Source of the DNA: Tepidisphaeraceae bacterium
GTDB lineage: Bacteria; Planctomycetota; Phycisphaerae; Tepidisphaerales; Tepidisphaeraceae
DNA: 64,000 bases
NCBI GenBank assembly: GCA_035998445.1
Contig: DASYHQ010000051.1
Coordinates: 1-64,000, forward strand
Reading direction: 5' to 3'
The notes under the pieces are model-generated. The model worked only from the letters and a program-made list of their open reading frames with translations. It was not told the origin of the DNA and made no database searches. Positions 1 through 64,000 of this stretch are shown piece after piece (positions within the stretch are counted from its first letter, which is position 1; each line of letters opens with the position of its first letter). Both the position numbers and the translations under genes were made by a program.

Positions 1-138
1 GCCGCATATAACTTCGCTAAGCGACTCAAAACCCTGCATGGCCTCACGCCCCACGAGTTCATCTGCAAGAAGTGGCTTGAAGACCCTAGCCAGTTCCATT
101 CAGATCCGAACCAGCACATGCTGGGACTGTACACCTAG
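1..138 (+). mobile_element. 3' end of an IS481-type transposase (cut by window edge)
   Basis: Frame 1 is open from the window edge to a TAG at 136-138 and reads ...YNFAKRLKTLHGLTPHEFIC..., ending in HMLGLYT. The string NFAKRLKTL-GLTP-EFIC followed by a short tail ending HxxGLxT is the C-terminal signature I know from IS481-family DDE transposases. Only about 45 residues are visible, so the DDE catalytic core and the left end are outside the window and I cannot tell whether the element is intact. No clear terminal inverted repeat was picked out between the stop codon and the next gene, which ends five bases further on the other strand. Confidence 0.75.
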
Positions 139-142
139 TGCA

Positions 143-976
143 TCACGGATTCTTCAGTAAGTACTCCAGCACGTCCCCATGCGCATTTGGGGCCCCCGCC
201 AGAAACGGCACCTTCGCGCCTGTGTAAGCCGTCAGGTCGTACGGCCAGATTGGCTTGCCATCCAAACCCGTCACCACCCCGCCAGCGGCCAGCACGATGG
301 CGCAGGGCGCAACCGCGTCCCAGAGTTTGCCGTTGACGGTGATGGCGGCGTGGGCGACGCCGGCGGCGACCTGGATGGCCTCGATGGCGGCCGAGCCGAG
401 CATGCGCGTCTTCCAGGTCGTCTGCCCGATGAAATTGCACGCCCACTGCGGGCAGCGGCCGGCCTTGTCGATCAGGTTGCTCGTGACCATGATCATCGCG
501 GCGTCGTCCAACCGGCGCTCGGTGGCGCGAATGGGGTGGCCGTTGAGCGTGGCGCCTTCGTCAACGATGCCAGCGTACATCTCGTCGCGCGTCACGTCGT
601 ACACCACGCCCAGCACCGGTCGGCCGGCGTCCATTAAGCCGATGCAGACGGCGAACGCGCCCAGGCCGGCGATGAAGTTGTTGGTGCCGTCGATCGGGTC
701 GATCACCCAGTTGCGGCCAGCGGGATTCGGGATGATCGCGGTGATCGCGTCGCCGGCGTCGGATTCCTCACCGATGATGCCGTCGGTCGGGAAGCGCTGG
801 CGCAAACCGTCGACGATGTATCGCTGGGTCGCGCGGTCGGCGACGGTGACGGCCTCGTCGGTCGTGGTGGCGTGGGTCTTGGTCAGCCGATCGACCTTCC
901 CGTAATGGCTCAGCGCCACGCTGCCCGCGCCGCGCGCCAACTCCACGATGTACGACAGGTCATTCGAAAGCGACAT
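143..976 (-). CDS. Inositol monophosphatase family protein (histidinol-phosphatase-like)
   Basis: A 277-residue Mg-dependent sugar/alcohol phosphatase. The FIG/IMPase metal site is visible: GEES at residues 69-72, DPIDGT at 93-98 (the two Asp ligands) and a downstream WDAVAP matching the WD motif that closes the active site. Length is normal for the family. The open frame extends 36 codons further upstream, but that extension is encoded by a dispersed inverted repeat rich in 'gccaag', so I start at the ATG at 976 (MSLSND). The substrate cannot be fixed: family members hydrolyse inositol phosphate, histidinol phosphate or 3'-phosphoadenosine phosphate. The gene stands alone, convergent with the transposase remnant, so context does not help. 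Confidence 0.85.
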   Translation of the reverse strand: MSLSNDLSYIVELARGAGSVALSHYGKVDRLTKTHATTTDEAVTVADRATQRYIVDGLRQRFPTDGIIGEESDAGDAITAIIPNPAGRNWVIDPIDGTNNFIAGLGAFAVCIGLMDAGRPVLGVVYDVTRDEMYAGIVDEGATLNGHPIRATERRLDDAAMIMVTSNLIDKAGRCPQWACNFIGQTTWKTRMLGSAAIEAIQVAAGVAHAAITVNGKLWDAVAPCAIVLAAGGVVTGLDGKPIWPYDLTAYTGAKVPFLAGAPNAHGDVLEYLLKNP

Positions 977-1039
977 GCCCCGCACGATAGGCCGCAGGCC
1001 GTCGCTTGGCAACGCGATGCATTGGGACGCGTGATGTTG

Positions 1040-1188
1040 CGCGCCAAGCACGCCAAGAAGCCAAGGGCGCCAAGTAGTAAGCACGTCAGGGAAGATACTG
1101 GTCTGAAGCGATACATTCGACGATTGGAGGCCGACCTGCTTAGTTTGGATCTTCTTGGCGCTCTTGGCGTACTTGGAGACTTGGCGCG
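1040..1188. repeat. Dispersed inverted repeat of the 'cgccaag' type
   Basis: The left arm (about 1040-1075) contains repeated gcgccaag / cgccaag words and the right arm (about 1150-1188) contains cttcttggcg, ctcttggcg and cttggcg, the reverse complement. The two arms flank about 70 bases. Such arrays occur between genes in many GC-rich genomes. It lies upstream of the phosphatase gene and produces the spurious N-terminal extension of that frame. Confidence 0.6.
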
Positions 1189-1269
1189 ATGCATTCGATG
1201 ATCAGAAGGCCTAAGCGCTTCCCAATCGCACCATCGGATTTACAATCGCGCACGCAGTTCGCGTGACCC

Positions 1270-2253
1270 ATGCCGACTTCGCTCCCCCCAACCGCCGCGT
1301 CCGAGTTCGTCTCCGGCACGGAGATCCACGGGCCGAGCGTGAACCCGCGCGTGGAGTTTCGTATCGCGCGAATCGCGCTCTTCGTCGCGATCGCGCTGCT
1401 GGTCACAAAGTTCACCGCGTACGCGATCACGGGCTCGGCGGCGATCTTTTCCGACGCGCTGGAAAGCGTCGTGAACGTCGCGGCGGCCATCATGGCGATC
1501 TGGGCGCTGGCGGTGGCGCATCGGCCGGCGGACCAGTCGCATCCGTACGGGCATGGCAAGGTGGAGTTCATCGGCGCCGCGCTCGAGGGCGGCATGATCC
1601 TGCTGGCCGCCGTCGCGGGCGCGTTGAAGGCGATCGACGTGCTGCTGCGCAGCCCACCCGTCTCGCCGAAGTTAGACGCGGGCCTGGCACTGATGGCGGC
1701 GGCCTTGGTCGTCAACGGGGTGCTGGGCGCGGCGCTCGTGCGAATGGGTCGGCGGCGCGGATCGCTCGTGCTGGAAGCCGATGGCCGGCATCTATTGAGC
1801 GACGCGCTGACGAGCGTGGTCGCGGTGGCGTCGCTGTGGATGGTGCGTTGGACGGGCAAGGCGTGGATCGACCCGCTGGGCGGCCTGATCGTGTCGGTTT
1901 GGATCGCAGTGGTCGGCGTCTCGTTGATCCGCCGGAGCGTCGCCGGGCTGATGGACCAGACCGACCCGGCCGACGATGCGCTGCTGCGGCGCATCATCAA
2001 CCGGCACATCGGCGACGGTGCGAACGAGCCGCGCGTCTGCAGCTTCCACAAGCTACGCCACCGCCATAGCGGCAGATATCACTGGGTCGACTTCCACCTG
2101 AAGGTGCCGGCCGACTGGGACATCCAACGTGCCCACGAGGTCGCCAGCGCCATCGAGTACGAGATCGAGTTGGCCCTCGTCCACGGCAACGCGACGGCGC
2201 ACGTGGAGCCGTGCGGCGAACGGGGCTGCGGGCAGTGCAGTGCTTCCCGCTAG
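1270..2253 (+). CDS. Cation diffusion facilitator (CDF) family metal exporter
   Basis: 327 residues. CDF proteins export Zn2+, Fe2+, Mn2+ or Co2+ from the cytoplasm in exchange for protons. The protein has the family layout: a short hydrophilic N-terminus, hydrophobic segments from about residue 35, the HPYGHGK signature near residue 91 between TM2 and TM3, a second polar metal-site motif (DGRHLLSDALTS) before TM5, and a cytoplasmic C-terminal domain with His residues (RHRHSGRYHW). The tail EPCGERGCGQC contains three Cys in nine residues, which could add a soft-metal site; that is inference. The ATG at 1270 follows gcgtgaccc with no strong ribosome site. No metal-responsive regulator is adjacent. 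Confidence 0.9.
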   Translation: MPTSLPPTAASEFVSGTEIHGPSVNPRVEFRIARIALFVAIALLVTKFTAYAITGSAAIFSDALESVVNVAAAIMAIWALAVAHRPADQSHPYGHGKVEFIGAALEGGMILLAAVAGALKAIDVLLRSPPVSPKLDAGLALMAAALVVNGVLGAALVRMGRRRGSLVLEADGRHLLSDALTSVVAVASLWMVRWTGKAWIDPLGGLIVSVWIAVVGVSLIRRSVAGLMDQTDPADDALLRRIINRHIGDGANEPRVCSFHKLRHRHSGRYHWVDFHLKVPADWDIQRAHEVASAIEYEIELALVHGNATAHVEPCGERGCGQCSASR

Positions 2254-2289
2254 TCGGCCGATGGATGCCTAACATTTTTGCGGGGCATC

Positions 2290-2430
2290 GAACGTAACAT
2301 GGGCGTCTCGCCCATGCCCGTGGATCGCATTAGAGACTTGATTAGTGGCAACTCGCTTCGACTGAGCAGTTGCCACTAAGCAAATCATCCGGCCCTGCAA
2401 CGCGCATGGGCGAGACGCCCATGCTACGGC
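2290..2430. repeat. MITE-like dispersed inverted repeat, copy 1
   Basis: The left end holds catgggcgtctcgcccatg (2298-2316), itself a hairpin, and the right end holds catgggcgagacgcccatg (2405-2423), its near reverse complement. Between them is a second hairpin, agtggcaact ... agttgccact. A copy of the same architecture and similar length lies at 46422-46564. Two matching copies in 64 kb, each with long terminal inverted repeats and no coding capacity, suggest a mobile or REP-like family. Confidence 0.6.
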
Positions 2431-2606
2431 GAAGCGTCTCCCCACCGACGCGTTTCCTCACATCCCTACGAAAATCCTAAAGGTTTTCTCGGACGCAAGC
2501 GGATAATAGGTAGACGCCACGGCGACGAACGCTCGTGTTTTTCGTATCGAACGGAGCGCGAGAACGAGATTCGCCCGAAAAAACAATGGATTTTGAGGAT
2601 CGGACG

Positions 2607-2634
2607 TTGATATGCCCGGTTTTTCAGGTACTTT
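2607..2634 (+). promoter_or_regulatory. Candidate sigma70-type promoter of the HU-like gene
   Basis: TTGATA at 2607-2612, a 16-base spacer and TACTTT at 2629-2634, in an AT-richer stretch about 170 bases upstream of the HU-like start codon. Match to consensus is moderate, so this is a suggestion only. Confidence 0.25.
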
Positions 2635-2803
2635 TAAGGCGTCGGCCCCTGTGGCTCGGGGTTGACGCAGATGGCTTCGGGCGGCGTTGAGGCGTCCGAA
2701 GACTGGCAGTCGGGTGGTTGGACCGCCCGAAGGCCGCCGACGTGCCCGGTGAGGCGCGTTGGCCAAAGTTCACCTCTACGTTTCTCTTGGAAAGGAGAAT
2801 CTC

Positions 2804-3112
2804 ATGGCAAAGGCTCCCGCAAAAGCGCTCACGAAGAGCGAAATCGCCGCCACGTTGGCTGAGAAGGTCGGCATCAGCAAGAAGCAGGTGAACCTGTTCT
2901 TCCAGGAACAGGCCAACCTCGCCTACAAGCATGCGAAGAACACCTTCGTGGTCCCCGGCATCGGCAAGCTCGTGCTGGCCGAAAGCCCGGCCCGCGAGAT
3001 GGTGATGCGCTTCGGTCCAAAGACCGGCCAGACCGTCAAGGTCCCCAAGCGCAAGAAGGTCAAGTTCCGCATCGCCAAGGCCGCCAAGGACGCGATCCTC
3101 GGCACGAAGTAA
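2804..3112 (+). CDS. HU/IHF-like bacterial DNA-binding protein
   Basis: 102 residues, normal for HU plus a short basic tail. The N-terminus (KSEIAATLAEKVGISKKQVNLFF) matches the HU helical dimerisation region, and the central GIGKLVLAE and C-terminal RKKVKFRIAKAAKDAILG match the beta-arm and final helix. The usual PRNPxTG arm tip is replaced by FGPKTGQTVKVPKRKKV, so binding geometry may differ from E. coli HU. The start at 2804 is supported by aaaggaga 6 bases upstream; the in-frame TTG at 2759 would precede that ribosome site. It is monocistronic, closed by a strong terminator. Confidence 0.88.
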   Translation: MAKAPAKALTKSEIAATLAEKVGISKKQVNLFFQEQANLAYKHAKNTFVVPGIGKLVLAESPAREMVMRFGPKTGQTVKVPKRKKVKFRIAKAAKDAILGTK

Positions 3113-3151
3113 ACCTTCGATCGCCCGCGATCAGGAATAACGGAAGTTACG

Positions 3152-3189
3152 AAGCTGCAGGACGAATTTCGTCCTGCAGCTTTGTTTTT
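3152..3189 (+). terminator. Rho-independent terminator of the HU-like gene
   Basis: Perfect inverted repeat aagctgcaggacgaa / ttcgtcctgcagctt followed by tgttttt, 40 bases after the HU-like stop codon. Confidence 0.9.
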
Positions 3190-3262
3190 GGGTTGAACGA
3201 AGTGCGACAAAGTGGCGTGGGAGGCGTTGCGGGTTGGATGAAAGAAGCGCTCGAGCGGCTCA

Positions 3263-3302
3263 AGGAACCTGCCGCTGAAGCGGCAAGTCCGGTGGGTTCT
3301 CG
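3263..3302. repeat. Dispersed 'gccgctgaagcggc' hairpin repeat, copy 1
   Basis: The sequence ctgccgctgaagcggcaagtccggtggg is a short hairpin. Related copies lie at 14053-14090 and 35758-35796, sharing the core and the trailing 'agtccgg'. This copy has diverged symmetrically in both arms (tgccgct/agcggca), which keeps the stem paired. Confidence 0.6.
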
Positions 3303-3439
3303 TTAATCAGATACGCAGCGGGCATTGGGTGCGACCGCGTGGGTATCTTAGGACCCTCAAACAGTTTGTCGATCTTCCATCCGCTTCTTTGGCACGCCCG
3401 TTGTTTGGTGTCGTTTGCGCCACACAACTTGGAGACGAT

Positions 3440-3946
3440 ATGACGATGAGCGACGGAACTGCTTCGAACCCCGCCTTGAACGCCGACTCGCGGGAAAAAG
3501 GCACGGAAGGCATTATTACCCAGCTGAACTCCCTGCTACGCGGAGAGATCTCGGCGGCTGAAACGTACAAGCAGGCGATCGACAAAGTCGGTACCGACCA
3601 CGCCGAAAGCGTGAAGATGCTTCGTCAAATTCAAGACGAGCACGGCCGGGCGGCCCAAGGGATCCGCGAGCGCATCCGCTCGATGGGTGGCGAGGCGGCC
3701 GATTCGTCGGGGGCATGGGGCATCTGGGCCAAGACGGTTCAGGGCACCATGAGTCTGTTCGGTGGCGATACCGGTGCCCTCAAAGCGCTTAAAGAGGGTG
3801 AGGAGCACGGCTTAAAGGACTACCGAGAGGCCATCGACGACGTCGACGGCGCCACCGCCCAGATGATCACCAACCAGTTCATCCCCGCCCAGCAGCGGCA
3901 CATTAACCTGCTGGACCAGCTGATGACCAGCACTGCCAAGGCGTGA
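3440..3946 (+). CDS. DUF2383 / PA2169-type four-helix-bundle protein
   Basis: 168 residues. The sequence EIITQLNSLLRGEISAAETY-like stretch (residues about 20-40) with regularly spaced Glu, His and Gln, and the later EEHGLKDYREAIDD and QQRHINLLDQL, fit the ferritin-like DUF2383 fold, which often appears in stress-related proteins. The function is not established and metal binding is only suggested by the E...H spacing. The start ATG at 3440 follows ggagacg; a second ATG at 3446 is equally placed for the same ribosome site. The longer open frame from 3329 lacks a ribosome site and has a different composition. Confidence 0.75.
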   Translation: MTMSDGTASNPALNADSREKGTEGIITQLNSLLRGEISAAETYKQAIDKVGTDHAESVKMLRQIQDEHGRAAQGIRERIRSMGGEAADSSGAWGIWAKTVQGTMSLFGGDTGALKALKEGEEHGLKDYREAIDDVDGATAQMITNQFIPAQQRHINLLDQLMTSTAKA

Positions 3947-3978
3947 CGAACGATCGGGTAGAGCAAGCTCCGCAACGG

Positions 3979-4024
3979 ATCGATCAGGCGCGCGATGCGA
4001 CTGCATCGCGCGCACTTGATCGAC
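3979..4024. repeat. Perfect 11-bp hairpin with extended arms upstream of rpsR
   Basis: gcgcgcgatgc (3988-3998), loop gact, gcatcgcgcgc (4003-4013). Outer cgatca / ttgatcg words extend the symmetry. No U-tract follows. It overlaps the -35 region of the candidate rpsR promoter, so it may end the upstream transcript or act as an operator. Confidence 0.7.
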
Positions 4025-4043
4025 AGCGGCATTTAGCTATACT
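4016..4043 (+). promoter_or_regulatory. Candidate promoter of rpsR
   Basis: TTGATC (4016-4021), 16-base spacer, TATACT (4038-4043), with the rpsR start codon 33 bases downstream. This is one of the better sigma70-like matches in the window. Confidence 0.5.
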
Positions 4044-4075
4044 CTGCCCCTCGTTTTATCCGAAGGATCTTGATT

Positions 4076-4348
4076 ATGGCCCGTGAAGTCCGCGAAAAGC
4101 GTGAGAAGCGCGAACAATTCCAAACGTTCAACCGTCCGAAGGTGAAGATCGCCCGCACCGCCGCCGATGGCACGGTCTACATCGACTACAAGGACACCGA
4201 GTCGCTGCGCAAGATGATCAGCGGCAACGGCAAGATCCAGTCGCGCAAGCGCACCGGCGCCAGCGCCATGGAACAACGCATGATCGCCAAGGCCGTGAAG
4301 CGCGCCCGCTATATGGCGCTCCTGCCCTACGTGACGGCCGCCCAGTAA
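4076..4348 (+). CDS. rpsR: 30S ribosomal protein bS18
   Basis: 90 residues, a component of the small-subunit platform next to bS6. The conserved core is plain: IDYKDTESLRKMIS, GKIQSRKRTGASAMEQR and KRARYMALLPY at the C-terminus, aligning with the bS18 consensus. The start ATG at 4076 follows gaagga with good spacing; the TTG at 4070 is rejected for spacing. In many bacteria rpsR sits with rpsF, ssb and rplI; here it is alone between its own promoter and terminator. The basic N-terminal REVREKREKREQ stretch is longer in charge than in E. coli S18. Confidence 0.95.
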   Translation: MAREVREKREKREQFQTFNRPKVKIARTAADGTVYIDYKDTESLRKMISGNGKIQSRKRTGASAMEQRMIAKAVKRARYMALLPYVTAAQ

Positions 4349-4381
4349 GCGCCCCGTTCCGTTCGATGCAATTGCGACGAC

Positions 4382-4414
4382 GCCCGGCTCCGCGGAGGAC
4401 CCGGGCGTTTTCGC
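4382..4414 (+). terminator. Rho-independent terminator of rpsR
   Basis: acgcccgg / ccgggcgt stem with a GC-rich loop (ctccgcggagga), followed by tttt, beginning 33 bases after the rpsR stop. Confidence 0.85.
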
Positions 4415-4481
4415 GTTTTGGCTGAACGACGGCCTTCCCGTTTTAGCGGGGAGGTTTCCCCGCCCCGACCTTTCTCGTTCT

Positions 4482-5450
4482 TCAACTCGCCCGCGACTTG
4501 ATCGCACGCCCCGCCTTCACCGCGTACAGCGCCTTATCCGCCTCGGCCATCATGTTCGCGACCGAGGGCTCGGCCAAGCTGCGCAGTGTGCTCATCCCGA
4601 TCGACAACTTCGGTGGCAACGGCACCTTGAACGTGCGCGCGAACGCCTCCGTCAGCACCGCCAGCCGCTCGGCGAACGCGCCACCCGTCGCGGCGTTGCA
4701 CCCGGGCAGCAGGATCAGGAACTCGTCGCCACCAATGCGGAACGCTTCGTCGGCCGCGCGCAGCGTGCCGCGCATCAACTGGCCTACTGATTTCAAGAAA
4801 TCGTCACCCGCGGCGTGGCCCTTCAGGTCGTTCAGTTGCTTGAAGTAGTCGACATCGATCATCAGCAGGCACAGGTCGGTCCCCTCTTGCTGACAACGGT
4901 CCATCATCTCCGGTAGCGCGTCGTCCAGCCGCCGGCGGTTCTGCAAACCAGTGAGCGTGTCCGTGGTCGATTGTCGCTTCAGCGAACCGATGCGCCGCTC
5001 GAGCTGTTCGGTGCGCTGCGCGACGCGCTGGCGCAGCTCGTGGTTCAGCTCGGCCACCTTCGTCTGTTGCGATCGCAGTTCGCGCATCAGCTCGGCGACC
5101 ATCATCGCGGCTGGGCGCAGCTGCCCACCGACGGCGTTCAGCACGTCGATCGGCGCGTTGCGATCGCGCACGTCCGTGTACGCTGATTCCAACCGGCGCA
5201 GCGGCGCGACCCACTCTCGCTGTCGGTAGTACCCCGCCGAGATCAGTCCCGCTGCGGCCGCGCCGATCAGTGTCAACTGCGTGACGTACGTGCCCCAGCG
5301 CGGCGAGGCGCCCTGCACCCACTGCGCGCACAGCGCCACGCCGGCGACCAGGGCGAGCAACGTGAGGCCCTTCAGGCCCCATAACGCGGCGCGCCGGGCC
5401 GCGGATGATGAGGGCGCACTATCGGACTGCGGCGCATTACGGTCTTCCAC
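4482..5450 (-). CDS. Membrane-anchored diguanylate cyclase (GGDEF)
   Basis: 322 residues. Two hydrophobic segments near residues 28-45 and 57-73 anchor the protein. A coiled-coil linker follows (about 110-160, LNHELRQRVAQRTEQLERR), then a complete GGDEF domain that makes cyclic di-GMP from two GTP. The active-site loop IGGDEF is intact, and RAAD five residues upstream forms the canonical RxxD product-inhibition site. Ligand sensing, if any, would be through the short membrane segments, since there is no PAS or GAF domain. It is divergent from sthA. The window also contains a PilZ receptor and a GGDEF-EAL protein, so c-di-GMP signalling is well represented. Confidence 0.9.
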   Translation of the reverse strand: MEDRNAPQSDSAPSSSAARRAALWGLKGLTLLALVAGVALCAQWVQGASPRWGTYVTQLTLIGAAAAGLISAGYYRQREWVAPLRRLESAYTDVRDRNAPIDVLNAVGGQLRPAAMMVAELMRELRSQQTKVAELNHELRQRVAQRTEQLERRIGSLKRQSTTDTLTGLQNRRRLDDALPEMMDRCQQEGTDLCLLMIDVDYFKQLNDLKGHAAGDDFLKSVGQLMRGTLRAADEAFRIGGDEFLILLPGCNAATGGAFAERLAVLTEAFARTFKVPLPPKLSIGMSTLRSLAEPSVANMMAEADKALYAVKAGRAIKSRAS

Positions 5451-5575
5451 CAGTTCTCCAAAAACGCTTTCGATTGATATCGACGCACTGCGTTACCTCC
5501 TTAACGTGCCACTGTCATGGTCGTCACAGAGTTACGGAAAGGGGAAATGGTTCACCTCTAATCCCGACCACCCGC

Positions 5576-7045
5576 ATGACCGATACGACTGGTATCACGA
5601 TGACCGCACACTCAAAATATGACCTGGTCGTGCTTGGGTCCGGCCCCGCCGGTCAGAAGGCTGCCGTCGCTGCGGCCAAGCTCGGCAAGCGGGTGGCGGT
5701 CGTCGAACGCGCCCATAGCGTCGGTGGCGTCTGCATCCATACCGGAACCATTCCGTCGAAAGCGATCCGCGAGGCCGTGCTGCACCTCACTGGCATTCGC
5801 GAGCGCGCGGTCTACGGCGACGGTTACGCGGTGAAGCACGGCATCACCATGGCCGACCTGCTCTATCGTTGCCATCACGTGGTGAAGAGCGAGGTCGACG
5901 TCATCCGTAACCAGATGGAACGCAACGGCGTCACCATGCTGTACGGTAGCGCCTCGTTCGCTGGGCCGAACACGATCCGCGTGGAACACGACGGCGGCGC
6001 GTACGACGTCTTCGGCCAGCACATCCTGGTGGCCGTCGGTACCCAACCGGCGCGACCGAGCACGGTGCCCTTTGTGCCGGGCAAAATTATCGATAGCAAC
6101 GGACTATTGGAACTGCAGAAGTTGCCGCGCAGCATCGTGGTGGTGGGCGGTGGCGTGATCGGCACCGAGTACGCCTGCATGCTGGCCGCGGTCGGCGTGC
6201 GCGTGACGCTCGTTGAATCGCAGCCGCGCTTGCTGGAGTTCGTGGATAACGAACTGGCCGAGTCGTTGCAGTTTCGCCTTCGTGACATGGGCGTGCGCCT
6301 GCGTTTAGGCGAGAGCGTGTCGACGATCGAAGATACGACCGACGGCGTCGTGGCGACGCTGTGCAGCAACAAGCGCATCTTCGCCGACACGCTGCTGTAC
6401 GCCATCGGCCGCCAGGGCGCCACGGCCGGACTGAACCTGGAGGCCGCGGGATTGTCTGCCGACAATCGCGGGCGCTTAAAGGTGAACGAGACGCTGCAGA
6501 CCAGCGTGCCGCACATCTACGCCGCCGGTGACGTGATCGGCTTCCCCGCGCTGGCGGCCACGAGCATGGAACAGGGGCGCCTCGCGGCGCATCACATGTT
6601 CCCGCAGGCTGGCAGCCTTGTCGCGCCGGCGGCGGAAGCGGCGCCGTTTCCGTACGGCATCTACACGATTCCCGAGATCAGCATGATCGGCGCAACCGAG
6701 CAGCAGCTCACGCAGGCGGGTACGCCATACGAAGCGGGCATCGCGCGTTACCGCGAGATCGCGCGCGGCCAACTGATCGCCGACCCGCACGGCTTAATGA
6801 AGTTGCTTTTCCACCCGGAGAGCCGCAGGTTGCTCGGGGTGCACGTGATCGGCACTGGCGCGACGGAGCTGATTCACATTGGGCAAGCAGTGATGACCGC
6901 GGGCATGCCGATCGATTATTTCGTTGAGAGCGTTTTTAACTACCCCACGCTCGCCGAGTGCTACAAAGTCGCAGCGCTGGAAGGACTGTCGCGGTCGCGG
7001 CCGGCGCAGAAGACACCGGCGACCCCACTTGCCGTCGCTGCGTAG
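5576..7045 (+). CDS. sthA: Soluble pyridine nucleotide transhydrogenase (Si-specific)
   Basis: 489 residues as called. SthA transfers hydride between NADPH and NAD+ in the cytosol. It belongs to the disulfide-reductase flavoprotein family but lacks the redox disulfide: the segment GGVCIHTGTIPSK has Thr where lipoamide dehydrogenase has the second Cys, as in E. coli SthA. The FAD-binding GSGPAG is near the N-terminus, the NAD(P) motif GGGVIGTEYA is mid-protein and the dimerisation domain is C-terminal. The start is uncertain: ATG at 5576 or at 5600 (MTAHSKYD, which aligns best with E. coli) are both plausible and neither has a strong ribosome site. The Ala/Gln-rich tail after residue 470 is a short extension. 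Confidence 0.9.
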   Translation: MTDTTGITMTAHSKYDLVVLGSGPAGQKAAVAAAKLGKRVAVVERAHSVGGVCIHTGTIPSKAIREAVLHLTGIRERAVYGDGYAVKHGITMADLLYRCHHVVKSEVDVIRNQMERNGVTMLYGSASFAGPNTIRVEHDGGAYDVFGQHILVAVGTQPARPSTVPFVPGKIIDSNGLLELQKLPRSIVVVGGGVIGTEYACMLAAVGVRVTLVESQPRLLEFVDNELAESLQFRLRDMGVRLRLGESVSTIEDTTDGVVATLCSNKRIFADTLLYAIGRQGATAGLNLEAAGLSADNRGRLKVNETLQTSVPHIYAAGDVIGFPALAATSMEQGRLAAHHMFPQAGSLVAPAAEAAPFPYGIYTIPEISMIGATEQQLTQAGTPYEAGIARYREIARGQLIADPHGLMKLLFHPESRRLLGVHVIGTGATELIHIGQAVMTAGMPIDYFVESVFNYPTLAECYKVAALEGLSRSRPAQKTPATPLAVAA

Positions 7046-7133
7046 CGAGAAATCCGATCGCGGCCGGCATCCGCCTTCAGTCGCTCATCGCGACACCCGA
7101 TACGTCGTGTGCAGCCGCCAGCTGCGCATCGCG

Positions 7134-7508
7134 ATGAACCCACACCCAATCTCTACGCTGCGCATTCTGATCGTCGAGGACGACAAGGGCACCCGCTGTG
7201 CGATGACGCGGTTGCTTGAACGTCACGGCTACGGCGCCACCGCGTCGGGCACGGTCGCCGATACGCTCGAACTGTTGCTGCGGCAGACGTTCGACGTCGC
7301 GCTCGTCGATCTGATGCTCCCCGATGGTCACGGCGGGGAGATCGTCGACTGGCTAACCCTGCACGCGCCTCAGACGGCCGTCACCGTGCTCACCGGTTGC
7401 AACGACGCCACCTTGCTGCAAGCCATCAGGGCCAGCGGTGGCGTGCGCCTGTTGCAGAAGCCGATCGAGTTCGTCGAAGTGCTGGCGAACATTCGCAAGA
7501 CCGGCTGA
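7134..7508 (+). CDS. Single-domain response regulator
   Basis: 124 residues, a receiver domain only. It has the acidic pocket EDD at residues 15-17, the phosphorylated Asp at 59 in ALVDLMLPDG, the conserved Thr in VTVLTG and Lys 109 in LLQKP. With no output domain it must act by protein contact or as a phosphate sink in a relay. It begins 88 bases after sthA on the same strand. No sensor kinase is adjacent; the nearest in the window is the hybrid kinase at 20.9 kb. The longer open frame from 6924 overlaps sthA and is not used. Confidence 0.88.
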   Translation: MNPHPISTLRILIVEDDKGTRCAMTRLLERHGYGATASGTVADTLELLLRQTFDVALVDLMLPDGHGGEIVDWLTLHAPQTAVTVLTGCNDATLLQAIRASGGVRLLQKPIEFVEVLANIRKTG

Positions 7509-7565
7509 GACGGTAAAGAACCCGAAGGCGCGATGGGGCGACGGAACCCGCGGAGAACAGTCGAC

Positions 7566-9137
7566 CTAGATCGGCAAGTGCCGCGCCTGTCGACTCGGCA
7601 GCGCACCGGCGTGCCGGCGGCGGGCGGCGCGGGCATCGTCCTTGTTCACGAAGTCGCGCAGGAAGACTGGCCGATCACCGCGCCCGGCGCGTTGCCAATC
7701 GCGCCAGAGGGATTCGGCCGTCGCGCGTTCGTCAAGGCTCAACCAATCGACGCAGAACCGCAGCACCCCCTCGGCCAGCTCGTGCAGTGGAATGCCGTGC
7801 GCGCGACCAAAGCGCGCGAAGAGCCATTCCGTCATCGCGCGGAAGCTGGCGAACGGTGAAGGTCCGTTGTCGAGCACCCGCGCGGTCGTCTCGACGAAGT
7901 TGCCGCTGTTGGCGATCAGGTCCCAGAAGCGCGCAAAACGCTTCATGCCGAGCATGGCGCCCGCGTCGATCAGCTTCGTCTGTCGCACCTCGTACGGTGG
8001 CGCAGGGTCGTACACCATCTCCCAAGTCGCATCGTGCCGCACGATCGGCGTGCCGCGCAGGCGCTTCAGCATGCCGACTTGGATCTCCTGAGGCCGCAAT
8101 CGCACCAGGCGGTCGAAGCCGCGCGCGAAGCTGGCGATGTCCTCGCCAGGCAGTCCGACGATCAGGTCGGCATGCACGTGAACGCCCGTCTGCTCGCGCA
8201 GCCAGGTGAGGTTCTCCTGGATCTTCGCCACGTCCTGCCGGCGACTGATGAGGGCCGACACGTCCTCGTTGAACGTTTGGATGCCCACCTCGAACTGCAG
8301 CGTGCCTGGCGGGAATTGTGTGATGAGCTCGCGCAGCGGATCGGGCAGGCGATCGGGGATCATCTCGAAGTGCAGGAACAGATCGTCGCTGAGCCGATCG
8401 AGGAAGAAGCGCAAGATGGCGCGGCTGATGTTCAGGTTGAGGTTGAACGTGCGATCGACAAACTTGAACCGCCGCACACCGCGGTCGAGCAGCGACTGCA
8501 TGGCAGCCAGGAACGCATCAGTCGGCACGTTGCGCACCGGCACGTCGAGCGAGGACAGGCAAAACTCGCACTTGAACGGACAGCCGCGCGACGCCTCAAC
8601 GTAAATCACGCGTTGCGCGATATCCACATCGGTATACAAATCGTATGGCAGCGCCACCGTCGGCGACGAAGGTGCAAGTTGCAGCGCCTTTTGCTTCGCG
8701 GCGAACTCCGGTAGATCGGCGGCGATGACCTTCGTCAACGGCCTGCGGTTGGTCAGCAGCTTGTCGCAGAGCGCCGCGAACGCGAGGTCGGCCTCGCCGG
8801 TGATGACGTAGTCGGCCAGGTGCGCGATCTCCTGCTGGTTCGTCTCGTACGACACCTCTGGCCCGCCCAGCACGATCGTCAAGTTTGGGCGCAGCCGCTT
8901 CAGTTCGCGCACCAGTTCGGTCGACTGCGTTACGTTCCAGATGTAGACGCCGATGCCGACGATAATCGGTTCCTGTTTCAGGACTTCTTGCGCAGCCGTC
9001 GGGATAGGGCGCTTGATGTCGAACTCGATCATCGTGGCGTGCGCCGCCAGCGGGCCGAGGTTGGCCATGAGGTAACGCAAGCCGAACGACGCGTGCGCGT
9101 AGCGGGCGTTGAGGGTGGTGAGGACGATCTGCGGCAT
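7566..9137 (-). CDS. B12-binding domain radical SAM protein (DUF4080 type)
   Basis: 523 residues. The N-terminal 150 residues form a cobalamin-binding-like Rossmann domain (GIGVYIWN, LGGPEVSYE). The radical SAM core carries the cluster motif CxxxCxxC at Cys186, Cys190 and Cys193 (EASRGCPFKCEFC), and residues 290-350 include the HADLIVGLPGED segment of the TIM-barrel. The C-terminal 170 residues correspond to the DUF4080 region. These proteins resemble methyltransferases and P-methylases acting on unknown substrates, so the reaction cannot be named. The gene stands alone with an ATG at 9137. Confidence 0.88.
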   Translation of the reverse strand: MPQIVLTTLNARYAHASFGLRYLMANLGPLAAHATMIEFDIKRPIPTAAQEVLKQEPIIVGIGVYIWNVTQSTELVRELKRLRPNLTIVLGGPEVSYETNQQEIAHLADYVITGEADLAFAALCDKLLTNRRPLTKVIAADLPEFAAKQKALQLAPSSPTVALPYDLYTDVDIAQRVIYVEASRGCPFKCEFCLSSLDVPVRNVPTDAFLAAMQSLLDRGVRRFKFVDRTFNLNLNISRAILRFFLDRLSDDLFLHFEMIPDRLPDPLRELITQFPPGTLQFEVGIQTFNEDVSALISRRQDVAKIQENLTWLREQTGVHVHADLIVGLPGEDIASFARGFDRLVRLRPQEIQVGMLKRLRGTPIVRHDATWEMVYDPAPPYEVRQTKLIDAGAMLGMKRFARFWDLIANSGNFVETTARVLDNGPSPFASFRAMTEWLFARFGRAHGIPLHELAEGVLRFCVDWLSLDERATAESLWRDWQRAGRGDRPVFLRDFVNKDDARAARRRHAGALPSRQARHLPI

Positions 9138-9340
9138 CAGGAAGACAAAGTGTATCAGTATAGTCGGCCGATTTCGTCGGTGTGGAGTTCAAGTGTGGCT
9201 GATAGGATGAGCCTGGTAATATGCGCGATCTGTGTATCGTATGTCGGCTGGCGTGCCGGCCGGTGCATTTGAGTATCAGGATTAGCCTGACGGGCCGATG
9301 TCGATAGCGCCATGGCGCGTCGATTGCGACTTTATCACCC

Positions 9341-9835
9341 ATGCCCCCCACGTCGGACCAACTCGTAGCGCAGATCGTCTGGCTGTTCGTGCTGGCGATC
9401 CCCGTGTCGTGCGTCGCGTGGACGGTGACGCACGAAGAGGTATTCCGCGAGCCGCGTGAGTTCTGCCAGCGGAAGAGCCAGTCCTGCAATCGCGTGTTCA
9501 AGCGCAAGTTCTTCTACCTGTTCACCTGCGAGTACTGCTTCAGCCACTACGTGACGATTTTGTTCATCTGGCTGACCGGCTATCGAATGCTGCTGGACGA
9601 CTGGCGCGGTTACGTGCTGGCATTCTTCGGCGTGGTCTGGATCGCCAACGCCTACATGAGCCTGTTTGCCCGCCTGCGCGTCGACATCCGCAGCGAGCGC
9701 GCCGTGGCCGAGGTGCGAGCGAAGGAAGCGGAAGTGAAGGCCAAGCAGATCGAACGCATGAGCGCCGAGCCTGCCGATCGCGCTGCGACGCATGAGAACG
9801 AGGACGGGTCGCGTCCGATAAGAACGTCGATGTGA
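9341..9835 (+). CDS. Small membrane protein of unknown function
   Basis: 164 residues, not recognised. Hydrophobic segments lie near residues 10-27, 68-82 and 88-107. The stretch between the first two is basic and Cys-containing (FCQRKSQSCNRVFKRKFFYLFTCEYCFSHY), where the four Cys might bind metal or form disulfides. The C-terminal third is a charged helix (AVAEVRAKEAEVKAKQIERM) that looks like a coiled coil. It starts with ATG at 9341. The open frame of the following PilZ gene overlaps its stop codon, but the likely PilZ start is 98 bases further on. Confidence 0.65.
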   Translation: MPPTSDQLVAQIVWLFVLAIPVSCVAWTVTHEEVFREPREFCQRKSQSCNRVFKRKFFYLFTCEYCFSHYVTILFIWLTGYRMLLDDWRGYVLAFFGVVWIANAYMSLFARLRVDIRSERAVAEVRAKEAEVKAKQIERMSAEPADRAATHENEDGSRPIRTSM

Positions 9836-9933
9836 GTGGCGTCCCCGCATTCCATAGGCCTCCGCGTTCACCTCATGTCGGCGAATTTCCCCGCTGCAGA
9901 TTTGCCACCCTCACCATTCGAATCGTAGGTTTC

Positions 9934-10410
9934 ATGGACGGCCCGACGAATCGGGCGGGCGGCCCTATTGGGGAAGACGAGTTCGAAAGACAGGATGACA
10001 TGCAACTGGCCCAGGAATCCAACACGGCTCTGATCGACGCGACGGTGTTTCCGCGCGAGGTCGACCTGATCATCTCGGCGTTGGAGGCCGGTGGATCGGG
10101 TGGCGCCGAGAGCCGCGTGCTGCCGCGCTTCCCCTATCGCACCCGGGCGGAACTGCGGTTGTTCAGTGACGGCGGTGGCCAGCGCCCGTGGACGCTGTAC
10201 ACGCGCGACGTGAACCGCCGCGGGCTGGGGTTCGTCACGTCGCACCGGTTGCCGCTGGGCTACGGTGGCGTGTTGAACATCGCCGCGCCGGACGGGCGCG
10301 TGCTGGCGGTCAACTGCACGCTGCTGCGCTGCCGCGAGGCTGCGCCGGGCTGGTTCGAGGGATGCGTCTACTTCAACCGCGACCAAGCCGATTTCGGCGC
10401 GTTGGAGTAA
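9934..10410 (+). CDS. PilZ-domain protein (c-di-GMP receptor-like)
   Basis: 158 residues. PilZ domains bind cyclic di-GMP through an RxxxR motif and a following D/NxSxxG. Here RFPYRTR (around residue 70) and DVNRRGLGF (around 92) fit with the Ser of the second motif replaced by Arg, so affinity may be changed. The beta-barrel continues through VNCTLLRCR and GWFEGCVYF. The N-terminal 60 residues are polar and unassigned. Three starts are possible: 9832 (overlaps the upstream gene), 9934 and 10000; the last has an aggatg upstream and would give just the domain. I chose 9934. Confidence 0.7.
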   Translation: MDGPTNRAGGPIGEDEFERQDDMQLAQESNTALIDATVFPREVDLIISALEAGGSGGAESRVLPRFPYRTRAELRLFSDGGGQRPWTLYTRDVNRRGLGFVTSHRLPLGYGGVLNIAAPDGRVLAVNCTLLRCREAAPGWFEGCVYFNRDQADFGALE

Positions 10411-10473
10411 CGCGGGCCGTTCGTTAAACTCGCACGGGTCCCCCGCGTTTACCCTCACCAGCGGAGCCGGCCC

Positions 10474-11490
10474 ATGCGCGCATTGCACAGCCTGTTGATC
10501 GTCCTCCTGATGTCCACCGGCGCCATCGCGCAGGACGTTCCCCCTTCCCCCACTACCGCACCGGCCGACCAACAGCAGGCCGGTGGTTTTCCGGGCATCG
10601 CGGTCGATGTCGCCGCCAAGCAGGTGCGCGTGGACTGCGAGACGCTGGACGTCGACGCGCCCCTGGAGTTCTTTTGCGTGGTCAGCGGCACCAACGAGCA
10701 CGAGGCGATGCTGCGCTCGCCGATCAAACCGTCACACCTGCACGCGGCGCTGCTGATGCTCGGCCTGCAGCCGGGCGAGCCGGTGCGCTATTCCGAGGCC
10801 ACCGAGAAGTGGATTCCACCGCACGGCCCGCCACTGACGCTGTTCGTTGAGTTCGAGAAGAACGGCAAACGGCAGCGGTATCCCGCGTACCGGTTGCTGC
10901 GCAACGTAAAGACGAAGCAACCGATGCCCCCGACGACGTGGATCTTCGCCGGCAGCCGATTGCTGGACGACAACTCGTACGCCGCCGATGCAACGGGATA
11001 TCTCGTGAGCATCGTGAACTTCAACTACACGGTGATCGACATCCCGATGCTCGCCAGCAGCGCCAACGAGTCGCTGTCGTGGGAGATCAACTCCGACCTC
11101 ATGCCGCCGCACGCCACGAAGGCCACGCTGGTGATCGAGCCGGCCGGTGCCGGTGATGTGGCTCCGCCGAACGGAAGCGGGAATGCCGATCTGGGCACGA
11201 CGTCTACGACGCAGCCGACCGATGATCGCAACACTGGTACGAGACTCTCCGACGTAACGGTGAATGCGGCCGAGATCGACACGTTGCAGTCGGCGTGGGA
11301 GGCCGCGGTGCGGCCGCACCACGCGGCGCTGCGCGAGGCGGCTCAGGCCCACTACGACGTCATCAATTCGATGCGCCGCGAACAGCAGCGCTTGATCGAT
11401 GAGGCTGATCGCATCCAACGCCGCATCGATGAGTTGGAGAAGAGCTATCAGGACATGACCACGCCGCGCCCGTCGGCGATCACACCATGA
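10474..11490 (+). CDS. YdjY-family secreted protein
   Basis: 338 residues with an N-terminal signal peptide (MRALHSLLIVLLMSTGAIAQ, cleavage likely after about residue 20). The segment VDCETLDVDAPLEFFCVV-GTNEHEAML-(x)-KPSHLHAALLMLGL near residues 50-95 is the YdjY domain core, common in planctomycetes, with conserved His and Cys that may bind metal. Its biochemical role is unknown. The C-terminal 70 residues form a predicted coiled coil (REQQRLIDEADRIQRRIDELEKSY). The stop overlaps the ATG of the next gene (ATGA), so the two are translationally coupled and probably work together. Confidence 0.8.
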   Translation: MRALHSLLIVLLMSTGAIAQDVPPSPTTAPADQQQAGGFPGIAVDVAAKQVRVDCETLDVDAPLEFFCVVSGTNEHEAMLRSPIKPSHLHAALLMLGLQPGEPVRYSEATEKWIPPHGPPLTLFVEFEKNGKRQRYPAYRLLRNVKTKQPMPPTTWIFAGSRLLDDNSYAADATGYLVSIVNFNYTVIDIPMLASSANESLSWEINSDLMPPHATKATLVIEPAGAGDVAPPNGSGNADLGTTSTTQPTDDRNTGTRLSDVTVNAAEIDTLQSAWEAAVRPHHAALREAAQAHYDVINSMRREQQRLIDEADRIQRRIDELEKSYQDMTTPRPSAITP

Positions 11491-12191
11491 GCGAGCCAAG
11501 GCACGTTGGCGACTTGATCCGTGTCGCGCGGGCTGTGGCGCCACTGCTCCTCTTGTCGGCGATCGCAATCAGCGCGTGCTGGTTCTTCGCCGGTCCGACG
11601 ATGGGACTGGCGTTCGCGGGATTCGGCATCGTGACGTTGATGGTGCCAACCGGCGCCCTCGATCGGAGCGGCACGACCGGGTCGCTAAAGCAACCAACCC
11701 AAGTGCTGTTGGTGCAAGTCGCAATCGTGCTGCCCGTGCTGGTCGCGTGGGCGTGCGCGACAGTCGTGGGAGCGTGGGATGGTGGCGCGCTAGCGGGGTT
11801 GATGGTGTTGTTGGTGACGTACGCCAGCGCGATCGCGATGACGGCTTGTTTACTCGCGCTCGTTGTTCCACGCGCGATCACAAGTTCTTTCATGACGGTC
11901 GTCGGCATTGCCTGGCTCGCGTGGCCGATCTGGACGGCGCCGTGGATGGGGGAATCATCAGCGAACCGACTGATCGCGGTTCATCCGCTGTTCGCGGTCA
12001 ACCGGGTGACAGGGTTGATCCCTTGGCCGCAACATGAAGTGATCTACGGGCTGACGCGGCTCGGGCAGGATGTGCCTTACGCGCTGCCCAGTAGTGCGCT
12101 GGGCGCGGTTGGTCTGAACGTGCTGGTGATCGTACTCGCACTGGTGCTCCAGTTCGCGGCGCGACGGTACGTTCAACGCCCCACCCGCTGA
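11487..12191 (+). CDS. Integral membrane protein, partner of the YdjY gene
   Basis: 234 residues, not recognised. About six hydrophobic segments are visible (near 18-36, 40-52, 72-95, 98-125, 130-150 and 205-222). There is no known transporter signature. The ATG at 11487 overlaps the upstream stop by 4 bases, pointing to an operon with the YdjY-family protein. The 3' end overlaps the convergent hydrolase gene by 19 bases. A membrane partner for a secreted YdjY protein is a reasonable inference but nothing more. Confidence 0.7.
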   Translation: MSEPRHVGDLIRVARAVAPLLLLSAIAISACWFFAGPTMGLAFAGFGIVTLMVPTGALDRSGTTGSLKQPTQVLLVQVAIVLPVLVAWACATVVGAWDGGALAGLMVLLVTYASAIAMTACLLALVVPRAITSSFMTVVGIAWLAWPIWTAPWMGESSANRLIAVHPLFAVNRVTGLIPWPQHEVIYGLTRLGQDVPYALPSSALGAVGLNVLVIVLALVLQFAARRYVQRPTR

Positions 12192-13021
12192 ACCGGCGCG
12201 TTCCTCACCGGCTTCGTCGCCGGCGTTACAGGTGACGTCGGCGGTGCGACGTCGCGCAGCAGCAGCGGCGCCAGCACGTCCTCGGCGAACGTCATGCGCA
12301 TCGGGCCGATGTGGTCGCCGAGGTTGCCATACTTCAGGAAGGCCGGGTCGTACGGGAACTGAACGAACTTCTCGTACTGCTCGGCGTCCGCGGTCGGCGG
12401 AACGACGAACCCGACGCGCCCGCCGGCCTCCACCTTCTTCCCGTCAATCGTACCGAACATCTTCGTGCCCACGCCGAGCACGAGCGTGTCGTTCATGCTC
12501 GTGAACGCGTACGCCTTATGCTCGACGTGTCGCAGCGCCTCGCTCAGGTCGTAGTCTGGCGACAGCGCCGACGACAGCAGTACGAGGTTGTGTACCTTCA
12601 CCTCGGGTGGCAGCGATTCCAGCGCCCAGACGGCGATGCCCGTGCCGCCGCTGTGCGCGACAAGGTTGATCTGGCGGCGCGGGTTGCGGGCGGCGATATC
12701 GGTGATCAGCTGCGCGACGTGCCTGGCCTGCTGGCGGTTGCGCTTGATCGCCAGCAGCGCGTTCAGGCCCGGATCGTTCTCGGTCCAGTCGTACGTGTCG
12801 TGCTCCGTGAACCCGCCGAACTGCAGGCCACGCACCATGGCGCGGTCCAACCCGCGTCGGCCACCAATGCCGGGCAGGTGCAGCACGTAGGGCACCGCAG
12901 GGGCGGCTTGCGCCTGCGGCTGTTGTTCGGGCGTCGCGTTCGCCTGTGCGGACAGCTGTGCGGGCAACAGCAGGCAGCAATGCATGATCAGCAGAACGGT
13001 GGCGTGTGATGGAAAGTTCAT
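12173..13021 (-). CDS. Secreted alpha/beta-hydrolase-like protein A
   Basis: 282 residues with a signal peptide (hydrophobic MHCCLLLPAQLSAQA, residues 13-27). The alpha/beta-hydrolase core shows LHLPGIGG near residue 48 as oxyanion-side strand and LVAHSGGTG near 120 as a nucleophile elbow (HSGG). A conserved YDLSEALRHVEHKAYAF follows and the final catalytic His could be the one in GDHIGPM. It may be an esterase or lipase on the outside of the cytoplasmic membrane. Its ATG overlaps the stop of the paralogue at 13018, forming a two-gene operon. Confidence 0.72.
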   Translation of the reverse strand: MNFPSHATVLLIMHCCLLLPAQLSAQANATPEQQPQAQAAPAVPYVLHLPGIGGRRGLDRAMVRGLQFGGFTEHDTYDWTENDPGLNALLAIKRNRQQARHVAQLITDIAARNPRRQINLVAHSGGTGIAVWALESLPPEVKVHNLVLLSSALSPDYDLSEALRHVEHKAYAFTSMNDTLVLGVGTKMFGTIDGKKVEAGGRVGFVVPPTADAEQYEKFVQFPYDPAFLKYGNLGDHIGPMRMTFAEDVLAPLLLRDVAPPTSPVTPATKPVRNAPVQRVGR

Positions 13022-13824
13022 GGTGATGGCGTTTCGGACAAACTGATGGACTGCGCCTCAAGCGCCATCTGAGTCAGCAGTGGCGCGATGTACCCGCTGG
13101 CGAAGCGCACGCCCATGGCGCCGGTGTGGTCGCCCGGATGATTATACCGGCCCCACCACGCGGGGTCGTATGCAACGCTCTTCAACTTGCGGTACTGCGC
13201 TGCGTCGCGCGCGTCGCGCGGCAACATAAACCCGCCGTACCCGGCGGCAGCGACGTGCTTGCGGTCGATCGTGCCCCACGTGCTCGTGCCCCACCCTAAC
13301 ACGAACCCGTCACGCGGGCTGTGGAACGCCAGCATCTGACCGCGCACGCGCATCAACGCGCGCGACAGGTCGTAGTCCGGCGACAGCGCGGGGCAGATCA
13401 GCACAACGGCCTCCACCATCACGTCGGCGGGCAGCGCTTCCAATGCCCACACCGCCGGGCCCGCCCCACCACTGTCGCTGCTGAGGAAGATCGGTCGATT
13501 GGGATTGGCGCGGGCGAAGGTGGTCAGTTCCTCGGCCAGTTCACGGGCGGCCTGGCGATTGTCCTCGTAGGCGCGCAGTGCCTTGAACCACCAGTTGCGG
13601 CCCGTCCAGTCGTAAAGGTGCACGTCGGCATCGAAGCCACCAACCTGCAAGGCCGACATGTACGAGCGCTCGAGCGGCATGTCGCCGGCGATGCCGGGAA
13701 GGTGAACCAGCATCGGCTTAGGGTCGAGCGGCACCGTGTCGCGGCGGATCGCGCAGCCGCCGATCATCATCACCAGCAGCGGGATGATGATGGACCGAAC
13801 GAGCAGCGGTGGCGCAACGAGCAT
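13018..13824 (-). CDS. Lipoprotein alpha/beta-hydrolase-like protein B (paralogue of A)
   Basis: 268 residues from ATG 13824. The N-terminus carries a hydrophobic stretch ending IGGC, a lipobox, so the protein is probably a lipoprotein anchored at Cys24. The body aligns with protein A along its length (LVHLPGIAGDM, DWTGRNWW, ALSPDYDLSRALMRV, GDHTGAM), but the nucleophile elbow reads SSDSGGAG instead of AHSGGTG. The Ser is kept, the preceding His becomes Asp. A longer GTG start at 13863 is possible. Its stop overlaps the start of protein A (ATGA). Confidence 0.7.
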   Translation of the reverse strand: MLVAPPLLVRSIIIPLLVMMIGGCAIRRDTVPLDPKPMLVHLPGIAGDMPLERSYMSALQVGGFDADVHLYDWTGRNWWFKALRAYEDNRQAARELAEELTTFARANPNRPIFLSSDSGGAGPAVWALEALPADVMVEAVVLICPALSPDYDLSRALMRVRGQMLAFHSPRDGFVLGWGTSTWGTIDRKHVAAAGYGGFMLPRDARDAAQYRKLKSVAYDPAWWGRYNHPGDHTGAMGVRFASGYIAPLLTQMALEAQSISLSETPSP

Positions 13825-14052
13825 TGCAAACCTAGTGGATAAACGAAACTTGTTCCGACCCACATGTGGGGCACGGTCGAATCATATGCGGGCGAGGTTG
13901 AATCAGGCGACGGGTTATCGGGCGTAAAAATATCTTGGGGGACGACATCAGTATTATTGTTTTGACGTAGCGAACGCGGCGTGTCCATGGTCAACGGACG
14001 CGTCCAAACGGTGTGGTGGGCGTTCCTGAGATCGAAGCCGTTGACGGCATAT

Positions 14053-14090
14053 AGAAGAACTGGCCGCTGAAGCGGCCAGTCCGGCGAGGG
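14053..14090. repeat. Dispersed 'actggccgct' hairpin repeat, copy 2
   Basis: agaagaactggccgctgaagcggccagtccggcgagg. The core actggccgct-ga-agcggccagt is a perfect 10-bp stem. It is nearly identical to copy 3 at 35758-35796. Confidence 0.7.
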
Positions 14091-14112
14091 GTTGGGAGCG
14101 CGTTTAGCTGCT

Positions 14113-14802
14113 TTAGGCCATAGCGTCGACGACGGCCACTGAGGCGCTCATGCCAAGACGGTCGGCACCAGCATCGAACATCGCGAGTGCGGTCGGCAGG
14201 TCGCGAATGCCACCGGACGCTTTGACCAGCAGACCCTGGCCATACTTCTTCATCAGGCGCACGGCTTCCAGGCTCGCCCCACCGGCCGGGTGGAAGCCGG
14301 TGCTTGTCTTGATGAAGTCACAGCCACTCTCGCGCACCGCTCGGCAAGCAACCTCGAGCGACCGCTCTCCCGCATCGTTCCCCGCCTTCAGCAGCGCGGC
14401 CGACTCGACAATCACCTTCACTACCACATCTTTGCGAGCTGCGCGCACGGCTCGCACGACTTCAATCAGTTCCGCCCTTGCGGCATCCAAATCGAACTGC
14501 ATCAGGTACGGCAAGTGCGCAACCACGTCGACCTCGTCGGCTCCTTCCTTTACGGATGAGGTTGCCTCGATCGCTTTCACGGTCGCTTTCGATGTGCCAT
14601 GCGGAAACGCGGTGACGGTGCAGGTGAGCACGTTCGTGCCCTGCAACCCTTCGGCGACGGTTGCCACCCAAATTGGCGCGACGCAGACCGATGCGAACTG
14701 ATGCTGTCTCGCTTCGGCGATGTTTTGCTGCACTTCCATGGCCGTTGCTTCGGGCTTAAGAATGGTGTGATCAATCTTGGCGGCGAGTTCTGAAGAGGTC
14801 AT
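14113..14802 (-). CDS. deoC: Deoxyribose-phosphate aldolase
   Basis: 229 residues, normal length. DeoC splits 2-deoxyribose 5-phosphate into glyceraldehyde 3-phosphate and acetaldehyde in nucleoside catabolism. The Schiff-base Lys165 is in CDFIKTSTGF, the catalytic Asp92 is in DEVDVVAHL and the second Lys194 is in LLVKASGGIR. IDHTILKPEAT at residues 10-20 is also diagnostic. It starts at ATG 14802. No other deo gene or nucleoside phosphorylase is next to it; a roughly 880-base gap lies upstream. Confidence 0.95.
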   Translation of the reverse strand: MTSSELAAKIDHTILKPEATAMEVQQNIAEARQHQFASVCVAPIWVATVAEGLQGTNVLTCTVTAFPHGTSKATVKAIEATSSVKEGADEVDVVAHLPYLMQFDLDAARAELIEVVRAVRAARKDVVVKVIVESAALLKAGNDAGERSLEVACRAVRESGCDFIKTSTGFHPAGGASLEAVRLMKKYGQGLLVKASGGIRDLPTALAMFDAGADRLGMSASVAVVDAMA

Positions 14803-15679
14803 GGTTGGATGTTCTAGCAGATCGGATCGTCCTGTTCTTCCGGTTTGATAGATAACAAATATTGAGGTGCTTCTGAAGTGTCTCGTACCTTCGGGATGTC
14901 GGGTTCAGGCCGACACGTTTCGGATGGTTTAGTCTCTATCGCTACAAGGGATACGGTGGACTAATGCGATGAATATGGGGTCGAGTATGGTCAGTCGATT
15001 GTCTTAGTCGTATATGTGCGTATCGATTTCCGATCGTCGACGCTGGCACCACAGGCGCCTGTAGCACGAAGGGGCGCTGAAGGCTTGGGAGGTTCGACCT
15101 CGACTGCTGCCCGCGTGTGGCAGGTCGAGAGTGTGCACGCGATCCGCAACCCTCCCCTGCTCCGTCTGGTTTGGTGACTCCCGGGCGGTGGTTTTCCAAT
15201 AGGCATGCGTTTATGTGGGAGGATCGTCAGGGCGAGGGAGTCTCCCGGCAAAGGTTGACTTTGGTTTGCTGCGGTTGCGGGATTTAGCCCTTGATGTGCT
15301 GAGAATTGTTGGGGTGTCTGTGACTTTGCCCGATTGGTATCTAGCGTGTTTGCACCTTCTAGTTTAGAAACTGGCTTGCGTGCCACGGTTCGGTACTCCA
15401 ATCCGTGCTGATGCACAAGAGCGCGGTTTGGAGTACCAGAGCACGGTACCCAGCTCTAACGTGCCGGCGTGGCTGGCCGCAAAAGCGTATAGCACGCTCT
15501 AGTCATACATCGCAGGCGGACTTATCTATCGAGGTCGGTTTGCGGCGGACTCTGGTGTGGCTGGTTGGACTACCCCCTGCAGTAACATTTGCGGGCTTGG
15601 GGGGCGGGAATGTTGGGAGGTATGCCGCGGGACCGAAGGGTGATGTTCCACGTGGAACATCACCCTGGGTCTTTAAATC
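14803..15679. other. Long intergenic region between deoC and parB, containing parS-1
   Basis: 877 bases without a convincing gene. The plus strand here is noticeably richer in G and T than in C and A, line after line. Short open frames exist but have no ribosome sites and no recognisable product. A parS palindrome lies at 15644-15659, close to the parB stop. I looked for DnaA boxes (TTATNCACA), for a tRNA fold and for RNase P or tmRNA signatures and saw none. Confidence 0.6.
15644..15659. promoter_or_regulatory. parS site 1 (ParB-binding palindrome)
   Basis: TGTTCCACGTGGAACA is a perfect 16-bp palindrome matching the well-known chromosomal parS consensus (TGTTCCACGTGGAAC as in Caulobacter/Pseudomonas; TGTTTCACGTGAAACA in Bacillus). 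It lies 21 bases beyond the 3' end of parB. Confidence 0.93.
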
Positions 15680-16612
15680 TTACGGTTCTACATCAACGCC
15701 GAGCCGGGTCATCAATTCATCGAACTGGTCGAGTGAACCGTAATGCATGGTGATCCGCCCTCTCCCCTTCGATCCTGACGTTCGGATTTGCACCTTCAAG
15801 CCCAGCTGGCGTGCGACCGATCGTTCAAGATCGTTCAGATGTGGCGAATCAGATTTCGATTTCGTTGATGCTGTGGTCGCCGTTGGATCTTGAACGAGGC
15901 GCTCTAGATTGCGAACGGACAGGCCTTGGGCAACCGCCAGCTCAGCCAGGCGGAGCTGTTCGCCTGCGTCGCTGACCCCCGCTAAGACTTTTCCGTGCCC
16001 TAGGGTAAGACGGCCATCGCCGATCATCTGCTGCACGTCCTTCTGCAGGTCCAACAAGCGAGTGAAGTTCGCGATGCCACTACGGTCTTCTCCCAATCGA
16101 CCTGCGAGCTCCGCTTGCGTCAGGCCGAGTTGATTCATCAGCGTGCGGTACCCATTCGCCCGGTCGATTGGATTCAGGTCCTCCCTTTGAATATTCTCAA
16201 CGAGCGCGAGTTGTGCTTGGGTGAGGCCATCCACGTCTCGGATTATCGCGGGAATCTCTTTCAACCCCGCCAGTTTCGCCGCCCTCAATCGTCGTTCCCC
16301 GGCGACCAGCTCATATTGATCGCCTTGCCGACGAACGAGGATGGGCTGGATTAATCCGTTCGCTTTTAAGCTGGCAGCAAGTTCAATGAGAGATGCTTCT
16401 GGAAACGAGCGGCGTGGCTGGTGCGGATTCGGCACCACGGCGTCGACGGGAACCGTCGCAGGGGCGGCATCGGTTCGATCCTGTCCGACCGGGTTCTCGG
16501 CCGCCTTTTTCTCGAGCTCCACCGCCGGGGGGGCGGCCGTTGTAGCGGGCTCCTCGTTAACGGAGATCAAGCTGCTCAGGCCACGCCCTAATCGCGATTT
16601 CATTTTTGACAT
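15680..16612 (-). CDS. parB: Chromosome-partitioning protein ParB
   Basis: 310 residues. ParB is a CTP-dependent clamp that loads at parS, spreads and helps segregate origins. The N-terminus RLGRGLSSLI is the typical short ParA-interacting tail, followed by a low-complexity linker. The CTP-binding/Srx-like domain starts at about residue 58 (NPHQPRRSF), with the arginine patch GERRLRAA at 105-112. The helix-turn-helix region lies at about 160-195 and the C-terminal dimerisation domain after 250. No parA is adjacent, although parA usually lies directly upstream. Two perfect parS sites flank the gene. Starts at ATG 16612 or 16603. Confidence 0.95.
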   Translation of the reverse strand: MSKMKSRLGRGLSSLISVNEEPATTAAPPAVELEKKAAENPVGQDRTDAAPATVPVDAVVPNPHQPRRSFPEASLIELAASLKANGLIQPILVRRQGDQYELVAGERRLRAAKLAGLKEIPAIIRDVDGLTQAQLALVENIQREDLNPIDRANGYRTLMNQLGLTQAELAGRLGEDRSGIANFTRLLDLQKDVQQMIGDGRLTLGHGKVLAGVSDAGEQLRLAELAVAQGLSVRNLERLVQDPTATTASTKSKSDSPHLNDLERSVARQLGLKVQIRTSGSKGRGRITMHYGSLDQFDELMTRLGVDVEP

Positions 16613-17379
16613 TGATGTTCCTTCTTTTCTTGTTCCACGTGGAACACTCTAGCAAGCCAACAGGGCGTCGCAAAGAAATTCGAATATGACGCGTCAAACT
16701 CAACAATTGAGCTGCAACGGTGCCCCAGCGAATAAGCGAGCAAGTCCATTGAAGCCACATCAGGACGGACTCCCGTTCACAACGTTTCCAACCAGAATTT
16801 GAAGGATTGCTGCAGGCGGGCTACCCGGTCACTGAAGCAGTGGGGTGGAGTGCTACCAGCGGTGAAGCGGCGCGAGCGAATGGCAGCCGCCTCTCGAAAG
16901 GAAGGAAAGGCTTTTCAGAAATCTCCGCACGCTTCGTGTCCATTCCGTTCCCAACTGTCTCCCTCAGCACTACGCGTATAGAACGGCTACCACCATCAAC
17001 GCAGGTAAGGATGAGCAGCCCATAGATAGGTGCCACAAAATAAGGCCAGCGAACTCCGCAACAACGCTACGCCGGGGCAACTGCAGCCAGCGTCCCACCG
17101 ACGATCACTGCCGCCAATCCCGAGAGGGCACGCGCTGCCGAGTTCGCTCAGCATCGTCGTCCGGTTAGGGCATTTCTCTCCGAACACAAGCCCCCGTTCC
17201 GGAAACAGCACACGTCAGAATATCAAGTCCAGATCGAACTCACCCAATACGGAGCTGGGATATGTATCCAATCTATAAAACAACATCGTCGACATCGTGA
17301 CTTCCTTCACATGGCACCTGAGGCCTCCGCCGCTATAATCGACCGTGACCTGCTACTGTTCGTGAAAGCACAGGGACTT
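16613..17379. other. Long intergenic region between parB and nuoD, containing parS-2
   Basis: 767 bases without a convincing gene. Unlike the gap on the other side of parB, the plus strand here is richer in C and A. It contains parS-2 at 16631-16646 close to the parB start and must hold the divergent promoters of parB and nuoD, though I could not pick either with confidence. The short open frames lack ribosome sites and known motifs. No DnaA box was seen. Confidence 0.6.
16631..16646. promoter_or_regulatory. parS site 2 (ParB-binding palindrome)
   Basis: A second perfect TGTTCCACGTGGAACA, 18 bases upstream of the parB start codon, identical to site 1. Its position in the parB leader would also allow autoregulation. 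Confidence 0.93.
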
Positions 17380-18654
17380 ATGCCATATACACTTGAGCCC
17401 GCCGGTCCGGAAACGCTGTCGTCTGCCGACGCGTCGGGGAACAGCGACAATCGATGGACGTTGAACTTCGGGCCGCAGCACCCCGCGACGCATACGACGC
17501 TGCGCCTCGTTTTGGAACTGGACGGCGAGCGCGTCGTCGGTTGCGTGCCGCACATCGGGTACCTGCATTCGGGCTTTGAAAAGCTCGGCGAGGTCCTGAA
17601 CTACAACCAGTACGTCACCATCGTCGACCGGATGGACTACTCGGCCCCCATTTACAACGAGCTGGCCTGGCACGGGGCGGCTGAAAAGTTGATGGGCATC
17701 GAGATCACGCCACGCTGCAAAGTGCTGCGGACGATCGCCGGCGAGCTGGGGCGCATCCAGTCGCACCTGCTGTGCGTCGGCGCCGCGGGGTTGGACTTGG
17801 GGGCGCTCACGGCGTTCCTGTACGTGTTCAACGAGCGCGAGTCGATCTACGACATCGTCGAGCTGATGAGCGGCCAGCGTTTCCACACCAGCTGGACCCG
17901 GGTAGGGGGGCTCAACCAAGACCTGCCCGACGAGGCGATGTTCAAGAAGATGGTGAAGACGTTCATCAATGAGACGATGCCCCGGGCGGTCGGCGAGGTC
18001 GAAAAGCTGCTGAACAAGAACCGAATCTTCATCGATCGCACGAAGGGCATCAGCCCGATCAGCCGAGAGGACGCGATCGCCTGGAGCATGACCGGCCCCA
18101 TGGCCCGCGCCGCCGGCGTGCGGCGCGACGTCCGGAAAGATGCGCCTTACCTCTGCTTCGCCGACAATTGGGACGGCCAGGGCGCCAAGGCCGTGAAGTT
18201 CCAGGTGCCGGTGATGACGACCGGCGACGTCTACGCGCGGTATCTCGTGCGATTAGAGGAAATGAAACAAAGCTGCGAGATCATCCGCCAGCTGATCGAC
18301 GACATTCCGGGAGGTCCGGTAAACGTTTCGCCGGAAGGCAAGGAAACGCTGCCGCCGAAGGATCAGGTTTACAGCAGCATCGAGGGGCTGATCCAGCACT
18401 TCGAATTGATCATGACAAACCGCGGTTTCGAGGCGCCGAAGGGCGAGGTGTACCACTGCATCGAAAGCGGCAACGGCGAGCTGGGATACTATATAGTAAG
18501 CAGCGGCGAGAACGTCCCCTGGCGCGTCCGCACGCGGCCGCCCTGCTTCATCAATTACCAGACGTTCCCCAAGCTGGTGCAAGGCCACATGATATCGGAC
18601 GTGGTCGCCGTGCTCGGCAGCATCAACGTGATCGCGGCGGAGCTGGACCGATAA
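17380..18654 (+). CDS. nuoD: NADH-quinone oxidoreductase subunit D (complex I 49-kDa subunit)
   Basis: 424 residues, normal for NuoD. The subunit sits in the peripheral arm of complex I and helps form the quinone site with NuoB. Conserved landmarks are NFGPQHPATHTTLR near residue 30, PHIGYLHSGFEKL, the YNQ-TIVDRMDY segment, GGLNQDLP and the C-terminal PCFINYQ--PKLVQGHMISDVVAVLGSIN with the family Asp. The ATG at 17380 follows acaggga; the frame is open to 17311 but the upstream part does not align. nuoA-C are not upstream and nuoF-N are not downstream, so the nuo genes are split in this genome. nuoE follows after an inserted gene. Confidence 0.95.
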   Translation: MPYTLEPAGPETLSSADASGNSDNRWTLNFGPQHPATHTTLRLVLELDGERVVGCVPHIGYLHSGFEKLGEVLNYNQYVTIVDRMDYSAPIYNELAWHGAAEKLMGIEITPRCKVLRTIAGELGRIQSHLLCVGAAGLDLGALTAFLYVFNERESIYDIVELMSGQRFHTSWTRVGGLNQDLPDEAMFKKMVKTFINETMPRAVGEVEKLLNKNRIFIDRTKGISPISREDAIAWSMTGPMARAAGVRRDVRKDAPYLCFADNWDGQGAKAVKFQVPVMTTGDVYARYLVRLEEMKQSCEIIRQLIDDIPGGPVNVSPEGKETLPPKDQVYSSIEGLIQHFELIMTNRGFEAPKGEVYHCIESGNGELGYYIVSSGENVPWRVRTRPPCFINYQTFPKLVQGHMISDVVAVLGSINVIAAELDR

Positions 18655-18655
18655 G

Positions 18656-18686
18656 AAGTGATGAATGAGGAATGCTGAGCGATGAG
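18656..18686. repeat. Left flanking repeat of the bAvd-like insertion
   Basis: Purine-rich gtgatgaatgaggaatgctgagcgatgag directly after the nuoD stop. It resembles the reverse complement of the 'attcaccattcatcattcatc' array at 19080-19113. The start codon of the four-helix-bundle gene lies inside it. Confidence 0.6.
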
Positions 18687-19049
18687 TGGGGAGAGGATCG
18701 GGACCTGCGAGCGAGAACGAAGCGATTCGCGTTGCGAATCATTTCGTTGCACGTCGCCATCAAGAACGATGACACGGCTCGCGTATTGAGGAACCAACTC
18801 CTCCGCAGTGGGACATCAGTCGCGGCTCAGTATCGTGAGGCATGCCGTGCAAGATCTCGTGCCGAATTTATCAGCAAGATCGAATCGGCAACGCAGGAGC
18901 TGGACGAGAGCGCGTTGTGGATGGAGTTGCTAGTCGAGTCGGGGCTTGTGGCCACCGCACGATTGTCAGACTTGCAGCGAGAAGCTGAAGAGATAATGTC
19001 GATGCTCGTCAGTTCCGCGAAGACCTCGAAAGATCGACGTGAACGTTAG
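18672..19049 (+). CDS. Four-helix-bundle protein (S23 / bAvd-like)
   Basis: 125 residues. The segments WGEDRDLRARTKRFALRII, VLRNQLLRSGTSVAAQYREA and EFISKIESATQELDESALWMELL match the 'four helix bundle protein' family (S23 ribosomal intervening-sequence-type, TIGR02436), related to Avd of diversity-generating retroelements. Known members form basic pentamers that bind nucleic acid; many lie inside 23S rRNA intervening sequences or between unrelated genes with short repeats around them. No reverse transcriptase is nearby. It starts 17 bases after nuoD, within a repeat, and ends 68 bases before nuoE, so it is an insertion into the nuo operon on the same strand. Its role here is unknown. Confidence 0.85.
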   Translation: MLSDEWGEDRDLRARTKRFALRIISLHVAIKNDDTARVLRNQLLRSGTSVAAQYREACRARSRAEFISKIESATQELDESALWMELLVESGLVATARLSDLQREAEEIMSMLVSSAKTSKDRRER

Positions 19050-19079
19050 AACAGGAGCTGAATGATCTGCTGACTGGTT

Positions 19080-19113
19080 TTCATTCACCATTCATCATTC
19101 ATCATTCACCATT
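19080..19113. repeat. Right flanking repeat of the bAvd-like insertion
   Basis: tcattcaccattcatcattcatcattcacc is a near-tandem array of 7-base 'attcatc / attcacc' words ending 4 bases before the nuoE ATG. Such attca-rich arrays are commonly seen beside this gene family. Confidence 0.75.
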
Positions 19114-19117
19114 GCCC

Positions 19118-19714
19118 ATGGCTTGGATCACTGAAAACCGTCGTACCGCGATTGTCGAGAAGGGCAGCGCGCCGTACCTCACCGAGGACATGAAGGCCGA
19201 GCTGCGCGACATCTACTTCCCGCGTTACCCGACCAAGCGCGCGGTGCTGCTGCCGGCGTTGCACCTCGTGCAGCACAAGTACAACTGGCTGCCCACCGCG
19301 GCGCTGGAGGAGATCGCGACGTTCCTCGAATTGGCGCCGGCCGAGGTCATGGACACGGTCACGTTCTACGACGAGTACTGGCTGAAGCCCAAGGGCAAGT
19401 ACCTCATTGGTGTCTGCCGGTCGCTCGCGTGCGAGATCTGCGACGGCAACAAGTTGACCGACCATTGCCGCACAAAGCTGAACGTCGAGCCCGGCGACAC
19501 GACGGTTGACGGGCGCTTCACGCTCATCGAGATGGAGTGCATCGGCTCCTGCGGCACCGCGCCGGCGGCGCTGGTGAACGAGGTGCTGCACGAGAACCTG
19601 ACCGTGGAGAAGCTCGACAAGCTCATCGCGACGCTGCCCGCAGATCCGCACAACTACAAAGACCCAACCGTCACGTGGGAGGAGAAGGGCCACGACGGAC
19701 AGGGTGCTCACTAA
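19118..19714 (+). CDS. nuoE: NADH-quinone oxidoreductase subunit E (24-kDa subunit)
   Basis: 198 residues. NuoE carries the N1a [2Fe-2S] cluster in the NADH-dehydrogenase module. The thioredoxin-like domain has the four ligands: Cys100 and Cys105 (GVCRSLACEIC) and Cys141 and Cys145 (MECIGSCGTAP). The N-terminal helical part includes YPTKRAVLLPALHLVQ. The ATG at 19118 sits just after the attca-repeat array, and no clear ribosome site is visible because the repeat occupies that place; a TTG lies 6 bases upstream. nuoF, its usual partner, is not downstream. Confidence 0.93.
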   Translation: MAWITENRRTAIVEKGSAPYLTEDMKAELRDIYFPRYPTKRAVLLPALHLVQHKYNWLPTAALEEIATFLELAPAEVMDTVTFYDEYWLKPKGKYLIGVCRSLACEICDGNKLTDHCRTKLNVEPGDTTVDGRFTLIEMECIGSCGTAPAALVNEVLHENLTVEKLDKLIATLPADPHNYKDPTVTWEEKGHDGQGAH

Positions 19715-19770
19715 GGTGCCCGCGCGCTCCGGCGTGGTCGTCTACGCAACCACACTGGTAAACCTTCAGA

Positions 19771-20382
19771 ATGCACGCAGCTCCCGCACAACCTCGTGAT
19801 CGCAAGCGAATGATTTCGACGATCCTCATCATCCTCGTAATCGTTGCCGGCGCGGCGTTCTGGTACCTGCGCGTGCAGACGTATCACCTGGAGACCGTGA
19901 CCGACCGCGTGCTCTATCGTGACGGCAACCGTGGCGTTCGCGAGTTCGCGACGATGGTGCGCAAGGTGCAGCCGAAAACGGTCGTCACGTTGATCGATGA
20001 AAAGGAGCTCGTCGACCCGCGCAAGCCCATGTTCGCGCACGAGGCCGAATTGCTGAAGCGCCAGAACATCGACCAAGTGAACCTCGTCGTCCCGCTCGGT
20101 GGCTATCCGAGCACTGACGACATTCAGAAGTTCCTCGCGATCGTCGAAGACCCGGCCAAGCAACCGGTGGTCGTGCACTGCGCTCAGGGGGTCCGCCGTA
20201 CCGGCATGATGGTGGCGGCGTATCAGGAATCGATTCTTGGCTGGGACAAGGAAAAGGTGAAGAACAACATGCTCACCTTCGGCCACAGCCAGCGCACGGT
20301 GAGCGACGTCAAGCGCTTTGTGGATACCTATGATCCGAAGTCGCGCACGATGATGGCCGAACTGGAGCGAGGCGTTGAGTAA
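19771..20382 (+). CDS. Membrane-anchored dual-specificity/tyrosine phosphatase-like protein
   Basis: 203 residues. One transmembrane segment at residues 14-32 (MISTILIILVIVAGAAFWYL) anchors the protein with the catalytic domain probably outside the cytoplasm. The Cys-phosphatase signature HCx5R is HCAQGVRR, with Cys137 as nucleophile and Arg143, followed by TG. A general-acid Asp may be in one of the loops before it (PSTDD). It resembles the DSP family that removes phosphate from Tyr/Ser/Thr or phosphoinositides. The start may be ATG 19771 or 19810. It follows nuoE by 56 bases and overlaps the next small gene. Confidence 0.82.
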   Translation: MHAAPAQPRDRKRMISTILIILVIVAGAAFWYLRVQTYHLETVTDRVLYRDGNRGVREFATMVRKVQPKTVVTLIDEKELVDPRKPMFAHEAELLKRQNIDQVNLVVPLGGYPSTDDIQKFLAIVEDPAKQPVVVHCAQGVRRTGMMVAAYQESILGWDKEKVKNNMLTFGHSQRTVSDVKRFVDTYDPKSRTMMAELERGVE

Positions 20383-20599
20383 CCCCGATCCTGAAAAACT
20401 TCCCGGCAAGGGCCTCTTCGGTTGGCTTGGCCGCCAGATCGGCTACGTCAGTGGTGCCGTGAAGCGCGACGTAGGCGCGCCGCGCACGATCTACAAACAG
20501 CAGAAGGTCGAAGAGCGACCGCTACCGCAGCAACCAAACGTTACATTGCGGCGGACGACCATCGACGAAGTGGTGCAACACCACGACCGCAAGTCATGA
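20375..20599 (+). CDS. Small hypothetical protein overlapping the phosphatase gene
   Basis: 74 residues, not recognised. It begins with TTG at 20375 inside the phosphatase 3' end (8-base overlap), which suggests translational coupling. The sequence has a glycine-rich amphipathic start (KGLFGWLGRQIGYVSGAVKRDV) and a polar C-terminus (TLRRTTIDEVVQHHDRK). The compact hydrophobic-plus-basic first half could lie on the membrane. Coding status is supported by the overlap and by the lack of a better explanation for the region. Confidence 0.5.
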   Translation: MSNPDPEKLPGKGLFGWLGRQIGYVSGAVKRDVGAPRTIYKQQKVEERPLPQQPNVTLRRTTIDEVVQHHDRKS

Positions 20600-20888
20600 A
20601 CCGCCATTCCTTCGCTGCACCTGCGCGAGGGCAACCCGTTCTTCACCGGACGCTTATTGCGATGCCAGGCGGATCGATTCCACGATCCGCAGGGCGCCCG
20701 GCGTCGTACCGTATGTCGTACAGTTGTAGATGCGTCGCGGGCGATCGTCGCACGCATCAACGGGGAATTGTCCGATCAGCACGGCTGGCGAGTGAGTTTG
20801 ACGACGTACAGCACGTTCCGGGTGCCCGTAGCGGCTGCTCAGCCAACACCCGTCGCATGAGAATCGCTTTGTTTTGCGAGGTCCCAGT
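20600..20888. other. Intergenic region upstream of the hybrid kinase
   Basis: 289 bases with no gene I can support. It contains an 8-bp inverted repeat gcggatcg-attcca-cgatccgc at 20669-20690 without a U-tract, and the kinase ribosome site gcgagg at 20876-20881. Confidence 0.5.
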
Positions 20889-23741
20889 GTGTCCGAGTTG
20901 AATACGGTATTCTTGCAGAACGGCGCGACGGACATGGCGCGTCGGATCGCGGCGTTCGATTGGTCGCGCACGCCGCTGGGACCGATCGATCGGTGGTCGC
21001 AATGCTTAAGGCTCGCGGTCGACCTTTGCCTGAACAGCCGGTTTCCCATGTTCATCTGGTGGGGCCCGGAACTCATCAACATCTACAACGACGGGTACGT
21101 GCAGATCCTGGGCAAGCGCCATCCGGATGCGCTGGGCGCAGCGGCGCCGGCGATTTGGGGTGAGATCTGGCCGGCGATCGGCCCGCAGGCCGAAGCGGTG
21201 ATGACCCGCGGTGAATCGACGTGGCACGAGCAAGTCCTGCTGATGGTCGAACGTAACGGCTTTGCTGAAGAGGCCTACTTCACGTGGTCGCACAGTCCGA
21301 TCCGCGACGAGCACGGCGTGATCGTCGGGCTCTTCTGCGTGGTTGTCGAGGACACGCTGCGCATTCAGGCTGAGCGCGATCGCCTGAAGGCCGATGAACG
21401 GGCGCGCACCATTCTCGAGAGCATTACCGATGCCTTCATCGCGCTCGACCGGGAATGGCGCCTTACCTACATGAATGCGCACGCCGAGCGCCTGCTCGGG
21501 CGCATGCCCGCCGACACGCTCGGGCAGGTGGTGTGGGACCTCTACCCCGGCCTGCAGGGAAGCGAGTTCGAACAGGTCTATCGCGCGGTGGGTCGCGACC
21601 GCGTGCCGCAGGCGATCACCTCGTATTATCCCGACCACGATCGCTGGTACGAGGTGAACGCCTACCCCGCCGGCGACGGTGGCATCTCGTTGTACTTTCG
21701 CGACGTCAGCGATCGCGAGCGCGCCGAGGCCGCGCTGCGCACCAGCGAGGAGCGCCTGGCGCTGGCGGTGGACGCGTCCGAACTGGGCACGTTCTACTGT
21801 CCCATGCCGATCGGCGAGATCATTTGGAACGCCAAGTGCAACGAGCATTTCTGGCTGCCACCCGAGGCCAAGGTCGACTTCGAACGGTTCTACTCGATCG
21901 TCCATCCCGACGACCGGGAGCGGACGCGCGCCGCCGTCGACCGCGCGGTGAACGGTCGTCAGTCGTACGACGTGGAGTACCGCACGGTTGCGCCCGACGG
22001 CCGCGTGCGTTGGGTGCGCGCCAAGGGGCGCGCGTACTACGACCAGAGCGGCGCACCGATTCGCTTTGATGGCGTCACGCTGGACATCACGGAACAGAAG
22101 CAGGCCGAGCAGTCGCTGCGCGCCAGCGAAGCGCGATTCCGCACGATGGCCGACTCGGCGCCGGTACTGGTGTGGATCGCCGGGCCGGACAAGCTGTGCA
22201 ACTGGTTCAACAAGCCGTGGCTGGACTTCACCGGTCGCACGATGGAGCAGGAGTACGGCTTCGGCTGGTCGACCGGCGTTCACGCGGAAGATTTGGACCG
22301 CTGCGTCCGCATCTACACCGAATCGTTCGATCGTCGGCTGGCGTTTCAGATGGACTACCGCCTGCGTCGCCACGACGGCGAGCATCGCTGGGTGTTGGAC
22401 CACGGCGTTCCGCTCTACGGGGCCGACGGGCAGTTCACCGGCTACATCGGTTCGTGCATCGACATCACCGACCGGAAGCGCGGCGAGGAAGAGCGCCAGG
22501 CGCTGCTGGACGCCGAGCGCAGCGCGCGTGCCGAGGCCGACCACGCCAGCCGAATGAAGGACGAGTTCCTCGCGACGCTGTCGCACGAGTTGCGCACCCC
22601 GCTGAACGCCATCGTCGGTTGGGCGGGCATCCTTGCCGGCGGCGCGCGCGACGAGGCCGACTTGCGCAACGGCTTAGCGACCATTCAGCGAAATGCGCGG
22701 GCGCAGACGCAGATCATCGAAGACCTGTTGGACATGAGCGGCATCACCTCCGGCAAGATGCGCATGAACGTGCAGCGCATCAACCTTTTAGCCGTACTGC
22801 GCGCCGCGATTGAAACCGTGGCGCCGGCGGCCACGGCAAAGGAGATTCGAGTCGATCTGGAGCATGCCGATCTCGCGCCGGTATGGATCGACGGCGACCC
22901 GGCGCGCCTGCAACAGGTCTTCTGGAACCTGCTGAGCAACGCCGTAAAGTTCTCCAATCAAGGCGGGCGGATCGAGCTGTCGCTCGCGTTGCGCGATTCT
23001 CGAGTCGACGTTCACGTGCGCGACGACGGCGACGGCATCCTGCCGCAATTCCTGCCGTTCGTGTTCGACCGCTTCCGCCAGGCCGATGCCTCAACCACGC
23101 GCCAGCACGGTGGCCTGGGACTGGGGCTGGCCATCGTGAAGCAACTGGTGGAATTGCATGGCGGCGACGTACAGGTCGAGAGCGACGGCGCGGGGCGGGG
23201 CGCGACGTTCCGCGTCAGCTTGCCAAAGCGCAGCGGGGCGGTTGCGAATGATGCAGACGCCGCAGCGGTCGCGGCGCCTGTGGCTGCGCAAGGCGTCGCA
23301 CCCTCCGTGTCCGCAAAGCCGCCGACGGATGCGCTCACGGGTGCGACCGCCGTATGGCCGCGGTTGGACGGTGTGAGCGTGGTGGTGGTGGACGATGAGC
23401 CCGACGCCCGCGCGCTGGTGCGCCGGTTGCTGGAGGATTGCGATGCGACCGTTCGCACCGCAGGATCGGTCCAAGAGGCGCTGAACCTCATCGCTGATGG
23501 GCGTCCGAACGTGTTGATCAGCGATATCGGCATGCCCGGCGAGGACGGCTACGCGCTGCTACGCCGCCTGCGCGCGATGCCGAGCGACCGTGGCGGCGAT
23601 CTGCCCGCCATCGCGCTGACCGCCTTCGCAAGAGAAGCCGATCGCGTGCGCGTCGAACAGGCGGGGTATCAGGCTCATATCGTGAAGCCGATCGTCGCGA
23701 TCAACCTCGTTACCACCGTCGCCCGCCTAGCGGGACGATGA
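20889..23741 (+). CDS. Hybrid sensor histidine kinase with multiple PAS domains and receiver
   Basis: 950 residues from GTG 20889, which has gcgagg 8 bases upstream. Domains in order: a PAS-like N-terminal sensor (FDWSRTPLGPIDRWSQ ... FPMFIWWGPELINIYNDGY), then three PAS/PAC units (about residues 170-290, 290-410, 415-535), a HisKA domain with the phosphorylated His in LSHELRTPLNAIVGW (around 565), an HATPase_c domain (NLLSNAVKFS, DDGDGI, GGLGLGL) and a C-terminal receiver (VVVVDDEPDAR ... LISDIGMPGEDGY). No transmembrane segment is visible, so it is cytoplasmic. The phosphate probably moves from His to the internal Asp and then to a histidine phosphotransferase not seen here. Confidence 0.92.
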   Translation: MSELNTVFLQNGATDMARRIAAFDWSRTPLGPIDRWSQCLRLAVDLCLNSRFPMFIWWGPELINIYNDGYVQILGKRHPDALGAAAPAIWGEIWPAIGPQAEAVMTRGESTWHEQVLLMVERNGFAEEAYFTWSHSPIRDEHGVIVGLFCVVVEDTLRIQAERDRLKADERARTILESITDAFIALDREWRLTYMNAHAERLLGRMPADTLGQVVWDLYPGLQGSEFEQVYRAVGRDRVPQAITSYYPDHDRWYEVNAYPAGDGGISLYFRDVSDRERAEAALRTSEERLALAVDASELGTFYCPMPIGEIIWNAKCNEHFWLPPEAKVDFERFYSIVHPDDRERTRAAVDRAVNGRQSYDVEYRTVAPDGRVRWVRAKGRAYYDQSGAPIRFDGVTLDITEQKQAEQSLRASEARFRTMADSAPVLVWIAGPDKLCNWFNKPWLDFTGRTMEQEYGFGWSTGVHAEDLDRCVRIYTESFDRRLAFQMDYRLRRHDGEHRWVLDHGVPLYGADGQFTGYIGSCIDITDRKRGEEERQALLDAERSARAEADHASRMKDEFLATLSHELRTPLNAIVGWAGILAGGARDEADLRNGLATIQRNARAQTQIIEDLLDMSGITSGKMRMNVQRINLLAVLRAAIETVAPAATAKEIRVDLEHADLAPVWIDGDPARLQQVFWNLLSNAVKFSNQGGRIELSLALRDSRVDVHVRDDGDGILPQFLPFVFDRFRQADASTTRQHGGLGLGLAIVKQLVELHGGDVQVESDGAGRGATFRVSLPKRSGAVANDADAAAVAAPVAAQGVAPSVSAKPPTDALTGATAVWPRLDGVSVVVVDDEPDARALVRRLLEDCDATVRTAGSVQEALNLIADGRPNVLISDIGMPGEDGYALLRRLRAMPSDRGGDLPAIALTAFAREADRVRVEQAGYQAHIVKPIVAINLVTTVARLAGR

Positions 23742-23806
23742 GGGAACGGTGCGACTGACGGACCAGTTCCTACAGGCTAACGGACAAAACCTGGTCGCCT
23801 TGCGCA

Positions 23807-23912
23807 CATGTCATCCCGTAGGGAGCGGTAGCGGCCTGAGGGATCTCAATCGTCCAATGACGCTGTTCGTGGTAGATCCCTCAGGTCGGCAAGCCTCCCA
23901 TCGGGATGACAC
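23807..23912. repeat. Dispersed inverted repeat of the 'gtcatcccg / cgggatgac' type
   Basis: The outer arms tgtcatcccg (about 23809) and cgggatgaca (about 23902), and the inner arms ctgagggatct (23836-23846) and agatccctcag (23874-23884), make a two-tier hairpin of about 105 bases. The sequence to the right (cttcggagtacctcgggacgacg) looks like an additional repeat remnant. No coding capacity is seen; it separates two convergent genes. Confidence 0.65.
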
Positions 23913-24027
23913 GTCCCTGATTAGCGCAGGTGTCTCGTCGGCTAGCCCTAAGTCCGTCCTCCTTCGGAGTACCTCGGGACGACGAAGTCTTCTTGAGTTG
24001 CATGGAGCTATCTGATCTTCTTCGAGC

Positions 24028-25923
24028 TCATGCAGACGCGGTCAGCAGCGCAGGTTGATTGGTTAACAGAAACGCCGTCGCTTGATCGGCGGGCATGGGT
24101 TTGGCGAACAGGAAGCCTTGGCCGAAGTCGCAGCCGACCGCCTGCAGGAACGACACCTGTTCGGGACATTCGATCCCCTCGGCGACCACGGTCATGCCGA
24201 GGTCGTGTGCGAGGTTCATCACCGCATGTAGCACGGCGGCGTCGCGGCGCTGATTCAGGTTGGCGACGAAGGTGCGATCAACCTTCAGCACGTCGATCGT
24301 GAAGTCGTGCAGGCAGCTGAGGCTTGAGTATCCCGTGCCAAAGTCATCCATCGCCAGTCGCACGCCCAGCGTGCGCAGCCGTTCGAGCATCAGCCGCGCG
24401 TCCTGGGCGTCGTCCATCACGACGCTTTCGGTGATCTCGAGCATCAGCGCCGTTGCCGGCACACGGTGCGCCGCCAGCGCGCGTTCGAGGTGCTCGATGA
24501 GCCCATCGTCCTGCAGCTGCCTGCGCGAAAGGTTGACCGCCATTCGCAACGAGGCCATGTGGGGATAGTGCCGGTGCCATGTACCCAGTTGCCGCACGGC
24601 TTCATCCAACACCCACCGGCCCACCGGCACGATCAAGCCGGTCTCCTCAGCTAGGGGAATGAAATCTGCGGGGCTGACAAGCTGCCCGTCGCGTCGCCAG
24701 CGCACCAGCGCCTCGAAGCCAGCGACGCCGTGCGTCTCCAGCGACAGGACCGGCTGGTAGTGCAGCGTGAGCTCGTCGCGATCGACCGCGCGGCGGAGGT
24801 CGTTCTCGAGCCGCAACCGGTGGACGGCCTGCGCGTGCATCGTCTCGTCGAAATAGACGTAGCGGTTCTTTCCGGTCGCCTTGGCACGGTACATTGCCGC
24901 GTCGGCATCGCGCAGCACGTCGGCGGCATTTGCGTAAGTACCCGAGGTTACGTCGACCACACCGAGGCTCACCGTCGAGTGAAGTTCCTGCCGGTCGCAG
25001 GCGAAGGGCTCGGCGACCACGTCGATCAGCTCTCTGGCGATTGCACCGATGGCAGCCGGGTCATTCACGCCATCCAATAGTACGGTGAACTCATCGCCGC
25101 CGAATCGCGCCACCGTGTAGCGCGTGGCGGCGTGCCTGTGATTGCCGTGTTTGCGCAGGACCGTGCGGAATCGCTTCGCGACCGTGACCAGCAGTCGATC
25201 GCCGGTGGCGTGGCCAAGGCTGTCGTTGACCATCTTGAATCGATCGAGGTCCAGGAACATCACGCAGAACCGGTACCCGGGGTCACGCTGCGCGCGCTGC
25301 AGGCAATCATCGACCCGGCTCGTGAACAGCGCGCGGTTCGGCAGCTTGGTGAGCGCATCGTGCGTGGCGCTGTGGGCGGCTCGCCGGGCGGTGTGACGGG
25401 CCGCGGTGAACAACCGCGCGTTCTCCATCGCAGTGCGTCGCAGCTCGAGCTGGCTGATGACCTGCCGTGCCAGCGCCTGCAGCGCGTCGGCCTGGTCGGC
25501 GCGCAATTGGCGTGGCACGAGGTCGACGACGCAGAGCGTGCCGATCGTCTGTCCTGCCGGCGTCGTCAACGGCGCGCCGGCGTAGAAGCGCAGGTGCGGA
25601 TCGGAGACGACGAACGGGTTGTCGTGGAAGCGCTCGTCCAGCGTCGCATCGGGCACGATCATCAGCTCGCTTGGCCGCAGGATGGCATGGCTGCAGAACG
25701 CCACCTCGCGGGACGTCTCGGACCCTCTGATTCCCACCTTGGCCTTGAACCACTGACGGTCGGAATCGACGAAGTTGATCAGCGCGATCGGCGTCTGGCA
25801 AATGTGCGACGCCAGCAGCGCGAGGTCGTCGAACTCGGGTTCGGGTGCGGTGTCCAGGATGTCGTAACGCAACAGGTCCGCCAAGCGGGCGGGCTCCGAC
25901 GCGGGGATGGGCGGTCTGATCAT
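24028..25923 (-). CDS. GAF-GGDEF-EAL c-di-GMP turnover protein
   Basis: 631 residues from ATG 25923, with gaagga just upstream. The N-terminal GAF domain (about residues 15-160) has LALLASHICQTPIALINFVDSDRQWFKA, typical of free cytoplasmic GAF-GGDEF proteins. The GGDEF domain (about 185-350) keeps GGDEFTVLL. The EAL domain (about 360-610) keeps GFEALVRW, NLSRRQL, EITES, DDFGTGYSSLSCL and KVDRTFV, so both cyclase and phosphodiesterase centres look intact. The protein is soluble. It is convergent with the hybrid kinase across a repeat. Confidence 0.93.
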   Translation of the reverse strand: MIRPPIPASEPARLADLLRYDILDTAPEPEFDDLALLASHICQTPIALINFVDSDRQWFKAKVGIRGSETSREVAFCSHAILRPSELMIVPDATLDERFHDNPFVVSDPHLRFYAGAPLTTPAGQTIGTLCVVDLVPRQLRADQADALQALARQVISQLELRRTAMENARLFTAARHTARRAAHSATHDALTKLPNRALFTSRVDDCLQRAQRDPGYRFCVMFLDLDRFKMVNDSLGHATGDRLLVTVAKRFRTVLRKHGNHRHAATRYTVARFGGDEFTVLLDGVNDPAAIGAIARELIDVVAEPFACDRQELHSTVSLGVVDVTSGTYANAADVLRDADAAMYRAKATGKNRYVYFDETMHAQAVHRLRLENDLRRAVDRDELTLHYQPVLSLETHGVAGFEALVRWRRDGQLVSPADFIPLAEETGLIVPVGRWVLDEAVRQLGTWHRHYPHMASLRMAVNLSRRQLQDDGLIEHLERALAAHRVPATALMLEITESVVMDDAQDARLMLERLRTLGVRLAMDDFGTGYSSLSCLHDFTIDVLKVDRTFVANLNQRRDAAVLHAVMNLAHDLGMTVVAEGIECPEQVSFLQAVGCDFGQGFLFAKPMPADQATAFLLTNQPALLTASA

Positions 25924-26181
25924 GGAAAATATCCTTCGCCCAGGGTGCACGCGCCTCGAACGAAGGCGCATGACACGTTGGTCCGCTCACCATCGGCCAA
26001 TTTGGCTCGCGGCAATACGGGGCATTCCAGAATTTGTGTTATCGGTCCGGTCGCGCGTTACGTGACATTAAGACGGACACGAACCGCGGTCGTCGGTACG
26101 AGGACGATCAACGACCAAGGGGAGCCCCGGCCATGATACGGCCTTCAGGCTGCGAAGTGCTTTGTGGGAAAGGAGCCGAGA
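25924..26181. other. Intergenic region
   Basis: 258 bases between two minus-strand genes. It carries the leader of the GAF-GGDEF-EAL gene. I see no further gene, clear repeat or terminator. Confidence 0.5.
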
Positions 26182-27882
26182 CTAACCGCGCATCGCCATA
26201 AGCTTATGGACACAGGTGACCGCGAGCGAGCCATCACCGACAGCGAACCCCACGCGCTTGGTAGATCCCGCGCGAATGTCGCCGGCAGCCAGAAGGCCCG
26301 GCAACGTGGTCTCCAGCGGGCAGGGCTCGCGATCGGTCAACGGCCACTTGCCGGCGCGCAGCGCATCAATGCCGGTCAGCACGTAGCCGAGCTTGTCGCG
26401 CGCGACCGTCTCGGGCAGCCACGCGCAGCCGGGCTCGGCGCCGATGAAGACGAAGACCGCGGCCACGGGTAGCGGGTCGAGCGTCTCGATGTTCGTCCGC
26501 GAGCCGTCGGTCGTGTGGTAGCCGCGCAGCGTGACGCTCTCCAACCGGCGCTCGCCGTGGACCGCGTCGATCTGCACACCTTCGTGCACGGTGATGTTTG
26601 GCGCGGTGCGAATGCGACCGACGAGGTAGTCCGACATGCCGGGGCCCAGGCGCTTGCGCACCAGCAGGTGAACCTGCCGATCGCGGCAGCAGTCGGCCAG
26701 GAACATCGCGGCCTGTCCCGCGCTGTTGCCGGCGCCGACCACGGCGACGTCCTGCGTGTCGTACAGCAGCGCCTCGACGCTGGTGCAGGCATAATGAATG
26801 CCGGCTGACTCAAAGCGCGCCGCGCCTTGGGCCTCCAGGCGTCGCCAGTTCACACCGGCGGCCAGCAGCACGGTGCGGGCGCGCAGCGTGCTGCCACAAT
26901 CGAGGTGCAGCTCGTGCGTAAGCCCCGGCGCGGTTGCGGGCACGAGACGTTCGACATTGATGGGCGCGACCATTCGCGCGCCGAACTTCAGCATCTGTAG
27001 CACGCCGCGCATCGCCAGTTCCGCGCCCGACAGTCCGCTGGGGAATCCAATGAAGTTTTCGATCTTCGATGATCCCGCCGCCTGCCCACCGGGCCCGAGG
27101 CGATCGAGGACGACGGTCGAGACGCCTTCCGACGCCGCGTACACCGCCGCCGTCATGCCGGCCGGCCCACCACCGATGATCGCCAGGTCGACGACGTCGA
27201 TCGGGCAATCGCGCCAAATGCCGGCGCTGCGCGCCAGTTCGCGCAGCGGGGGGTTGAGCAACAGCTGACCGTCGCTGCATTCGATGACCGGCGATTTCTT
27301 CGGTGAACCCCATCGCGCCATCAGCGCGCGGCCAGTGTCGGAGGTAGTGTCGTACCAGCGGTGCGGCACGAAGTTCTTGAACAGGAACTCGCGCACGACC
27401 GTCGTGTCGCGACAAGCGCCCGGGCCCACCACGCGCAACCCCAGCGCGTCCGACTGCGCCAGCAACCGCCGCCGCTCTAGCGCCGCGATCAGCATCTTCT
27501 CGCCGAGTTGCGGCACACGGTTCAACACCTCGCGCAAGCGCGCGCCCGGCACGCGCAGCAACCGGCTGACGCCGGCGGCGCAGGCATTGACGATCACGGG
27601 ACGGCGCGTGAGCAGGTCGATGTCTCCAGCGAACTGCCCCGGACCATGCGTGACGATGTGCCGATCATCGTCAGCTGGGTTGCGGATCTCGATACCACCG
27701 GTCTCGACAATGAAGAGGTCGATGTCGGCGTCTCCGGCACGGAAAATCATTGCCCCGTCGTCATAGTCGCATAACGTCGCCAGTGGCCTCAGTGCCGCCA
27801 AATCGTTGGCGTCCAACGTTGGGAACGCCACGATGTTTACTGAAGAGATTGCCGCGGGCGAATCGGTTGTGACGGTGGCCAT
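26182..27882 (-). CDS. cNMP-binding domain fused to thioredoxin-reductase-like flavoprotein
   Basis: 566 residues from ATG 27882. Residues about 15-135 form a cyclic-nucleotide-binding beta-roll (FRAGDADIDLFIVETGGIEI ... GPGQFAGDIDLLTRRPVIVNA). After a linker with a partial thioredoxin-like segment (VREFLFKNFVPHRWYDTTSD) comes the flavoprotein: FAD motif IIGGGPAGMTAAVYA near residue 225, GGQAAGSSKIENFIGFP, NADP motif VVGAGNSAGQAAMFLA and the C-terminal GLLAAGDIRAGSTKRV. The CxxC of thioredoxin reductase is missing: the equivalent place reads YACTSVEALL. It is probably an NADPH oxidoreductase with no disulfide. Ligand-dependent regulation by the N-terminal domain is inference. Confidence 0.88.
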   Translation of the reverse strand: MATVTTDSPAAISSVNIVAFPTLDANDLAALRPLATLCDYDDGAMIFRAGDADIDLFIVETGGIEIRNPADDDRHIVTHGPGQFAGDIDLLTRRPVIVNACAAGVSRLLRVPGARLREVLNRVPQLGEKMLIAALERRRLLAQSDALGLRVVGPGACRDTTVVREFLFKNFVPHRWYDTTSDTGRALMARWGSPKKSPVIECSDGQLLLNPPLRELARSAGIWRDCPIDVVDLAIIGGGPAGMTAAVYAASEGVSTVVLDRLGPGGQAAGSSKIENFIGFPSGLSGAELAMRGVLQMLKFGARMVAPINVERLVPATAPGLTHELHLDCGSTLRARTVLLAAGVNWRRLEAQGAARFESAGIHYACTSVEALLYDTQDVAVVGAGNSAGQAAMFLADCCRDRQVHLLVRKRLGPGMSDYLVGRIRTAPNITVHEGVQIDAVHGERRLESVTLRGYHTTDGSRTNIETLDPLPVAAVFVFIGAEPGCAWLPETVARDKLGYVLTGIDALRAGKWPLTDREPCPLETTLPGLLAAGDIRAGSTKRVGFAVGDGSLAVTCVHKLMAMRG

Positions 27883-28606
27883 AGGGTGTTCCGCAGCGTT
27901 CAGTTGTAGCGAGTAAGGAAGCTTACTCAAAGCATAGGGTGCTGACCGGATGTTTGACTAAGAGAGCGATATGAATGTGTTTCAGCGGCATTCTGCAACA
28001 TATCTAGAACGACACGAAAATATACTCCAAATTGACATAAGAAGATGCGAAGTGAGCCCGGTCGACGGACGATTAGTTCAACGTCGTCAAGAGCATAATC
28101 GCCAGAATCGAACCACCGACACGATGTCGTGCCTGTCTGACGCGGTTTGCATAGAAAATCACAAAGCTGATGAAGCCGTCTCCGTTTATCGTAAACCTTG
28201 AATGGATATACACTTAATGTGAAAATGCAAGCGGATTTCTAGGTACCGTTTTGTCTGGCATGGAAAGGGCGCGAAAAAAAGTGATTTGGTCACGACATAA
28301 TGCTTGTAGCACTCTTGCAGATGGCTTACTTCTTAGTCCATCGAAATGAGTTGTTCGAACCAAGCTGTTCAGCAACTTAGATTACGGAGGAGATCGCTGG
28401 CGATCCCTCCAAGTTTGAAGTTCGGACCACAGTGGGTTTCTGTTCCGCACCGTCAGCTATGACGGCGTCTGTCCCCCCGGTCCCTTTTTACAACCAGACC
28501 CTTGAAATGCGTGTCAGGCGGCTGACACGCACGGGCGGTGGCCTCGTGGCCATCAACAGTGATCCTGCGCCCGCAACGGCCGTGACGAATAAGCAGACTG
28601 AACAAC
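27883..28606. other. AT-richer intergenic region upstream of the LEPR-XLL gene
   Basis: 724 bases. Composition is more AT-rich than neighbouring genes. A 76-codon frame at 27971-28201 has no recognisable product and no ribosome site. A hairpin ggaggagatcgc-tgg-cgatccctcc lies at about 28386-28410. The region probably holds divergent promoters for the flavoprotein and the LEPR-XLL gene, but I cannot choose one. Confidence 0.5.
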
Positions 28607-30841
28607 ATGATGCACACCCGCAATCGCAAAACGGCTCACCCGACCATCGAGAAGCTCGAAGATCGTCGCTTACTGTCCGCTAGCCCCGCGATCACCAATG
28701 TGGTCCTGGTTGATGCTGGCAAGGATCAGGTCGTGGGCAAGCTGGATCATGGCGCCACGATCGACGTGGCCAAGTACCCGGGTGGCATCAGCGTTCGCGC
28801 CGACGTGAACAGCGCCGCGACCAGCGTGAAGTTTGGCTTGGGCAGCAACGACAAGCTTCGCATTGAGAACGACTCGCCGTACACGATCGCCGGCGACGCC
28901 CAGCCGTCGGACTACTGGGCCTGGCGGCCGAAGCTTGGTTGGAACCTCGTGAAGATTAAGGCGTTCAGCAAGGACGGCGCGACCGGCCGGTCCAGCCCGA
29001 CCAAGGAAATTGCGATCAAGGTCGTTAACTCGGCCGTCAGTGGTGGCAGCACCTCCAAACCGACTCCTTCGCCGACGCCTTCGCCTGCACCGGCTCCCAG
29101 CACCGGTTCGACCGTGACCGCCAAATCGCCGACCAACGGCAACTCGGCCCCCAGCGTGTCGTTCATCAACCCGACCAACAACGCCGAGCAGGCCCACCCT
29201 GGCAACTACGTCGTACGCGTGAACGCCCATGATTCGGACGGGAAGATCGCGAAGGTCGAGTTCTTCGCCAACGGCCGCATGATCGACAGCACCGTCGACG
29301 CGCCCTACAGCGCCGCTTGGACGAACGTCGCGACCGGCAAGTACACCCTGACCGCCCGCGCCACCGACGACGACGGTGCCCAGAAGCTCAGCTCGATCAC
29401 CGTCACGATCAAGAACCCAACGCGGGACCAGACGTTCTACGTCAGCACCAGCGGCAACGATAAGAACAGCGGCGGCAGCACGTCGAGCGCGTTCCGGACG
29501 ATCGGCAAGGCTGCCAGCATCGCCGGGGCTGGCGACACCGTCGTCATCCTGCCCGGCACCTACCGCGAATCGGTCGGGCTGAAGAACAGCGGCACCGCGA
29601 CGGCGCCGATCACGTTCAAGGCCCAGAAGCCAGGCACGGTCTTCATCGACGGCGCCGACCACATGGGCGGCTGGAGCCGCGAGGGGTCGAGCCACGTCTA
29701 CAGCACCAAGTGGGATCTGGACTTCTTCCTGAACGGTTACCGCTACCACGGCAGCGTGAAGGAGACCGGGTACGCTGAGCAGTTCATCTACAACAATAAG
29801 GCGCTGACGCAGGTGACGAGCCGGTCGTCCCTGAGCGCCGGCGAGTTCTACGTCGACTGGAACGCCAACAAGGTGTACGTCTGGTTGCCCGACAACGCTG
29901 ACGCTCGCAAGAAGACCGTGATGGGATCGAAGCGCCAGACGCTGATGACGTCCCAGTCTTATCAGAACGCCAAGTACATCACGATCGACGGCCTGAACTT
30001 CCGCCACGCCGCCAACTTCCCGCAGCAGCCGGTCGTGAAGACGAGCGATGGTTGGGTCGTGAAGAACTCGAAGTTGGAACTGATGAACGCGGTTCCGCTG
30101 GGCATCTACGGCAACAACGTCCTGATCCAGAACAACGTGATGGCCAACAACGGGCACACGGGCCTGACGGGCCAAGCGACGAACACGCTGCTGGTTGACA
30201 ACGAGGTCTACGGCAACAACACGCGTGGCTTCCGCGCGACGTGGGAGTCGGGAGGTGGCAAGATGACCCGTACGGTCGGCCTGTACGTGCTGAACCACAA
30301 CACGTACAACAACCGGGGCCCCGGATTCTGGCTCGACATCGACAATAAGGAATTCGTGATCGACGGTGGGTTTTTCCACGATAACCGTGGCATCAACAAC
30401 GACTACGAGGGTTGCGGTCTGCTGATCGAGTTGAACAGCGGCCCCGGCCGTGTCCAGAACGCCAGCTTCTACGGCAACACGTCCTCGGGTGGCCTCGGTA
30501 TCGCCGAGACCCCGTACATGTCGATCCGGGGTAATTACTTCGGCGGTGGTGATCGCTTCGAATTGCGGAACATCGCCAACCGGCCGTTCTCGATCAAGCA
30601 TGTGAAGATCGAATCCAACAAGTTCGAAAACTCGATGATCGCCAACGCGAATCCAAACTTTGACGTCAACTCGTTCCGCAAGCTGAACGTCACGGCCAGC
30701 CATAACGTCTTCGATAACGCGAGCAACATCCCGTGGTACTACTGGCGCGGCGTCAAGTACTTCAGCGGTTCGTCCATCGCGTCGGCGCTAGGCGTCGATA
30801 AGACGGCCAGCGCGGGATCGGTCACCATTCCGAAGCCATAA
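28607..30841 (+). CDS. LEPR-XLL signal protein with Ig-like domain and parallel beta-helix
   Basis: 744 residues. The N-terminus IEKLEDRRLLSA (residues 14-25) is the LEPR-XLL-type motif found at the start of large exported proteins in planctomycetes. A small beta-rich domain (about 30-145) is followed by a Ser/Thr/Pro linker (150-175), a bacterial Ig-like domain (about 184-270, FINPTN ... VEFFANGRMIDS ... ARATDDDGA) and a beta-helix (about 276 onward). The beta-helix begins with a DUF1565-like start (FYVSTSGNDKNSGG) and continues with many GNN/NNxV turns. Proteins of this type are polysaccharide lyases, hydrolases or adhesins; the substrate is unknown. The start may be either of two adjacent ATG codons. 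A hairpin terminator follows. Confidence 0.88.
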   Translation: MMHTRNRKTAHPTIEKLEDRRLLSASPAITNVVLVDAGKDQVVGKLDHGATIDVAKYPGGISVRADVNSAATSVKFGLGSNDKLRIENDSPYTIAGDAQPSDYWAWRPKLGWNLVKIKAFSKDGATGRSSPTKEIAIKVVNSAVSGGSTSKPTPSPTPSPAPAPSTGSTVTAKSPTNGNSAPSVSFINPTNNAEQAHPGNYVVRVNAHDSDGKIAKVEFFANGRMIDSTVDAPYSAAWTNVATGKYTLTARATDDDGAQKLSSITVTIKNPTRDQTFYVSTSGNDKNSGGSTSSAFRTIGKAASIAGAGDTVVILPGTYRESVGLKNSGTATAPITFKAQKPGTVFIDGADHMGGWSREGSSHVYSTKWDLDFFLNGYRYHGSVKETGYAEQFIYNNKALTQVTSRSSLSAGEFYVDWNANKVYVWLPDNADARKKTVMGSKRQTLMTSQSYQNAKYITIDGLNFRHAANFPQQPVVKTSDGWVVKNSKLELMNAVPLGIYGNNVLIQNNVMANNGHTGLTGQATNTLLVDNEVYGNNTRGFRATWESGGGKMTRTVGLYVLNHNTYNNRGPGFWLDIDNKEFVIDGGFFHDNRGINNDYEGCGLLIELNSGPGRVQNASFYGNTSSGGLGIAETPYMSIRGNYFGGGDRFELRNIANRPFSIKHVKIESNKFENSMIANANPNFDVNSFRKLNVTASHNVFDNASNIPWYYWRGVKYFSGSSIASALGVDKTASAGSVTIPKP

Positions 30842-30874
30842 CAACGTCGCGCCTCACAACGCAGACGCAAACTC

Positions 30875-30902
30875 GGAGCGGCGAACGTGGGTTCGCCGCT
30901 CC
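30875..30902 (+). terminator. Hairpin after the LEPR-XLL gene
   Basis: Perfect 12-bp stem ggagcggcgaac / gttcgccgctcc with a 4-base loop, 34 bases after the stop. The following sequence (ggttctgc) is only weakly U-rich, so efficient rho-independent termination is likely but not certain. Confidence 0.55.
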
Positions 30903-30971
30903 GGTTCTGCGCGCTAACTTCGCACGTTCGTCTACCTTGAGAGTGGCGATCGTGGGATGACGAAGCATTTG

Positions 30972-31919
30972 CTAATACGCCTGAATCACCATCAGCCAAC
31001 CCGCGATCGTGAAGCACGAGAGCACGGTTGACCAGAACACGCACTGGGCGGCCAGGTCGGTGTCGCCGCCCAGTTCGAGCGTCAGCAGCAGCACGTTGAC
31101 GGCAGCGGGGGTAGCAGTGGTAAGGATCAGCATTCTCGCCACGTCGGGCGTGACCTGCACCGGTGTCCACCCGGTTCGATGCAGCACCCACAACAGGATG
31201 GCCGTGTGAATCGGCGCGGCGATCAGCCGCAACACCAGCACGAGCGACACCGGTTTCCACCGCGGCCATCGCGGGTTACTCGCCAGCTGCGCGCCGAGCG
31301 TGATCAGCGCGATCGGCACCAGACCGGCGGCCAAGTAGCGGGCCGGCTCGCGGATCACCGTCGGCAACAGCGCAGCGTCGCCACCGGTCCACCATCGCGC
31401 CGCCAACGCTGCGACCAGCGCAGGAATGATCGGCAACCGCAGCGCCGCGACGACGCTCGGGCCCAAGCTGCCCTGCCGCGCCGATGACGCGATGACCATG
31501 CCCAGCGTAAAGATCAGCAGGTTGATCGCGAGGATCACAAACGCCTGAACCGCCGCGGCGTCCTGCCCGGGGAAGGCCAGCATCGCCAAGGGTAACCCGT
31601 AATTACCGCAGTTGTAGAAGACGACCGACAGCGTCACCACGCTCAGCACATCCCGCCGCACGCGCAACCAGCGGCCAATCAATTCCATGATCGCCCAGAG
31701 CGTCAGCACCTGCAGCGTGCAGATGACGACCACGCCCAGCATCTGCGGGCCGGCGAGCTGGCTCGTCGCCACCGCGTAAAAGACGAACGCGGGGATGAAC
31801 AGGTAGATGTTGAGCTTTGATAGCGTTGCGAGGTCGATCGCGAACTTCACCCGCATCAGCGCGCCCAGCGCCGCCAGCAGCACGATGGGCGCGATGATGT
31901 TGAGGAGGACGTCGGCCAT
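30972..31919 (-). CDS. AEC (auxin efflux carrier) family transporter
   Basis: 315 residues from ATG 31919, the usual AEC length. About ten hydrophobic segments are visible. The first helix (LLNIIAPIVLLAALGALMR), the YNCGNYGLPLAMLAF motif at about residue 110 and TTATPAAVNVLLLTLELG near 270 match the family, whose crossover helices broken by Asn/Pro form the transport site. AEC members export or import small carboxylates or related metabolites; the substrate is unknown. It is divergent from the hydrolase gene at 32006. Confidence 0.85.
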   Translation of the reverse strand: MADVLLNIIAPIVLLAALGALMRVKFAIDLATLSKLNIYLFIPAFVFYAVATSQLAGPQMLGVVVICTLQVLTLWAIMELIGRWLRVRRDVLSVVTLSVVFYNCGNYGLPLAMLAFPGQDAAAVQAFVILAINLLIFTLGMVIASSARQGSLGPSVVAALRLPIIPALVAALAARWWTGGDAALLPTVIREPARYLAAGLVPIALITLGAQLASNPRWPRWKPVSLVLVLRLIAAPIHTAILLWVLHRTGWTPVQVTPDVARMLILTTATPAAVNVLLLTLELGGDTDLAAQCVFWSTVLSCFTIAGWLMVIQAY

Positions 31920-32005
31920 GGGAGATGCTGCTACCATCGCGTCGCACGGCTGAGAACGCAACGGTTTCCGGCCTTCGCCTTGTTCGCGGTCGGCTGGAAT
32001 CTATC

Positions 32006-33055
32006 ATGATCTGCATGACCAACCGAACCATCGTGTCGTTCGCGGGTGACGCGATCCACATCAACGGCCAGCCCACCTACGCCGGTCGAACTTACAACGG
32101 CCACAAGATCGAGGGGCTGCTGCTGAACGTGCGCCTCGTGCAGGCCACATATCACGATGAGAACCCCGAGACGCAATCCTGGTGGCGCTATCCGGACGGC
32201 ACCGACTTCGATCCCGATCGCAATACCGACCAGTTTCTGAAGATGCTGCCCGAGTGGCGCGCGCAGGGCATGCTCGGCTTCACGATCAACCTGCAAGGCG
32301 GTTCGCCGCGTGGGTACAGCACGGACCAACCGTGGCGCAACAGCGCCTTTACGCCGACGGGCGAATTGAAGGCGCCGTACATGGCGCGCATCGCGCGCGT
32401 GATCGATGCCGCCGACGAACTCGGAATGGCTGTCATCCTCGGCTACTTCTACTTCGGGCAGACGCGACACTTCATCGACGAGGCGGCCATCGAGCGCGCG
32501 GTCGACAACGCCACCGATTGGCTGCTGGCGCGCGGCGACGGTCATGTGCTGGTCGAGATCGCCAACGAGTGCGATCACTGGGACTATCCGCCGATCATCA
32601 AGCCACCGCGCGCGGTCGAGCTCATCAAGCGCGTGCAACAGCGGTCGGCCGGGAAGCTACGGACGCCAGCGGGGCGGTTGCTGGCGTCGACCAGCTTCCT
32701 CGGCCAAGCCATCCCGAGCGACGACGTCGTCGGCGCGGCCGACTATCTGTTGATCCACGGCAACGGCACCAAGAATCCCGACGCCTTCCGCCAGCAGATC
32801 CGCGGCACGCGCGCCCACCCGGCCTACCGCGGGCAGCCGATCGTCTGCAATGAGGATGACCACTTCGACTTCGGCAATCCCGACAACAACTTCCTGGTCG
32901 CCATCGGCGAGTATTGCTCGTGGGGCTACTTCGACTACCGCTTCGCTGGTGAAGCGTGGGTAGAGGGGTACCAATCGGTGCCGACCGATTGGTCAACGAA
33001 CTCGGAACGCAAGAAGGGATTCTTCAAGCTGCTGTCGACGATCACGCGGAGCTGA
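32006..33055 (+). CDS. Glycoside-hydrolase-like protein (clan GH-A, GH5-like)
   Basis: 349 residues. A TIM-barrel glycosidase fold is suggested by the order of motifs: FAGDAIHINGQPTYAGRTY at the start, MAVILGYFYFGQ, then VLVEIANECDHWDY near residue 190, where NE is the expected acid/base, and PIVCNEDDHFDFG near 285, where Glu is the expected nucleophile. There is no signal peptide, so the enzyme may act in the cytoplasm or be exported by an unrecognised route. The start is ATG 32006 or 32015, both after caucaug-like context without a strong ribosome site. The substrate cannot be named. It is upstream of a hairpin at 33069-33097. Confidence 0.72.
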   Translation: MICMTNRTIVSFAGDAIHINGQPTYAGRTYNGHKIEGLLLNVRLVQATYHDENPETQSWWRYPDGTDFDPDRNTDQFLKMLPEWRAQGMLGFTINLQGGSPRGYSTDQPWRNSAFTPTGELKAPYMARIARVIDAADELGMAVILGYFYFGQTRHFIDEAAIERAVDNATDWLLARGDGHVLVEIANECDHWDYPPIIKPPRAVELIKRVQQRSAGKLRTPAGRLLASTSFLGQAIPSDDVVGAADYLLIHGNGTKNPDAFRQQIRGTRAHPAYRGQPIVCNEDDHFDFGNPDNNFLVAIGEYCSWGYFDYRFAGEAWVEGYQSVPTDWSTNSERKKGFFKLLSTITRS

Positions 33056-33068
33056 TCGACCTTCGCAA

Positions 33069-33097
33069 GCGGGTGCAATGTTGTCTGTTGCACCCGC
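33069..33097 (+). terminator. Hairpin after the GH-A-like gene
   Basis: gcgggtgcaa / ttgcacccgc, a 10-bp stem with a 9-base loop, 14 bases after the stop. No U-tract follows (gccggtgc). Confidence 0.5.
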
Positions 33098-33192
33098 GCC
33101 GGTGCAGGTGATGTAGTGACCACGCGCCCCGCTCTAGGCGGCCGTGGCGTCGTCGCATCACGCTATGTGAATGAGATGATTGAAGGCCGCCG

Positions 33193-35616
33193 CTACGCGC
33201 GCTGGATGCCCGCCTCAAGCAGGGCGGCATGCAGCGCCATGACCAGTTCGCTCCGCGTCTCCAGCCATTCGTCGTAGCGATCGGTCCAGACGCTCAGCAC
33301 GACCTTCAGCGCTCCGCCACCCGCCATCTCGACCGAGGCCTGCGGCGCCGGCAACGAGGAGACGCGCGGGTGTTGCCTGGCCGTCTCCTTCAACACGGAC
33401 AAGACCTTCTCCGGCTCGACCCCCGCGGGAATCGTCACGTCGATGTTGAAACCACGCTGGCGGTTCGACAGCGTCCAGTTGGTCACGCGGCCGGCGATCA
33501 GCAGGCCGTTGGGCACGATCACCTCGGCGCTGGTCTGCAATCGGATGACGCTGGCGCGGATGCCGATCCGCTCCACGATGCCCACGGTCGCCGGGTCTAG
33601 TTCGATCACGTCGCCGACCTGGATCGGGCGCTCGAACAGCAGGATGAGGCCCGACACGAAATTGTTGACGATGTTCTGCATGCCAAAGCCCAGGCCCACG
33701 CCGAACGCACCGGCGAGGATCGTGAACTTCGTCATGTCGTATCCGAGCGCGGCGACGGCGATCAGGAAGCCGAGGAACAGGATGACGTAATGCAGCAGCG
33801 TCGAGATCGCGTTGGGCACGCCGCGCGCCAGCTGCACGCGCGGGTAGACGTCTTCCTCAAGCAGGAACCTCGCCAGCCGCGACAGTACGAACGCCGCCGC
33901 CACCGCAGCGATGAACGCGAGGATGCCACCGAGCGTGAGCTGCACGGCGCCCACGCCCCATTCGGCACTAAGGATCGCCGACACGCGCCGCACGAATGCC
34001 TCGCGCAGCGCCAACGCGTCCAGCGTCAACAGGAACCACCAGATCGCCGCCCCGATCGACAGCAGCCCCACGATGCGCTGCCGCAGCACCGGCCCGTGCC
34101 GGCGCACCATGCGAATGGCCGCCACCGGGCGCATCTGCATGATCGCCAGCAGCAGCGCATCGGTGACGCGCAGCGCGGCGTCCAGGATGATCGCGATGTA
34201 CGCGCTGGATAGCACCGCCCGGCCCAGGAGGTTGCTCAGGCTGACGTACCCCATCAGATTCGCCAGCGCCGAGATCAACATGACCGGCAGCGCGATGCGC
34301 ACCGCGCGGTTGACGATGCGCCAGCGCAGCGTTCGGTCGATCTGCGGAAAGCCCTTCGACCTGGGCGCCCGGCGGATGAACAGCGCCAGGAAGATCATGC
34401 CGCCGACCATCTCGCAGAAGAAGATCGTGCGCGACAGCGTCGCCAGCGACGCCGTCACCGAGACGGCAAGGTCGACGATGTAAAACCCGACCATTGCGTA
34501 CAAGAGCGGCAGCAGCGGGCGCATCACCAACTGCCGCAGCACCACGATTGCCGGGATCAGCAGCGCGCCGAACAACATTGCGAGAAACAGGCGGGGCCCC
34601 TGCGGGTAGAGCCACGGGATGAGCGGCAGCGTGGTCACCAGGGCCGTCGAGATCGGCATCGCGAAGATTGCCAGGCTGCGCTGCACGGCTGGGTCGTCAC
34701 CCAGTTTGCCGACGTAGCGCTTGCGCACCCACACGACGCTCGACGCGATCAGGATGATGAGCACCAGGTGCAGCACGATGCGGTCCAGCCGGCGCAGCAC
34801 GTAAGCACGTGTGCTGAACCACTGGTTCTCGAACGTGTTGCGCCCGTCCTCGGCCAGGTTCTGCTGGGCGCGCTGGCCCTGCAGGCTGCGCCAGAGCGGG
34901 GGGCTGTCGCGGTCCAGAAGTCGCGTGACGGCCGACTCGCGCGCATCGCGCACGGCCGTCAGCGTGTCGGAGGCGCGCACGTCCAGCACCGTCACTCGGC
35001 CCTGCAGTTGCTGCACGTGATCGAGGCGCGTGTCGAGACGCCTGCGCAGGCGATCGATGTCGGCCCCGAGCGACTCAACCCGCCGCAGCAGTTCCGGCTC
35101 GGCCTCGACGCGTTGTGCGACCTCGATCACCTGCCGCGACCGGTCCTGCATCTCCGTCAGCTGCCCGCCGATGCGCCGCAAGTCGCCTGCGCGGGTGGAC
35201 AGTTGCCGCGAGGTCTCGGCCATCTGCCGGCGGAATTCGGCCCAGTCGCGTTCCAACGTACGCAACGTCTCCAGCGACGGGCTGGGCGACAGCAGCTTCG
35301 TCGTCTCGCTCGAGCGCGCGGTGATCTCGGTGTTCAACGAGGGCAGCGCGTCCTCGATCAGCCGCGTTGTCTCGTTGGTGTTCAGGTCCGCTTCGATGTT
35401 TCGCACGGCGCTGGAGGTGGATTCGGCGTACTCGACGAAATCGATCGTCGGTTCCGGCTCAGCCGGCGCCGTCGTGGCGGCGGGCACGGTCGCGGGCGCC
35501 GGCACGGTGGTGGGAGCCGGCGCGGCATCTTGGGCCAACGCTATGGTGGCAGTGCTAAACAGGAGTAGGACGAAGCATCGAATAAACGCAAGACGGCATC
35601 GCAGCATGTCCAGCAT
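33193..35616 (-). CDS. Large MscS-family mechanosensitive channel
   Basis: 807 residues from ATG 35616. A signal peptide (about residues 1-29, FVLLLFSTATIALAQ) precedes a Pro/Ala/Thr linker and a long periplasmic coiled-coil domain (about 50-260) rich in Arg, Glu and Leu. About eleven hydrophobic segments follow (from about 280), and the MscS pore and beta-domain occupy about 590-800: GAFGVGLGFGMQNIVNNFVSG is the pore-lining TM3 with Gly-rich packing, followed by GDVIELD and VIVPNG. This is the K-type, MscK-like architecture. It responds to membrane tension to release solutes after osmotic down-shock. Confidence 0.9.
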   Translation of the reverse strand: MLDMLRCRLAFIRCFVLLLFSTATIALAQDAAPAPTTVPAPATVPAATTAPAEPEPTIDFVEYAESTSSAVRNIEADLNTNETTRLIEDALPSLNTEITARSSETTKLLSPSPSLETLRTLERDWAEFRRQMAETSRQLSTRAGDLRRIGGQLTEMQDRSRQVIEVAQRVEAEPELLRRVESLGADIDRLRRRLDTRLDHVQQLQGRVTVLDVRASDTLTAVRDARESAVTRLLDRDSPPLWRSLQGQRAQQNLAEDGRNTFENQWFSTRAYVLRRLDRIVLHLVLIILIASSVVWVRKRYVGKLGDDPAVQRSLAIFAMPISTALVTTLPLIPWLYPQGPRLFLAMLFGALLIPAIVVLRQLVMRPLLPLLYAMVGFYIVDLAVSVTASLATLSRTIFFCEMVGGMIFLALFIRRAPRSKGFPQIDRTLRWRIVNRAVRIALPVMLISALANLMGYVSLSNLLGRAVLSSAYIAIILDAALRVTDALLLAIMQMRPVAAIRMVRRHGPVLRQRIVGLLSIGAAIWWFLLTLDALALREAFVRRVSAILSAEWGVGAVQLTLGGILAFIAAVAAAFVLSRLARFLLEEDVYPRVQLARGVPNAISTLLHYVILFLGFLIAVAALGYDMTKFTILAGAFGVGLGFGMQNIVNNFVSGLILLFERPIQVGDVIELDPATVGIVERIGIRASVIRLQTSAEVIVPNGLLIAGRVTNWTLSNRQRGFNIDVTIPAGVEPEKVLSVLKETARQHPRVSSLPAPQASVEMAGGGALKVVLSVWTDRYDEWLETRSELVMALHAALLEAGIQRA

Positions 35617-35757
35617 AGTTTGGTTGGCACGCAGGCTGTCAACAGTTGCGCGATGCAGACGCAAGCAAGCGCGATGAACGGTTCACCCAGAATGGTCAGT
35701 GAACAGAGATTATACCGAACTCAACGGGATCCACGGATCGCGAGACCGGTAGACCAA

Positions 35758-35796
35758 AAGAAGAACTGGCCGCTAAAGCGGCCAGTCCGGTGAGGT
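35758..35796. repeat. Dispersed 'actggccgct' hairpin repeat, copy 3
   Basis: aagaagaactggccgctaaagcggccagtccggtgaggt. The stem actggccgct / agcggccagt is perfect; only the two-base loop differs from copy 2. Confidence 0.7.
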
Positions 35797-35826
35797 ACCT
35801 TAGTATGTGCGTCGTCAGGCCCGCGC

Positions 35827-36942
35827 TTAGCACGGGTTGACGGCGTTCTCGGCGCTGATCATTGATTGAAGGGATGCAGTTGACGAGCGCTTCCCGCCTG
35901 AGGTCGGCGTCGTCTCAACGGGCAGGGGTGGCGCGCTTAACTTCACCGGTGCCTTGGCCTTGGCACTCTTGTAAAGCCCGTCCATCAGCCACGAGTGCAG
36001 GATGCCGTAGCGCACCGGGCACATCGGCTTCTCGCGGCCCAGCAAGCAGTAGACGAAGTTCTTGTCCGGCGAGTAATGCGGGTAGTTAACAAGCGGATAC
36101 TTGATCTTGCGGCCCTTCTCGTCGTAGTGCTCGAGTTTGCCGCCGTGGATGCCGGTGTGCAGGCGGCCCTTGTCACCGGCGATGATGATGCCTTCGTCCC
36201 AGCCTGGGTTGTTGCCGCTGATGGTTGCGGTGCCCAGCACGTTGCCTTGCCAGCGAATCGTCATGACGGCGTTGATGTCCACCTTCATGCCCTTGTTGTC
36301 GAGCACGCAATAAACTTCCTCAACCGGTCGATCCAGGCACCATGCGATCGCGTTGAACAGGTGCGCGCCGGTGTCGTACATCTGCCCGCCACCTGAGACC
36401 TTGGGGTCGTGCCGCCAGCGTGGGTTCTTCGGATCGACCGTCTTCGGCCGCCAGCCTTGGTGGCTCCATGCGGTCACGGTTTGCAGTTCACCGATCGCAT
36501 TGGTCGCGATCGCATTGCGGATGTACGCAAACTCGGCCGAGTAGCTGGCCTGGAAGCTCACCTGCAACAGCAGGCCGGTCTGGCGCACCTTCTCGGCCAG
36601 CTTCTTGGCGTGGGCGCTGCTGGTGACCATCGGCTTCTCAACCAGCACGTGGTACCCCGCGTCCAGCGCCGCCATCGCCTGCGGGAAGTGCAGCGCGTGT
36701 GGCGTGATAATGATGACCGCATCCAAGCCCTTCGGTGGGCTCTTGAGCAGCTTCTCAATCGAATCGTACCGGCGGATCTCCTCGCGGCCGCCGAACTTGG
36801 CCTTCCAGAGGCGCTCCATGTTGTCTTTGTTGATGTCGCAGAGCGCAACGACGTCGGCCTCGGGAACATCCTTCAGCCAATCACCATGCGCGTGGGACAT
36901 GCCGCCACAACCGATAATCGCCAGCTTGATTTGATCTGCCAC
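35827..36942 (-). CDS. Gfo/Idh/MocA-family NAD(P)-dependent oxidoreductase
   Basis: 371 residues. The start is GTG at 36942, with ggagg about 7 bases upstream on the minus strand. The frame stays open for 255 codons before it, but that part is antisense to the next gene and is not counted. The Rossmann N-terminus has IIGCGGMSHAH; VLVEKPM near residue 95 is the family EKP motif; and YDTGAHLFNAI near 185 carries the catalytic His. The C-terminal Ser/Thr-rich tail after about 340 is an extension. Family members oxidise or reduce cyclic polyols and sugars, fitting the carbohydrate neighbourhood. There is no twin-arginine signal. Confidence 0.9.
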   Translation of the reverse strand: MADQIKLAIIGCGGMSHAHGDWLKDVPEADVVALCDINKDNMERLWKAKFGGREEIRRYDSIEKLLKSPPKGLDAVIIITPHALHFPQAMAALDAGYHVLVEKPMVTSSAHAKKLAEKVRQTGLLLQVSFQASYSAEFAYIRNAIATNAIGELQTVTAWSHQGWRPKTVDPKNPRWRHDPKVSGGGQMYDTGAHLFNAIAWCLDRPVEEVYCVLDNKGMKVDINAVMTIRWQGNVLGTATISGNNPGWDEGIIIAGDKGRLHTGIHGGKLEHYDEKGRKIKYPLVNYPHYSPDKNFVYCLLGREKPMCPVRYGILHSWLMDGLYKSAKAKAPVKLSAPPLPVETTPTSGGKRSSTASLQSMISAENAVNPC

Positions 36943-37022
36943 CAGCCGCCTCCGTGTCCGTTGCCTTGAGGAAAGTCGATATGCGAGACAGTAACAGGCC
37001 AACCGTTGTCTGTCGTGCGTCG

Positions 37023-37787
37023 CTAACTTTGCGCCGTTACCTGCGCCAGCCCCTTCTTGCCGATCCACCCGATCGCCCAGACGACGATGATCGTCACGAT
37101 GGCGCCGCTGACCAGCAGCCACGGTTCCTGTTCCAGCGGCGCGTCGACGTCGCTCAGGCGCGATACGGCGTACACGACGACCGCAGTGCGCGGGGACATG
37201 CCGATCAACGTGCCCAAGGCGTACGGGACCATCGGCACTTGCGCCGCGGCCATCGCGAGGTTGCTCAGGGAGAACGGCGCCACCGGCGCGACGCGCAGCA
37301 GCGCGACGACCAGCACGACCTTGCCGATGTGACCTGTGGTGAGCGCGGTTCGCACCGCCTGCGCGCGAGGCATTGCGCTCAGCATGTTGGTCAGCCGGCC
37401 ACCGTCGATCGCGCCGCCAAGCAGGTATCCCACCATCGCGGCCAGCAGGAAACCGCCCAGCGTGGCGATGAGGCCGACTTTGAACCCGAACGACCAGCCG
37501 CACAGTGCCGATAGCGCATAACTGGGCGCCAGTGCCACGCCACCCACCAGACCGAACGTGATCGCGCAGATGAACGGGCCGATGGCAGGATGCTCGCGCA
37601 GCCAAGGCGCGGCCGTGCTTAATCGTCCATAGAGCGCCAACGCGCCCACGCCCGGCAGCACAGCGGCCGCGATGGCGATCGGGCCCATTCGGCCGAGCCG
37701 GTGCCAATGCTGCATCGCCCGCTGCATCAACGACGCTGCGCCGGCGGTGGGTCGCGCGGACGCGTGGGGCAAATCGCCGGTGGCCAT
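37023..37787 (-). CDS. TVP38/TMEM64 (VTT domain) membrane protein
   Basis: 254 residues from ATG 37787. Five to six hydrophobic segments include the VTT/SNARE-associated core: FGLVGGVALAPSYALSALCGWSFGFKVG, GGFLLAAMVGYLLGG and RVAPVAPFSLSNLAMAAAQVPMVPYALGTLIGM, with the conserved Arg-x-x-P and the GxxxG turn. DedA/VTT proteins are implicated in lipid scrambling and membrane homeostasis in bacteria. It starts in an intergenic region next to the divergent... regulator reading on the same strand. The C-terminal helix ends with a polar KKGLAQVTAQS. Confidence 0.85.
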   Translation of the reverse strand: MATGDLPHASARPTAGAASLMQRAMQHWHRLGRMGPIAIAAAVLPGVGALALYGRLSTAAPWLREHPAIGPFICAITFGLVGGVALAPSYALSALCGWSFGFKVGLIATLGGFLLAAMVGYLLGGAIDGGRLTNMLSAMPRAQAVRTALTTGHIGKVVLVVALLRVAPVAPFSLSNLAMAAAQVPMVPYALGTLIGMSPRTAVVVYAVSRLSDVDAPLEQEPWLLVSGAIVTIIVVWAIGWIGKKGLAQVTAQS

Positions 37788-37883
37788 ACCGTTTACTATA
37801 GGGCTGCGTGAGGCGAACTCACCAGTTGCCAAATTGTGGGACACAGCTAAACGCGACGAATCGCAAGCACCTTCGCCTTTCGA

Positions 37884-39032
37884 TCACGGTTCGGCCGTAC
37901 GATTGCGCCGGCGGAACTCGTTAGGCGTCATGCCGACGTCTTCGCGAAACATCGCGTACAAATGCTGCGCGTTTGATAGCCCGCACGATTCGGCAATGCG
38001 GTGCAGTTTCAGGTCGCTTAGCAGCAGCAGGTGCTTGGCGCGCTCCAACCTTACTCGGCGAACCTCCTGGTAGGGCGTTCGCTGGAGCGTTCGCTGAAAC
38101 TTCAACTGCAACGTGCGCTCGGAGCAGACCGCCTGGCGCATCACGTCGTCGGCGGTAATGCCGTCGCAGGCCCGCTCGCGGATGAAGCGCACGGCCTTGG
38201 CGACGTCGGGATCGGCGATCGCCAGCACGTCCGTCGATTGCCGTGTGACCACGCCGAGCGGCTCGACCTCGATCCACTTGCGCGGCCGCTTGCCGTGGAT
38301 CATCTGGTCCATCAACTTTGCCGCCTCGAAACCGATGCGCTCGGCGTTCAGCGCCACGCTCGACAGCGGTGGGTTAGCCATCTCACAGACCAACTCATCG
38401 TTATCGACACCGACGACGGCGATCTCTTCGGGCACGTGAATGCCGGCGTGGTGGCACGCGTCCAACAGAAACCGGCCGAACGTGTCTTCGGTCGCCAGCA
38501 GGCCAACCGGCTTTTCGAGTTCCCGCAGCCACTGCGCGAGGCGCTGCAGCTCGTCGGCCCGCTGGTCGTCACTCGTTCGGCGGACCTGCTGGAACGTGGC
38601 GCACGGCGCATTCGCCTGCGCGGCGAGCTCGCCGAAATCGGCGATCCGATCGGTGTTCCACTGCCCGTGCCCGCCGGCGCACGCGAAGCGGGTAAACCCG
38701 CGCTCGCGCAGATGGTCGAACGCGGTCCGACAGACCGATAGACTTCCTGTACCAACGAGTCGCGGTTGAACGGTCGCCGGGCCACCCATGCAGACCAGAT
38801 GCAGTTTGCGGCGCGCGATCTCGTCGGCCATGTGGCGCGAGCTGACGCGCCCGATCACACCGTGACCCGTCCACACGTCCTCCGGTGGCAGCGACGGAGA
38901 GATGTCGCCGTGCTTGATGTAGAACAGCCATGGGTCGTGCAGGCGCGTGTATTTCACCAGCCCGCGAATCACCCCGCGGCCGAACGAGCGGCTGGTCTCC
39001 ATCAGAACGGCGATGCGCGGTGTCTGGGGCAT
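37884..39032 (-). CDS. XylR-type transcriptional regulator (LacI-like sensor, AraC DNA-binding)
   Basis: 382 residues. An N-terminal periplasmic-binding-protein-like domain (about residues 5-270) has RIAVLMETSRSFGRGVIRGL and VGLLATEDTFGR and DDELVCEMANPPLSSV, as in XylR of E. coli and many planctomycete regulators. The C-terminal AraC domain (about 280-382) carries two helix-turn-helix motifs, CSERTLQLKFQRTLQRTPYQEVRRVR and IAESCGLSNAQHLYAMFREDVGMTPNEFRR. The sugar ligand is unknown. The gene is transcribed away from the pseudopilin/GH110 genes at 39.3 kb, which may be its targets. Confidence 0.92.
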   Translation of the reverse strand: MPQTPRIAVLMETSRSFGRGVIRGLVKYTRLHDPWLFYIKHGDISPSLPPEDVWTGHGVIGRVSSRHMADEIARRKLHLVCMGGPATVQPRLVGTGSLSVCRTAFDHLRERGFTRFACAGGHGQWNTDRIADFGELAAQANAPCATFQQVRRTSDDQRADELQRLAQWLRELEKPVGLLATEDTFGRFLLDACHHAGIHVPEEIAVVGVDNDELVCEMANPPLSSVALNAERIGFEAAKLMDQMIHGKRPRKWIEVEPLGVVTRQSTDVLAIADPDVAKAVRFIRERACDGITADDVMRQAVCSERTLQLKFQRTLQRTPYQEVRRVRLERAKHLLLLSDLKLHRIAESCGLSNAQHLYAMFREDVGMTPNEFRRRNRTAEP

Positions 39033-39063
39033 AGGAACAGCGACGGCATCAAGCGTCACTTGC

Positions 39064-39078
39064 GTTACATAACGTAAC
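39064..39078. promoter_or_regulatory. Candidate operator palindrome between regulator and pseudopilin gene
   Basis: gttacataacgtaac is a 15-base inverted repeat (arms gttac / gtaac) 32 bases upstream of the regulator start codon and facing the divergent gene. AraC/XylR proteins usually bind paired half-sites. Only one site was seen. Confidence 0.35.
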
Positions 39079-39304
39079 ACCGCAACCGATCAACTACCAG
39101 CAGGCGATTGCGCTTTCCCGGATAAACTTGCAGCTAAATCGTAGTGGCACGATCCCGTTTGCAGCGTACTGTTTATGCATCAGTTGTGACCGGCCTGGCT
39201 TCGGCGGAAGCGAGATCGGCGAGATGCCTGGGCGAGACGGTCAGACGAGGCCCCAATTCGTCCCACGACCGCGGCATCGCAGTTCTTCCGACAGGAGACA
39301 AAAC

Positions 39305-40321
39305 ATGAAGTTACGAACACGAGCCGGAATCACCCGCGGATTTACCCTTGTGGAACTGCTCGTCGTCATCGGCATCATCGCGCTGCTGATCAGCATGCTG
39401 CTGCCGGCGTTGAACAAGGTGCGCCAGCAGGCGATCAAGTTGAACTGCGCCAGCAACCTTCGATCCGCCGGACAGGCCCTGTTCCTGTACGCCGCCGACA
39501 ACAAGGGCAACCTGCCGTACCGCGATAAGCAGTACTTCAACTCGTCGACGATCTACATCGATTCCAATGCGCCATGGCCCGCCGGGCCCTGGCCGGTCGC
39601 GTTGTTCACGCCACCGCAATCGCTGGCGACAGCGGCGTTCCCGCACAGGCCGGGCGGTTCGCTCAGCAGCTACTTCAAGAGCTTTGCCGTCTGGAGTTGC
39701 CCCGCCGTCGGAGCGGCACCGATCGACGACGCGGCGAACAACCAGCAGGCTTCAACGGCCAGCAACGGCTCGTGGTACCGCCGGTTGTACGGCAACTACA
39801 TGATGTTCTGGGGTTCGCCCATCCTGACCGATACCTCGTTCTCCACGCCCGACTTTGGCGCCTACAACCTGGGTCGCCGGCGCTTCCTCAGCAATGGCGT
39901 CTCGGTGCCGATCAACATGCCGTTCAAAGTGAACGTGAAGAACGCGACCGAGGCGCCGCTGATGCAGGACGTGATGTACGCGAACTTCGTCGGCGCCGGA
40001 CAGGGCACGATCAACAACGTGAACGATCCGATCACCTGGGCGCAGGCCAACCACATGAAGCGCGGCGGGGCCGCCGGCTCGTCGACGATCAGCCCCAGCG
40101 TGACCGGCGGTGTGCCAGGCCCGACGCCAGCAAACAATCCGTCGGATTCGACGGGCTTCCGGCAGGGCTCGCGATTGGTTGACCTTGTGGAGGGCGCCAA
40201 CGTGTTGTTCTGGGACGGCCACGTCGAGTTCATGCAGCCGGGCAACATGTACGACGCCGGCTACGCCGAAGGGTTCCCGTCATCGCGTCACGCGATCAGC
40301 GGGAAGGGTCCGTACCGCTGA
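39305..40321 (+). CDS. Pseudopilin-type protein with N-terminal methylation signal
   Basis: 338 residues. It starts ATG 39305 after acaggagac. The leader [27 protein letters not shown] at residues 11-37 is a type IV prepilin signal, cut between Gly and Phe with the usual Glu at +5. The next segment ([20 protein letters not shown]) and the final [14 protein letters not shown] motif match the large planctomycete/verrucomicrobial family of secreted pseudopilin-like proteins, where the C-terminal DGHV segment is diagnostic. The role is unknown; many copies per genome suggest surface display or sensing. It precedes the GH110-like pair on the same strand. Confidence 0.88.
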
Positions 40322-40398
40322 ACCAGCGGACCTGTTCAAACCGCTTCATAACAGGAAGCTCCTGACCGCGCTCGATCCGCATCTTCGACAGGCAACCT

Positions 40399-42105
40399 AT
40401 GCAGCAGCGTTACCCGATCATCATTAAGCACGACGACACCAAAGACGCGGTCACGCGCATCCGCAAGGCGATCGCCGCAACCCCCGCCGGCGCGCCGCTG
40501 GACCTAACGTTCGAGCAAGGCACGCACGCGTTTCAGTACGAACGGGCGGCCGAGCAGTTTTGCTTCATCGCCAACAATGACGAGGGGCTGAAGCGCATCG
40601 CGATCCACGTCGCCGACCGTGATGGCGTGACGATCGACGGCAACGGTTCCAACTTCTGTACGCACGGCACCGTGATGCCGGTGCTGATCGAGCGTTGCCG
40701 CAACGTGACGCTGAAGAACTTCACTTTGGACGCGGCCTCGCCGTTCCACTGTGAAGCGATCGTTCTGGCCAGCCATGACGATGGCGTGGACGTGGAGATA
40801 CCGGAGGGCTTCCCGTTCGAGATCGTGTATGGCCGGCTGCGCTTAAGCATGCGGGGCCGCGCGTCGTGGGAAGTCGACAACATTCTCGAGTTCGACGCGG
40901 CGCGGCGGGAGACGGCGTACAAGGTGGTCGACCACTACCGCATCGGTCAGCAACTGCGCGTGACCGAGATCGGCCCGCGCCAGCTGCGCTTCACCGCCCC
41001 GTTCCGCGGCCCGCGCCGGCCACAGGTGGGCAACGTGCTGGTGCTGACCGGCTTCGGCCGGCACTACCCGGGCATCGTGCTGAGCGACTGCACGAACGTG
41101 TCGATCGAGAACGTCACGATCCACCAGGCCGGTGGCATGGGCGTACTGGCGCAGGGGTGCGATGGCGTGCGACTGAACCGCGTGCGCGTCACGCCCTCGG
41201 GCGGCCGGATGATCTCGACATATGCCGACGCCACGCACTTCGTTGGCTGTCGCGGGCTGATCGAAATCGAAGACTGCATCTTCGAAAACCAGATGGACGA
41301 CCCGCTGAACATCCACGGCGTCTACGCGACCATCACCCGGCGCGTTGCGCGCGACGCGGTCGAGGTGAAGCTGAACCACGGCCAGCAGCTGGGCTTCAAC
41401 ATCGCCCGCATCGGCGACCGTATGGAACTGGTGCGCAACACGACGCTGCTGACCTACCACGAGGCAATCGTGACGAACGTGGATCGCATCAACAAGGAAT
41501 ACGTCGTGGTGACGTTCGATGGCGCGTTGCCGCCCGACGTACGCATGAGCGACGCCGTCGGCAACCTCACCTGGACGCCTGACGTCACCATCCGCCGTTG
41601 CGTGAGCCGCGGCAACCGGGCGCGCGGCTTCCTGGTGACCACGCCGGGCCGCGTGCTGATCGAGGACAACTACTTCCACACGCCCGGGCCGGCGGTGCTG
41701 ATCACCGGCGACGCCAACTACTGGTTCGAGTCGGGCGCGGTCCGCGACGTGACGATCCGCAACAACGAGTTCGACAACTGCAACTACGGCGTGTGGGGCA
41801 CCGGCGCGATCGAGTTTCACCCTGAGGTGAAGCCCGAGCACCGCAATGACCGCCCGTACCACCGCAACGTGACGATCGAGGACAACCGGTTCATCGCGTT
41901 CGACCCGCGACTGGTGACCGGATGGGGCGTGGACGGCATCACCATTCGCGGCAACACGATCATCCCGTCGACCGCTTACGCGAAGCCATCCGACGTGTCG
42001 GACGAACCGTTCCAATTGAAGGACTGCCGCAACGTGACGATCGAGGACAACGTCACGCTCCAGAGCAGGACCGAGATAACACGCGAACCGGAGCCGGTGG
42101 CGTGA
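40399..42105 (+). CDS. GH110-like right-handed beta-helix glycosidase (alpha-1,3-galactosidase-like)
   Basis: 568 residues. It is full of beta-helix turns (NVTLKNFTLD, NVSIENVTIH, DVTIRNNEFDN). The central DATHFVGCRGLIEIEDCIFENQMDDPLNIHG near residues 275-303 is the diagnostic GH110 motif: two adjacent Asp (MDDPLN) serve the catalytic centre. GH110 members release terminal alpha-1,3-linked galactose from glycans and blood-group B antigen. There is no signal peptide, so either it is cytosolic or the start is incomplete. The following gene overlaps its stop codon only through an alternative GTG. Family placement is good; substrate remains an inference. Confidence 0.75.
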   Translation: MQQRYPIIIKHDDTKDAVTRIRKAIAATPAGAPLDLTFEQGTHAFQYERAAEQFCFIANNDEGLKRIAIHVADRDGVTIDGNGSNFCTHGTVMPVLIERCRNVTLKNFTLDAASPFHCEAIVLASHDDGVDVEIPEGFPFEIVYGRLRLSMRGRASWEVDNILEFDAARRETAYKVVDHYRIGQQLRVTEIGPRQLRFTAPFRGPRRPQVGNVLVLTGFGRHYPGIVLSDCTNVSIENVTIHQAGGMGVLAQGCDGVRLNRVRVTPSGGRMISTYADATHFVGCRGLIEIEDCIFENQMDDPLNIHGVYATITRRVARDAVEVKLNHGQQLGFNIARIGDRMELVRNTTLLTYHEAIVTNVDRINKEYVVVTFDGALPPDVRMSDAVGNLTWTPDVTIRRCVSRGNRARGFLVTTPGRVLIEDNYFHTPGPAVLITGDANYWFESGAVRDVTIRNNEFDNCNYGVWGTGAIEFHPEVKPEHRNDRPYHRNVTIEDNRFIAFDPRLVTGWGVDGITIRGNTIIPSTAYAKPSDVSDEPFQLKDCRNVTIEDNVTLQSRTEITREPEPVA

Positions 42106-42125
42106 ACGACCCACAAGCGGAGCAC

Positions 42126-43880
42126 ATGATGTACAACGGCTGTTACGACGCGCTGCCCGTGATGAACCGTCGGACGTGGGGCGCGTTCATGACGACGATG
42201 CTGGTACTGTCCCCGATGGTCATGGCGCAGGCCGGGGACGCGCTGACGCGGCCGAACCCGGACCTGCAGCAGTTCATCGACGATCGCGTGGCGGCGGGGG
42301 ACAAGTCGATCACCGTGCCTCCTGGGCAATACCGCGTGACGCCGCGCGACCGCACGCACCTGGTGCTGAAGAACCTGACCGACATCGAGATCGATGCGAC
42401 CGGCGTCGAGCTGATCTGCACCGAATCGACGCGCGCGATCACGATCGACAACTGCAGCAACCTAACGCTGCGCGGCCTCACGATCGACTACGACCCGCTG
42501 ATCTTCACGCAGGGGCGCATCGTCGCGATGTCCGCCGACCAGCGCGTGCACGAGATCGAATTGTTCGATGGCTACCCACCGGCCGACCAGGCGCAGCGGA
42601 ACTACCAGGTCTTCAGTTCGCAAATGCGCGAGCTGCGCGGCCGCGACTACTTTGGCATGACGTTCGAACCCAACGGCGAACGATCGCTGCGCGCGGTGCG
42701 GAGCGAGAGCGATACGCAGCCCGATCCGGCACAGGTTGGCGACCTCGTGGTGATGACGACCCAGCACGCGCCCAACGGCAGCATACCGCACACGATCATG
42801 AGCAACCGCTGCGTCGACCTGAAGCTCGACAGCATCACGATCTACGCCGCACACACGTTCGCGTACTTCGAGACCTACTGCGACAACACCACCTACCTCC
42901 ATTGCAAGCTCGATCGCCGACCGGCCGAAATCGACCTGGCGCAGCGGGGCGACGCGCGCCTTCGCTCGGGAAACGCCGACGCGTTCCACAGCAAGTTCGC
43001 CGTGCGCGGGCCGAAGATCATCGAGTGCCTCGCCCAGCACATGGGTGACGATGCGGTGAACATCTGCGGCAACTACCACATGGTGATGCAGGCCAAGGGG
43101 AACGAGCTGCGCGTGCTGGCGATGGGCACGATGAACATCGCGACGGGCGACCCGATCGAGATCGTCTCCTACGATGGCCGCCGGCTGCCCGATGCGATCG
43201 CCAAGCGCATCGAGCCGGATGGGTCGATCATGCCCGACGAACGCGCGTTCCTGCTCGCGCAGCGCATGGACAAGCACACGAAAGAAGTGAAGGGCGAGTC
43301 CGCGTACCGCATTACGCTCGACCGCGAGATCGGCCTGCCGATGGGGTCGGTCATCTGTTCGCTGAACCACGTTGGGCGCGGGTTTGTGGTGAAGGGCAAT
43401 ACGTTCGGGCACAACCGCTCGCGCGCCATTTTGATCAAGGGAAGCGATGGCGTGGTCGAGGGGAACACGATCGTCGGCAGCAAGATGAACGCCGTGTTGG
43501 TGTCGCCTGAATACTGGTGGATGGAGTCGGGCAGCTCGAACAACGTCCGCATTATCGACAACACGATCCGCAACGTCGGCAGCCCCGCCATCAACGTGAT
43601 CGCCCGCGGCGGGTCGGGTGCGATCGCGCCGGCCGGTGCGCACAGCGGCATCACCATCACCGGCAACGGCATCGATGACTGCACCACGCCGGCGATCTTC
43701 GTCAGCTCGACCGATGGGCTGAAAATCGAGCGCAACACCGGCACGCTCGACAGCGAAGGCGACCGAGCCTACTGGTTGTCCAACACGGTTCAGCCCCCGG
43801 CGGAGGGAACGTATCCGCCCGTGGTGACGGTGGAGTCGGCCAACGAGACCGTGCGCGACAACGACATGACCGTCCGATGA
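42126..43880 (+). CDS. Secreted beta-helix glycosidase-like protein (GH110-related)
   Basis: 584 residues from ATG 42126 (42129 also possible), with gcggag just upstream. The hydrophobic segment FMTTMLVLSPMVMAQAGD (about 22-39) is a signal peptide, so unlike its neighbour this protein is exported. Beta-helix repeats run from about residue 75, and GNADAFHSKFAVRGPKIIECLAQHMGDDAVNICGNY near 280-312 parallels the GH110 core with the paired Asp in GDDAVN. The two genes are 20 bases apart and are probably one operon. The match to GH110 is weaker than for the upstream gene, so polysaccharide lyase or other glycosidase activity is possible. Confidence 0.68.
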   Translation: MMYNGCYDALPVMNRRTWGAFMTTMLVLSPMVMAQAGDALTRPNPDLQQFIDDRVAAGDKSITVPPGQYRVTPRDRTHLVLKNLTDIEIDATGVELICTESTRAITIDNCSNLTLRGLTIDYDPLIFTQGRIVAMSADQRVHEIELFDGYPPADQAQRNYQVFSSQMRELRGRDYFGMTFEPNGERSLRAVRSESDTQPDPAQVGDLVVMTTQHAPNGSIPHTIMSNRCVDLKLDSITIYAAHTFAYFETYCDNTTYLHCKLDRRPAEIDLAQRGDARLRSGNADAFHSKFAVRGPKIIECLAQHMGDDAVNICGNYHMVMQAKGNELRVLAMGTMNIATGDPIEIVSYDGRRLPDAIAKRIEPDGSIMPDERAFLLAQRMDKHTKEVKGESAYRITLDREIGLPMGSVICSLNHVGRGFVVKGNTFGHNRSRAILIKGSDGVVEGNTIVGSKMNAVLVSPEYWWMESGSSNNVRIIDNTIRNVGSPAINVIARGGSGAIAPAGAHSGITITGNGIDDCTTPAIFVSSTDGLKIERNTGTLDSEGDRAYWLSNTVQPPAEGTYPPVVTVESANETVRDNDMTVR

Positions 43881-44020
43881 TCCCACGCGTGTTCGCCCGA
43901 CGAACCTGCGGGGCTCCAGCGCAACGTCGTATCTGCAAGCGGCGCTAACACGGTCTTCATCGGCACTTCACATACCTTAGCGACGATCGCCGTTGAATTT
44001 CACAACGAGCGAGAGCAGCT

Positions 44021-46390
44021 ATGGACGGCAATGTGATGTCATCGATGCCCGCGCCCAGCGCGGTCAGCCGCAGGTCATTCCTTCGATACGTTGGCGCGGG
44101 CACGGCCGGCGCGCTGGCGGGGCACGTGTTGGGGCCGCTGGCCCGCGCGGCGAGCGACGCCGTCGCCACCGCGGCGCCGCGATCGACCGGCACGAGGGCG
44201 CTGCCATGGTTGAACGCCGACGGTTCACCCGCGTGGCAGCCGGTGTCTTACCCTATCCCCATTGCCAGTGACGGCGGCAGCGCCGCGACCGATGCCGTGA
44301 GATTGGCAGAGTACGCCGTTCGTGACGACATTGTCCTGCCGGCCGGGTATCGCTACGACGTCATCGCGGCGTGGGGCGACACGTTCGGCCCGGTAACGCA
44401 CCAGGTTCGCTTCGGACACGCCGCCGACTACACAGGGCTTGTCCCCATTGCGGGCACGGCCGACGAATTTTGGCTGCTCGTGAACCACGAGTATATCTCC
44501 GCCCGGCCATGGTTGGCGGGGTACGAGCGCGTGTTCGGTCAGCCGTCACCGGTGGATGCCCAAGGCAGGATCGGCGGCGCGCGTTTGGCTGGCTGCGACT
44601 TGGAACTGATCGATCCACGCCTAACGAAGAACATGAACCCAACGCTGCTCGCCGGCGCACGGCAGATCTGCGAATCGGCGATGAGCGACTTGGGCGTCAG
44701 CGTGTTGCGCGTGCGCCGCACTGCCGGGGGCAGCTTCAACGTAGTCGCCGACTCGGCCGACCATTTCCGGTTTGCCGGCGCTAGCGCGCACAACGCCAAC
44801 GCCAGCGACATGTCCTTCACTGGCCCCGCCGCGGCGATGTTGGGGCAGCCACGCGGCACATACGGCAACTGCTCGGGCGCCACCACACCCTGGGGCACGT
44901 TCCTTACCTGCGAGGAGAACTTCCAGGACCAGTCGCCCGAGTTCATCACGCCAGCCGGCCAACCGTTGGTCGGTCAGACGCTGCGTTTCAACGCGACCGA
45001 CGATCGATCCGAACGGTCGGTGCTGCCATTCGAATTTTCGGGCCTCGGCACGGGGCTGCAACCGCCGCTTGATGGGCGGCAGTACGGGTGGGTCGTCGAG
45101 ATCGATCCGGTCCAGCGCACGCTGAAGAAGCACACCGCCCTGGGGCGCTTCCGGCACGAGAACGTCGCGCTGCGCTGCGAGACGGGCCATCCCCTCGTCG
45201 CGTACATGGGTGACGACCGCCGCGGCGGACACGTGTGGAAGTTCGTCTCCGATGATGTCGTCACCAACCCGGCCGACCCGCACAACTCGCAGCTGCTGGA
45301 GAAGGGCACGCTGTACGTCGCACGGTTCGAACACGACGGCGACCGCTATGTCGGCCGATGGGTTCCGCTGCAACCGCTGACGCACATCCACCGTCCCGAG
45401 CCGCAGCATTGCAGCGGCGGCCGCATGTGGCTTCCGGCGCGCCCGCAGGGCGGTCATGTGGAAGTGACGGCTGCGGCCGACGATGCGTCGCGCCAGTCGG
45501 TGGATGACTGGATGCGTTCGATCGCCCAATTCGCCGGTGGCGATGCGACGCAGCTCATGTCGCTCGTCGAGCCACCCGCCGGTGTCGAGACGATCGATGA
45601 TCGCATCGCCCACGCCGCCGCCGTCATCTGTATGGATGCCTACGCGATGGCCAACGTCGCCGGTGGCACGCCGTGCTCAAGGCCGGAGGACGTGGAGGTG
45701 CACCCGGTCGACCGATCGGTCTACATCGCGTTCACCGACTCCACCGGGTCCGGCGAGGGCTCGCCGGACGTGCGCATCTTCCCCGACTCGCGCGGCGAGA
45801 ACTCGCGCCAGTACGGCGCGATCTACCGACTGATGGAGGACGACAACGACCCCGCTGCGCTCACGTTCACGTGGGGCCGGTTCGTCGAGTCTGGCGAGAT
45901 GGCCGACCACGGGCAGTCGTTCGCGTGCGCCGACAATCTCACGTTCGACCCTGCCGGCAACCTGTGGGTCGTCACCGACATCACCACGCCGTTGCACAAC
46001 AACCCGGTCACCCGGCAGGACAAGACTCGGCCCGGCGAGAAAGGCTTCGTCGGTGTCTTCGGGAATAACGCGCTGTTCATGATTCCCACCAGCGGCGCCA
46101 GCGCCGGCGTGCCGCACTGCTTCGCGATCGGCCCGATGGACAGCGAGATGACCGGCCCCACTTTCACCGCCGACGGTCGCACGCTGCTGCTGTCGATCCA
46201 GCACCCCGGGGAGCTGAACGGGGTGCGCGGACAGTACCCCGACGAGGTCCGCGAGATGCGCCTCGTCACCCGCGACGGTTCGACCGAGTTCACCCAGCGA
46301 AGGCAGATCCCGATCGGCAGCAACTTCCCCTCGCTCGTGCCGGGTGACGTCCCGCGGCCGTGCGTGGTCGCGATCACGCGGCACGGGTGA
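44021..46390 (+). CDS. phoX: PhoX-type alkaline phosphatase (DUF839)
   Basis: 789 residues. A Tat signal is present: SRRSFLRYVGAGTAGALAGHVLG at residues 17-39, so the protein folds in the cytoplasm and is exported. PhoX uses Ca2+ and Fe3+ to hydrolyse phosphomonoesters. The core contains the motif NCSGATTPWGTFLTCEENF near residue 285, the PhoX signature with Cys and Glu metal ligands, and also VNHEYI near 152 and FTWGRF near 621. Length is longer than Pseudomonas PhoX by about 100 residues, mostly in loops. ATG 44021 is used; 44036 is possible. No pho regulator is adjacent. Confidence 0.85.
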   Translation: MDGNVMSSMPAPSAVSRRSFLRYVGAGTAGALAGHVLGPLARAASDAVATAAPRSTGTRALPWLNADGSPAWQPVSYPIPIASDGGSAATDAVRLAEYAVRDDIVLPAGYRYDVIAAWGDTFGPVTHQVRFGHAADYTGLVPIAGTADEFWLLVNHEYISARPWLAGYERVFGQPSPVDAQGRIGGARLAGCDLELIDPRLTKNMNPTLLAGARQICESAMSDLGVSVLRVRRTAGGSFNVVADSADHFRFAGASAHNANASDMSFTGPAAAMLGQPRGTYGNCSGATTPWGTFLTCEENFQDQSPEFITPAGQPLVGQTLRFNATDDRSERSVLPFEFSGLGTGLQPPLDGRQYGWVVEIDPVQRTLKKHTALGRFRHENVALRCETGHPLVAYMGDDRRGGHVWKFVSDDVVTNPADPHNSQLLEKGTLYVARFEHDGDRYVGRWVPLQPLTHIHRPEPQHCSGGRMWLPARPQGGHVEVTAAADDASRQSVDDWMRSIAQFAGGDATQLMSLVEPPAGVETIDDRIAHAAAVICMDAYAMANVAGGTPCSRPEDVEVHPVDRSVYIAFTDSTGSGEGSPDVRIFPDSRGENSRQYGAIYRLMEDDNDPAALTFTWGRFVESGEMADHGQSFACADNLTFDPAGNLWVVTDITTPLHNNPVTRQDKTRPGEKGFVGVFGNNALFMIPTSGASAGVPHCFAIGPMDSEMTGPTFTADGRTLLLSIQHPGELNGVRGQYPDEVREMRLVTRDGSTEFTQRRQIPIGSNFPSLVPGDVPRPCVVAITRHG

Positions 46391-46421
46391 AGGGGGTCGC
46401 AGGCGCGCTGCTATCCGCAAT

Positions 46422-46564
46422 GACCGTGGCATGGGCATCTCGCCCATGCTCGCATTGGGGCCGGTAACCCATTTTCTTGGCAGAGGACTTGGTCGGAGTG
46501 GGAGGCCAAGAATCAGAACGCTTGTCTTTCCCACATGCATGGGCGAGACGCTTATGCCACGGTC
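46422..46564. repeat. MITE-like dispersed inverted repeat, copy 2
   Basis: Terminal inverted repeats of about 27 bases: gaccgtggcatgggcatctcgcccatg at the left and its near complement (catgggcgagacgcttatgccacggtc) at the right, with about 90 bases between. Related to 2290-2430. Non-coding, located between PhoX and the convergent heparinase-like gene and ending 10 bases before the latter. Confidence 0.7.
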
Positions 46565-46574
46565 GGAGACAAGG

Positions 46575-48560
46575 TCACCGCGCCGCCGACCAGTCCAACA
46601 CTGATCGTTCCAAGGGAAACGCGCCTTCTGCTTCCGTCGATCCGGGCGTGAACAGCACGCGCAGCGTTTGCGGTTGTTCCTTCGTCGCCGCCAGGCGGAT
46701 GCGGATCATGCGCGTGTTGGGGTTGGGCGCGTCGAACGGCTGCATGAGCGCCGCGGCCTCGGTCGACTCGATCGTGAACGCGTCGCGGCAGTCGATGTCC
46801 AGCCGCATCTGCTTTCCGTCCTGGCGCAGCACGACCTGTTTGTCGCCGATCTCCACGTCGGCGGTCGTCAGCATCTGCCACGTCACGTGGCGCACGTCGG
46901 CGTTCGCCGTCCACTCGTCCTGCAGCAGCACGTGCCGGCCGGGCAGCATCGCCAAGCCGCGCAACACGCGCGACGTCTGCGCCGGGTAAACGCCCGACAG
47001 GTCGACCACCGTGTGCGGCATGTCGCCGTCGCCGCTGAAGCGCACGATGTGGCCGTTGCCCCGGATGTGCTGTTGAGCGTCGTCGAAGCGAAGGATCCCG
47101 TGGCCGTGCGGGCCGATGCGGAAGATCTTCCAGCGATCGGCGTCGGGCTTCTTGTCCCAAAGCTTCATCCCAAGCTGTTCGATCGAGTGGTAATCCTGCA
47201 TTCCCGGATCGATCGCCCAGCGAACGTTGTCGGCCTCGATGACGAACGATCCGATATCCATGTGCGCGTGCGACACGTTGGGGCTGCCCCCCTTGATGCC
47301 GGCGAAGGCCGCGTTGGCGTCGTTCCACGCGCTGCGATGCACGCTGACCGGCGTCTCGCCCCTGGCCGTGTAGTGCAACGGCAGCGGGGTGGGGGCGTCG
47401 GTGGCGCCGGCGGGCAGTGGACGGTGCCAGAGCAGCGCAAAGGGCGTCAGGCGTTGATCGGCCCCTGCGGGCTTTCGCTCGAATCGTTGCAGCGCCGCAT
47501 CCAGCTGCCGCAGATGCGTCGTGATCAGTTCCGGCCGATCTGCCGTCGCGGCGAACCACAGCAGCGCCGGTTCCAGTTCACCGCGCCCGCCGAGGTTGCA
47601 GTCGGAATAGTTGTAGTACTGCCCGCGCGGCGACACCATCTGTACGTAGTAGGTCGCGCTCTCCCGAAAGCCGGGCAAATCGGCCAAGCCAAAGCTGGAG
47701 CCGAGCGTGCTGGCCAGCAGGTCGATCAGCACCACGTGGAACGATGTGCCGTACGACCAGTACATCGGCCCCTCGCCGTACGCGCCGTCGGGCGCGTACA
47801 CCCCGGCCGAGGCGGGCAGGTTGCGAATGGCCCGCACGACGATGCGTTGCGCCATCGCCGGCTCGTCCTCCGCCACTGCAAGGGCACCGGCGGCCATGCC
47901 GGCGTGGCAGACCGCGTTCCAGTTGTTCGTCGCCCGCACCCAGCCCGGTTCCGGCTCCACCAGCGACGGCTTCAAACCCAACTCGATGATCGCGGTGCGA
48001 ATGCGGGCCCGTTCGTCGGCCGACAGGCGGTCGTAAAGCCAGTCGTACCCGATCGCCATCGCAAGGGCCATCTCACCAGTATCGAGAAAGTGCGACGGGT
48101 TCCAGTCCGGGAACGCCGCGATCGCGAGCATCTCGTCGATCGCCCTGCGGGCGGCTCGGTCGTCGTCGTTCAGCAGCGCCACCAGGCTCAGCACACCGAT
48201 GCGCCGCAGACACGTGCGCGAGACTGCCAGCAATCGCCGCCCCTCGACCTCGTAATGCTCCGGCGGCACATCCAGCAGTTCCGCCGCCAGACGCGTCAGG
48301 CTTTCATGGATCTTCCGTGATACTCCATCGGTGGCGATCCGCTCTTTCACGTCTTTCAGCCGCTCCGGCGAAACAAACAACCGCGGATGCGGGCGGAGAG
48401 AATCGACCTTGATGTCCTGCATATTTGGTTTCGCCTGTGCCAGAAGGGTGGAAGGGACCGCCAGCAACCAGGCCGACGCGACGATCGCCATCAGGCTGGT
48501 CGCTCGAACGGACCGAATCATGCTGGCAAACCGGTGACGCCGTAAATTGCGGATCGACAT
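46575..48560 (-). CDS. Heparinase II/III-like polysaccharide lyase
   Basis: 661 residues with an N-terminal signal peptide (about 20-42, LMAIVASAWLLAVPSTLLAQA). The alpha/alpha-toroid domain begins with HPRLFVSPERLKDVK at about 57 and includes WNAVCHAGMAAGALAV and YGEGPMYWSYGTS. The heparinase II/III-like beta-sandwich holds NVSHAHMDIGSFVIEADNVRWAIDPG at about 425-450, where SHAHxDxGSF is the family signature carrying catalytic and metal-binding His. Such lyases cleave uronic-acid-containing glycans (heparin-like, alginate or similar). Several ATG codons lie near the start; 48560 fits. It is convergent with PhoX. Confidence 0.85.
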   Translation of the reverse strand: MSIRNLRRHRFASMIRSVRATSLMAIVASAWLLAVPSTLLAQAKPNMQDIKVDSLRPHPRLFVSPERLKDVKERIATDGVSRKIHESLTRLAAELLDVPPEHYEVEGRRLLAVSRTCLRRIGVLSLVALLNDDDRAARRAIDEMLAIAAFPDWNPSHFLDTGEMALAMAIGYDWLYDRLSADERARIRTAIIELGLKPSLVEPEPGWVRATNNWNAVCHAGMAAGALAVAEDEPAMAQRIVVRAIRNLPASAGVYAPDGAYGEGPMYWSYGTSFHVVLIDLLASTLGSSFGLADLPGFRESATYYVQMVSPRGQYYNYSDCNLGGRGELEPALLWFAATADRPELITTHLRQLDAALQRFERKPAGADQRLTPFALLWHRPLPAGATDAPTPLPLHYTARGETPVSVHRSAWNDANAAFAGIKGGSPNVSHAHMDIGSFVIEADNVRWAIDPGMQDYHSIEQLGMKLWDKKPDADRWKIFRIGPHGHGILRFDDAQQHIRGNGHIVRFSGDGDMPHTVVDLSGVYPAQTSRVLRGLAMLPGRHVLLQDEWTANADVRHVTWQMLTTADVEIGDKQVVLRQDGKQMRLDIDCRDAFTIESTEAAALMQPFDAPNPNTRMIRIRLAATKEQPQTLRVLFTPGSTEAEGAFPLERSVLDWSAAR

Positions 48561-48951
48561 GGGCCTGAGATTCTACCTTCGCCACCGCGCCGGCCAAGCC
48601 CCGAGCCCAATCTGAATGACGAAGAGACTTACCCGCCGAGCGTCAGCGACGCCAAGGGAAGAGCAGAAGGGTTTCTGGTCCCCTCTCCCGGTACCCCGGG
48701 AGAGGGTTAGGGTGAGGGTGATTTCGAACTACTGACGAACAAAAGGCACCCTCACCTAACCTCTCCCGAAGCATGCGGGAGAGGGACCGGAGCGGCCATC
48801 CTTGTCTTCCGTTGGCGGTGCAACCTCCCATCATTCAGCAAACCGCGTTCGCTATTGCTCCCCCGGCATTTTTTGCTGCGCCAGCTCGGTGGACATCGCG
48901 TACAATTGGCGTAGCAATTCACACCCAGGCGACGCATAGCGGAGTATTTGC
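48561..48951. other. Intergenic region upstream of the secretion operon
   Basis: 391 bases containing a dispersed repeat (48680-48786) and the leader of the gspF-like gene. The gspF-like ATG at 48952 lies after cggagtatttgc. Nothing else recognised. Confidence 0.55.
48680..48786. repeat. Dispersed 'ccctctcccgg' inverted repeat
   Basis: Left arm ccctctcccggtaccccgggagaggg (a hairpin) plus ttagggtgagggtg. The right arm is caccctcacctaacctctcccg...cgggagaggga, complementary. This repeat with 'gttagggtgaggg' is common in many GC-rich bacterial genomes. Confidence 0.75.
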
Positions 48952-50208
48952 ATGCCGACGTTTACGTTTGAAGCGATGAACTCGTCCGGCCAAGAGGTCA
49001 AGGACGTGATCGAGGCCGGTTCGCACGAGGAGGCGATTGCCAAGATCCGCGGCAAGGGGTACTTCCCCACCAAGGTCCGCGAAAAGGCCGCCAAGAAGAA
49101 GGTCGGCAAGAAGGCCGCCGGTCCGGTCGAAGTCAAAAAGAAGATGCCGCTGAGCTTTGGTGGCGTGCCGCGCAAGCAGCTGGTGGGCTTCACCCGCCAG
49201 CTCAGCACGCTTCAGGACGCTGGCCTGCCCATCCTGCGCAGCCTGCAGATTCTCGAAGAACAACAGAAGCCCGGCTTGCTGAAGGCCATCATTGGTGGCG
49301 TTGCCGACGAGGTCGAAGGCGGTGGCACGCTTTCGGACGCCATGAGCAAGTTCCCCAAGGCGTTCGACAAGCTCTACGTCAACATGATCAACGCCGGCGA
49401 GCTGGGCGGCGTGCTCGACCTTATCCTGAACCGCTTGGCCGACTTCATGGAAAAGGCCGCCAAGCTGAAGAAGAAGGTCGTCGGTGCCATGATCTACCCT
49501 GCGGTCGTCATCGGCATTGCCGTCGCGATCGTGTCGATGATCATGATCTTCGTTATCCCCAAGTTCGAGCAGATCTTCCTGGACTTCAAGGTTGAGCTGC
49601 CTGGCATCACCAAGGCGCTGCTGGCCGTAAGCCGTTGGTTCGCCAACGATTACGGCTGGGCGTACGTGCTGTTTTCGCCCATTATCATCATGGTCTCGCT
49701 GCGACTGATCCGCATGAGCGAGGGCGGCAAGTACGCCACCGACCTCACGCTGATCAAGATCCCGATTCTGGGCTCGATCGTCTCCAAGAGCAGCATCGCC
49801 CGCTTCACCCGCACGCTGGGCACGCTCATTAGCGCCGGCGTGCCGATTCTGGACGCCATCAACATCACCAAGGAAACCAGCGGCAACGAGGTCTACAGCC
49901 GGGCGCTGGGCAAGGTGCACGATGCCATCCGCGAAGGTGAAAGCATGGCCGACCCGCTGCGCGCCACCAAGGTCTGCGACGCCATCGTGGTCAACATGAT
50001 CGACGTCGGCGAGGAAACCGGCGACCTGGACAAGATGCTGATGAAGGTCGCCGACAACTACGACAGCGACGTCGACGTGCTGGTGGGCTCGCTGATCAGC
50101 ATTCTGGAACCGGTGATGGTCGTGGTGCTCGGCGTAATCGTCGGCTTCATCGTCATCGCGCTGTTCGCACCCATGATCACCCTGATCCAGACCGTGTCGG
50201 GCAGCTAA
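48952..50208 (+). CDS. Type II secretion / type IV pilus inner-membrane platform protein (GspF/PilC)
   Basis: 418 residues. The platform protein of the assembly machine, linking the ATPase to pseudopilins. The N-terminal basic cytoplasmic region (KAAKKKVGKKAAG, about 45-60) is followed by two GspF repeats: FTRQLSTLQDAGLPILRSLQIL near 80 and FTRTLGTLISAGVPILDAINI near 285. Three hydrophobic segments lie near 185-205, 225-250 and 380-410. PYPAVV-like MIYPAVVIGIAV and ILEPVMVVVLGVIVGFIV are typical. No ATPase (GspE/PilB) or secretin is adjacent. It heads the eight-gene pseudopilin operon. Confidence 0.93.
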   Translation: MPTFTFEAMNSSGQEVKDVIEAGSHEEAIAKIRGKGYFPTKVREKAAKKKVGKKAAGPVEVKKKMPLSFGGVPRKQLVGFTRQLSTLQDAGLPILRSLQILEEQQKPGLLKAIIGGVADEVEGGGTLSDAMSKFPKAFDKLYVNMINAGELGGVLDLILNRLADFMEKAAKLKKKVVGAMIYPAVVIGIAVAIVSMIMIFVIPKFEQIFLDFKVELPGITKALLAVSRWFANDYGWAYVLFSPIIIMVSLRLIRMSEGGKYATDLTLIKIPILGSIVSKSSIARFTRTLGTLISAGVPILDAINITKETSGNEVYSRALGKVHDAIREGESMADPLRATKVCDAIVVNMIDVGEETGDLDKMLMKVADNYDSDVDVLVGSLISILEPVMVVVLGVIVGFIVIALFAPMITLIQTVSGS

Positions 50209-50406
50209 CGAAACCGCCGTTGCCGACACGCGTTGCCGGGGTGTGTCGCACGTAACAAGTTTGAAATCAACCGCTTGCGGTTGGGCTTCCTCATCGATTG
50301 CTTTAACAATCGAGTGCTAAGGAAGCCTGCCCGCAGCGGGGGCGGGAAGGGTATCATTGATGCCACAAAGCCTGGCCCCAACGCATCGGATTTGAAGAGG
50401 AGGAGC

Positions 50407-51336
50407 ATGAACCTGTCGCCCATTCCAACTGCCCGGCCCACGGGCCGCGGGTTCTCGCTGGTCGAACTGCTGGTGGTCATCGGCATCATCGGCGTGCTGA
50501 TCGCGATCCTCGTGCCGACCGTCAGCCGCGTCCGCGCTTCTGCCAACGCCGCCAACAGCCAGCAGGTCCTTTCGACACTGGCGAGCGCGATCGAGCGCTA
50601 TCATGCGGATTTCCGAGCCTATCCGGGTGTATTCTCGAACGACACGATCGCTGACAGGGGTGCCAAGTTCCTCATCCCACCAGCAACCCTGCCGTTGGGG
50701 CCAGCGGCATTGCAGGATGGCAATATCACCCAGTCTGAAAACCTGGTGTTGTCGCTTGTAGGCGGTCTCCAATACATACGCACTGCACCCGTCCGCTTCG
50801 AGTATGACGCGGCCTACCTGGGAAGGGGAACACCTTCTCTGGGCGCGCGTGAAAAGCTTTTTCCTGCCTATATCGAGGCGAGTGCGGAACGACTTAGCGT
50901 CGGGGAACTGGCCGGACCTATCGGGATCGGCAATACAACTGATCCCGTTGATTCAGCGATCCCCGAGTTCCTGGATGGCTTTGGTGGTGATCCGTTGCCG
51001 GTTATTTACATCCGTGCACGGGCGGGGGCGCAAGGAGTCGTTGATCCGACTGGTACGCTCCAGTACGACATTCGCGAGTTTGGTTACTACGGCATTGACA
51101 TTGTCGGCTTCGAAGCCGACTTCCCGGAAGACCCCGACCATACCCCTCCGTGGTGGGCCGCGGGCGTCGAAGCGTACTTTATCAATCCCAAACTCACGAC
51201 CGGCCCAGCACTCACCGTTGCAACACTCAACCAGCACGTGGCCGTCCAGAAGGACACCTACGTCCTCATCAGCGCAGGTAAGGATCGGAAATACGGCACG
51301 AAGGACGACATCTGCAACTTCAGCCCAGTCAAGTGA
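50407..51336 (+). CDS. GspG-like pseudopilin 1
   Basis: 309 residues. ATG 50407 follows aggagc and a strong gaggagg. The prepilin signal [27 protein letters not shown] (residues 15-40) is followed by VSRVRASANAANSQQVLSTLASAIERYHADFRAYP, as in GspG and major pilins. The C-terminal YVLISAGKDRKYGTKDDI matches the GspG Ca2+-loop consensus SAGPDGxFGTxDD in a modified form. Compared with a classic 140-residue GspG this protein has an insertion of about 150 residues (about 80-230). First of several GspG-type proteins in the operon. Confidence 0.85.
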   Translation: MNLSPIPTARPTGRGFSLVELLVVIGIIGVLIAILVPTVSRVRASANAANSQQVLSTLASAIERYHADFRAYPGVFSNDTIADRGAKFLIPPATLPLGPAALQDGNITQSENLVLSLVGGLQYIRTAPVRFEYDAAYLGRGTPSLGAREKLFPAYIEASAERLSVGELAGPIGIGNTTDPVDSAIPEFLDGFGGDPLPVIYIRARAGAQGVVDPTGTLQYDIREFGYYGIDIVGFEADFPEDPDHTPPWWAAGVEAYFINPKLTTGPALTVATLNQHVAVQKDTYVLISAGKDRKYGTKDDICNFSPVK

Positions 51337-51344
51337 GCCACACC

Positions 51345-52229
51345 ATGACCAGCCAACGCCGCACGGCCTTCACGTTGATCGAGCTGCTCGTCGTCATCGG
51401 CATCGTGGTGCTGCTGTTGGGCATCCTGATCCCAACCGTCAACCGCTCGCTCAAGAAGGGCCGCGAGACGCGCATCGCAGCCGATTTCCAGACAATTTCC
51501 GTGGCTTTGGACGCATATCGGGCTGATTTTGGTGATTTTCCGCGACCGCAATATGCGGCAGGCCTTTCCAACAGCGCTCAGCGCCCCAATCCTCCCACCG
51601 GTGCCCAGATCCTCTGCCGCGCGTTGATTGGCCCGTTCGTGGCCGATGAAACGCCGAATCCCGCGGCCACTGTCGTGCCCCTTCAGGACGGTGCCGACGG
51701 TCCTGGCTTTCGCCTGCGCGCCCAAGGCAAGGTCTGGGGGCCGTACATTAAGGACGGCTCGATTTCCCTCTCTGAACCGCTCGACGGTTCGGTCACCTTC
51801 CTCGACATCAACGGCAACCCGATCCTGTACGTCGTGAAGACCAATTCCCAGAGCTTGGCCAATCCTGCCGGCGGTTACATCGCTGTAAACCGCTACACCC
51901 CGGCGACGGCCAACGTTCAGCCGCAGTACAACTATTTCGACACACGGGCACAAGGTGGAGCAACGGATATCAGCCTGTTCGCACACGAAGCTGACGCGAC
52001 AAAATTCGTTGGTAAGCCATTGGCCCGCTTCACCGGGATGATGGGCGACTTGGACCACAGCGGCGGTATCGACGCTGCCGGTGAATCGGCCAAGGCGACC
52101 GGTCCGTTCATCCTTTGGAGCGCGGGTGACGATGGGCTCTTCGGCCCGATCATCAAAGACACCGCAGCCTCTTCGCCTACTACCGCAGAAGTGGCCAACT
52201 GCGACGACGTCACCAACTTCTCACGTTAA
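51345..52229 (+). CDS. GspG-like pseudopilin 2
   Basis: 294 residues, ATG 51345; an in-frame GTG at 51333 overlaps the upstream stop. The prepilin signal is [24 protein letters not shown] near residue 8, with ADFQTISVALDAYRADFGDFP next. Near the C-terminus the GspG-type loop is present but altered: FILWSAGDDGLFGPIIKD. It is co-transcribed, being 8 bases downstream of pseudopilin 1. A DHSGGIDAAGES segment just before it has the spacing of a Ca2+-binding loop. Confidence 0.83.
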   Translation: MTSQRRTAFTLIELLVVIGIVVLLLGILIPTVNRSLKKGRETRIAADFQTISVALDAYRADFGDFPRPQYAAGLSNSAQRPNPPTGAQILCRALIGPFVADETPNPAATVVPLQDGADGPGFRLRAQGKVWGPYIKDGSISLSEPLDGSVTFLDINGNPILYVVKTNSQSLANPAGGYIAVNRYTPATANVQPQYNYFDTRAQGGATDISLFAHEADATKFVGKPLARFTGMMGDLDHSGGIDAAGESAKATGPFILWSAGDDGLFGPIIKDTAASSPTTAEVANCDDVTNFSR

Positions 52230-52267
52230 ACTTCGCGCAATCGGTTCAGCCACGCTCCAGACGATCA

Positions 52268-52891
52268 ATGGTAACGCGACGTGACCGCTGCCCGTTCTAC
52301 GCTGCGACATCCGCCGGCCGCGTGCGCGTTCGCCGTTCGGCATTTACGCTCGTCGAGATGCTCGTCGTCGTCTGCGTGCTGATCATCGTCCTGGGCCTCA
52401 TGGTCAACCTGGCCCGCAGCGTGCGCGTCGGTTACGCCACCGACATCACCAAGGACATCCTCCGCAAGCTCGACGACGCCGTCACGCAATACCAGCAGCG
52501 CACCGGCCAGCTGCCCGACGTGCCGCCGCTTATCCCTGCCAGCGGGCCGATCGACGAGAACCGCCTTCGCCAGAATGCCATCGGCAACAACAAGCAAATC
52601 GTGCTGGCGTTGCTCGGGACCGATCTGCCCATGACCGTCATTAACGACCAGCCCGCCACGATTTACAACAAGGGCCAGCTGCGCGATCCGTGGGGCACGC
52701 CCATCGTCTACATGCCGCGGTTCGACCCGCAGATCGGCATGGCGCTGCGCGACCGCCCGTTCTTCGTCTCGGCCGGCCCGGACATGAAGTTCCTCACGCT
52801 CGAGGACAACTTCTACAGCTACGAGGGCATCATTGCGCCCGAACCGGTAGACCCCTCAACCCGCCCAGCTTCACCCGTCTTGGAGCAATGA
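52268..52891 (+). CDS. GspG-like pseudopilin 3
   Basis: 207 residues, the shortest in the operon. It starts ATG 52268. The leader is longer than usual: FTLVEMLVVVCVLIIVLGLMV begins near residue 26. After it, ITKDILRKLDDAVTQYQQRTGQLP matches GspG. C-terminal RDRPFFVSAGPDMKFLTLEDNFYSYE carries the SAGPD motif, but Gly is replaced and the trailing FGTxDD is changed to FLTLED, so Ca2+ binding may be reduced. The gap to the previous gene is 38 bases. Confidence 0.83.
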   Translation: MVTRRDRCPFYAATSAGRVRVRRSAFTLVEMLVVVCVLIIVLGLMVNLARSVRVGYATDITKDILRKLDDAVTQYQQRTGQLPDVPPLIPASGPIDENRLRQNAIGNNKQIVLALLGTDLPMTVINDQPATIYNKGQLRDPWGTPIVYMPRFDPQIGMALRDRPFFVSAGPDMKFLTLEDNFYSYEGIIAPEPVDPSTRPASPVLEQ

Positions 52892-52986
52892 AATGGCGTT
52901 TGGGCTGTCCGATCGCGGTGGACATCGCGAATAGTGTCTGTAGCGGACGATCGGCCGATTCCCCCAAGGCTAGCGAGGAGAACGCA

Positions 52987-53823
52987 GTGAAGATAAGCCG
53001 ACGCGGTTTTACCATGGTCGAGATCCTCGTCGCGCTGGTGATCATCTCGATCTTGGCCGCCATGCTCGTCGTCGGCATGCGCCGCCTGAACGAAAGTTCG
53101 AAAACCCGCGCGGCACGCGTCACCCTGAATAATGCGAAGTCGATGCTGGCCGAGTATGAACGTAAAAATAAGCTGACTGGCTTCAGCGGCTCAATTGCTG
53201 CCCCCGGCGACGTGAACGAAGACGCTGCCACCGGCGCTCGCAACGGGCCGCAGGTGTCGTTCACGCGCAGTTTCTTCGCGCTGCTGACGGCCATGCCGGA
53301 GAACAAGGCGGCGCTCGCTCAACTCAGTTCCGACCAGATCATGGCAGGCGGCCCGCCCCCGAGCACGCCAACGGCAACCAATTGGGCCGCCGGCAGCTCC
53401 TACGTCGCGTTCCAGAACCGGGTGCATCACCCGACCTCTAGCAGCCCGGTTTACATCTGCATTCGCGACCATTCCTCGACCACAGCAGATGCCCCCGGCC
53501 AACCAAACGCCCCATGGATTGTGGAAAACACCACGACGCCGATCCTGCTCGACGCTTGGAACAACCCCATCATCTTCGTGCCTCCCGGCGGGCTTGAGGG
53601 CGTGTGGACGAAAGAGACGCTAACCACGCCCAATCCCGTGCGGGCTCCGAATAACCGCCCGTTCTTCGCCTCGGCCGGTCCCGATGGCATCTTCGGTCGC
53701 ATGCCCGGCCCCGACGGTGTGTTTGGTCGCACGGCAGGGACAGACGGCGTCCTAGGCACCCCCGACGATGTCACCGACGACATCAACGGCGGCGACGACA
53801 ACCTTTACTCCTTCGAGAATTAA
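52987..53823 (+). CDS. GspG-like pseudopilin 4 with tandem GPDG loops
   Basis: 278 residues. GTG 52987 follows gaggagaac; an ATG at 52888 lies in the same frame but would give a 33-residue extra leader. The prepilin signal is RRGFTMVEILVALVIISILAAMLV. Near the C-terminus FFASAGPDGIFGRMPGPDGVFGRTAGTDGVLGTPDDVTDD repeats the GPDGxFG unit three times before the final GTPDD. This is an expansion of the Ca2+-loop motif seen once in classic GspG. Intergenic spacing is 95 bases from the previous gene. Confidence 0.82.
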   Translation: MKISRRGFTMVEILVALVIISILAAMLVVGMRRLNESSKTRAARVTLNNAKSMLAEYERKNKLTGFSGSIAAPGDVNEDAATGARNGPQVSFTRSFFALLTAMPENKAALAQLSSDQIMAGGPPPSTPTATNWAAGSSYVAFQNRVHHPTSSSPVYICIRDHSSTTADAPGQPNAPWIVENTTTPILLDAWNNPIIFVPPGGLEGVWTKETLTTPNPVRAPNNRPFFASAGPDGIFGRMPGPDGVFGRTAGTDGVLGTPDDVTDDINGGDDNLYSFEN

Positions 53824-53826
53824 CCG

Positions 53827-54993
53827 ATGAGCCAGTGCCGCACGCCATCTGCCGAATGCCCAACGCCGACGGGTGACCGCGAGTCGCGCCGAGACCGGCG
53901 CAGCGCGCACGGTCTCTCGCTCGTTCGATGGGCACCTAGCCCACGGCACTTGCGAGTCGCGGTTCGCCGCGCCGGCTTCACGCTGACCGAACTGCTGGTC
54001 GTCATCACGCTGATCGTCCTCCTGATCGTGCTGGCGCTGCCGGCGTTCAACTTCATCACCGGGTCGCGCAGCGTCGACGCCGCCCAGAACGTCGTGGGCG
54101 CCATGCTCGGCCGCGCCCGCAGCGAGGCGATCAACCAGCAGCGTTCGATGGGCGTCGCGTTCTGGTTCGATCGCACCAACGAACGCACCGCCATGGCGAT
54201 CGTCATGGGTGGCGACGCCACCAGCGGCGAGGACGAATACAACGCCTGGACCACCACCGCTGCAGCCGGCACCCCGGTCACCTATCGCTTCGGCGACATC
54301 GTCTACTACGCCGGTTGGGACACGGGCAACGCCGGCGGCGGGCTGGGCAACTCGCCCGACGAGGCGGCCGTCGGCAACGCGCCCGACCCGGCCACCGGCG
54401 CGGCACGGGCGGTCGATCGCAAGTTCGTTACGAAACGATACCGCTGCATCGTCGAAGCCGGCATCCCCAGCAGCTTGACTACCAATCGTCCACCCGACCC
54501 CGACAGCGTCAGTGGCGTTAATTCGTTCTGGGGTGAACTGCCACCCACCACGCTCGAAGTGTTCGATGCCGATGTGGAATACCTGCAGCCCGGCGTGGGC
54601 CTGCAACTGGTAAACGACGTTCAGGGCGAGCCCAACAACAACGATCAATTCCTCCGCACCGGCGTCATCATGTTCGACGCCTACGGGCAACTCAGCACCA
54701 ACGCCTACTCGATCGAAACCGCGACGCCGTTGGCCCTGCTGATGGACGCCAGCGGCATCGTGACGCCCGTCGGCACGTTGCCTGACCTGCGCACACACAC
54801 CGCGATGATGCTCTACGAGCGCGAGCCGTTCCTGAACGCGCCTGGCACAGAAGAGGACGTACGCTTCGAGATCGGCACGTATGGCACGGCGACCTTCGCG
54901 ACCGAGCGCGATGATGAGGAAAACTGGATCGCCAACAATGGCCTGTTGCTGCTGGTCAACCGTTACAACGGCACCCTGGTTCGGAGCGAATAG
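53827..54993 (+). CDS. GspH-like pseudopilin with long leader
   Basis: 388 residues. A long basic leader of about 48 residues (SRRDRRSAHGLSLVRW...RVAVRRAG) precedes FTLTELLVVITLIVLLIVLALPAF, so the prepilin cut is near residue 50. The next part, GAMLGRARSEAINQQRSMGVAFWFDR, resembles GspH/FimT. A TTG at about 53948 would give a normal short leader, so the annotated start may be too early. It has a large C-terminal domain of unknown function. It starts 3 bases after pseudopilin 4. Confidence 0.78.
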   Translation: MSQCRTPSAECPTPTGDRESRRDRRSAHGLSLVRWAPSPRHLRVAVRRAGFTLTELLVVITLIVLLIVLALPAFNFITGSRSVDAAQNVVGAMLGRARSEAINQQRSMGVAFWFDRTNERTAMAIVMGGDATSGEDEYNAWTTTAAAGTPVTYRFGDIVYYAGWDTGNAGGGLGNSPDEAAVGNAPDPATGAARAVDRKFVTKRYRCIVEAGIPSSLTTNRPPDPDSVSGVNSFWGELPPTTLEVFDADVEYLQPGVGLQLVNDVQGEPNNNDQFLRTGVIMFDAYGQLSTNAYSIETATPLALLMDASGIVTPVGTLPDLRTHTAMMLYEREPFLNAPGTEEDVRFEIGTYGTATFATERDDEENWIANNGLLLLVNRYNGTLVRSE

Positions 54994-54996
54994 CCC

Positions 54997-56115
54997 ATGA
55001 CGACCTTTATGCCAAATTTATCGGTTCGCCGCGGCTTCAGCTTCGTGGAGGTGATGTTCGCCGTCATGGTGCTGGGCGTCGGCTTCATCATGATCGCCGC
55101 CGTCTTCCCCGTTGCGATTCGCCAGGCCCAAGGTACTGTCGAAGAAACGACCGCGGCGCGCGTGCTGGAAAACGCGGCGGCCACACTACCGAACCTCATA
55201 ACCGTAAATAACGCGAACCCGTTGGACCTGCTAACGGATAGCTTCAATTACACCGGCGCTCTCAGTGCCGCCGGCGCGTACTACGCCCCGCGTGATCCAC
55301 GTCAGCCTGCCGCACTTGGGACCACACTGTGGGATCGCACCAAGGGCAGCTTCATCGATTCGGCCGATCCAAGGTTCGCTTGGACGTTCTTCTATCGTCG
55401 CGATCAGGAGTTGTTGCCGAAGGCGCCGCATGTGATTTACGGGGTCTCCACCATCCGCAACCGGCCCACGTTCGACGCCCAGGATCTGCTGCGGTTCGAT
55501 AGCACCGCGGCCACGCCAACGCCAGACGACGCGGATGAAGAGCAACCTTGGGCCACGCTGCAACCAAAGCTCATCCGCGTGATTCTGGTCAACCGCGCCG
55601 ACGGTCCAGACACCGTTGAAGTGCTGCCCGCAGTCCGCACGGCACCAACGCCTGTCCTGAATTTGACCAGGGTCGGGGGTGGAAACGTCCCCGTGGATGA
55701 GGTTCCCGACTACACGCCCGCCGTCGGCGAGGGCACGCTGATCATCGTGTCGGATGACAATGTGGCCGCCCCGTATGACGGCGCACCTTTCGACCCGACA
55801 TCGCCTTACCTGCCCGGCACCCTCAACGGCCGTTCGTACCGCGTCGTCGGGCGCTCGTCGACCCCTGCGAGCGTCGGCGGGACGGTGTGGGACCTGGCGC
55901 CCGGAAGCGATCTGGCCAGCGACAAGGAAAACCTCCCCCCAGATCCTGCCGATCGCGACGCCCCCGCTGATGCTCCGCGATCGGCCATCGCCTTCATACT
56001 CGGACGCGGTTACGCGAATGTGGTGAGGCCCGATCCGAATAACAACGGCTTGGAGAAAGAAGAATTCGACGGTCGCGTGCTGGACGTCGCGGTCCGTGTC
56101 GGGGGGAGCCTTTAA
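54997..56115 (+). CDS. PilV/GspI-like pseudopilin
   Basis: 372 residues. The leader is MTTFMPNLSVRRGFSFVEVMFAVMVLGVGFIMIAAVFP, cut after Gly13, with Glu at +5. VFPVAIRQAQGTVEETTAARVLENA follows. GFSFVEVMFAVMVLGVG is the pattern of minor pseudopilins of the PilV/GspI class. The rest is a large extracytoplasmic domain without known motifs. It ends by overlapping the ATG of the next gene (taATG), so the two are translationally coupled. Start 3 bases after the GspH-like gene. Confidence 0.82.
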   Translation: MTTFMPNLSVRRGFSFVEVMFAVMVLGVGFIMIAAVFPVAIRQAQGTVEETTAARVLENAAATLPNLITVNNANPLDLLTDSFNYTGALSAAGAYYAPRDPRQPAALGTTLWDRTKGSFIDSADPRFAWTFFYRRDQELLPKAPHVIYGVSTIRNRPTFDAQDLLRFDSTAATPTPDDADEEQPWATLQPKLIRVILVNRADGPDTVEVLPAVRTAPTPVLNLTRVGGGNVPVDEVPDYTPAVGEGTLIIVSDDNVAAPYDGAPFDPTSPYLPGTLNGRSYRVVGRSSTPASVGGTVWDLAPGSDLASDKENLPPDPADRDAPADAPRSAIAFILGRGYANVVRPDPNNNGLEKEEFDGRVLDVAVRVGGSL

Positions 56116-57551
56116 TGCGTAATACAATGTCCCATCGATACGCCCGCGGCTTCACGCTGACCGAACTCCTGATCTCGATCGCGATCGCGTTGATCCTGAT
56201 CCTGGGCATCGCCACGGTCTTCCGCCTCACCGGCGAGACGATCGGCGCCGGCATGGCCCTGTCCGCCTCTACCCGCGACCAACGTGCGGCACAGACCGTG
56301 TTCGCCACCGACTTCGGTGGGCTGGCGAACACCAATCCCGGCATTGCGATCTGGTCCGGCACGACCCTGGGTTATCTTGACCCAGCCACCCGCGATCAAG
56401 ATCCGCTCCGCGACAGCCAGCCTTCCGCGAACCGCACCCGGTTCCGCACCGACCGGCTCGGCATGTTCGTTACAGGCGAGTTCCACCGGCAAAGCGGCAA
56501 TGACAACTACCTCACGTCCGACGTGACCGCCGACCAAGCATACGTGTGGTACGGCCACCTGCTGCTGCCGGATAACGGCGGCGCGTTCTTCTACAACGGC
56601 AACGCCAATCAGCCAATCTTGCCGGGGTCGATCAATCCGAACGCCGGCTCCACATTCTCCACGAATCCAAACAACTACTTCGCTCGCCAGTGGACGCTCG
56701 GACGCGTGGCGCTGTTGATGAAGACGAAGGATGCGTCGGGTCAGATCTTGGACAAGGCGGGTACGCCGCAATACTTCATTGACGACGACAATAGCACGAC
56801 GAACGACATGCGACCGTTCATGTACAACTCGCCTGCCACGAACGACCCCGCAACGGCTAAGCCTCGTGTCCAAGAATCTCGGTATGATTTGGTGGGTCTA
56901 AACGGCACCTCGACCGATACGTTCGCTCGCGTGGCGTCTAAGCTGGTAGGTACGTGGTGGAACTTCCTCGACTACCCGTTCCAAGCGGATCCGTACCCAC
57001 AGCGACCACTGACGTCCGCGGGTGCGGCGAAGACCGCCCCGCTCTTCTTGCCAGGAGCGTCCGACTTCATTACCGAGTTTGCGGGCGATTACGTGACGCA
57101 GGTTTCGACAGGCACAGACATGGGTGACGTGTCGGCCCCTCTTCCTGATGGTGTAATCGACTTCGCGGTTGAGAAGTTCGACCCTTCAGATGACGCGACT
57201 TGGATTAAGCAGGTGCGATACTACGGGTTTCCTCGCGATGTGAATGGCGATGGCCTGATCGATGGCGACCGGGACGTTATACCGTTCAAGTGGTTCGTCT
57301 CCGCTGCTACGTTCGAAAAGAACGAAGGCACCTCCACGGAATTCGATGATAAGCCGGCCAGCTTCCCCGGGACTCCGCTGGCAGTGACTCATCCGAGCGC
57401 CGCTACCAACCGGCAGTACGTGACGGCCTGGACCAGCGCCGATGCCCCAACGATTTGGCCGAAGCTGATCCGCGTCACCTACACGATGCAGGACGCGCAG
57501 GGGCGGCTGCGGAACCCGCAGCCGGTCGAGATGATCTTCAAGGTTAACTAA
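56115..57551 (+). CDS. PilW/GspJ-like pseudopilin
   Basis: 478 residues. The ATG at 56115 overlaps the previous stop by one base. The prepilin signal YARGFTLTELLISIAIALILILGIATVF (residues 9-36) is followed by RLTGETIGAGMALSASTRDQRAAQTVFATDFGGL, a PilW/GspJ-type pattern. The body is a large Gly/Asn-rich domain. No catalytic motif was recognised. It precedes the GspK-like gene by 13 bases. Confidence 0.82.
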   Translation: MRNTMSHRYARGFTLTELLISIAIALILILGIATVFRLTGETIGAGMALSASTRDQRAAQTVFATDFGGLANTNPGIAIWSGTTLGYLDPATRDQDPLRDSQPSANRTRFRTDRLGMFVTGEFHRQSGNDNYLTSDVTADQAYVWYGHLLLPDNGGAFFYNGNANQPILPGSINPNAGSTFSTNPNNYFARQWTLGRVALLMKTKDASGQILDKAGTPQYFIDDDNSTTNDMRPFMYNSPATNDPATAKPRVQESRYDLVGLNGTSTDTFARVASKLVGTWWNFLDYPFQADPYPQRPLTSAGAAKTAPLFLPGASDFITEFAGDYVTQVSTGTDMGDVSAPLPDGVIDFAVEKFDPSDDATWIKQVRYYGFPRDVNGDGLIDGDRDVIPFKWFVSAATFEKNEGTSTEFDDKPASFPGTPLAVTHPSAATNRQYVTAWTSADAPTIWPKLIRVTYTMQDAQGRLRNPQPVEMIFKVN

Positions 57552-57564
57552 CGCGAGACGTGTC

Positions 57565-60500
57565 ATGACTTTCCCCTTCCATCGCATTGCCACCGACATT
57601 GCCGCCTCGCCGTCGCGGCCGCGCCGCGCGCCGGGGCGCGGCCGCCGCGGTTCGATTTTGATCATGGTGGTCGCCGTGCTCGTGCTGCTGGCGATCATGG
57701 GGACGGCGTTCATCTCGACGACGCGCCTCGACCGCCAGAACGCCGCGCTGGGCGATGGCCAGCCCCCGATCGACACCGTCGCCCAGTTTGCCCAAGACGC
57801 GATCGTCGGCGACCTGTTCGGCACCGGCTACCGCGCCCCCAACGACCCCGCCTACGAACACTTCGACGGCCCAATGATGGACCCCATCACCGGCGAGTCG
57901 AAGGACAAGTGGCTGGCCACCCGCCTGCCGGAACTGCTCGACATCGACCTGGACGCCGATGGCGCGATTACCCCTGCCAACGACCTGATCGGCGTTCCCG
58001 CCTGGCGGTTCGCCAGCGACGTCGGCCAATCGTTTGAGGACGTCGAGAAGGGCCAGGTGATGACGTTCGACGTCGCCCAGCGCTACGCCTTCATCCCCAC
58101 CGCCAAATCCGTCGTCTACGGCACCGACACGCAATCCAAGGAATATCCCGCCTTTCGCGTCGTGCGTTTCGACCCCATCTTAGCCACGTGGCGCGGCGTC
58201 GTGTTCGACGCGACGGCCGCCGTCGGCGCCCGCTGGCCCTTCGCGACCACGGCGTTCTGGAACAGCAACGCCGCCAAGTACCTCGCCGGCGACGCCGACG
58301 GCGACGGCATCGCCGACTCGCTGCTGTTCCGCGTGCCCGGCCCGACCGCCAACGGCAAGACCTACTACGGCGCCCTCCGCATCATCGACAACGGCTCGGC
58401 CGTGAACGTGAATACCGCGTGGAGCAACGTTACCGACTTCGGCACCACGATCGCCCAGCGGCGCAACGCGTTCGGTGGCACCATCACGGCGCCGCCGGCG
58501 ACGCTCGGGTTCTTCCCGTCGCACGTCGGGCTGATGCAGATGCTCGCGGGTTACGATTCTGCCAACGACACGTCGAACGAGATGCAAGCGCTGACGCCGT
58601 ACCGCTTCGGCGACGGCAACGGCGGCGACGACGACAACGCGTCGCTGGTCCCCGCGGGCGGACCGAATCCGCCCGAGACGGCATCGCCCCGCGCCGACTT
58701 CGTGTACGGCACGCAGGGGGAGGCCTTCTTCTTCCAGTCGATCGCGCGCACGCTCAACCCCAGTTACAACACCATCAGCACCGATCAGTACGCGCCGCTG
58801 GATGTGAAGCTGAACACCGCTGCGCTCGCCTACCGTTTCACGTTGATCGACCCCACGAAGAACGCCGACCCGCCGAACGCCACGGGCTATCCGCCGACCG
58901 GTGTCACCTTCCCGTTCCAGGCAGCGCCCTCCGAGGTCGAGAAGTACTTGGGGCCCTCGGTCTACGCGACGGCGCTGAACCACGTTGGCGAGGACGTGCT
59001 TAACGCGTTCACGATCTACCCGGCCAACGGCGTCTCCAACTGGTACGACTGGAACTTCAACGTCGCCGGCGCAGCGGTCTTCAACGAGTACGACCAGACG
59101 CCGTTGACGAACGACTCCTACGCGTCTCCCTACGAGCTCACCACGCCGCGGCTGATTCGTTCGATCCGTTCGCTGTTGACGGCGAGCAATCCCGTGTCGA
59201 ACTATGTGGCATCGGCCAACCCGACCGCAGTGCCGCATCCGTCGATGCTGCCGTACGTGGCGCCGGCCGTTTGGAATGGTGCCGCCACCTATACGCCCGG
59301 CAACTTCGTCACCCAAACGATCGGCGGCGTCACCCGGGTGTTCCGCCGCCTCGAAACCGCCACAGGTAACCCGACGCCGACCGAGTTCACCCTGACGGGA
59401 TCGCCCTTAGCTCCGACCGCTGCGTCCACCGCTTGGTCACGCGAGTCGTGGACGGAGACGCCCGCGAAGACCAGTCTGAACATCGCCGGCTTCGGCGAGC
59501 TGTTCCGCTCGTTCTGGCAAGTGATGAGTGGCACGACCGTCGGCACAACACCGTTCGATGCGTACATCGATGAGCGGCTCCGCGTTGCGCCGACCGATGC
59601 CACGTTGTGGCTACCCCCTTCTACGCCGACGTCCCCAGGTACGCTGAACGACCCTTATGTCGGCAACAAGTTCGCCGCCTTGACGCCGTTCACCGCCGAT
59701 ACCGTGCAGGACGTCTCGACGCCGCCGGCCTATCCGTCGTACCAACACCCTGCGCGCATGTTCCGCTCGTCAATACGTGCCTTGCCGCTGGATACCACCG
59801 GCGGATTTGACGGCACGTCCCCAAGGTTCACATCGCAGATGCAGATGTACCTGCGTGCCGCGATTGCCGCAGTGAACGCCGAGGATCTGCGCGACAGCGA
59901 TGACAGTATCACCTATCGTGATGTGCCGCTGATAATGACCAGCAGTGCCGGAAATACGAACGTTACCGCCCGCGTCTATGGTCACGAGCGTCAGCCGTAC
60001 ATTACTGAAGTGTACGTGAACACCGATAACGTCCGAATCCGGCCATCCGCAGCTGGCCCCAATCCGGCCGGATATATTGCGATCGAGCTCTATAATCCTC
60101 ACGACAAGGCGATTGACATTAGTAACTGCCGAATTGCCTCTGTACTGCGAGCAAATGATACGTCCTACACGACGAATCTAGTCACCATGACGAACGTCGT
60201 ACTCGACTTGACTGCCGCCGTTTCGAACATCGCCACTCCCAGTTTCGGACCAGGCGTTGTCATTCCCCCACGTGGTTACGTCGTGCTGGAGAACTACAAC
60301 GCGGTCGGCCCGGCGGCAGGAAACGACGCGTTGGCTCGTCCCGCAACTACAGGGTTGCCCGTAACAGGTGTCGTCCCGACGACTGTTGCACCGACCGATC
60401 CGGACGCGAAAAACTACGTCTACGTGAGCGGGCTAGAAGGGGTTATCGGTGTCGGTTCCGCGATGCTTAGCCAGGAGATGGTTATATTGCGAGGTCCTGA

Positions 60501-62229
60501 CGCGGCGACTGTAACCTCAACGATTGATCCAGCAGAAACAATGGTTCAGTACCTTCCGGTTGCCTCTACGGTTAACGACGATGAGCTAGTGCCATTAGAC
60601 CAGTTTGACTTCACGGGTTTGGCCGGAATGAATGGTACGGTTACGACGGCCACGGCTTGGCACTACGCCCGGGAAAGCGTGACCGTCGGCCGAGGGTGGC
60701 GCTTCGTCTATCCTGGTAGGTATAACGCGGGCACAGCTTTCGACGACACCACGCCCACTGCGCGACATCAAGGTGTGAATGTCACGACACCTTGGACACC
60801 TAACGCAGCCGGTGGTAATGGAGCCGATTTGCCACCCACGGACGATCCGTGGGACTCAACGGTTGGCGGGACCCCACCGATCGCACCTCCGATTACATTG
60901 AACGATGTTCTGCTGACACCGCTCACTGCGGCCGCGTCCTATCCCGTAACCTTCCCCATCCCGTTACCAGGGAACGAGGCTACGGGAATGCAGGCGCTGC
61001 GGGATCCGGCTGTTCCGAACCGATTCCCGTTCGGTGGCTTTGCCCGCGTGGGGGACGTGTTGAACGTGCCGTTCATCGGGGCGTACCGCGTTGATGTGCC
61101 CACACCGCTGGGGGGCGTCGACCCCACGCCGAACACGTTCTACGAGCTCAACTCCATCACCATGGACGCCGCGATGGCGGAGGACACCGATACCGAGACC
61201 GACCCGACGCTCACGCCGCCGGTGGTGCCGGCGTGGACCGACACAACGGCCTATCGCGCGGGTGACCGCGTAGCTCAAGCGGGGCAATACTACGTTGCCA
61301 TCTTCCCTCATACGTCGGCGGTCGCTAATCAGCCATCGTTGACGAACTCGGCGCCCACCGCCGGCACGTTCTGGCAGCGCGATCCGGGGCCGACCGCGTT
61401 CGCCGAGAACGTCGGGCGGTTCGTGCCGGTCGTCATGGGCGCGCGCAACGACCTGTCGACCACCGATGGCGGGACGCTTCGCTACGGGTGGGCCACGGAC
61501 ATCTTCGATTACTTCACCGCCATTCAGAACCCGCAGGACGACTACCTGCCCAACGTGCTGCCGCGCAACTACCGCTATCAGACCGCCACCGGGTTCACCT
61601 ACTATCCTGATCCTCCGGCACCGGTCGCCAGCAAGGAGGGCGTCGGGGCCAACACTGTGAACGCGCCATCCGAAGTCGATGCGCCCATCGAAGGCTTGGT
61701 GAACGTCAATACGGCCCCGCTGCGCGTGTTGTCGCAGTTGCCCTGGACGGATAGCCAAGCCATCAACCGCAACATCGCACAGTCGATCGTCGACTATCGC
61801 CAGAGTCACGGCTACACGCCGTTCCGCAGCCTGTATGACTTGGCCCGTGTTCCATACACCGGCGTTCCACTGGCACCCGTGGGCACCACCCTCGGGGAGA
61901 TGTGGGCGTTTTCCAGAACTCCGCCGGCGGTGTCGGTCGAGACGACCGATGCATTACCCGTCGATGGTGACATAACCGCAGACGTAGCGCTTGGCGATGG
62001 TGCTGTGGATACGTACAAGGAACGCCTGCTGACGCTCGTGAAGGTCAGCAACCTCATCACCACCCGGTCGGACAGCTACACCGTGTACGGCCTCGTGCAG
62101 GGATGGGAGAACGCCGGCACCGCCACGCCGGTGATGGTCAGGCAGCTCCGGACGGCGTTCACCGCCGACCGGTCGGCGGTCACGGGGTTGAACCGGGAAC
62201 CCAACCTTGTGGAGATCCCGGTGAAGTGA
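57565..62229 (+). CDS. Giant GspK-like minor pseudopilin
   Basis: 1554 residues, much longer than the usual 300-350 of GspK. The N-terminus GRRGSILIMVVAVLVLLAIMGTAF near residue 28 is the atypical pseudopilin signal of GspK/PilX proteins, which lack the Glu at +5. The C-terminal part (about 1380-1430) has VNVNTAPLRVLSQLPWTDSQAINRNIAQSIVDYR, the helix-hairpin-helix SAM-like domain of GspK. Two carbohydrate-binding-type (CBM5/12-like) segments sit near residues 570 and 1224 (WNGAATYTPGNFVTQ and WTDTTAYRAGDRVAQAGQYYVA). The remainder is Gly/Thr/Asn/Pro-rich. It is the last gene of the operon. Confidence 0.82.
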   Translation: MTFPFHRIATDIAASPSRPRRAPGRGRRGSILIMVVAVLVLLAIMGTAFISTTRLDRQNAALGDGQPPIDTVAQFAQDAIVGDLFGTGYRAPNDPAYEHFDGPMMDPITGESKDKWLATRLPELLDIDLDADGAITPANDLIGVPAWRFASDVGQSFEDVEKGQVMTFDVAQRYAFIPTAKSVVYGTDTQSKEYPAFRVVRFDPILATWRGVVFDATAAVGARWPFATTAFWNSNAAKYLAGDADGDGIADSLLFRVPGPTANGKTYYGALRIIDNGSAVNVNTAWSNVTDFGTTIAQRRNAFGGTITAPPATLGFFPSHVGLMQMLAGYDSANDTSNEMQALTPYRFGDGNGGDDDNASLVPAGGPNPPETASPRADFVYGTQGEAFFFQSIARTLNPSYNTISTDQYAPLDVKLNTAALAYRFTLIDPTKNADPPNATGYPPTGVTFPFQAAPSEVEKYLGPSVYATALNHVGEDVLNAFTIYPANGVSNWYDWNFNVAGAAVFNEYDQTPLTNDSYASPYELTTPRLIRSIRSLLTASNPVSNYVASANPTAVPHPSMLPYVAPAVWNGAATYTPGNFVTQTIGGVTRVFRRLETATGNPTPTEFTLTGSPLAPTAASTAWSRESWTETPAKTSLNIAGFGELFRSFWQVMSGTTVGTTPFDAYIDERLRVAPTDATLWLPPSTPTSPGTLNDPYVGNKFAALTPFTADTVQDVSTPPAYPSYQHPARMFRSSIRALPLDTTGGFDGTSPRFTSQMQMYLRAAIAAVNAEDLRDSDDSITYRDVPLIMTSSAGNTNVTARVYGHERQPYITEVYVNTDNVRIRPSAAGPNPAGYIAIELYNPHDKAIDISNCRIASVLRANDTSYTTNLVTMTNVVLDLTAAVSNIATPSFGPGVVIPPRGYVVLENYNAVGPAAGNDALARPATTGLPVTGVVPTTVAPTDPDAKNYVYVSGLEGVIGVGSAMLSQEMVILRGPDAATVTSTIDPAETMVQYLPVASTVNDDELVPLDQFDFTGLAGMNGTVTTATAWHYARESVTVGRGWRFVYPGRYNAGTAFDDTTPTARHQGVNVTTPWTPNAAGGNGADLPPTDDPWDSTVGGTPPIAPPITLNDVLLTPLTAAASYPVTFPIPLPGNEATGMQALRDPAVPNRFPFGGFARVGDVLNVPFIGAYRVDVPTPLGGVDPTPNTFYELNSITMDAAMAEDTDTETDPTLTPPVVPAWTDTTAYRAGDRVAQAGQYYVAIFPHTSAVANQPSLTNSAPTAGTFWQRDPGPTAFAENVGRFVPVVMGARNDLSTTDGGTLRYGWATDIFDYFTAIQNPQDDYLPNVLPRNYRYQTATGFTYYPDPPAPVASKEGVGANTVNAPSEVDAPIEGLVNVNTAPLRVLSQLPWTDSQAINRNIAQSIVDYRQSHGYTPFRSLYDLARVPYTGVPLAPVGTTLGEMWAFSRTPPAVSVETTDALPVDGDITADVALGDGAVDTYKERLLTLVKVSNLITTRSDSYTVYGLVQGWENAGTATPVMVRQLRTAFTADRSAVTGLNREPNLVEIPVK

Positions 62230-62265
62230 CTTGTTCGTCGATGTCTCGCATTGCTACTGCTGAAC

Positions 62266-62299
62266 GCGGCCCCTGACCTCACCGTCAGGGGCCGCTTTT
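62266..62299 (+). terminator. Strong rho-independent terminator of the pseudopilin operon
   Basis: A perfect 12-bp stem gcggcccctgac / gtcaggggccgc with loop ctcacc and a following ttttc, 37 bases after the GspK-like stop. Confidence 0.93.
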
Positions 62300-62522
62300 C
62301 GTTTGTCGCTACGATAACCCGAGAGGGATCGCGATCGGCGACGGCGCCGCGGAGCAGGCGAAACCTCGCGACTTGGTCGGCCGCGAGTCGCGAAGGCCGG
62401 GGGAGGCCGCGCGCATGGGGCGGGGCGCGGGGGAGTTGGCCGTGAGGACCGACCGATGCGTTGCCGCGGAGGGCCATTGAATTACGGCCTTGGGCGAGTG
62501 GGCCGGGCGTCGCGGCCGATCG

Positions 62523-62951
62523 ATGGGGGAGGGGGAGGGGGAGGGGGAGGGGTGTGTGGCGGGTGGCGGCGCGTCGCTTCGGAGTCTTGGCCGATTGACT
62601 TCGGTGCGCAGCCGATTGGTTGCGCCTCATAACCAATTGATTGCGGTGCGCGGCCAATTGGTTGCGCGTCATAACCAATTGATTGCGGTGCGCGGCCAAT
62701 TGGTTGCGCGTCGTAACCAATTGATTGCGGTGCGCGGCCAATTGGTTGCGCGTCGTAACCAATTGATTGCGGTGCGCGGCCGATTGGTTGCGCGTCATAA
62801 CCAATTGATTGCGGTGCGCGGCCAATTGGTTGCGCGTCGTAACCAATTGATTGCGGTGCGCGGCCAATTGGTTGCGGGTCATAAGCAATTGCTTGAGGAG
62901 CGGAATCAATTGGTTGCGCGGCGAAATCAATGGCTCGAGAGTCATAATTAA
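62523..62951 (+). CDS. Possible heptad-repeat protein encoded by the minisatellite
   Basis: A 142-residue frame from ATG 62523 (a TTG lies at 62490). It begins MGEGEGEGEG from the G-run and then gives heptads such as NQLIAVR-GQLVARH, repeated about eight times, ending NQWLESHN. The regular Leu/Val spacing would form a coiled coil. Reasons for doubt: no ribosome site, the sequence is a minisatellite and the other strand is also open. It is reported because the repeat keeps frame; expression is not shown. Confidence 0.25.
   Translation: MGEGEGEGEGCVAGGGASLRSLGRLTSVRSRLVAPHNQLIAVRGQLVARHNQLIAVRGQLVARRNQLIAVRGQLVARRNQLIAVRGRLVARHNQLIAVRGQLVARRNQLIAVRGQLVAGHKQLLEERNQLVARRNQWLESHN
62525..62552 (+). 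repeat. GGGGGA hexamer run (possible G-quadruplex)
   Basis: Four and a half copies of ggggga in a row, 40 bases before the minisatellite. The pattern satisfies the usual rule for a potential four-stranded G structure. Confidence 0.7.
62593..62940. repeat. 21/42-bp minisatellite (about 8 copies)
   Basis: A 42-bp unit (aattgattgcggtgcgcggcc + aattggttgcgcgtcataacc), made of two related 21-bp halves. Six near-perfect copies run from 62635 to 62886, with degenerate copies before (62593-62634) and after (62887-62928). Copies differ at a few sites, for example cat/cgt in the second half and caa/cga in the first. The unit length is a multiple of 3 and the frame stays open on both strands. Confidence 0.93.
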
Positions 62952-63312
62952 TTGACCGAGTACGCTTGTCCGTTCGCCGCGGCGCGGGCGGACAGGAGGG
63001 GACGGGTGGGCCCGTGGCACGAGCGGCGATATTCTCGGACGCGGGGGAAACGGGGGACGGGGAGGGGAACGGCCAGCGTATCGGGGAGACACGACGACTG
63101 TCCGGAGCATGACCGCGACAAGTGGCCGGCGGGCAAGGGGAGGAACGGTCTCACCCGTCGGTCTGTCCCGTTCTGTCGGGGCGACAATCGTGTCGCCCGC
63201 TTCGCGTGGCCATGAAGGTTCCACCGTCGGCGTGAGGTCGAGCGCGGCAGATTTCGTCTCGACACAAGGGGGTTGAGGCCGAGGCGGAGGATGACGACGT
63301 CAATCGTCGGCT

Positions 63313-63663
63313 TTGGCGGCGTCGACCGCCACGCCGGGCGTGCGCTTGTACTTCGGCGATCGCGGGCGCATTCGCGGGCACTTCGGCCCGAACCCAGCCA
63401 ACAAGAACGGCAACGGCCTGCCGACTGGGGTGCATGGCGTGATCATCGCGTTCGCCGGGACGACCGCGGGCGTGGGAACCGCTGGCGGCGCGCCCACCGG
63501 GGCCGAGGCGTGGCTGCGCCTGCCGAAACGGTCTGGCAGTCCGTTTGTGCACGAGGTAGAGACGGCCGCGCCGCGCACGTTCGCGTATCGCTGCCGGTAC
63601 GTGAACCGCAAGGGGGAGCTTGGCCCGTGGTCGGCCCCGGTGGTGGGGACGGTGACGCCGTAG
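63313..63663 (+). pseudogene. C-terminal fragment of a fibronectin-like planctomycete protein
   Basis: A 116-codon frame beginning at TTG with a stop 6 codons upstream. The end, GVHGVIIAF ... FAYRCRYVNRKGELGPWSAPVVGTVTP, matches the C-terminal domain of a widespread family whose normal members are about 200 residues with an Ala-rich coiled coil before this domain. Here only the last part is present. An ATG at 63291 with ggcggagg in front lies in a different frame, so a frameshift may separate start from domain. It might alternatively be a short real gene. Confidence 0.45.
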
Positions 63664-63873
63664 GCGATCGACGGGGTGGGGAGAAGGCGTCGCGGGCGGG
63701 CCGTGGCAGATCTGAAGAGGGGTTTGAACGCAAGACGCGAAGGACGCAGTGGGAAGAAGCGCCGAGAAGAGGAGGATGCTGGATCGCTCTTTAGGACGTG
63801 TGGAACCTGTGGGTGGGCTCGCGACGGGGCGACATTGGCGTGCTCGGCGTCTTGCGGTCAACGCGGCTGATGT

Positions 63874-64000
63874 TCAGCGGCGACGGCGGGGGCTGGCGGT
63901 GTGGCTGGCGGTGCGGATGAGCAGGGCGTCGACCGCGAAGGCGAGGCCGACGCCGGCGGTGTAGCAGAGCAGGTCGGTGGCGAGGAAGCCTTGGCCGAGG
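63874..64000 (-). CDS. C-terminal end of a membrane protein (VanZ-like, cut by window edge)
   Basis: The minus strand is open from the window edge to a TGA at 63874-63876. The last 42 residues read LGQGFLATDLLCYTAGVGLAFAVDALLI followed by a basic tail ending RRRR. One transmembrane helix with a preceding polar D-x-L turn resembles the last part of VanZ-like proteins. The N-terminal part and signature motifs are outside the window, so family placement is weak. Confidence 0.4.
   Translation of the reverse strand, partial: LGQGFLATDLLCYTAGVGLAFAVDALLIRTASHTASPRRRR

Follow-up and report, generated by a model that had tools for sequence, protein, structure and literature searches.

The segment at about 18655-19113 of the window (the whole 64,000-nucleotide stretch of DNA that was analysed) is best read, with a probability of about 0.77, as a discrete insertion element. 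It is composed of a gene for a four-helix-bundle protein (fhb) capped by inverted arrays of 7-nt repeats, and would be a member of a family of "fhb-heptad" elements with a wide distribution, inserted mostly in the sense direction where co-directional genes meet, and on occasion in frame within genes. This reading includes binding of the arms, an enzyme acting in trans, and looping-out of the element. Comparative sequence analysis establishes the unit architecture, the cognate pairing of protein and repeat, the occupied and empty sites, the non-sister relationship of the fhb copies found between nuoD and nuoE, and purifying selection on fhb in relatives.

Anatomy of the element between nuoD and nuoE

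The element separates nuoD from nuoE, both core genes of respiration, and measures about 455 bases. Its parts and the two host genes are the following:

17311..18654, + strand: nuoD, the host gene upstream of the element
18655..18692, + strand: 5' arm, a degenerate heptad array (GAAGTGATGAATGAGGAATGCTGAGCGATGAGTGGGG) directly after the nuoD stop, of which 18655-18678 pairs with the 3' arm (RNA fold)
18672..19049, + strand: fhb, 125 residues, an S23/Avd-like four-helix bundle whose ATG lies within the 5' arm (PF05635, TIGR02436, AlphaFold2, Foldseek)
19080..19113, + strand: 3' arm, (CATTCAC/CATTCAT)n, in which the heptads of the 5' arm recur inverted; 4 nt lie between its end and the nuoE ATG
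19118..19714, + strand: nuoE, the host gene downstream of the element, its start preceded by the 3' array

The 3' array (19082-19113) holds 4.6 copies of a 7-mer. The arms are inverted with respect to each other: 18659-18678 and 19085-19104 are 90% complementary over 20 nt, and pairing extends to 18655-18678 and 19085-19107 (24 columns, one gap). The "purine-rich repeat" that the first-pass annotation of this DNA had noticed on the 5' side is this inverted partner of the 3' array, a relationship that the annotation had missed. The rest of its description, with nuoD ending at 18654, a 125-residue four-helix-bundle gene 17 bases further on, repeats on both sides, and nuoE next, agrees with the coordinates and with the PF05635 and TIGR02436 matches. 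It also took the ribosome-site region of nuoE to be made of repeat, and this is what is found: the 3' array occupies the region and no Shine-Dalgarno motif is evident before nuoE, whose start (ATG at 19118) is set by alignment with relatives beginning MAWI. The predicted RNA of the window element folds the arms together, end to end (-172.6 kcal/mol vs -156.0 +/- 5.9 for shuffles, z = -2.8). No rRNA family match lies within the 64-kb window.

The fhb gene is present as a single copy in the window genome, and the ATTCATC array has no second occurrence in its 5.84 Mb at up to one mismatch. Ranked by complementarity of their flanks among 50 window genes, the element comes second (score 31), behind parB, flanked by parS palindromes (score 32). 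The window copy, whose arms are imperfect, is alone no more than suggestive, as its rank is only second of 50, and proof must come from relatives; comparison with these settles the repeat-capped pattern. Two perfect parS-like sites (TGTTCCACGTGGAACA) occur at 15644-15659 and 16631-16646, on either side of parB. Elsewhere in the window, a 42-bp unit is repeated in tandem at 62594-62920 (7.8 copies with 92% matches), next to a run of GGGGGA (4.7 copies, 62525-62552).

By profile scores and by fold, fhb encodes a genuine PF05635/TIGR02436 four-helix-bundle protein. It matches PF05635 at 5.3e-17 with 62.4 bits (cut-off 33.8) and TIGR02436 at 1.9e-22 with 79.5 bits (cut-off 24). Its AlphaFold2 model has a pLDDT of 93, and Foldseek matches this model to 2rld and 2gsc, both structures of the S23 family; weaker matches are Avd (4dwl, TM 0.74) and the DGR complexes 8ub7, 8ube, and 8ub8. 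PF05635 has indeed been described as Avd-like (PMC10053308). The protein displays no recognisable catalytic domain, and the element harbours no DDE or HUH transposase, the four-helix bundle being its sole ORF with a family match; lacking a transposase of its own, the element is not a classical insertion sequence. Comparison of related fhb pairs, with dN/dS of 0.16 or less, indicates that the protein is under purifying selection in relatives.

Relatives of the element and their cognate repeats

NuoD searches yielded scorable nuoD-nuoE junctions for the window and for 14 other genomes of the same bacterial family. Inspection of this junction in relatives had been proposed from the start, since presence of the gene in all relatives, including those devoid of the flanking repeats, would argue for ancient operon membership and against insertion. 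The gene fhb is found there in two of the 15 genomes, the window and G005, and is absent from the other 13. Six relatives display gaps of 4, 6, 46, 64, 110, and 151 bp, and at others the small cargo is of a different kind: HicAB (in two of them), a PIN-domain protein, DUF4058, and a DinB-like protein. The G005 junction (L015/L114) is occupied by a different fhb element, which possesses an inverted array of its own, and the junction L014 has a lone heptad array before nuoE and no fhb. In the protein tree, the window fhb joins that of an Acidobacterium (support 0.80), and the G005 nuoD-nuoE copy joins the second fhb of G005 (0.97). As these two genes are not sisters, their insertions are most simply independent, and the tree suggests two separate events at this junction. 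The earlier view that a small element had entered a core operon in the sense direction is supported. In this family the nuoD-nuoE junction is a hot spot for small genes (L009, L011, L012, L013, L017, L018, L019, L006), which include also a ParE-like toxin.

Within the bacterial family, 87 matches to TIGR02436 are distributed over 22 of 26 genomes. Reverse-complementary flanks (score of at least 30) are found at 52 of the 83 fhb loci with usable flanks, whereas mismatched pairs reach this score in 3 of 154 cases and the loci scored in direct orientation in 7 of 83. The other 31 loci are devoid of clear arms, possibly through decay or because they have other roles. Further repeat-flanked fhb genes, which had been suggested for the rest of the genome, are found in relatives and not in the window genome, with its single copy. 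The elements mostly range from 430 to 620 nt. The period of the arms is strictly 7 (8 in a few), with a self-match of 0.69 at lag 7; apart from lags 7 and 14, it does not exceed 0.33. Among arms with scores of 40 and above, the median length is 34 nt, or about five units.

A scan of the genomes of 84,980 species was performed with a profile of the window subfamily, the broader alignment being too little conserved, and returned at least 572 relatives. Arms scoring 30 or more flank 54 of the best 80 of these, in at least 12 phyla. Armed relatives occur in Acidobacteria, Chloroflexi, Verrucomicrobia, Planctomycetes, Deltaproteobacteria, Cyanobacteria, and Bacteroidetes, as well as in Nitrospira, Armatimonadetes, KSB1, Lentisphaerae, Kiritimatiellaeota, Gammaproteobacteria, and others. 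The fhb family is present in half of 199 genomes from the phylum of the window (Planctomycetota), with up to 22 copies. The host genes at the element sites in relatives are scattered, with no functional theme.

Several forms deviate from this architecture. ORF-less mini hairpins or single arms with 7- or 8-nt repeats, often just 3' of stop codons, are observed in G023 (L221, L220, L225) and G007 (L218, L223, L224); in G023, L221 is a hairpin with the same heptads as the elements and lies straight after a stop codon, and L220 is a single arm. A CCACAGAGACACAGAGA-type repeat occurs many times in both genomes. On plasmids, fhb is found in the sense direction with csx2 and cas1 on its two sides, or within operons of the DUF1156-Swt1 or helicase-methylase type (L257 on Pseudanabaena galeata pPg_04, L258 on a Gloeocapsa PCC 7428 plasmid, L256 and L259 on Chlorohelix plasmids). 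Guilt by association is risky here, as an fhb near csx2/cas1 or in defence-like plasmid operons could pass for a part of these systems.

Although the repeat varies from copy to copy, it goes with the fhb subfamily from one genome and site to another. For 50 elements, the more identical two proteins are, the more similar are their arms in 4-mer content (Mantel r = 0.376, reached in 0 of 5000 permutations), the pairs being limited to different genomes and different sites and the sequences being related by descent and hence non-independent. The mean 4-mer cosine of the arms is 0.40 above 50% protein identity and 0.08-0.13 below it. The fhb protein and its repeats therefore travel together, and we infer that the protein binds its own heptads. 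To our knowledge, no function has been assigned to the S23/IVS proteins in decades; a heptad proper to each fhb subfamily leads to the direct hypothesis that the protein binds the repeat. At same-site pairs, 34 of 41 double changes are complementary, a figure that serves as illustration only since the arms were picked for complementarity. Copies more than 84% identical across phyla (L154/L155/L156/L197) were dropped as evidence of homing, their flanks being partly similar and homing not separable from transfer of the neighbourhood.

Mobility, nested copies and rival explanations

Two same-genus pairs display an occupied and a clean empty site, in line with the initial suggestion that the segment behaves as a mobile unit. 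In G023, an element lies between molybdopterin oxidoreductase-like and ferredoxin-like genes (named from sequence), and the empty site of G007 reads CAGTAA-CACGAAAGAATCACA-ATG. In G024, an element separates cysD from cysN, which in G008 are separated by a spacer of ~31 bp. No target-site duplication is seen at these two pairs, whose spacers have diverged. Taken alone, the pairs give no direction, and precise deletions could also account for them; together with the independent insertions, the clean empty sites would make this a mobile element in the general sense. At cysD-cysN, unrelated fhb subfamilies occur in different genera: L049 and L051 belong to one (73% identical), and L082 to another, without significant similarity. 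L076/L083 was rejected as a same-site pair, the neighbours being paralogous ABC transporters.

Placement is biased. Both neighbours are on the fhb strand at 36 elements and both on the opposite strand at 4, most genomes being fragmented MAGs in which gene strands were taken from ORF length. A long sense ORF ends between -60 and +25 nt from the arm start at 80 of 102 elements (median -1 nt), as compared with 11 of 102 at a control position. The bias does not distinguish targeting from the loss of harmful insertions by purging.

In other instances the element is nested inside a gene. Four copies occupy a variable loop of a dnaE2/imuC-like polymerase gene (L054 in G005, L059 in G024, L066 in G020, L074 in G013), and a fifth lies in an acetyltransferase (GNAT) gene (L050 in G011). 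In all five, the host frame is open through the whole element and fhb occupies another frame; the corresponding frame is open in only 2 of 158 non-nested elements. Empty dnaE2 genes exist in the same genera (G008 for G024, G025 for G013). The ribosome thus seems to read through the nested inserts, judging from the frames, and the dnaE2 copies are unusual in that, after insertion, one stretch encodes two proteins in different frames. The dnaE2 loop also harbours ORF-less repeat inserts, in frame, in G011 (L235), G014 (L229), and G003 (L228), and another palindrome (GGCATGGGCGTC...GCCCATGCC) is observed in G016 dnaE2 (L232) and after G016 nuoD (L004).

The nested copies bear on the possibility that the element acts at the RNA level like the intervening sequences (IVSs) of 23S rRNA: the arms would pair in the nuo mRNA and RNase III would cut the stem, so that nuoD, fhb, and nuoE become separate transcripts. 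The end-to-end fold, an anatomy and size as in the Coxiella IVS (PMC4990558), and the 36:4 sense bias agree with this explanation, which we nevertheless consider unlikely: the nested copies keep the host frame open, and their mRNAs are probably translated uncut. An open host frame would be pointless after removal from the mRNA, which argues that excision is not the rule. As a probe of RNA-level selection, G-U and A-C mismatches in the arms were compared and stand at 94:72, an excess in the expected direction that falls short of significance (p = 0.10).

The resemblance of the fhb fold to Avd of the DGR ribonucleoprotein raises the alternative of a retromobile element, in which fhb would serve as an Avd and move via an RNA intermediate with a reverse transcriptase provided in trans. 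The sense bias is compatible with it, and the window genome possesses one RVT_1 gene, on contig C61 (the window is on C51). It is nonetheless quite improbable: RVT_1 has no match in nine fhb-bearing genomes, including the nearly complete G023 and G007, and the numbers of fhb and reverse transcriptase genes are uncorrelated after genome size is accounted for (partial rho 0.04), so that resident reverse transcriptases are not required. The numbers of Y1 transposases, tried as a clue to the mobility enzyme, likewise display no correlation after genome size; present in 26 of 26 genomes, these transposases are uninformative.

An immobile post-transcriptional regulator is about as improbable. The heptads would then be sites bound by fhb close to start and stop codons, in the manner of the TAACTGA repeats known from Beggiatoaceae. 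Protein and repeat are indeed cognate, and single arrays without fhb occur before start codons (L014; PMC4679880). Against it stand the empty sites in sister species, the unrelated fhb genes at one junction, the nested in-frame copies, and the scattered host genes. Finally, an ancient nuo operon member, acting as a complex I assembly or regulatory factor, has position and orientation in its favour, together with the second fhb found there in G005, and is hardly credible given its absence from 13 of 15 junctions, two copies that are not sisters, and relatives located in unrelated genes.

Proposed mechanism and comparison with known systems

The preferred reading remains that of an insertion element, which would move as a unit and be kept at gene ends in the sense direction. 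The fhb protein would act as its specificity factor by binding its own heptads in folded-back DNA or RNA, as a pentamer like its homologues. The S23 protein is a homopentamer (cited in PMC4990558), and the match between its five subunits and the ~five heptads per arm leads to the speculation that each subunit takes one heptad. The bound arms would single out the element for a mobility step that a host or trans-acting enzyme performs; since fhb harbours no recognisable catalytic domain, the joining enzyme would come from elsewhere. In the nuo mRNA, the arms would pair into a stem with fhb looped out and the nuoD stop brought beside the nuoE start, which would make the insertion tolerable and let fhb be expressed from the host promoter. 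The stem may also keep the translational coupling of nuoD and nuoE, possible in view of the spacer of 4-6 nt in two relatives.

In the searchable literature, whose scope leaves aside subscription papers and preprints, heptad-flanked fhb elements outside rRNA are not described. They could, with somewhat less than even odds, represent an unrecognised class of recombinase-less mobile DNA spread over many phyla, in which a pentameric nucleic-acid-binding protein reads the heptads of its subfamily, insertions are made harmless by stop codons or in-frame dual coding, and the 23S rRNA IVSs are the special case found first.

Several known systems share some of these features. The TAACTGA heptad arrays of Beggiatoaceae and cyanobacteria lie where genes of operons stop and start, without a known protein acting on them; their authors remarked that a repeat-binding protein might itself be a mobile element (PMC4679880). 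They resemble the present elements by 7-nt arrays at stop and start codons but are direct, and fhb is unreported with them; a connection to fhb is a guess. REP/RAYT systems likewise combine a single-gene element with short, related palindromes at other places in the genome, but fhb is not a Y1 (HUH) nuclease. The RPEs of Rickettsia are small palindromic inserts in frame within genes (PMC10969869). Such RPEs and MITEs recall the ORF-less hairpins and the copies nested in frame in dnaE2 or the acetyltransferase gene; in contrast, fhb elements possess a conserved gene, which nested copies have in a different frame, and their repeats have units of 7-8 nt. With the Avd of DGRs, fhb shares the four-helix-bundle fold, but it is free-standing, accompanied by inverted heptads, with no reverse transcriptase nearby; nor did a template or variable repeat come to notice.

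The closest relatives are the 23S rRNA IVSs with an S23p ORF, known from Coxiella, Leptospira, and Brucella. That of Coxiella is 428 nt long, with heptameric repeats before its S23p ORF, and is excised by RNase III; the ORF is decaying and probably unexpressed (PMC4990558). In CPR bacteria, IVP genes are also reported from insertions in 16S and 23S (PMC11270868). The present element shares with the IVSs a homologous PF05635 protein, an S23p-type ORF inside, a similar size (about 455 vs 428 nt), and terminal inverted repeats closing a predicted stem. It differs by its location in a protein-coding operon, by heptad arrays at both ends, and by the purifying selection on fhb in relatives, as opposed to the decaying Coxiella ORF. 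It is thus akin to the IVSs in the way it works, but stands outside their class by its location away from rRNA.
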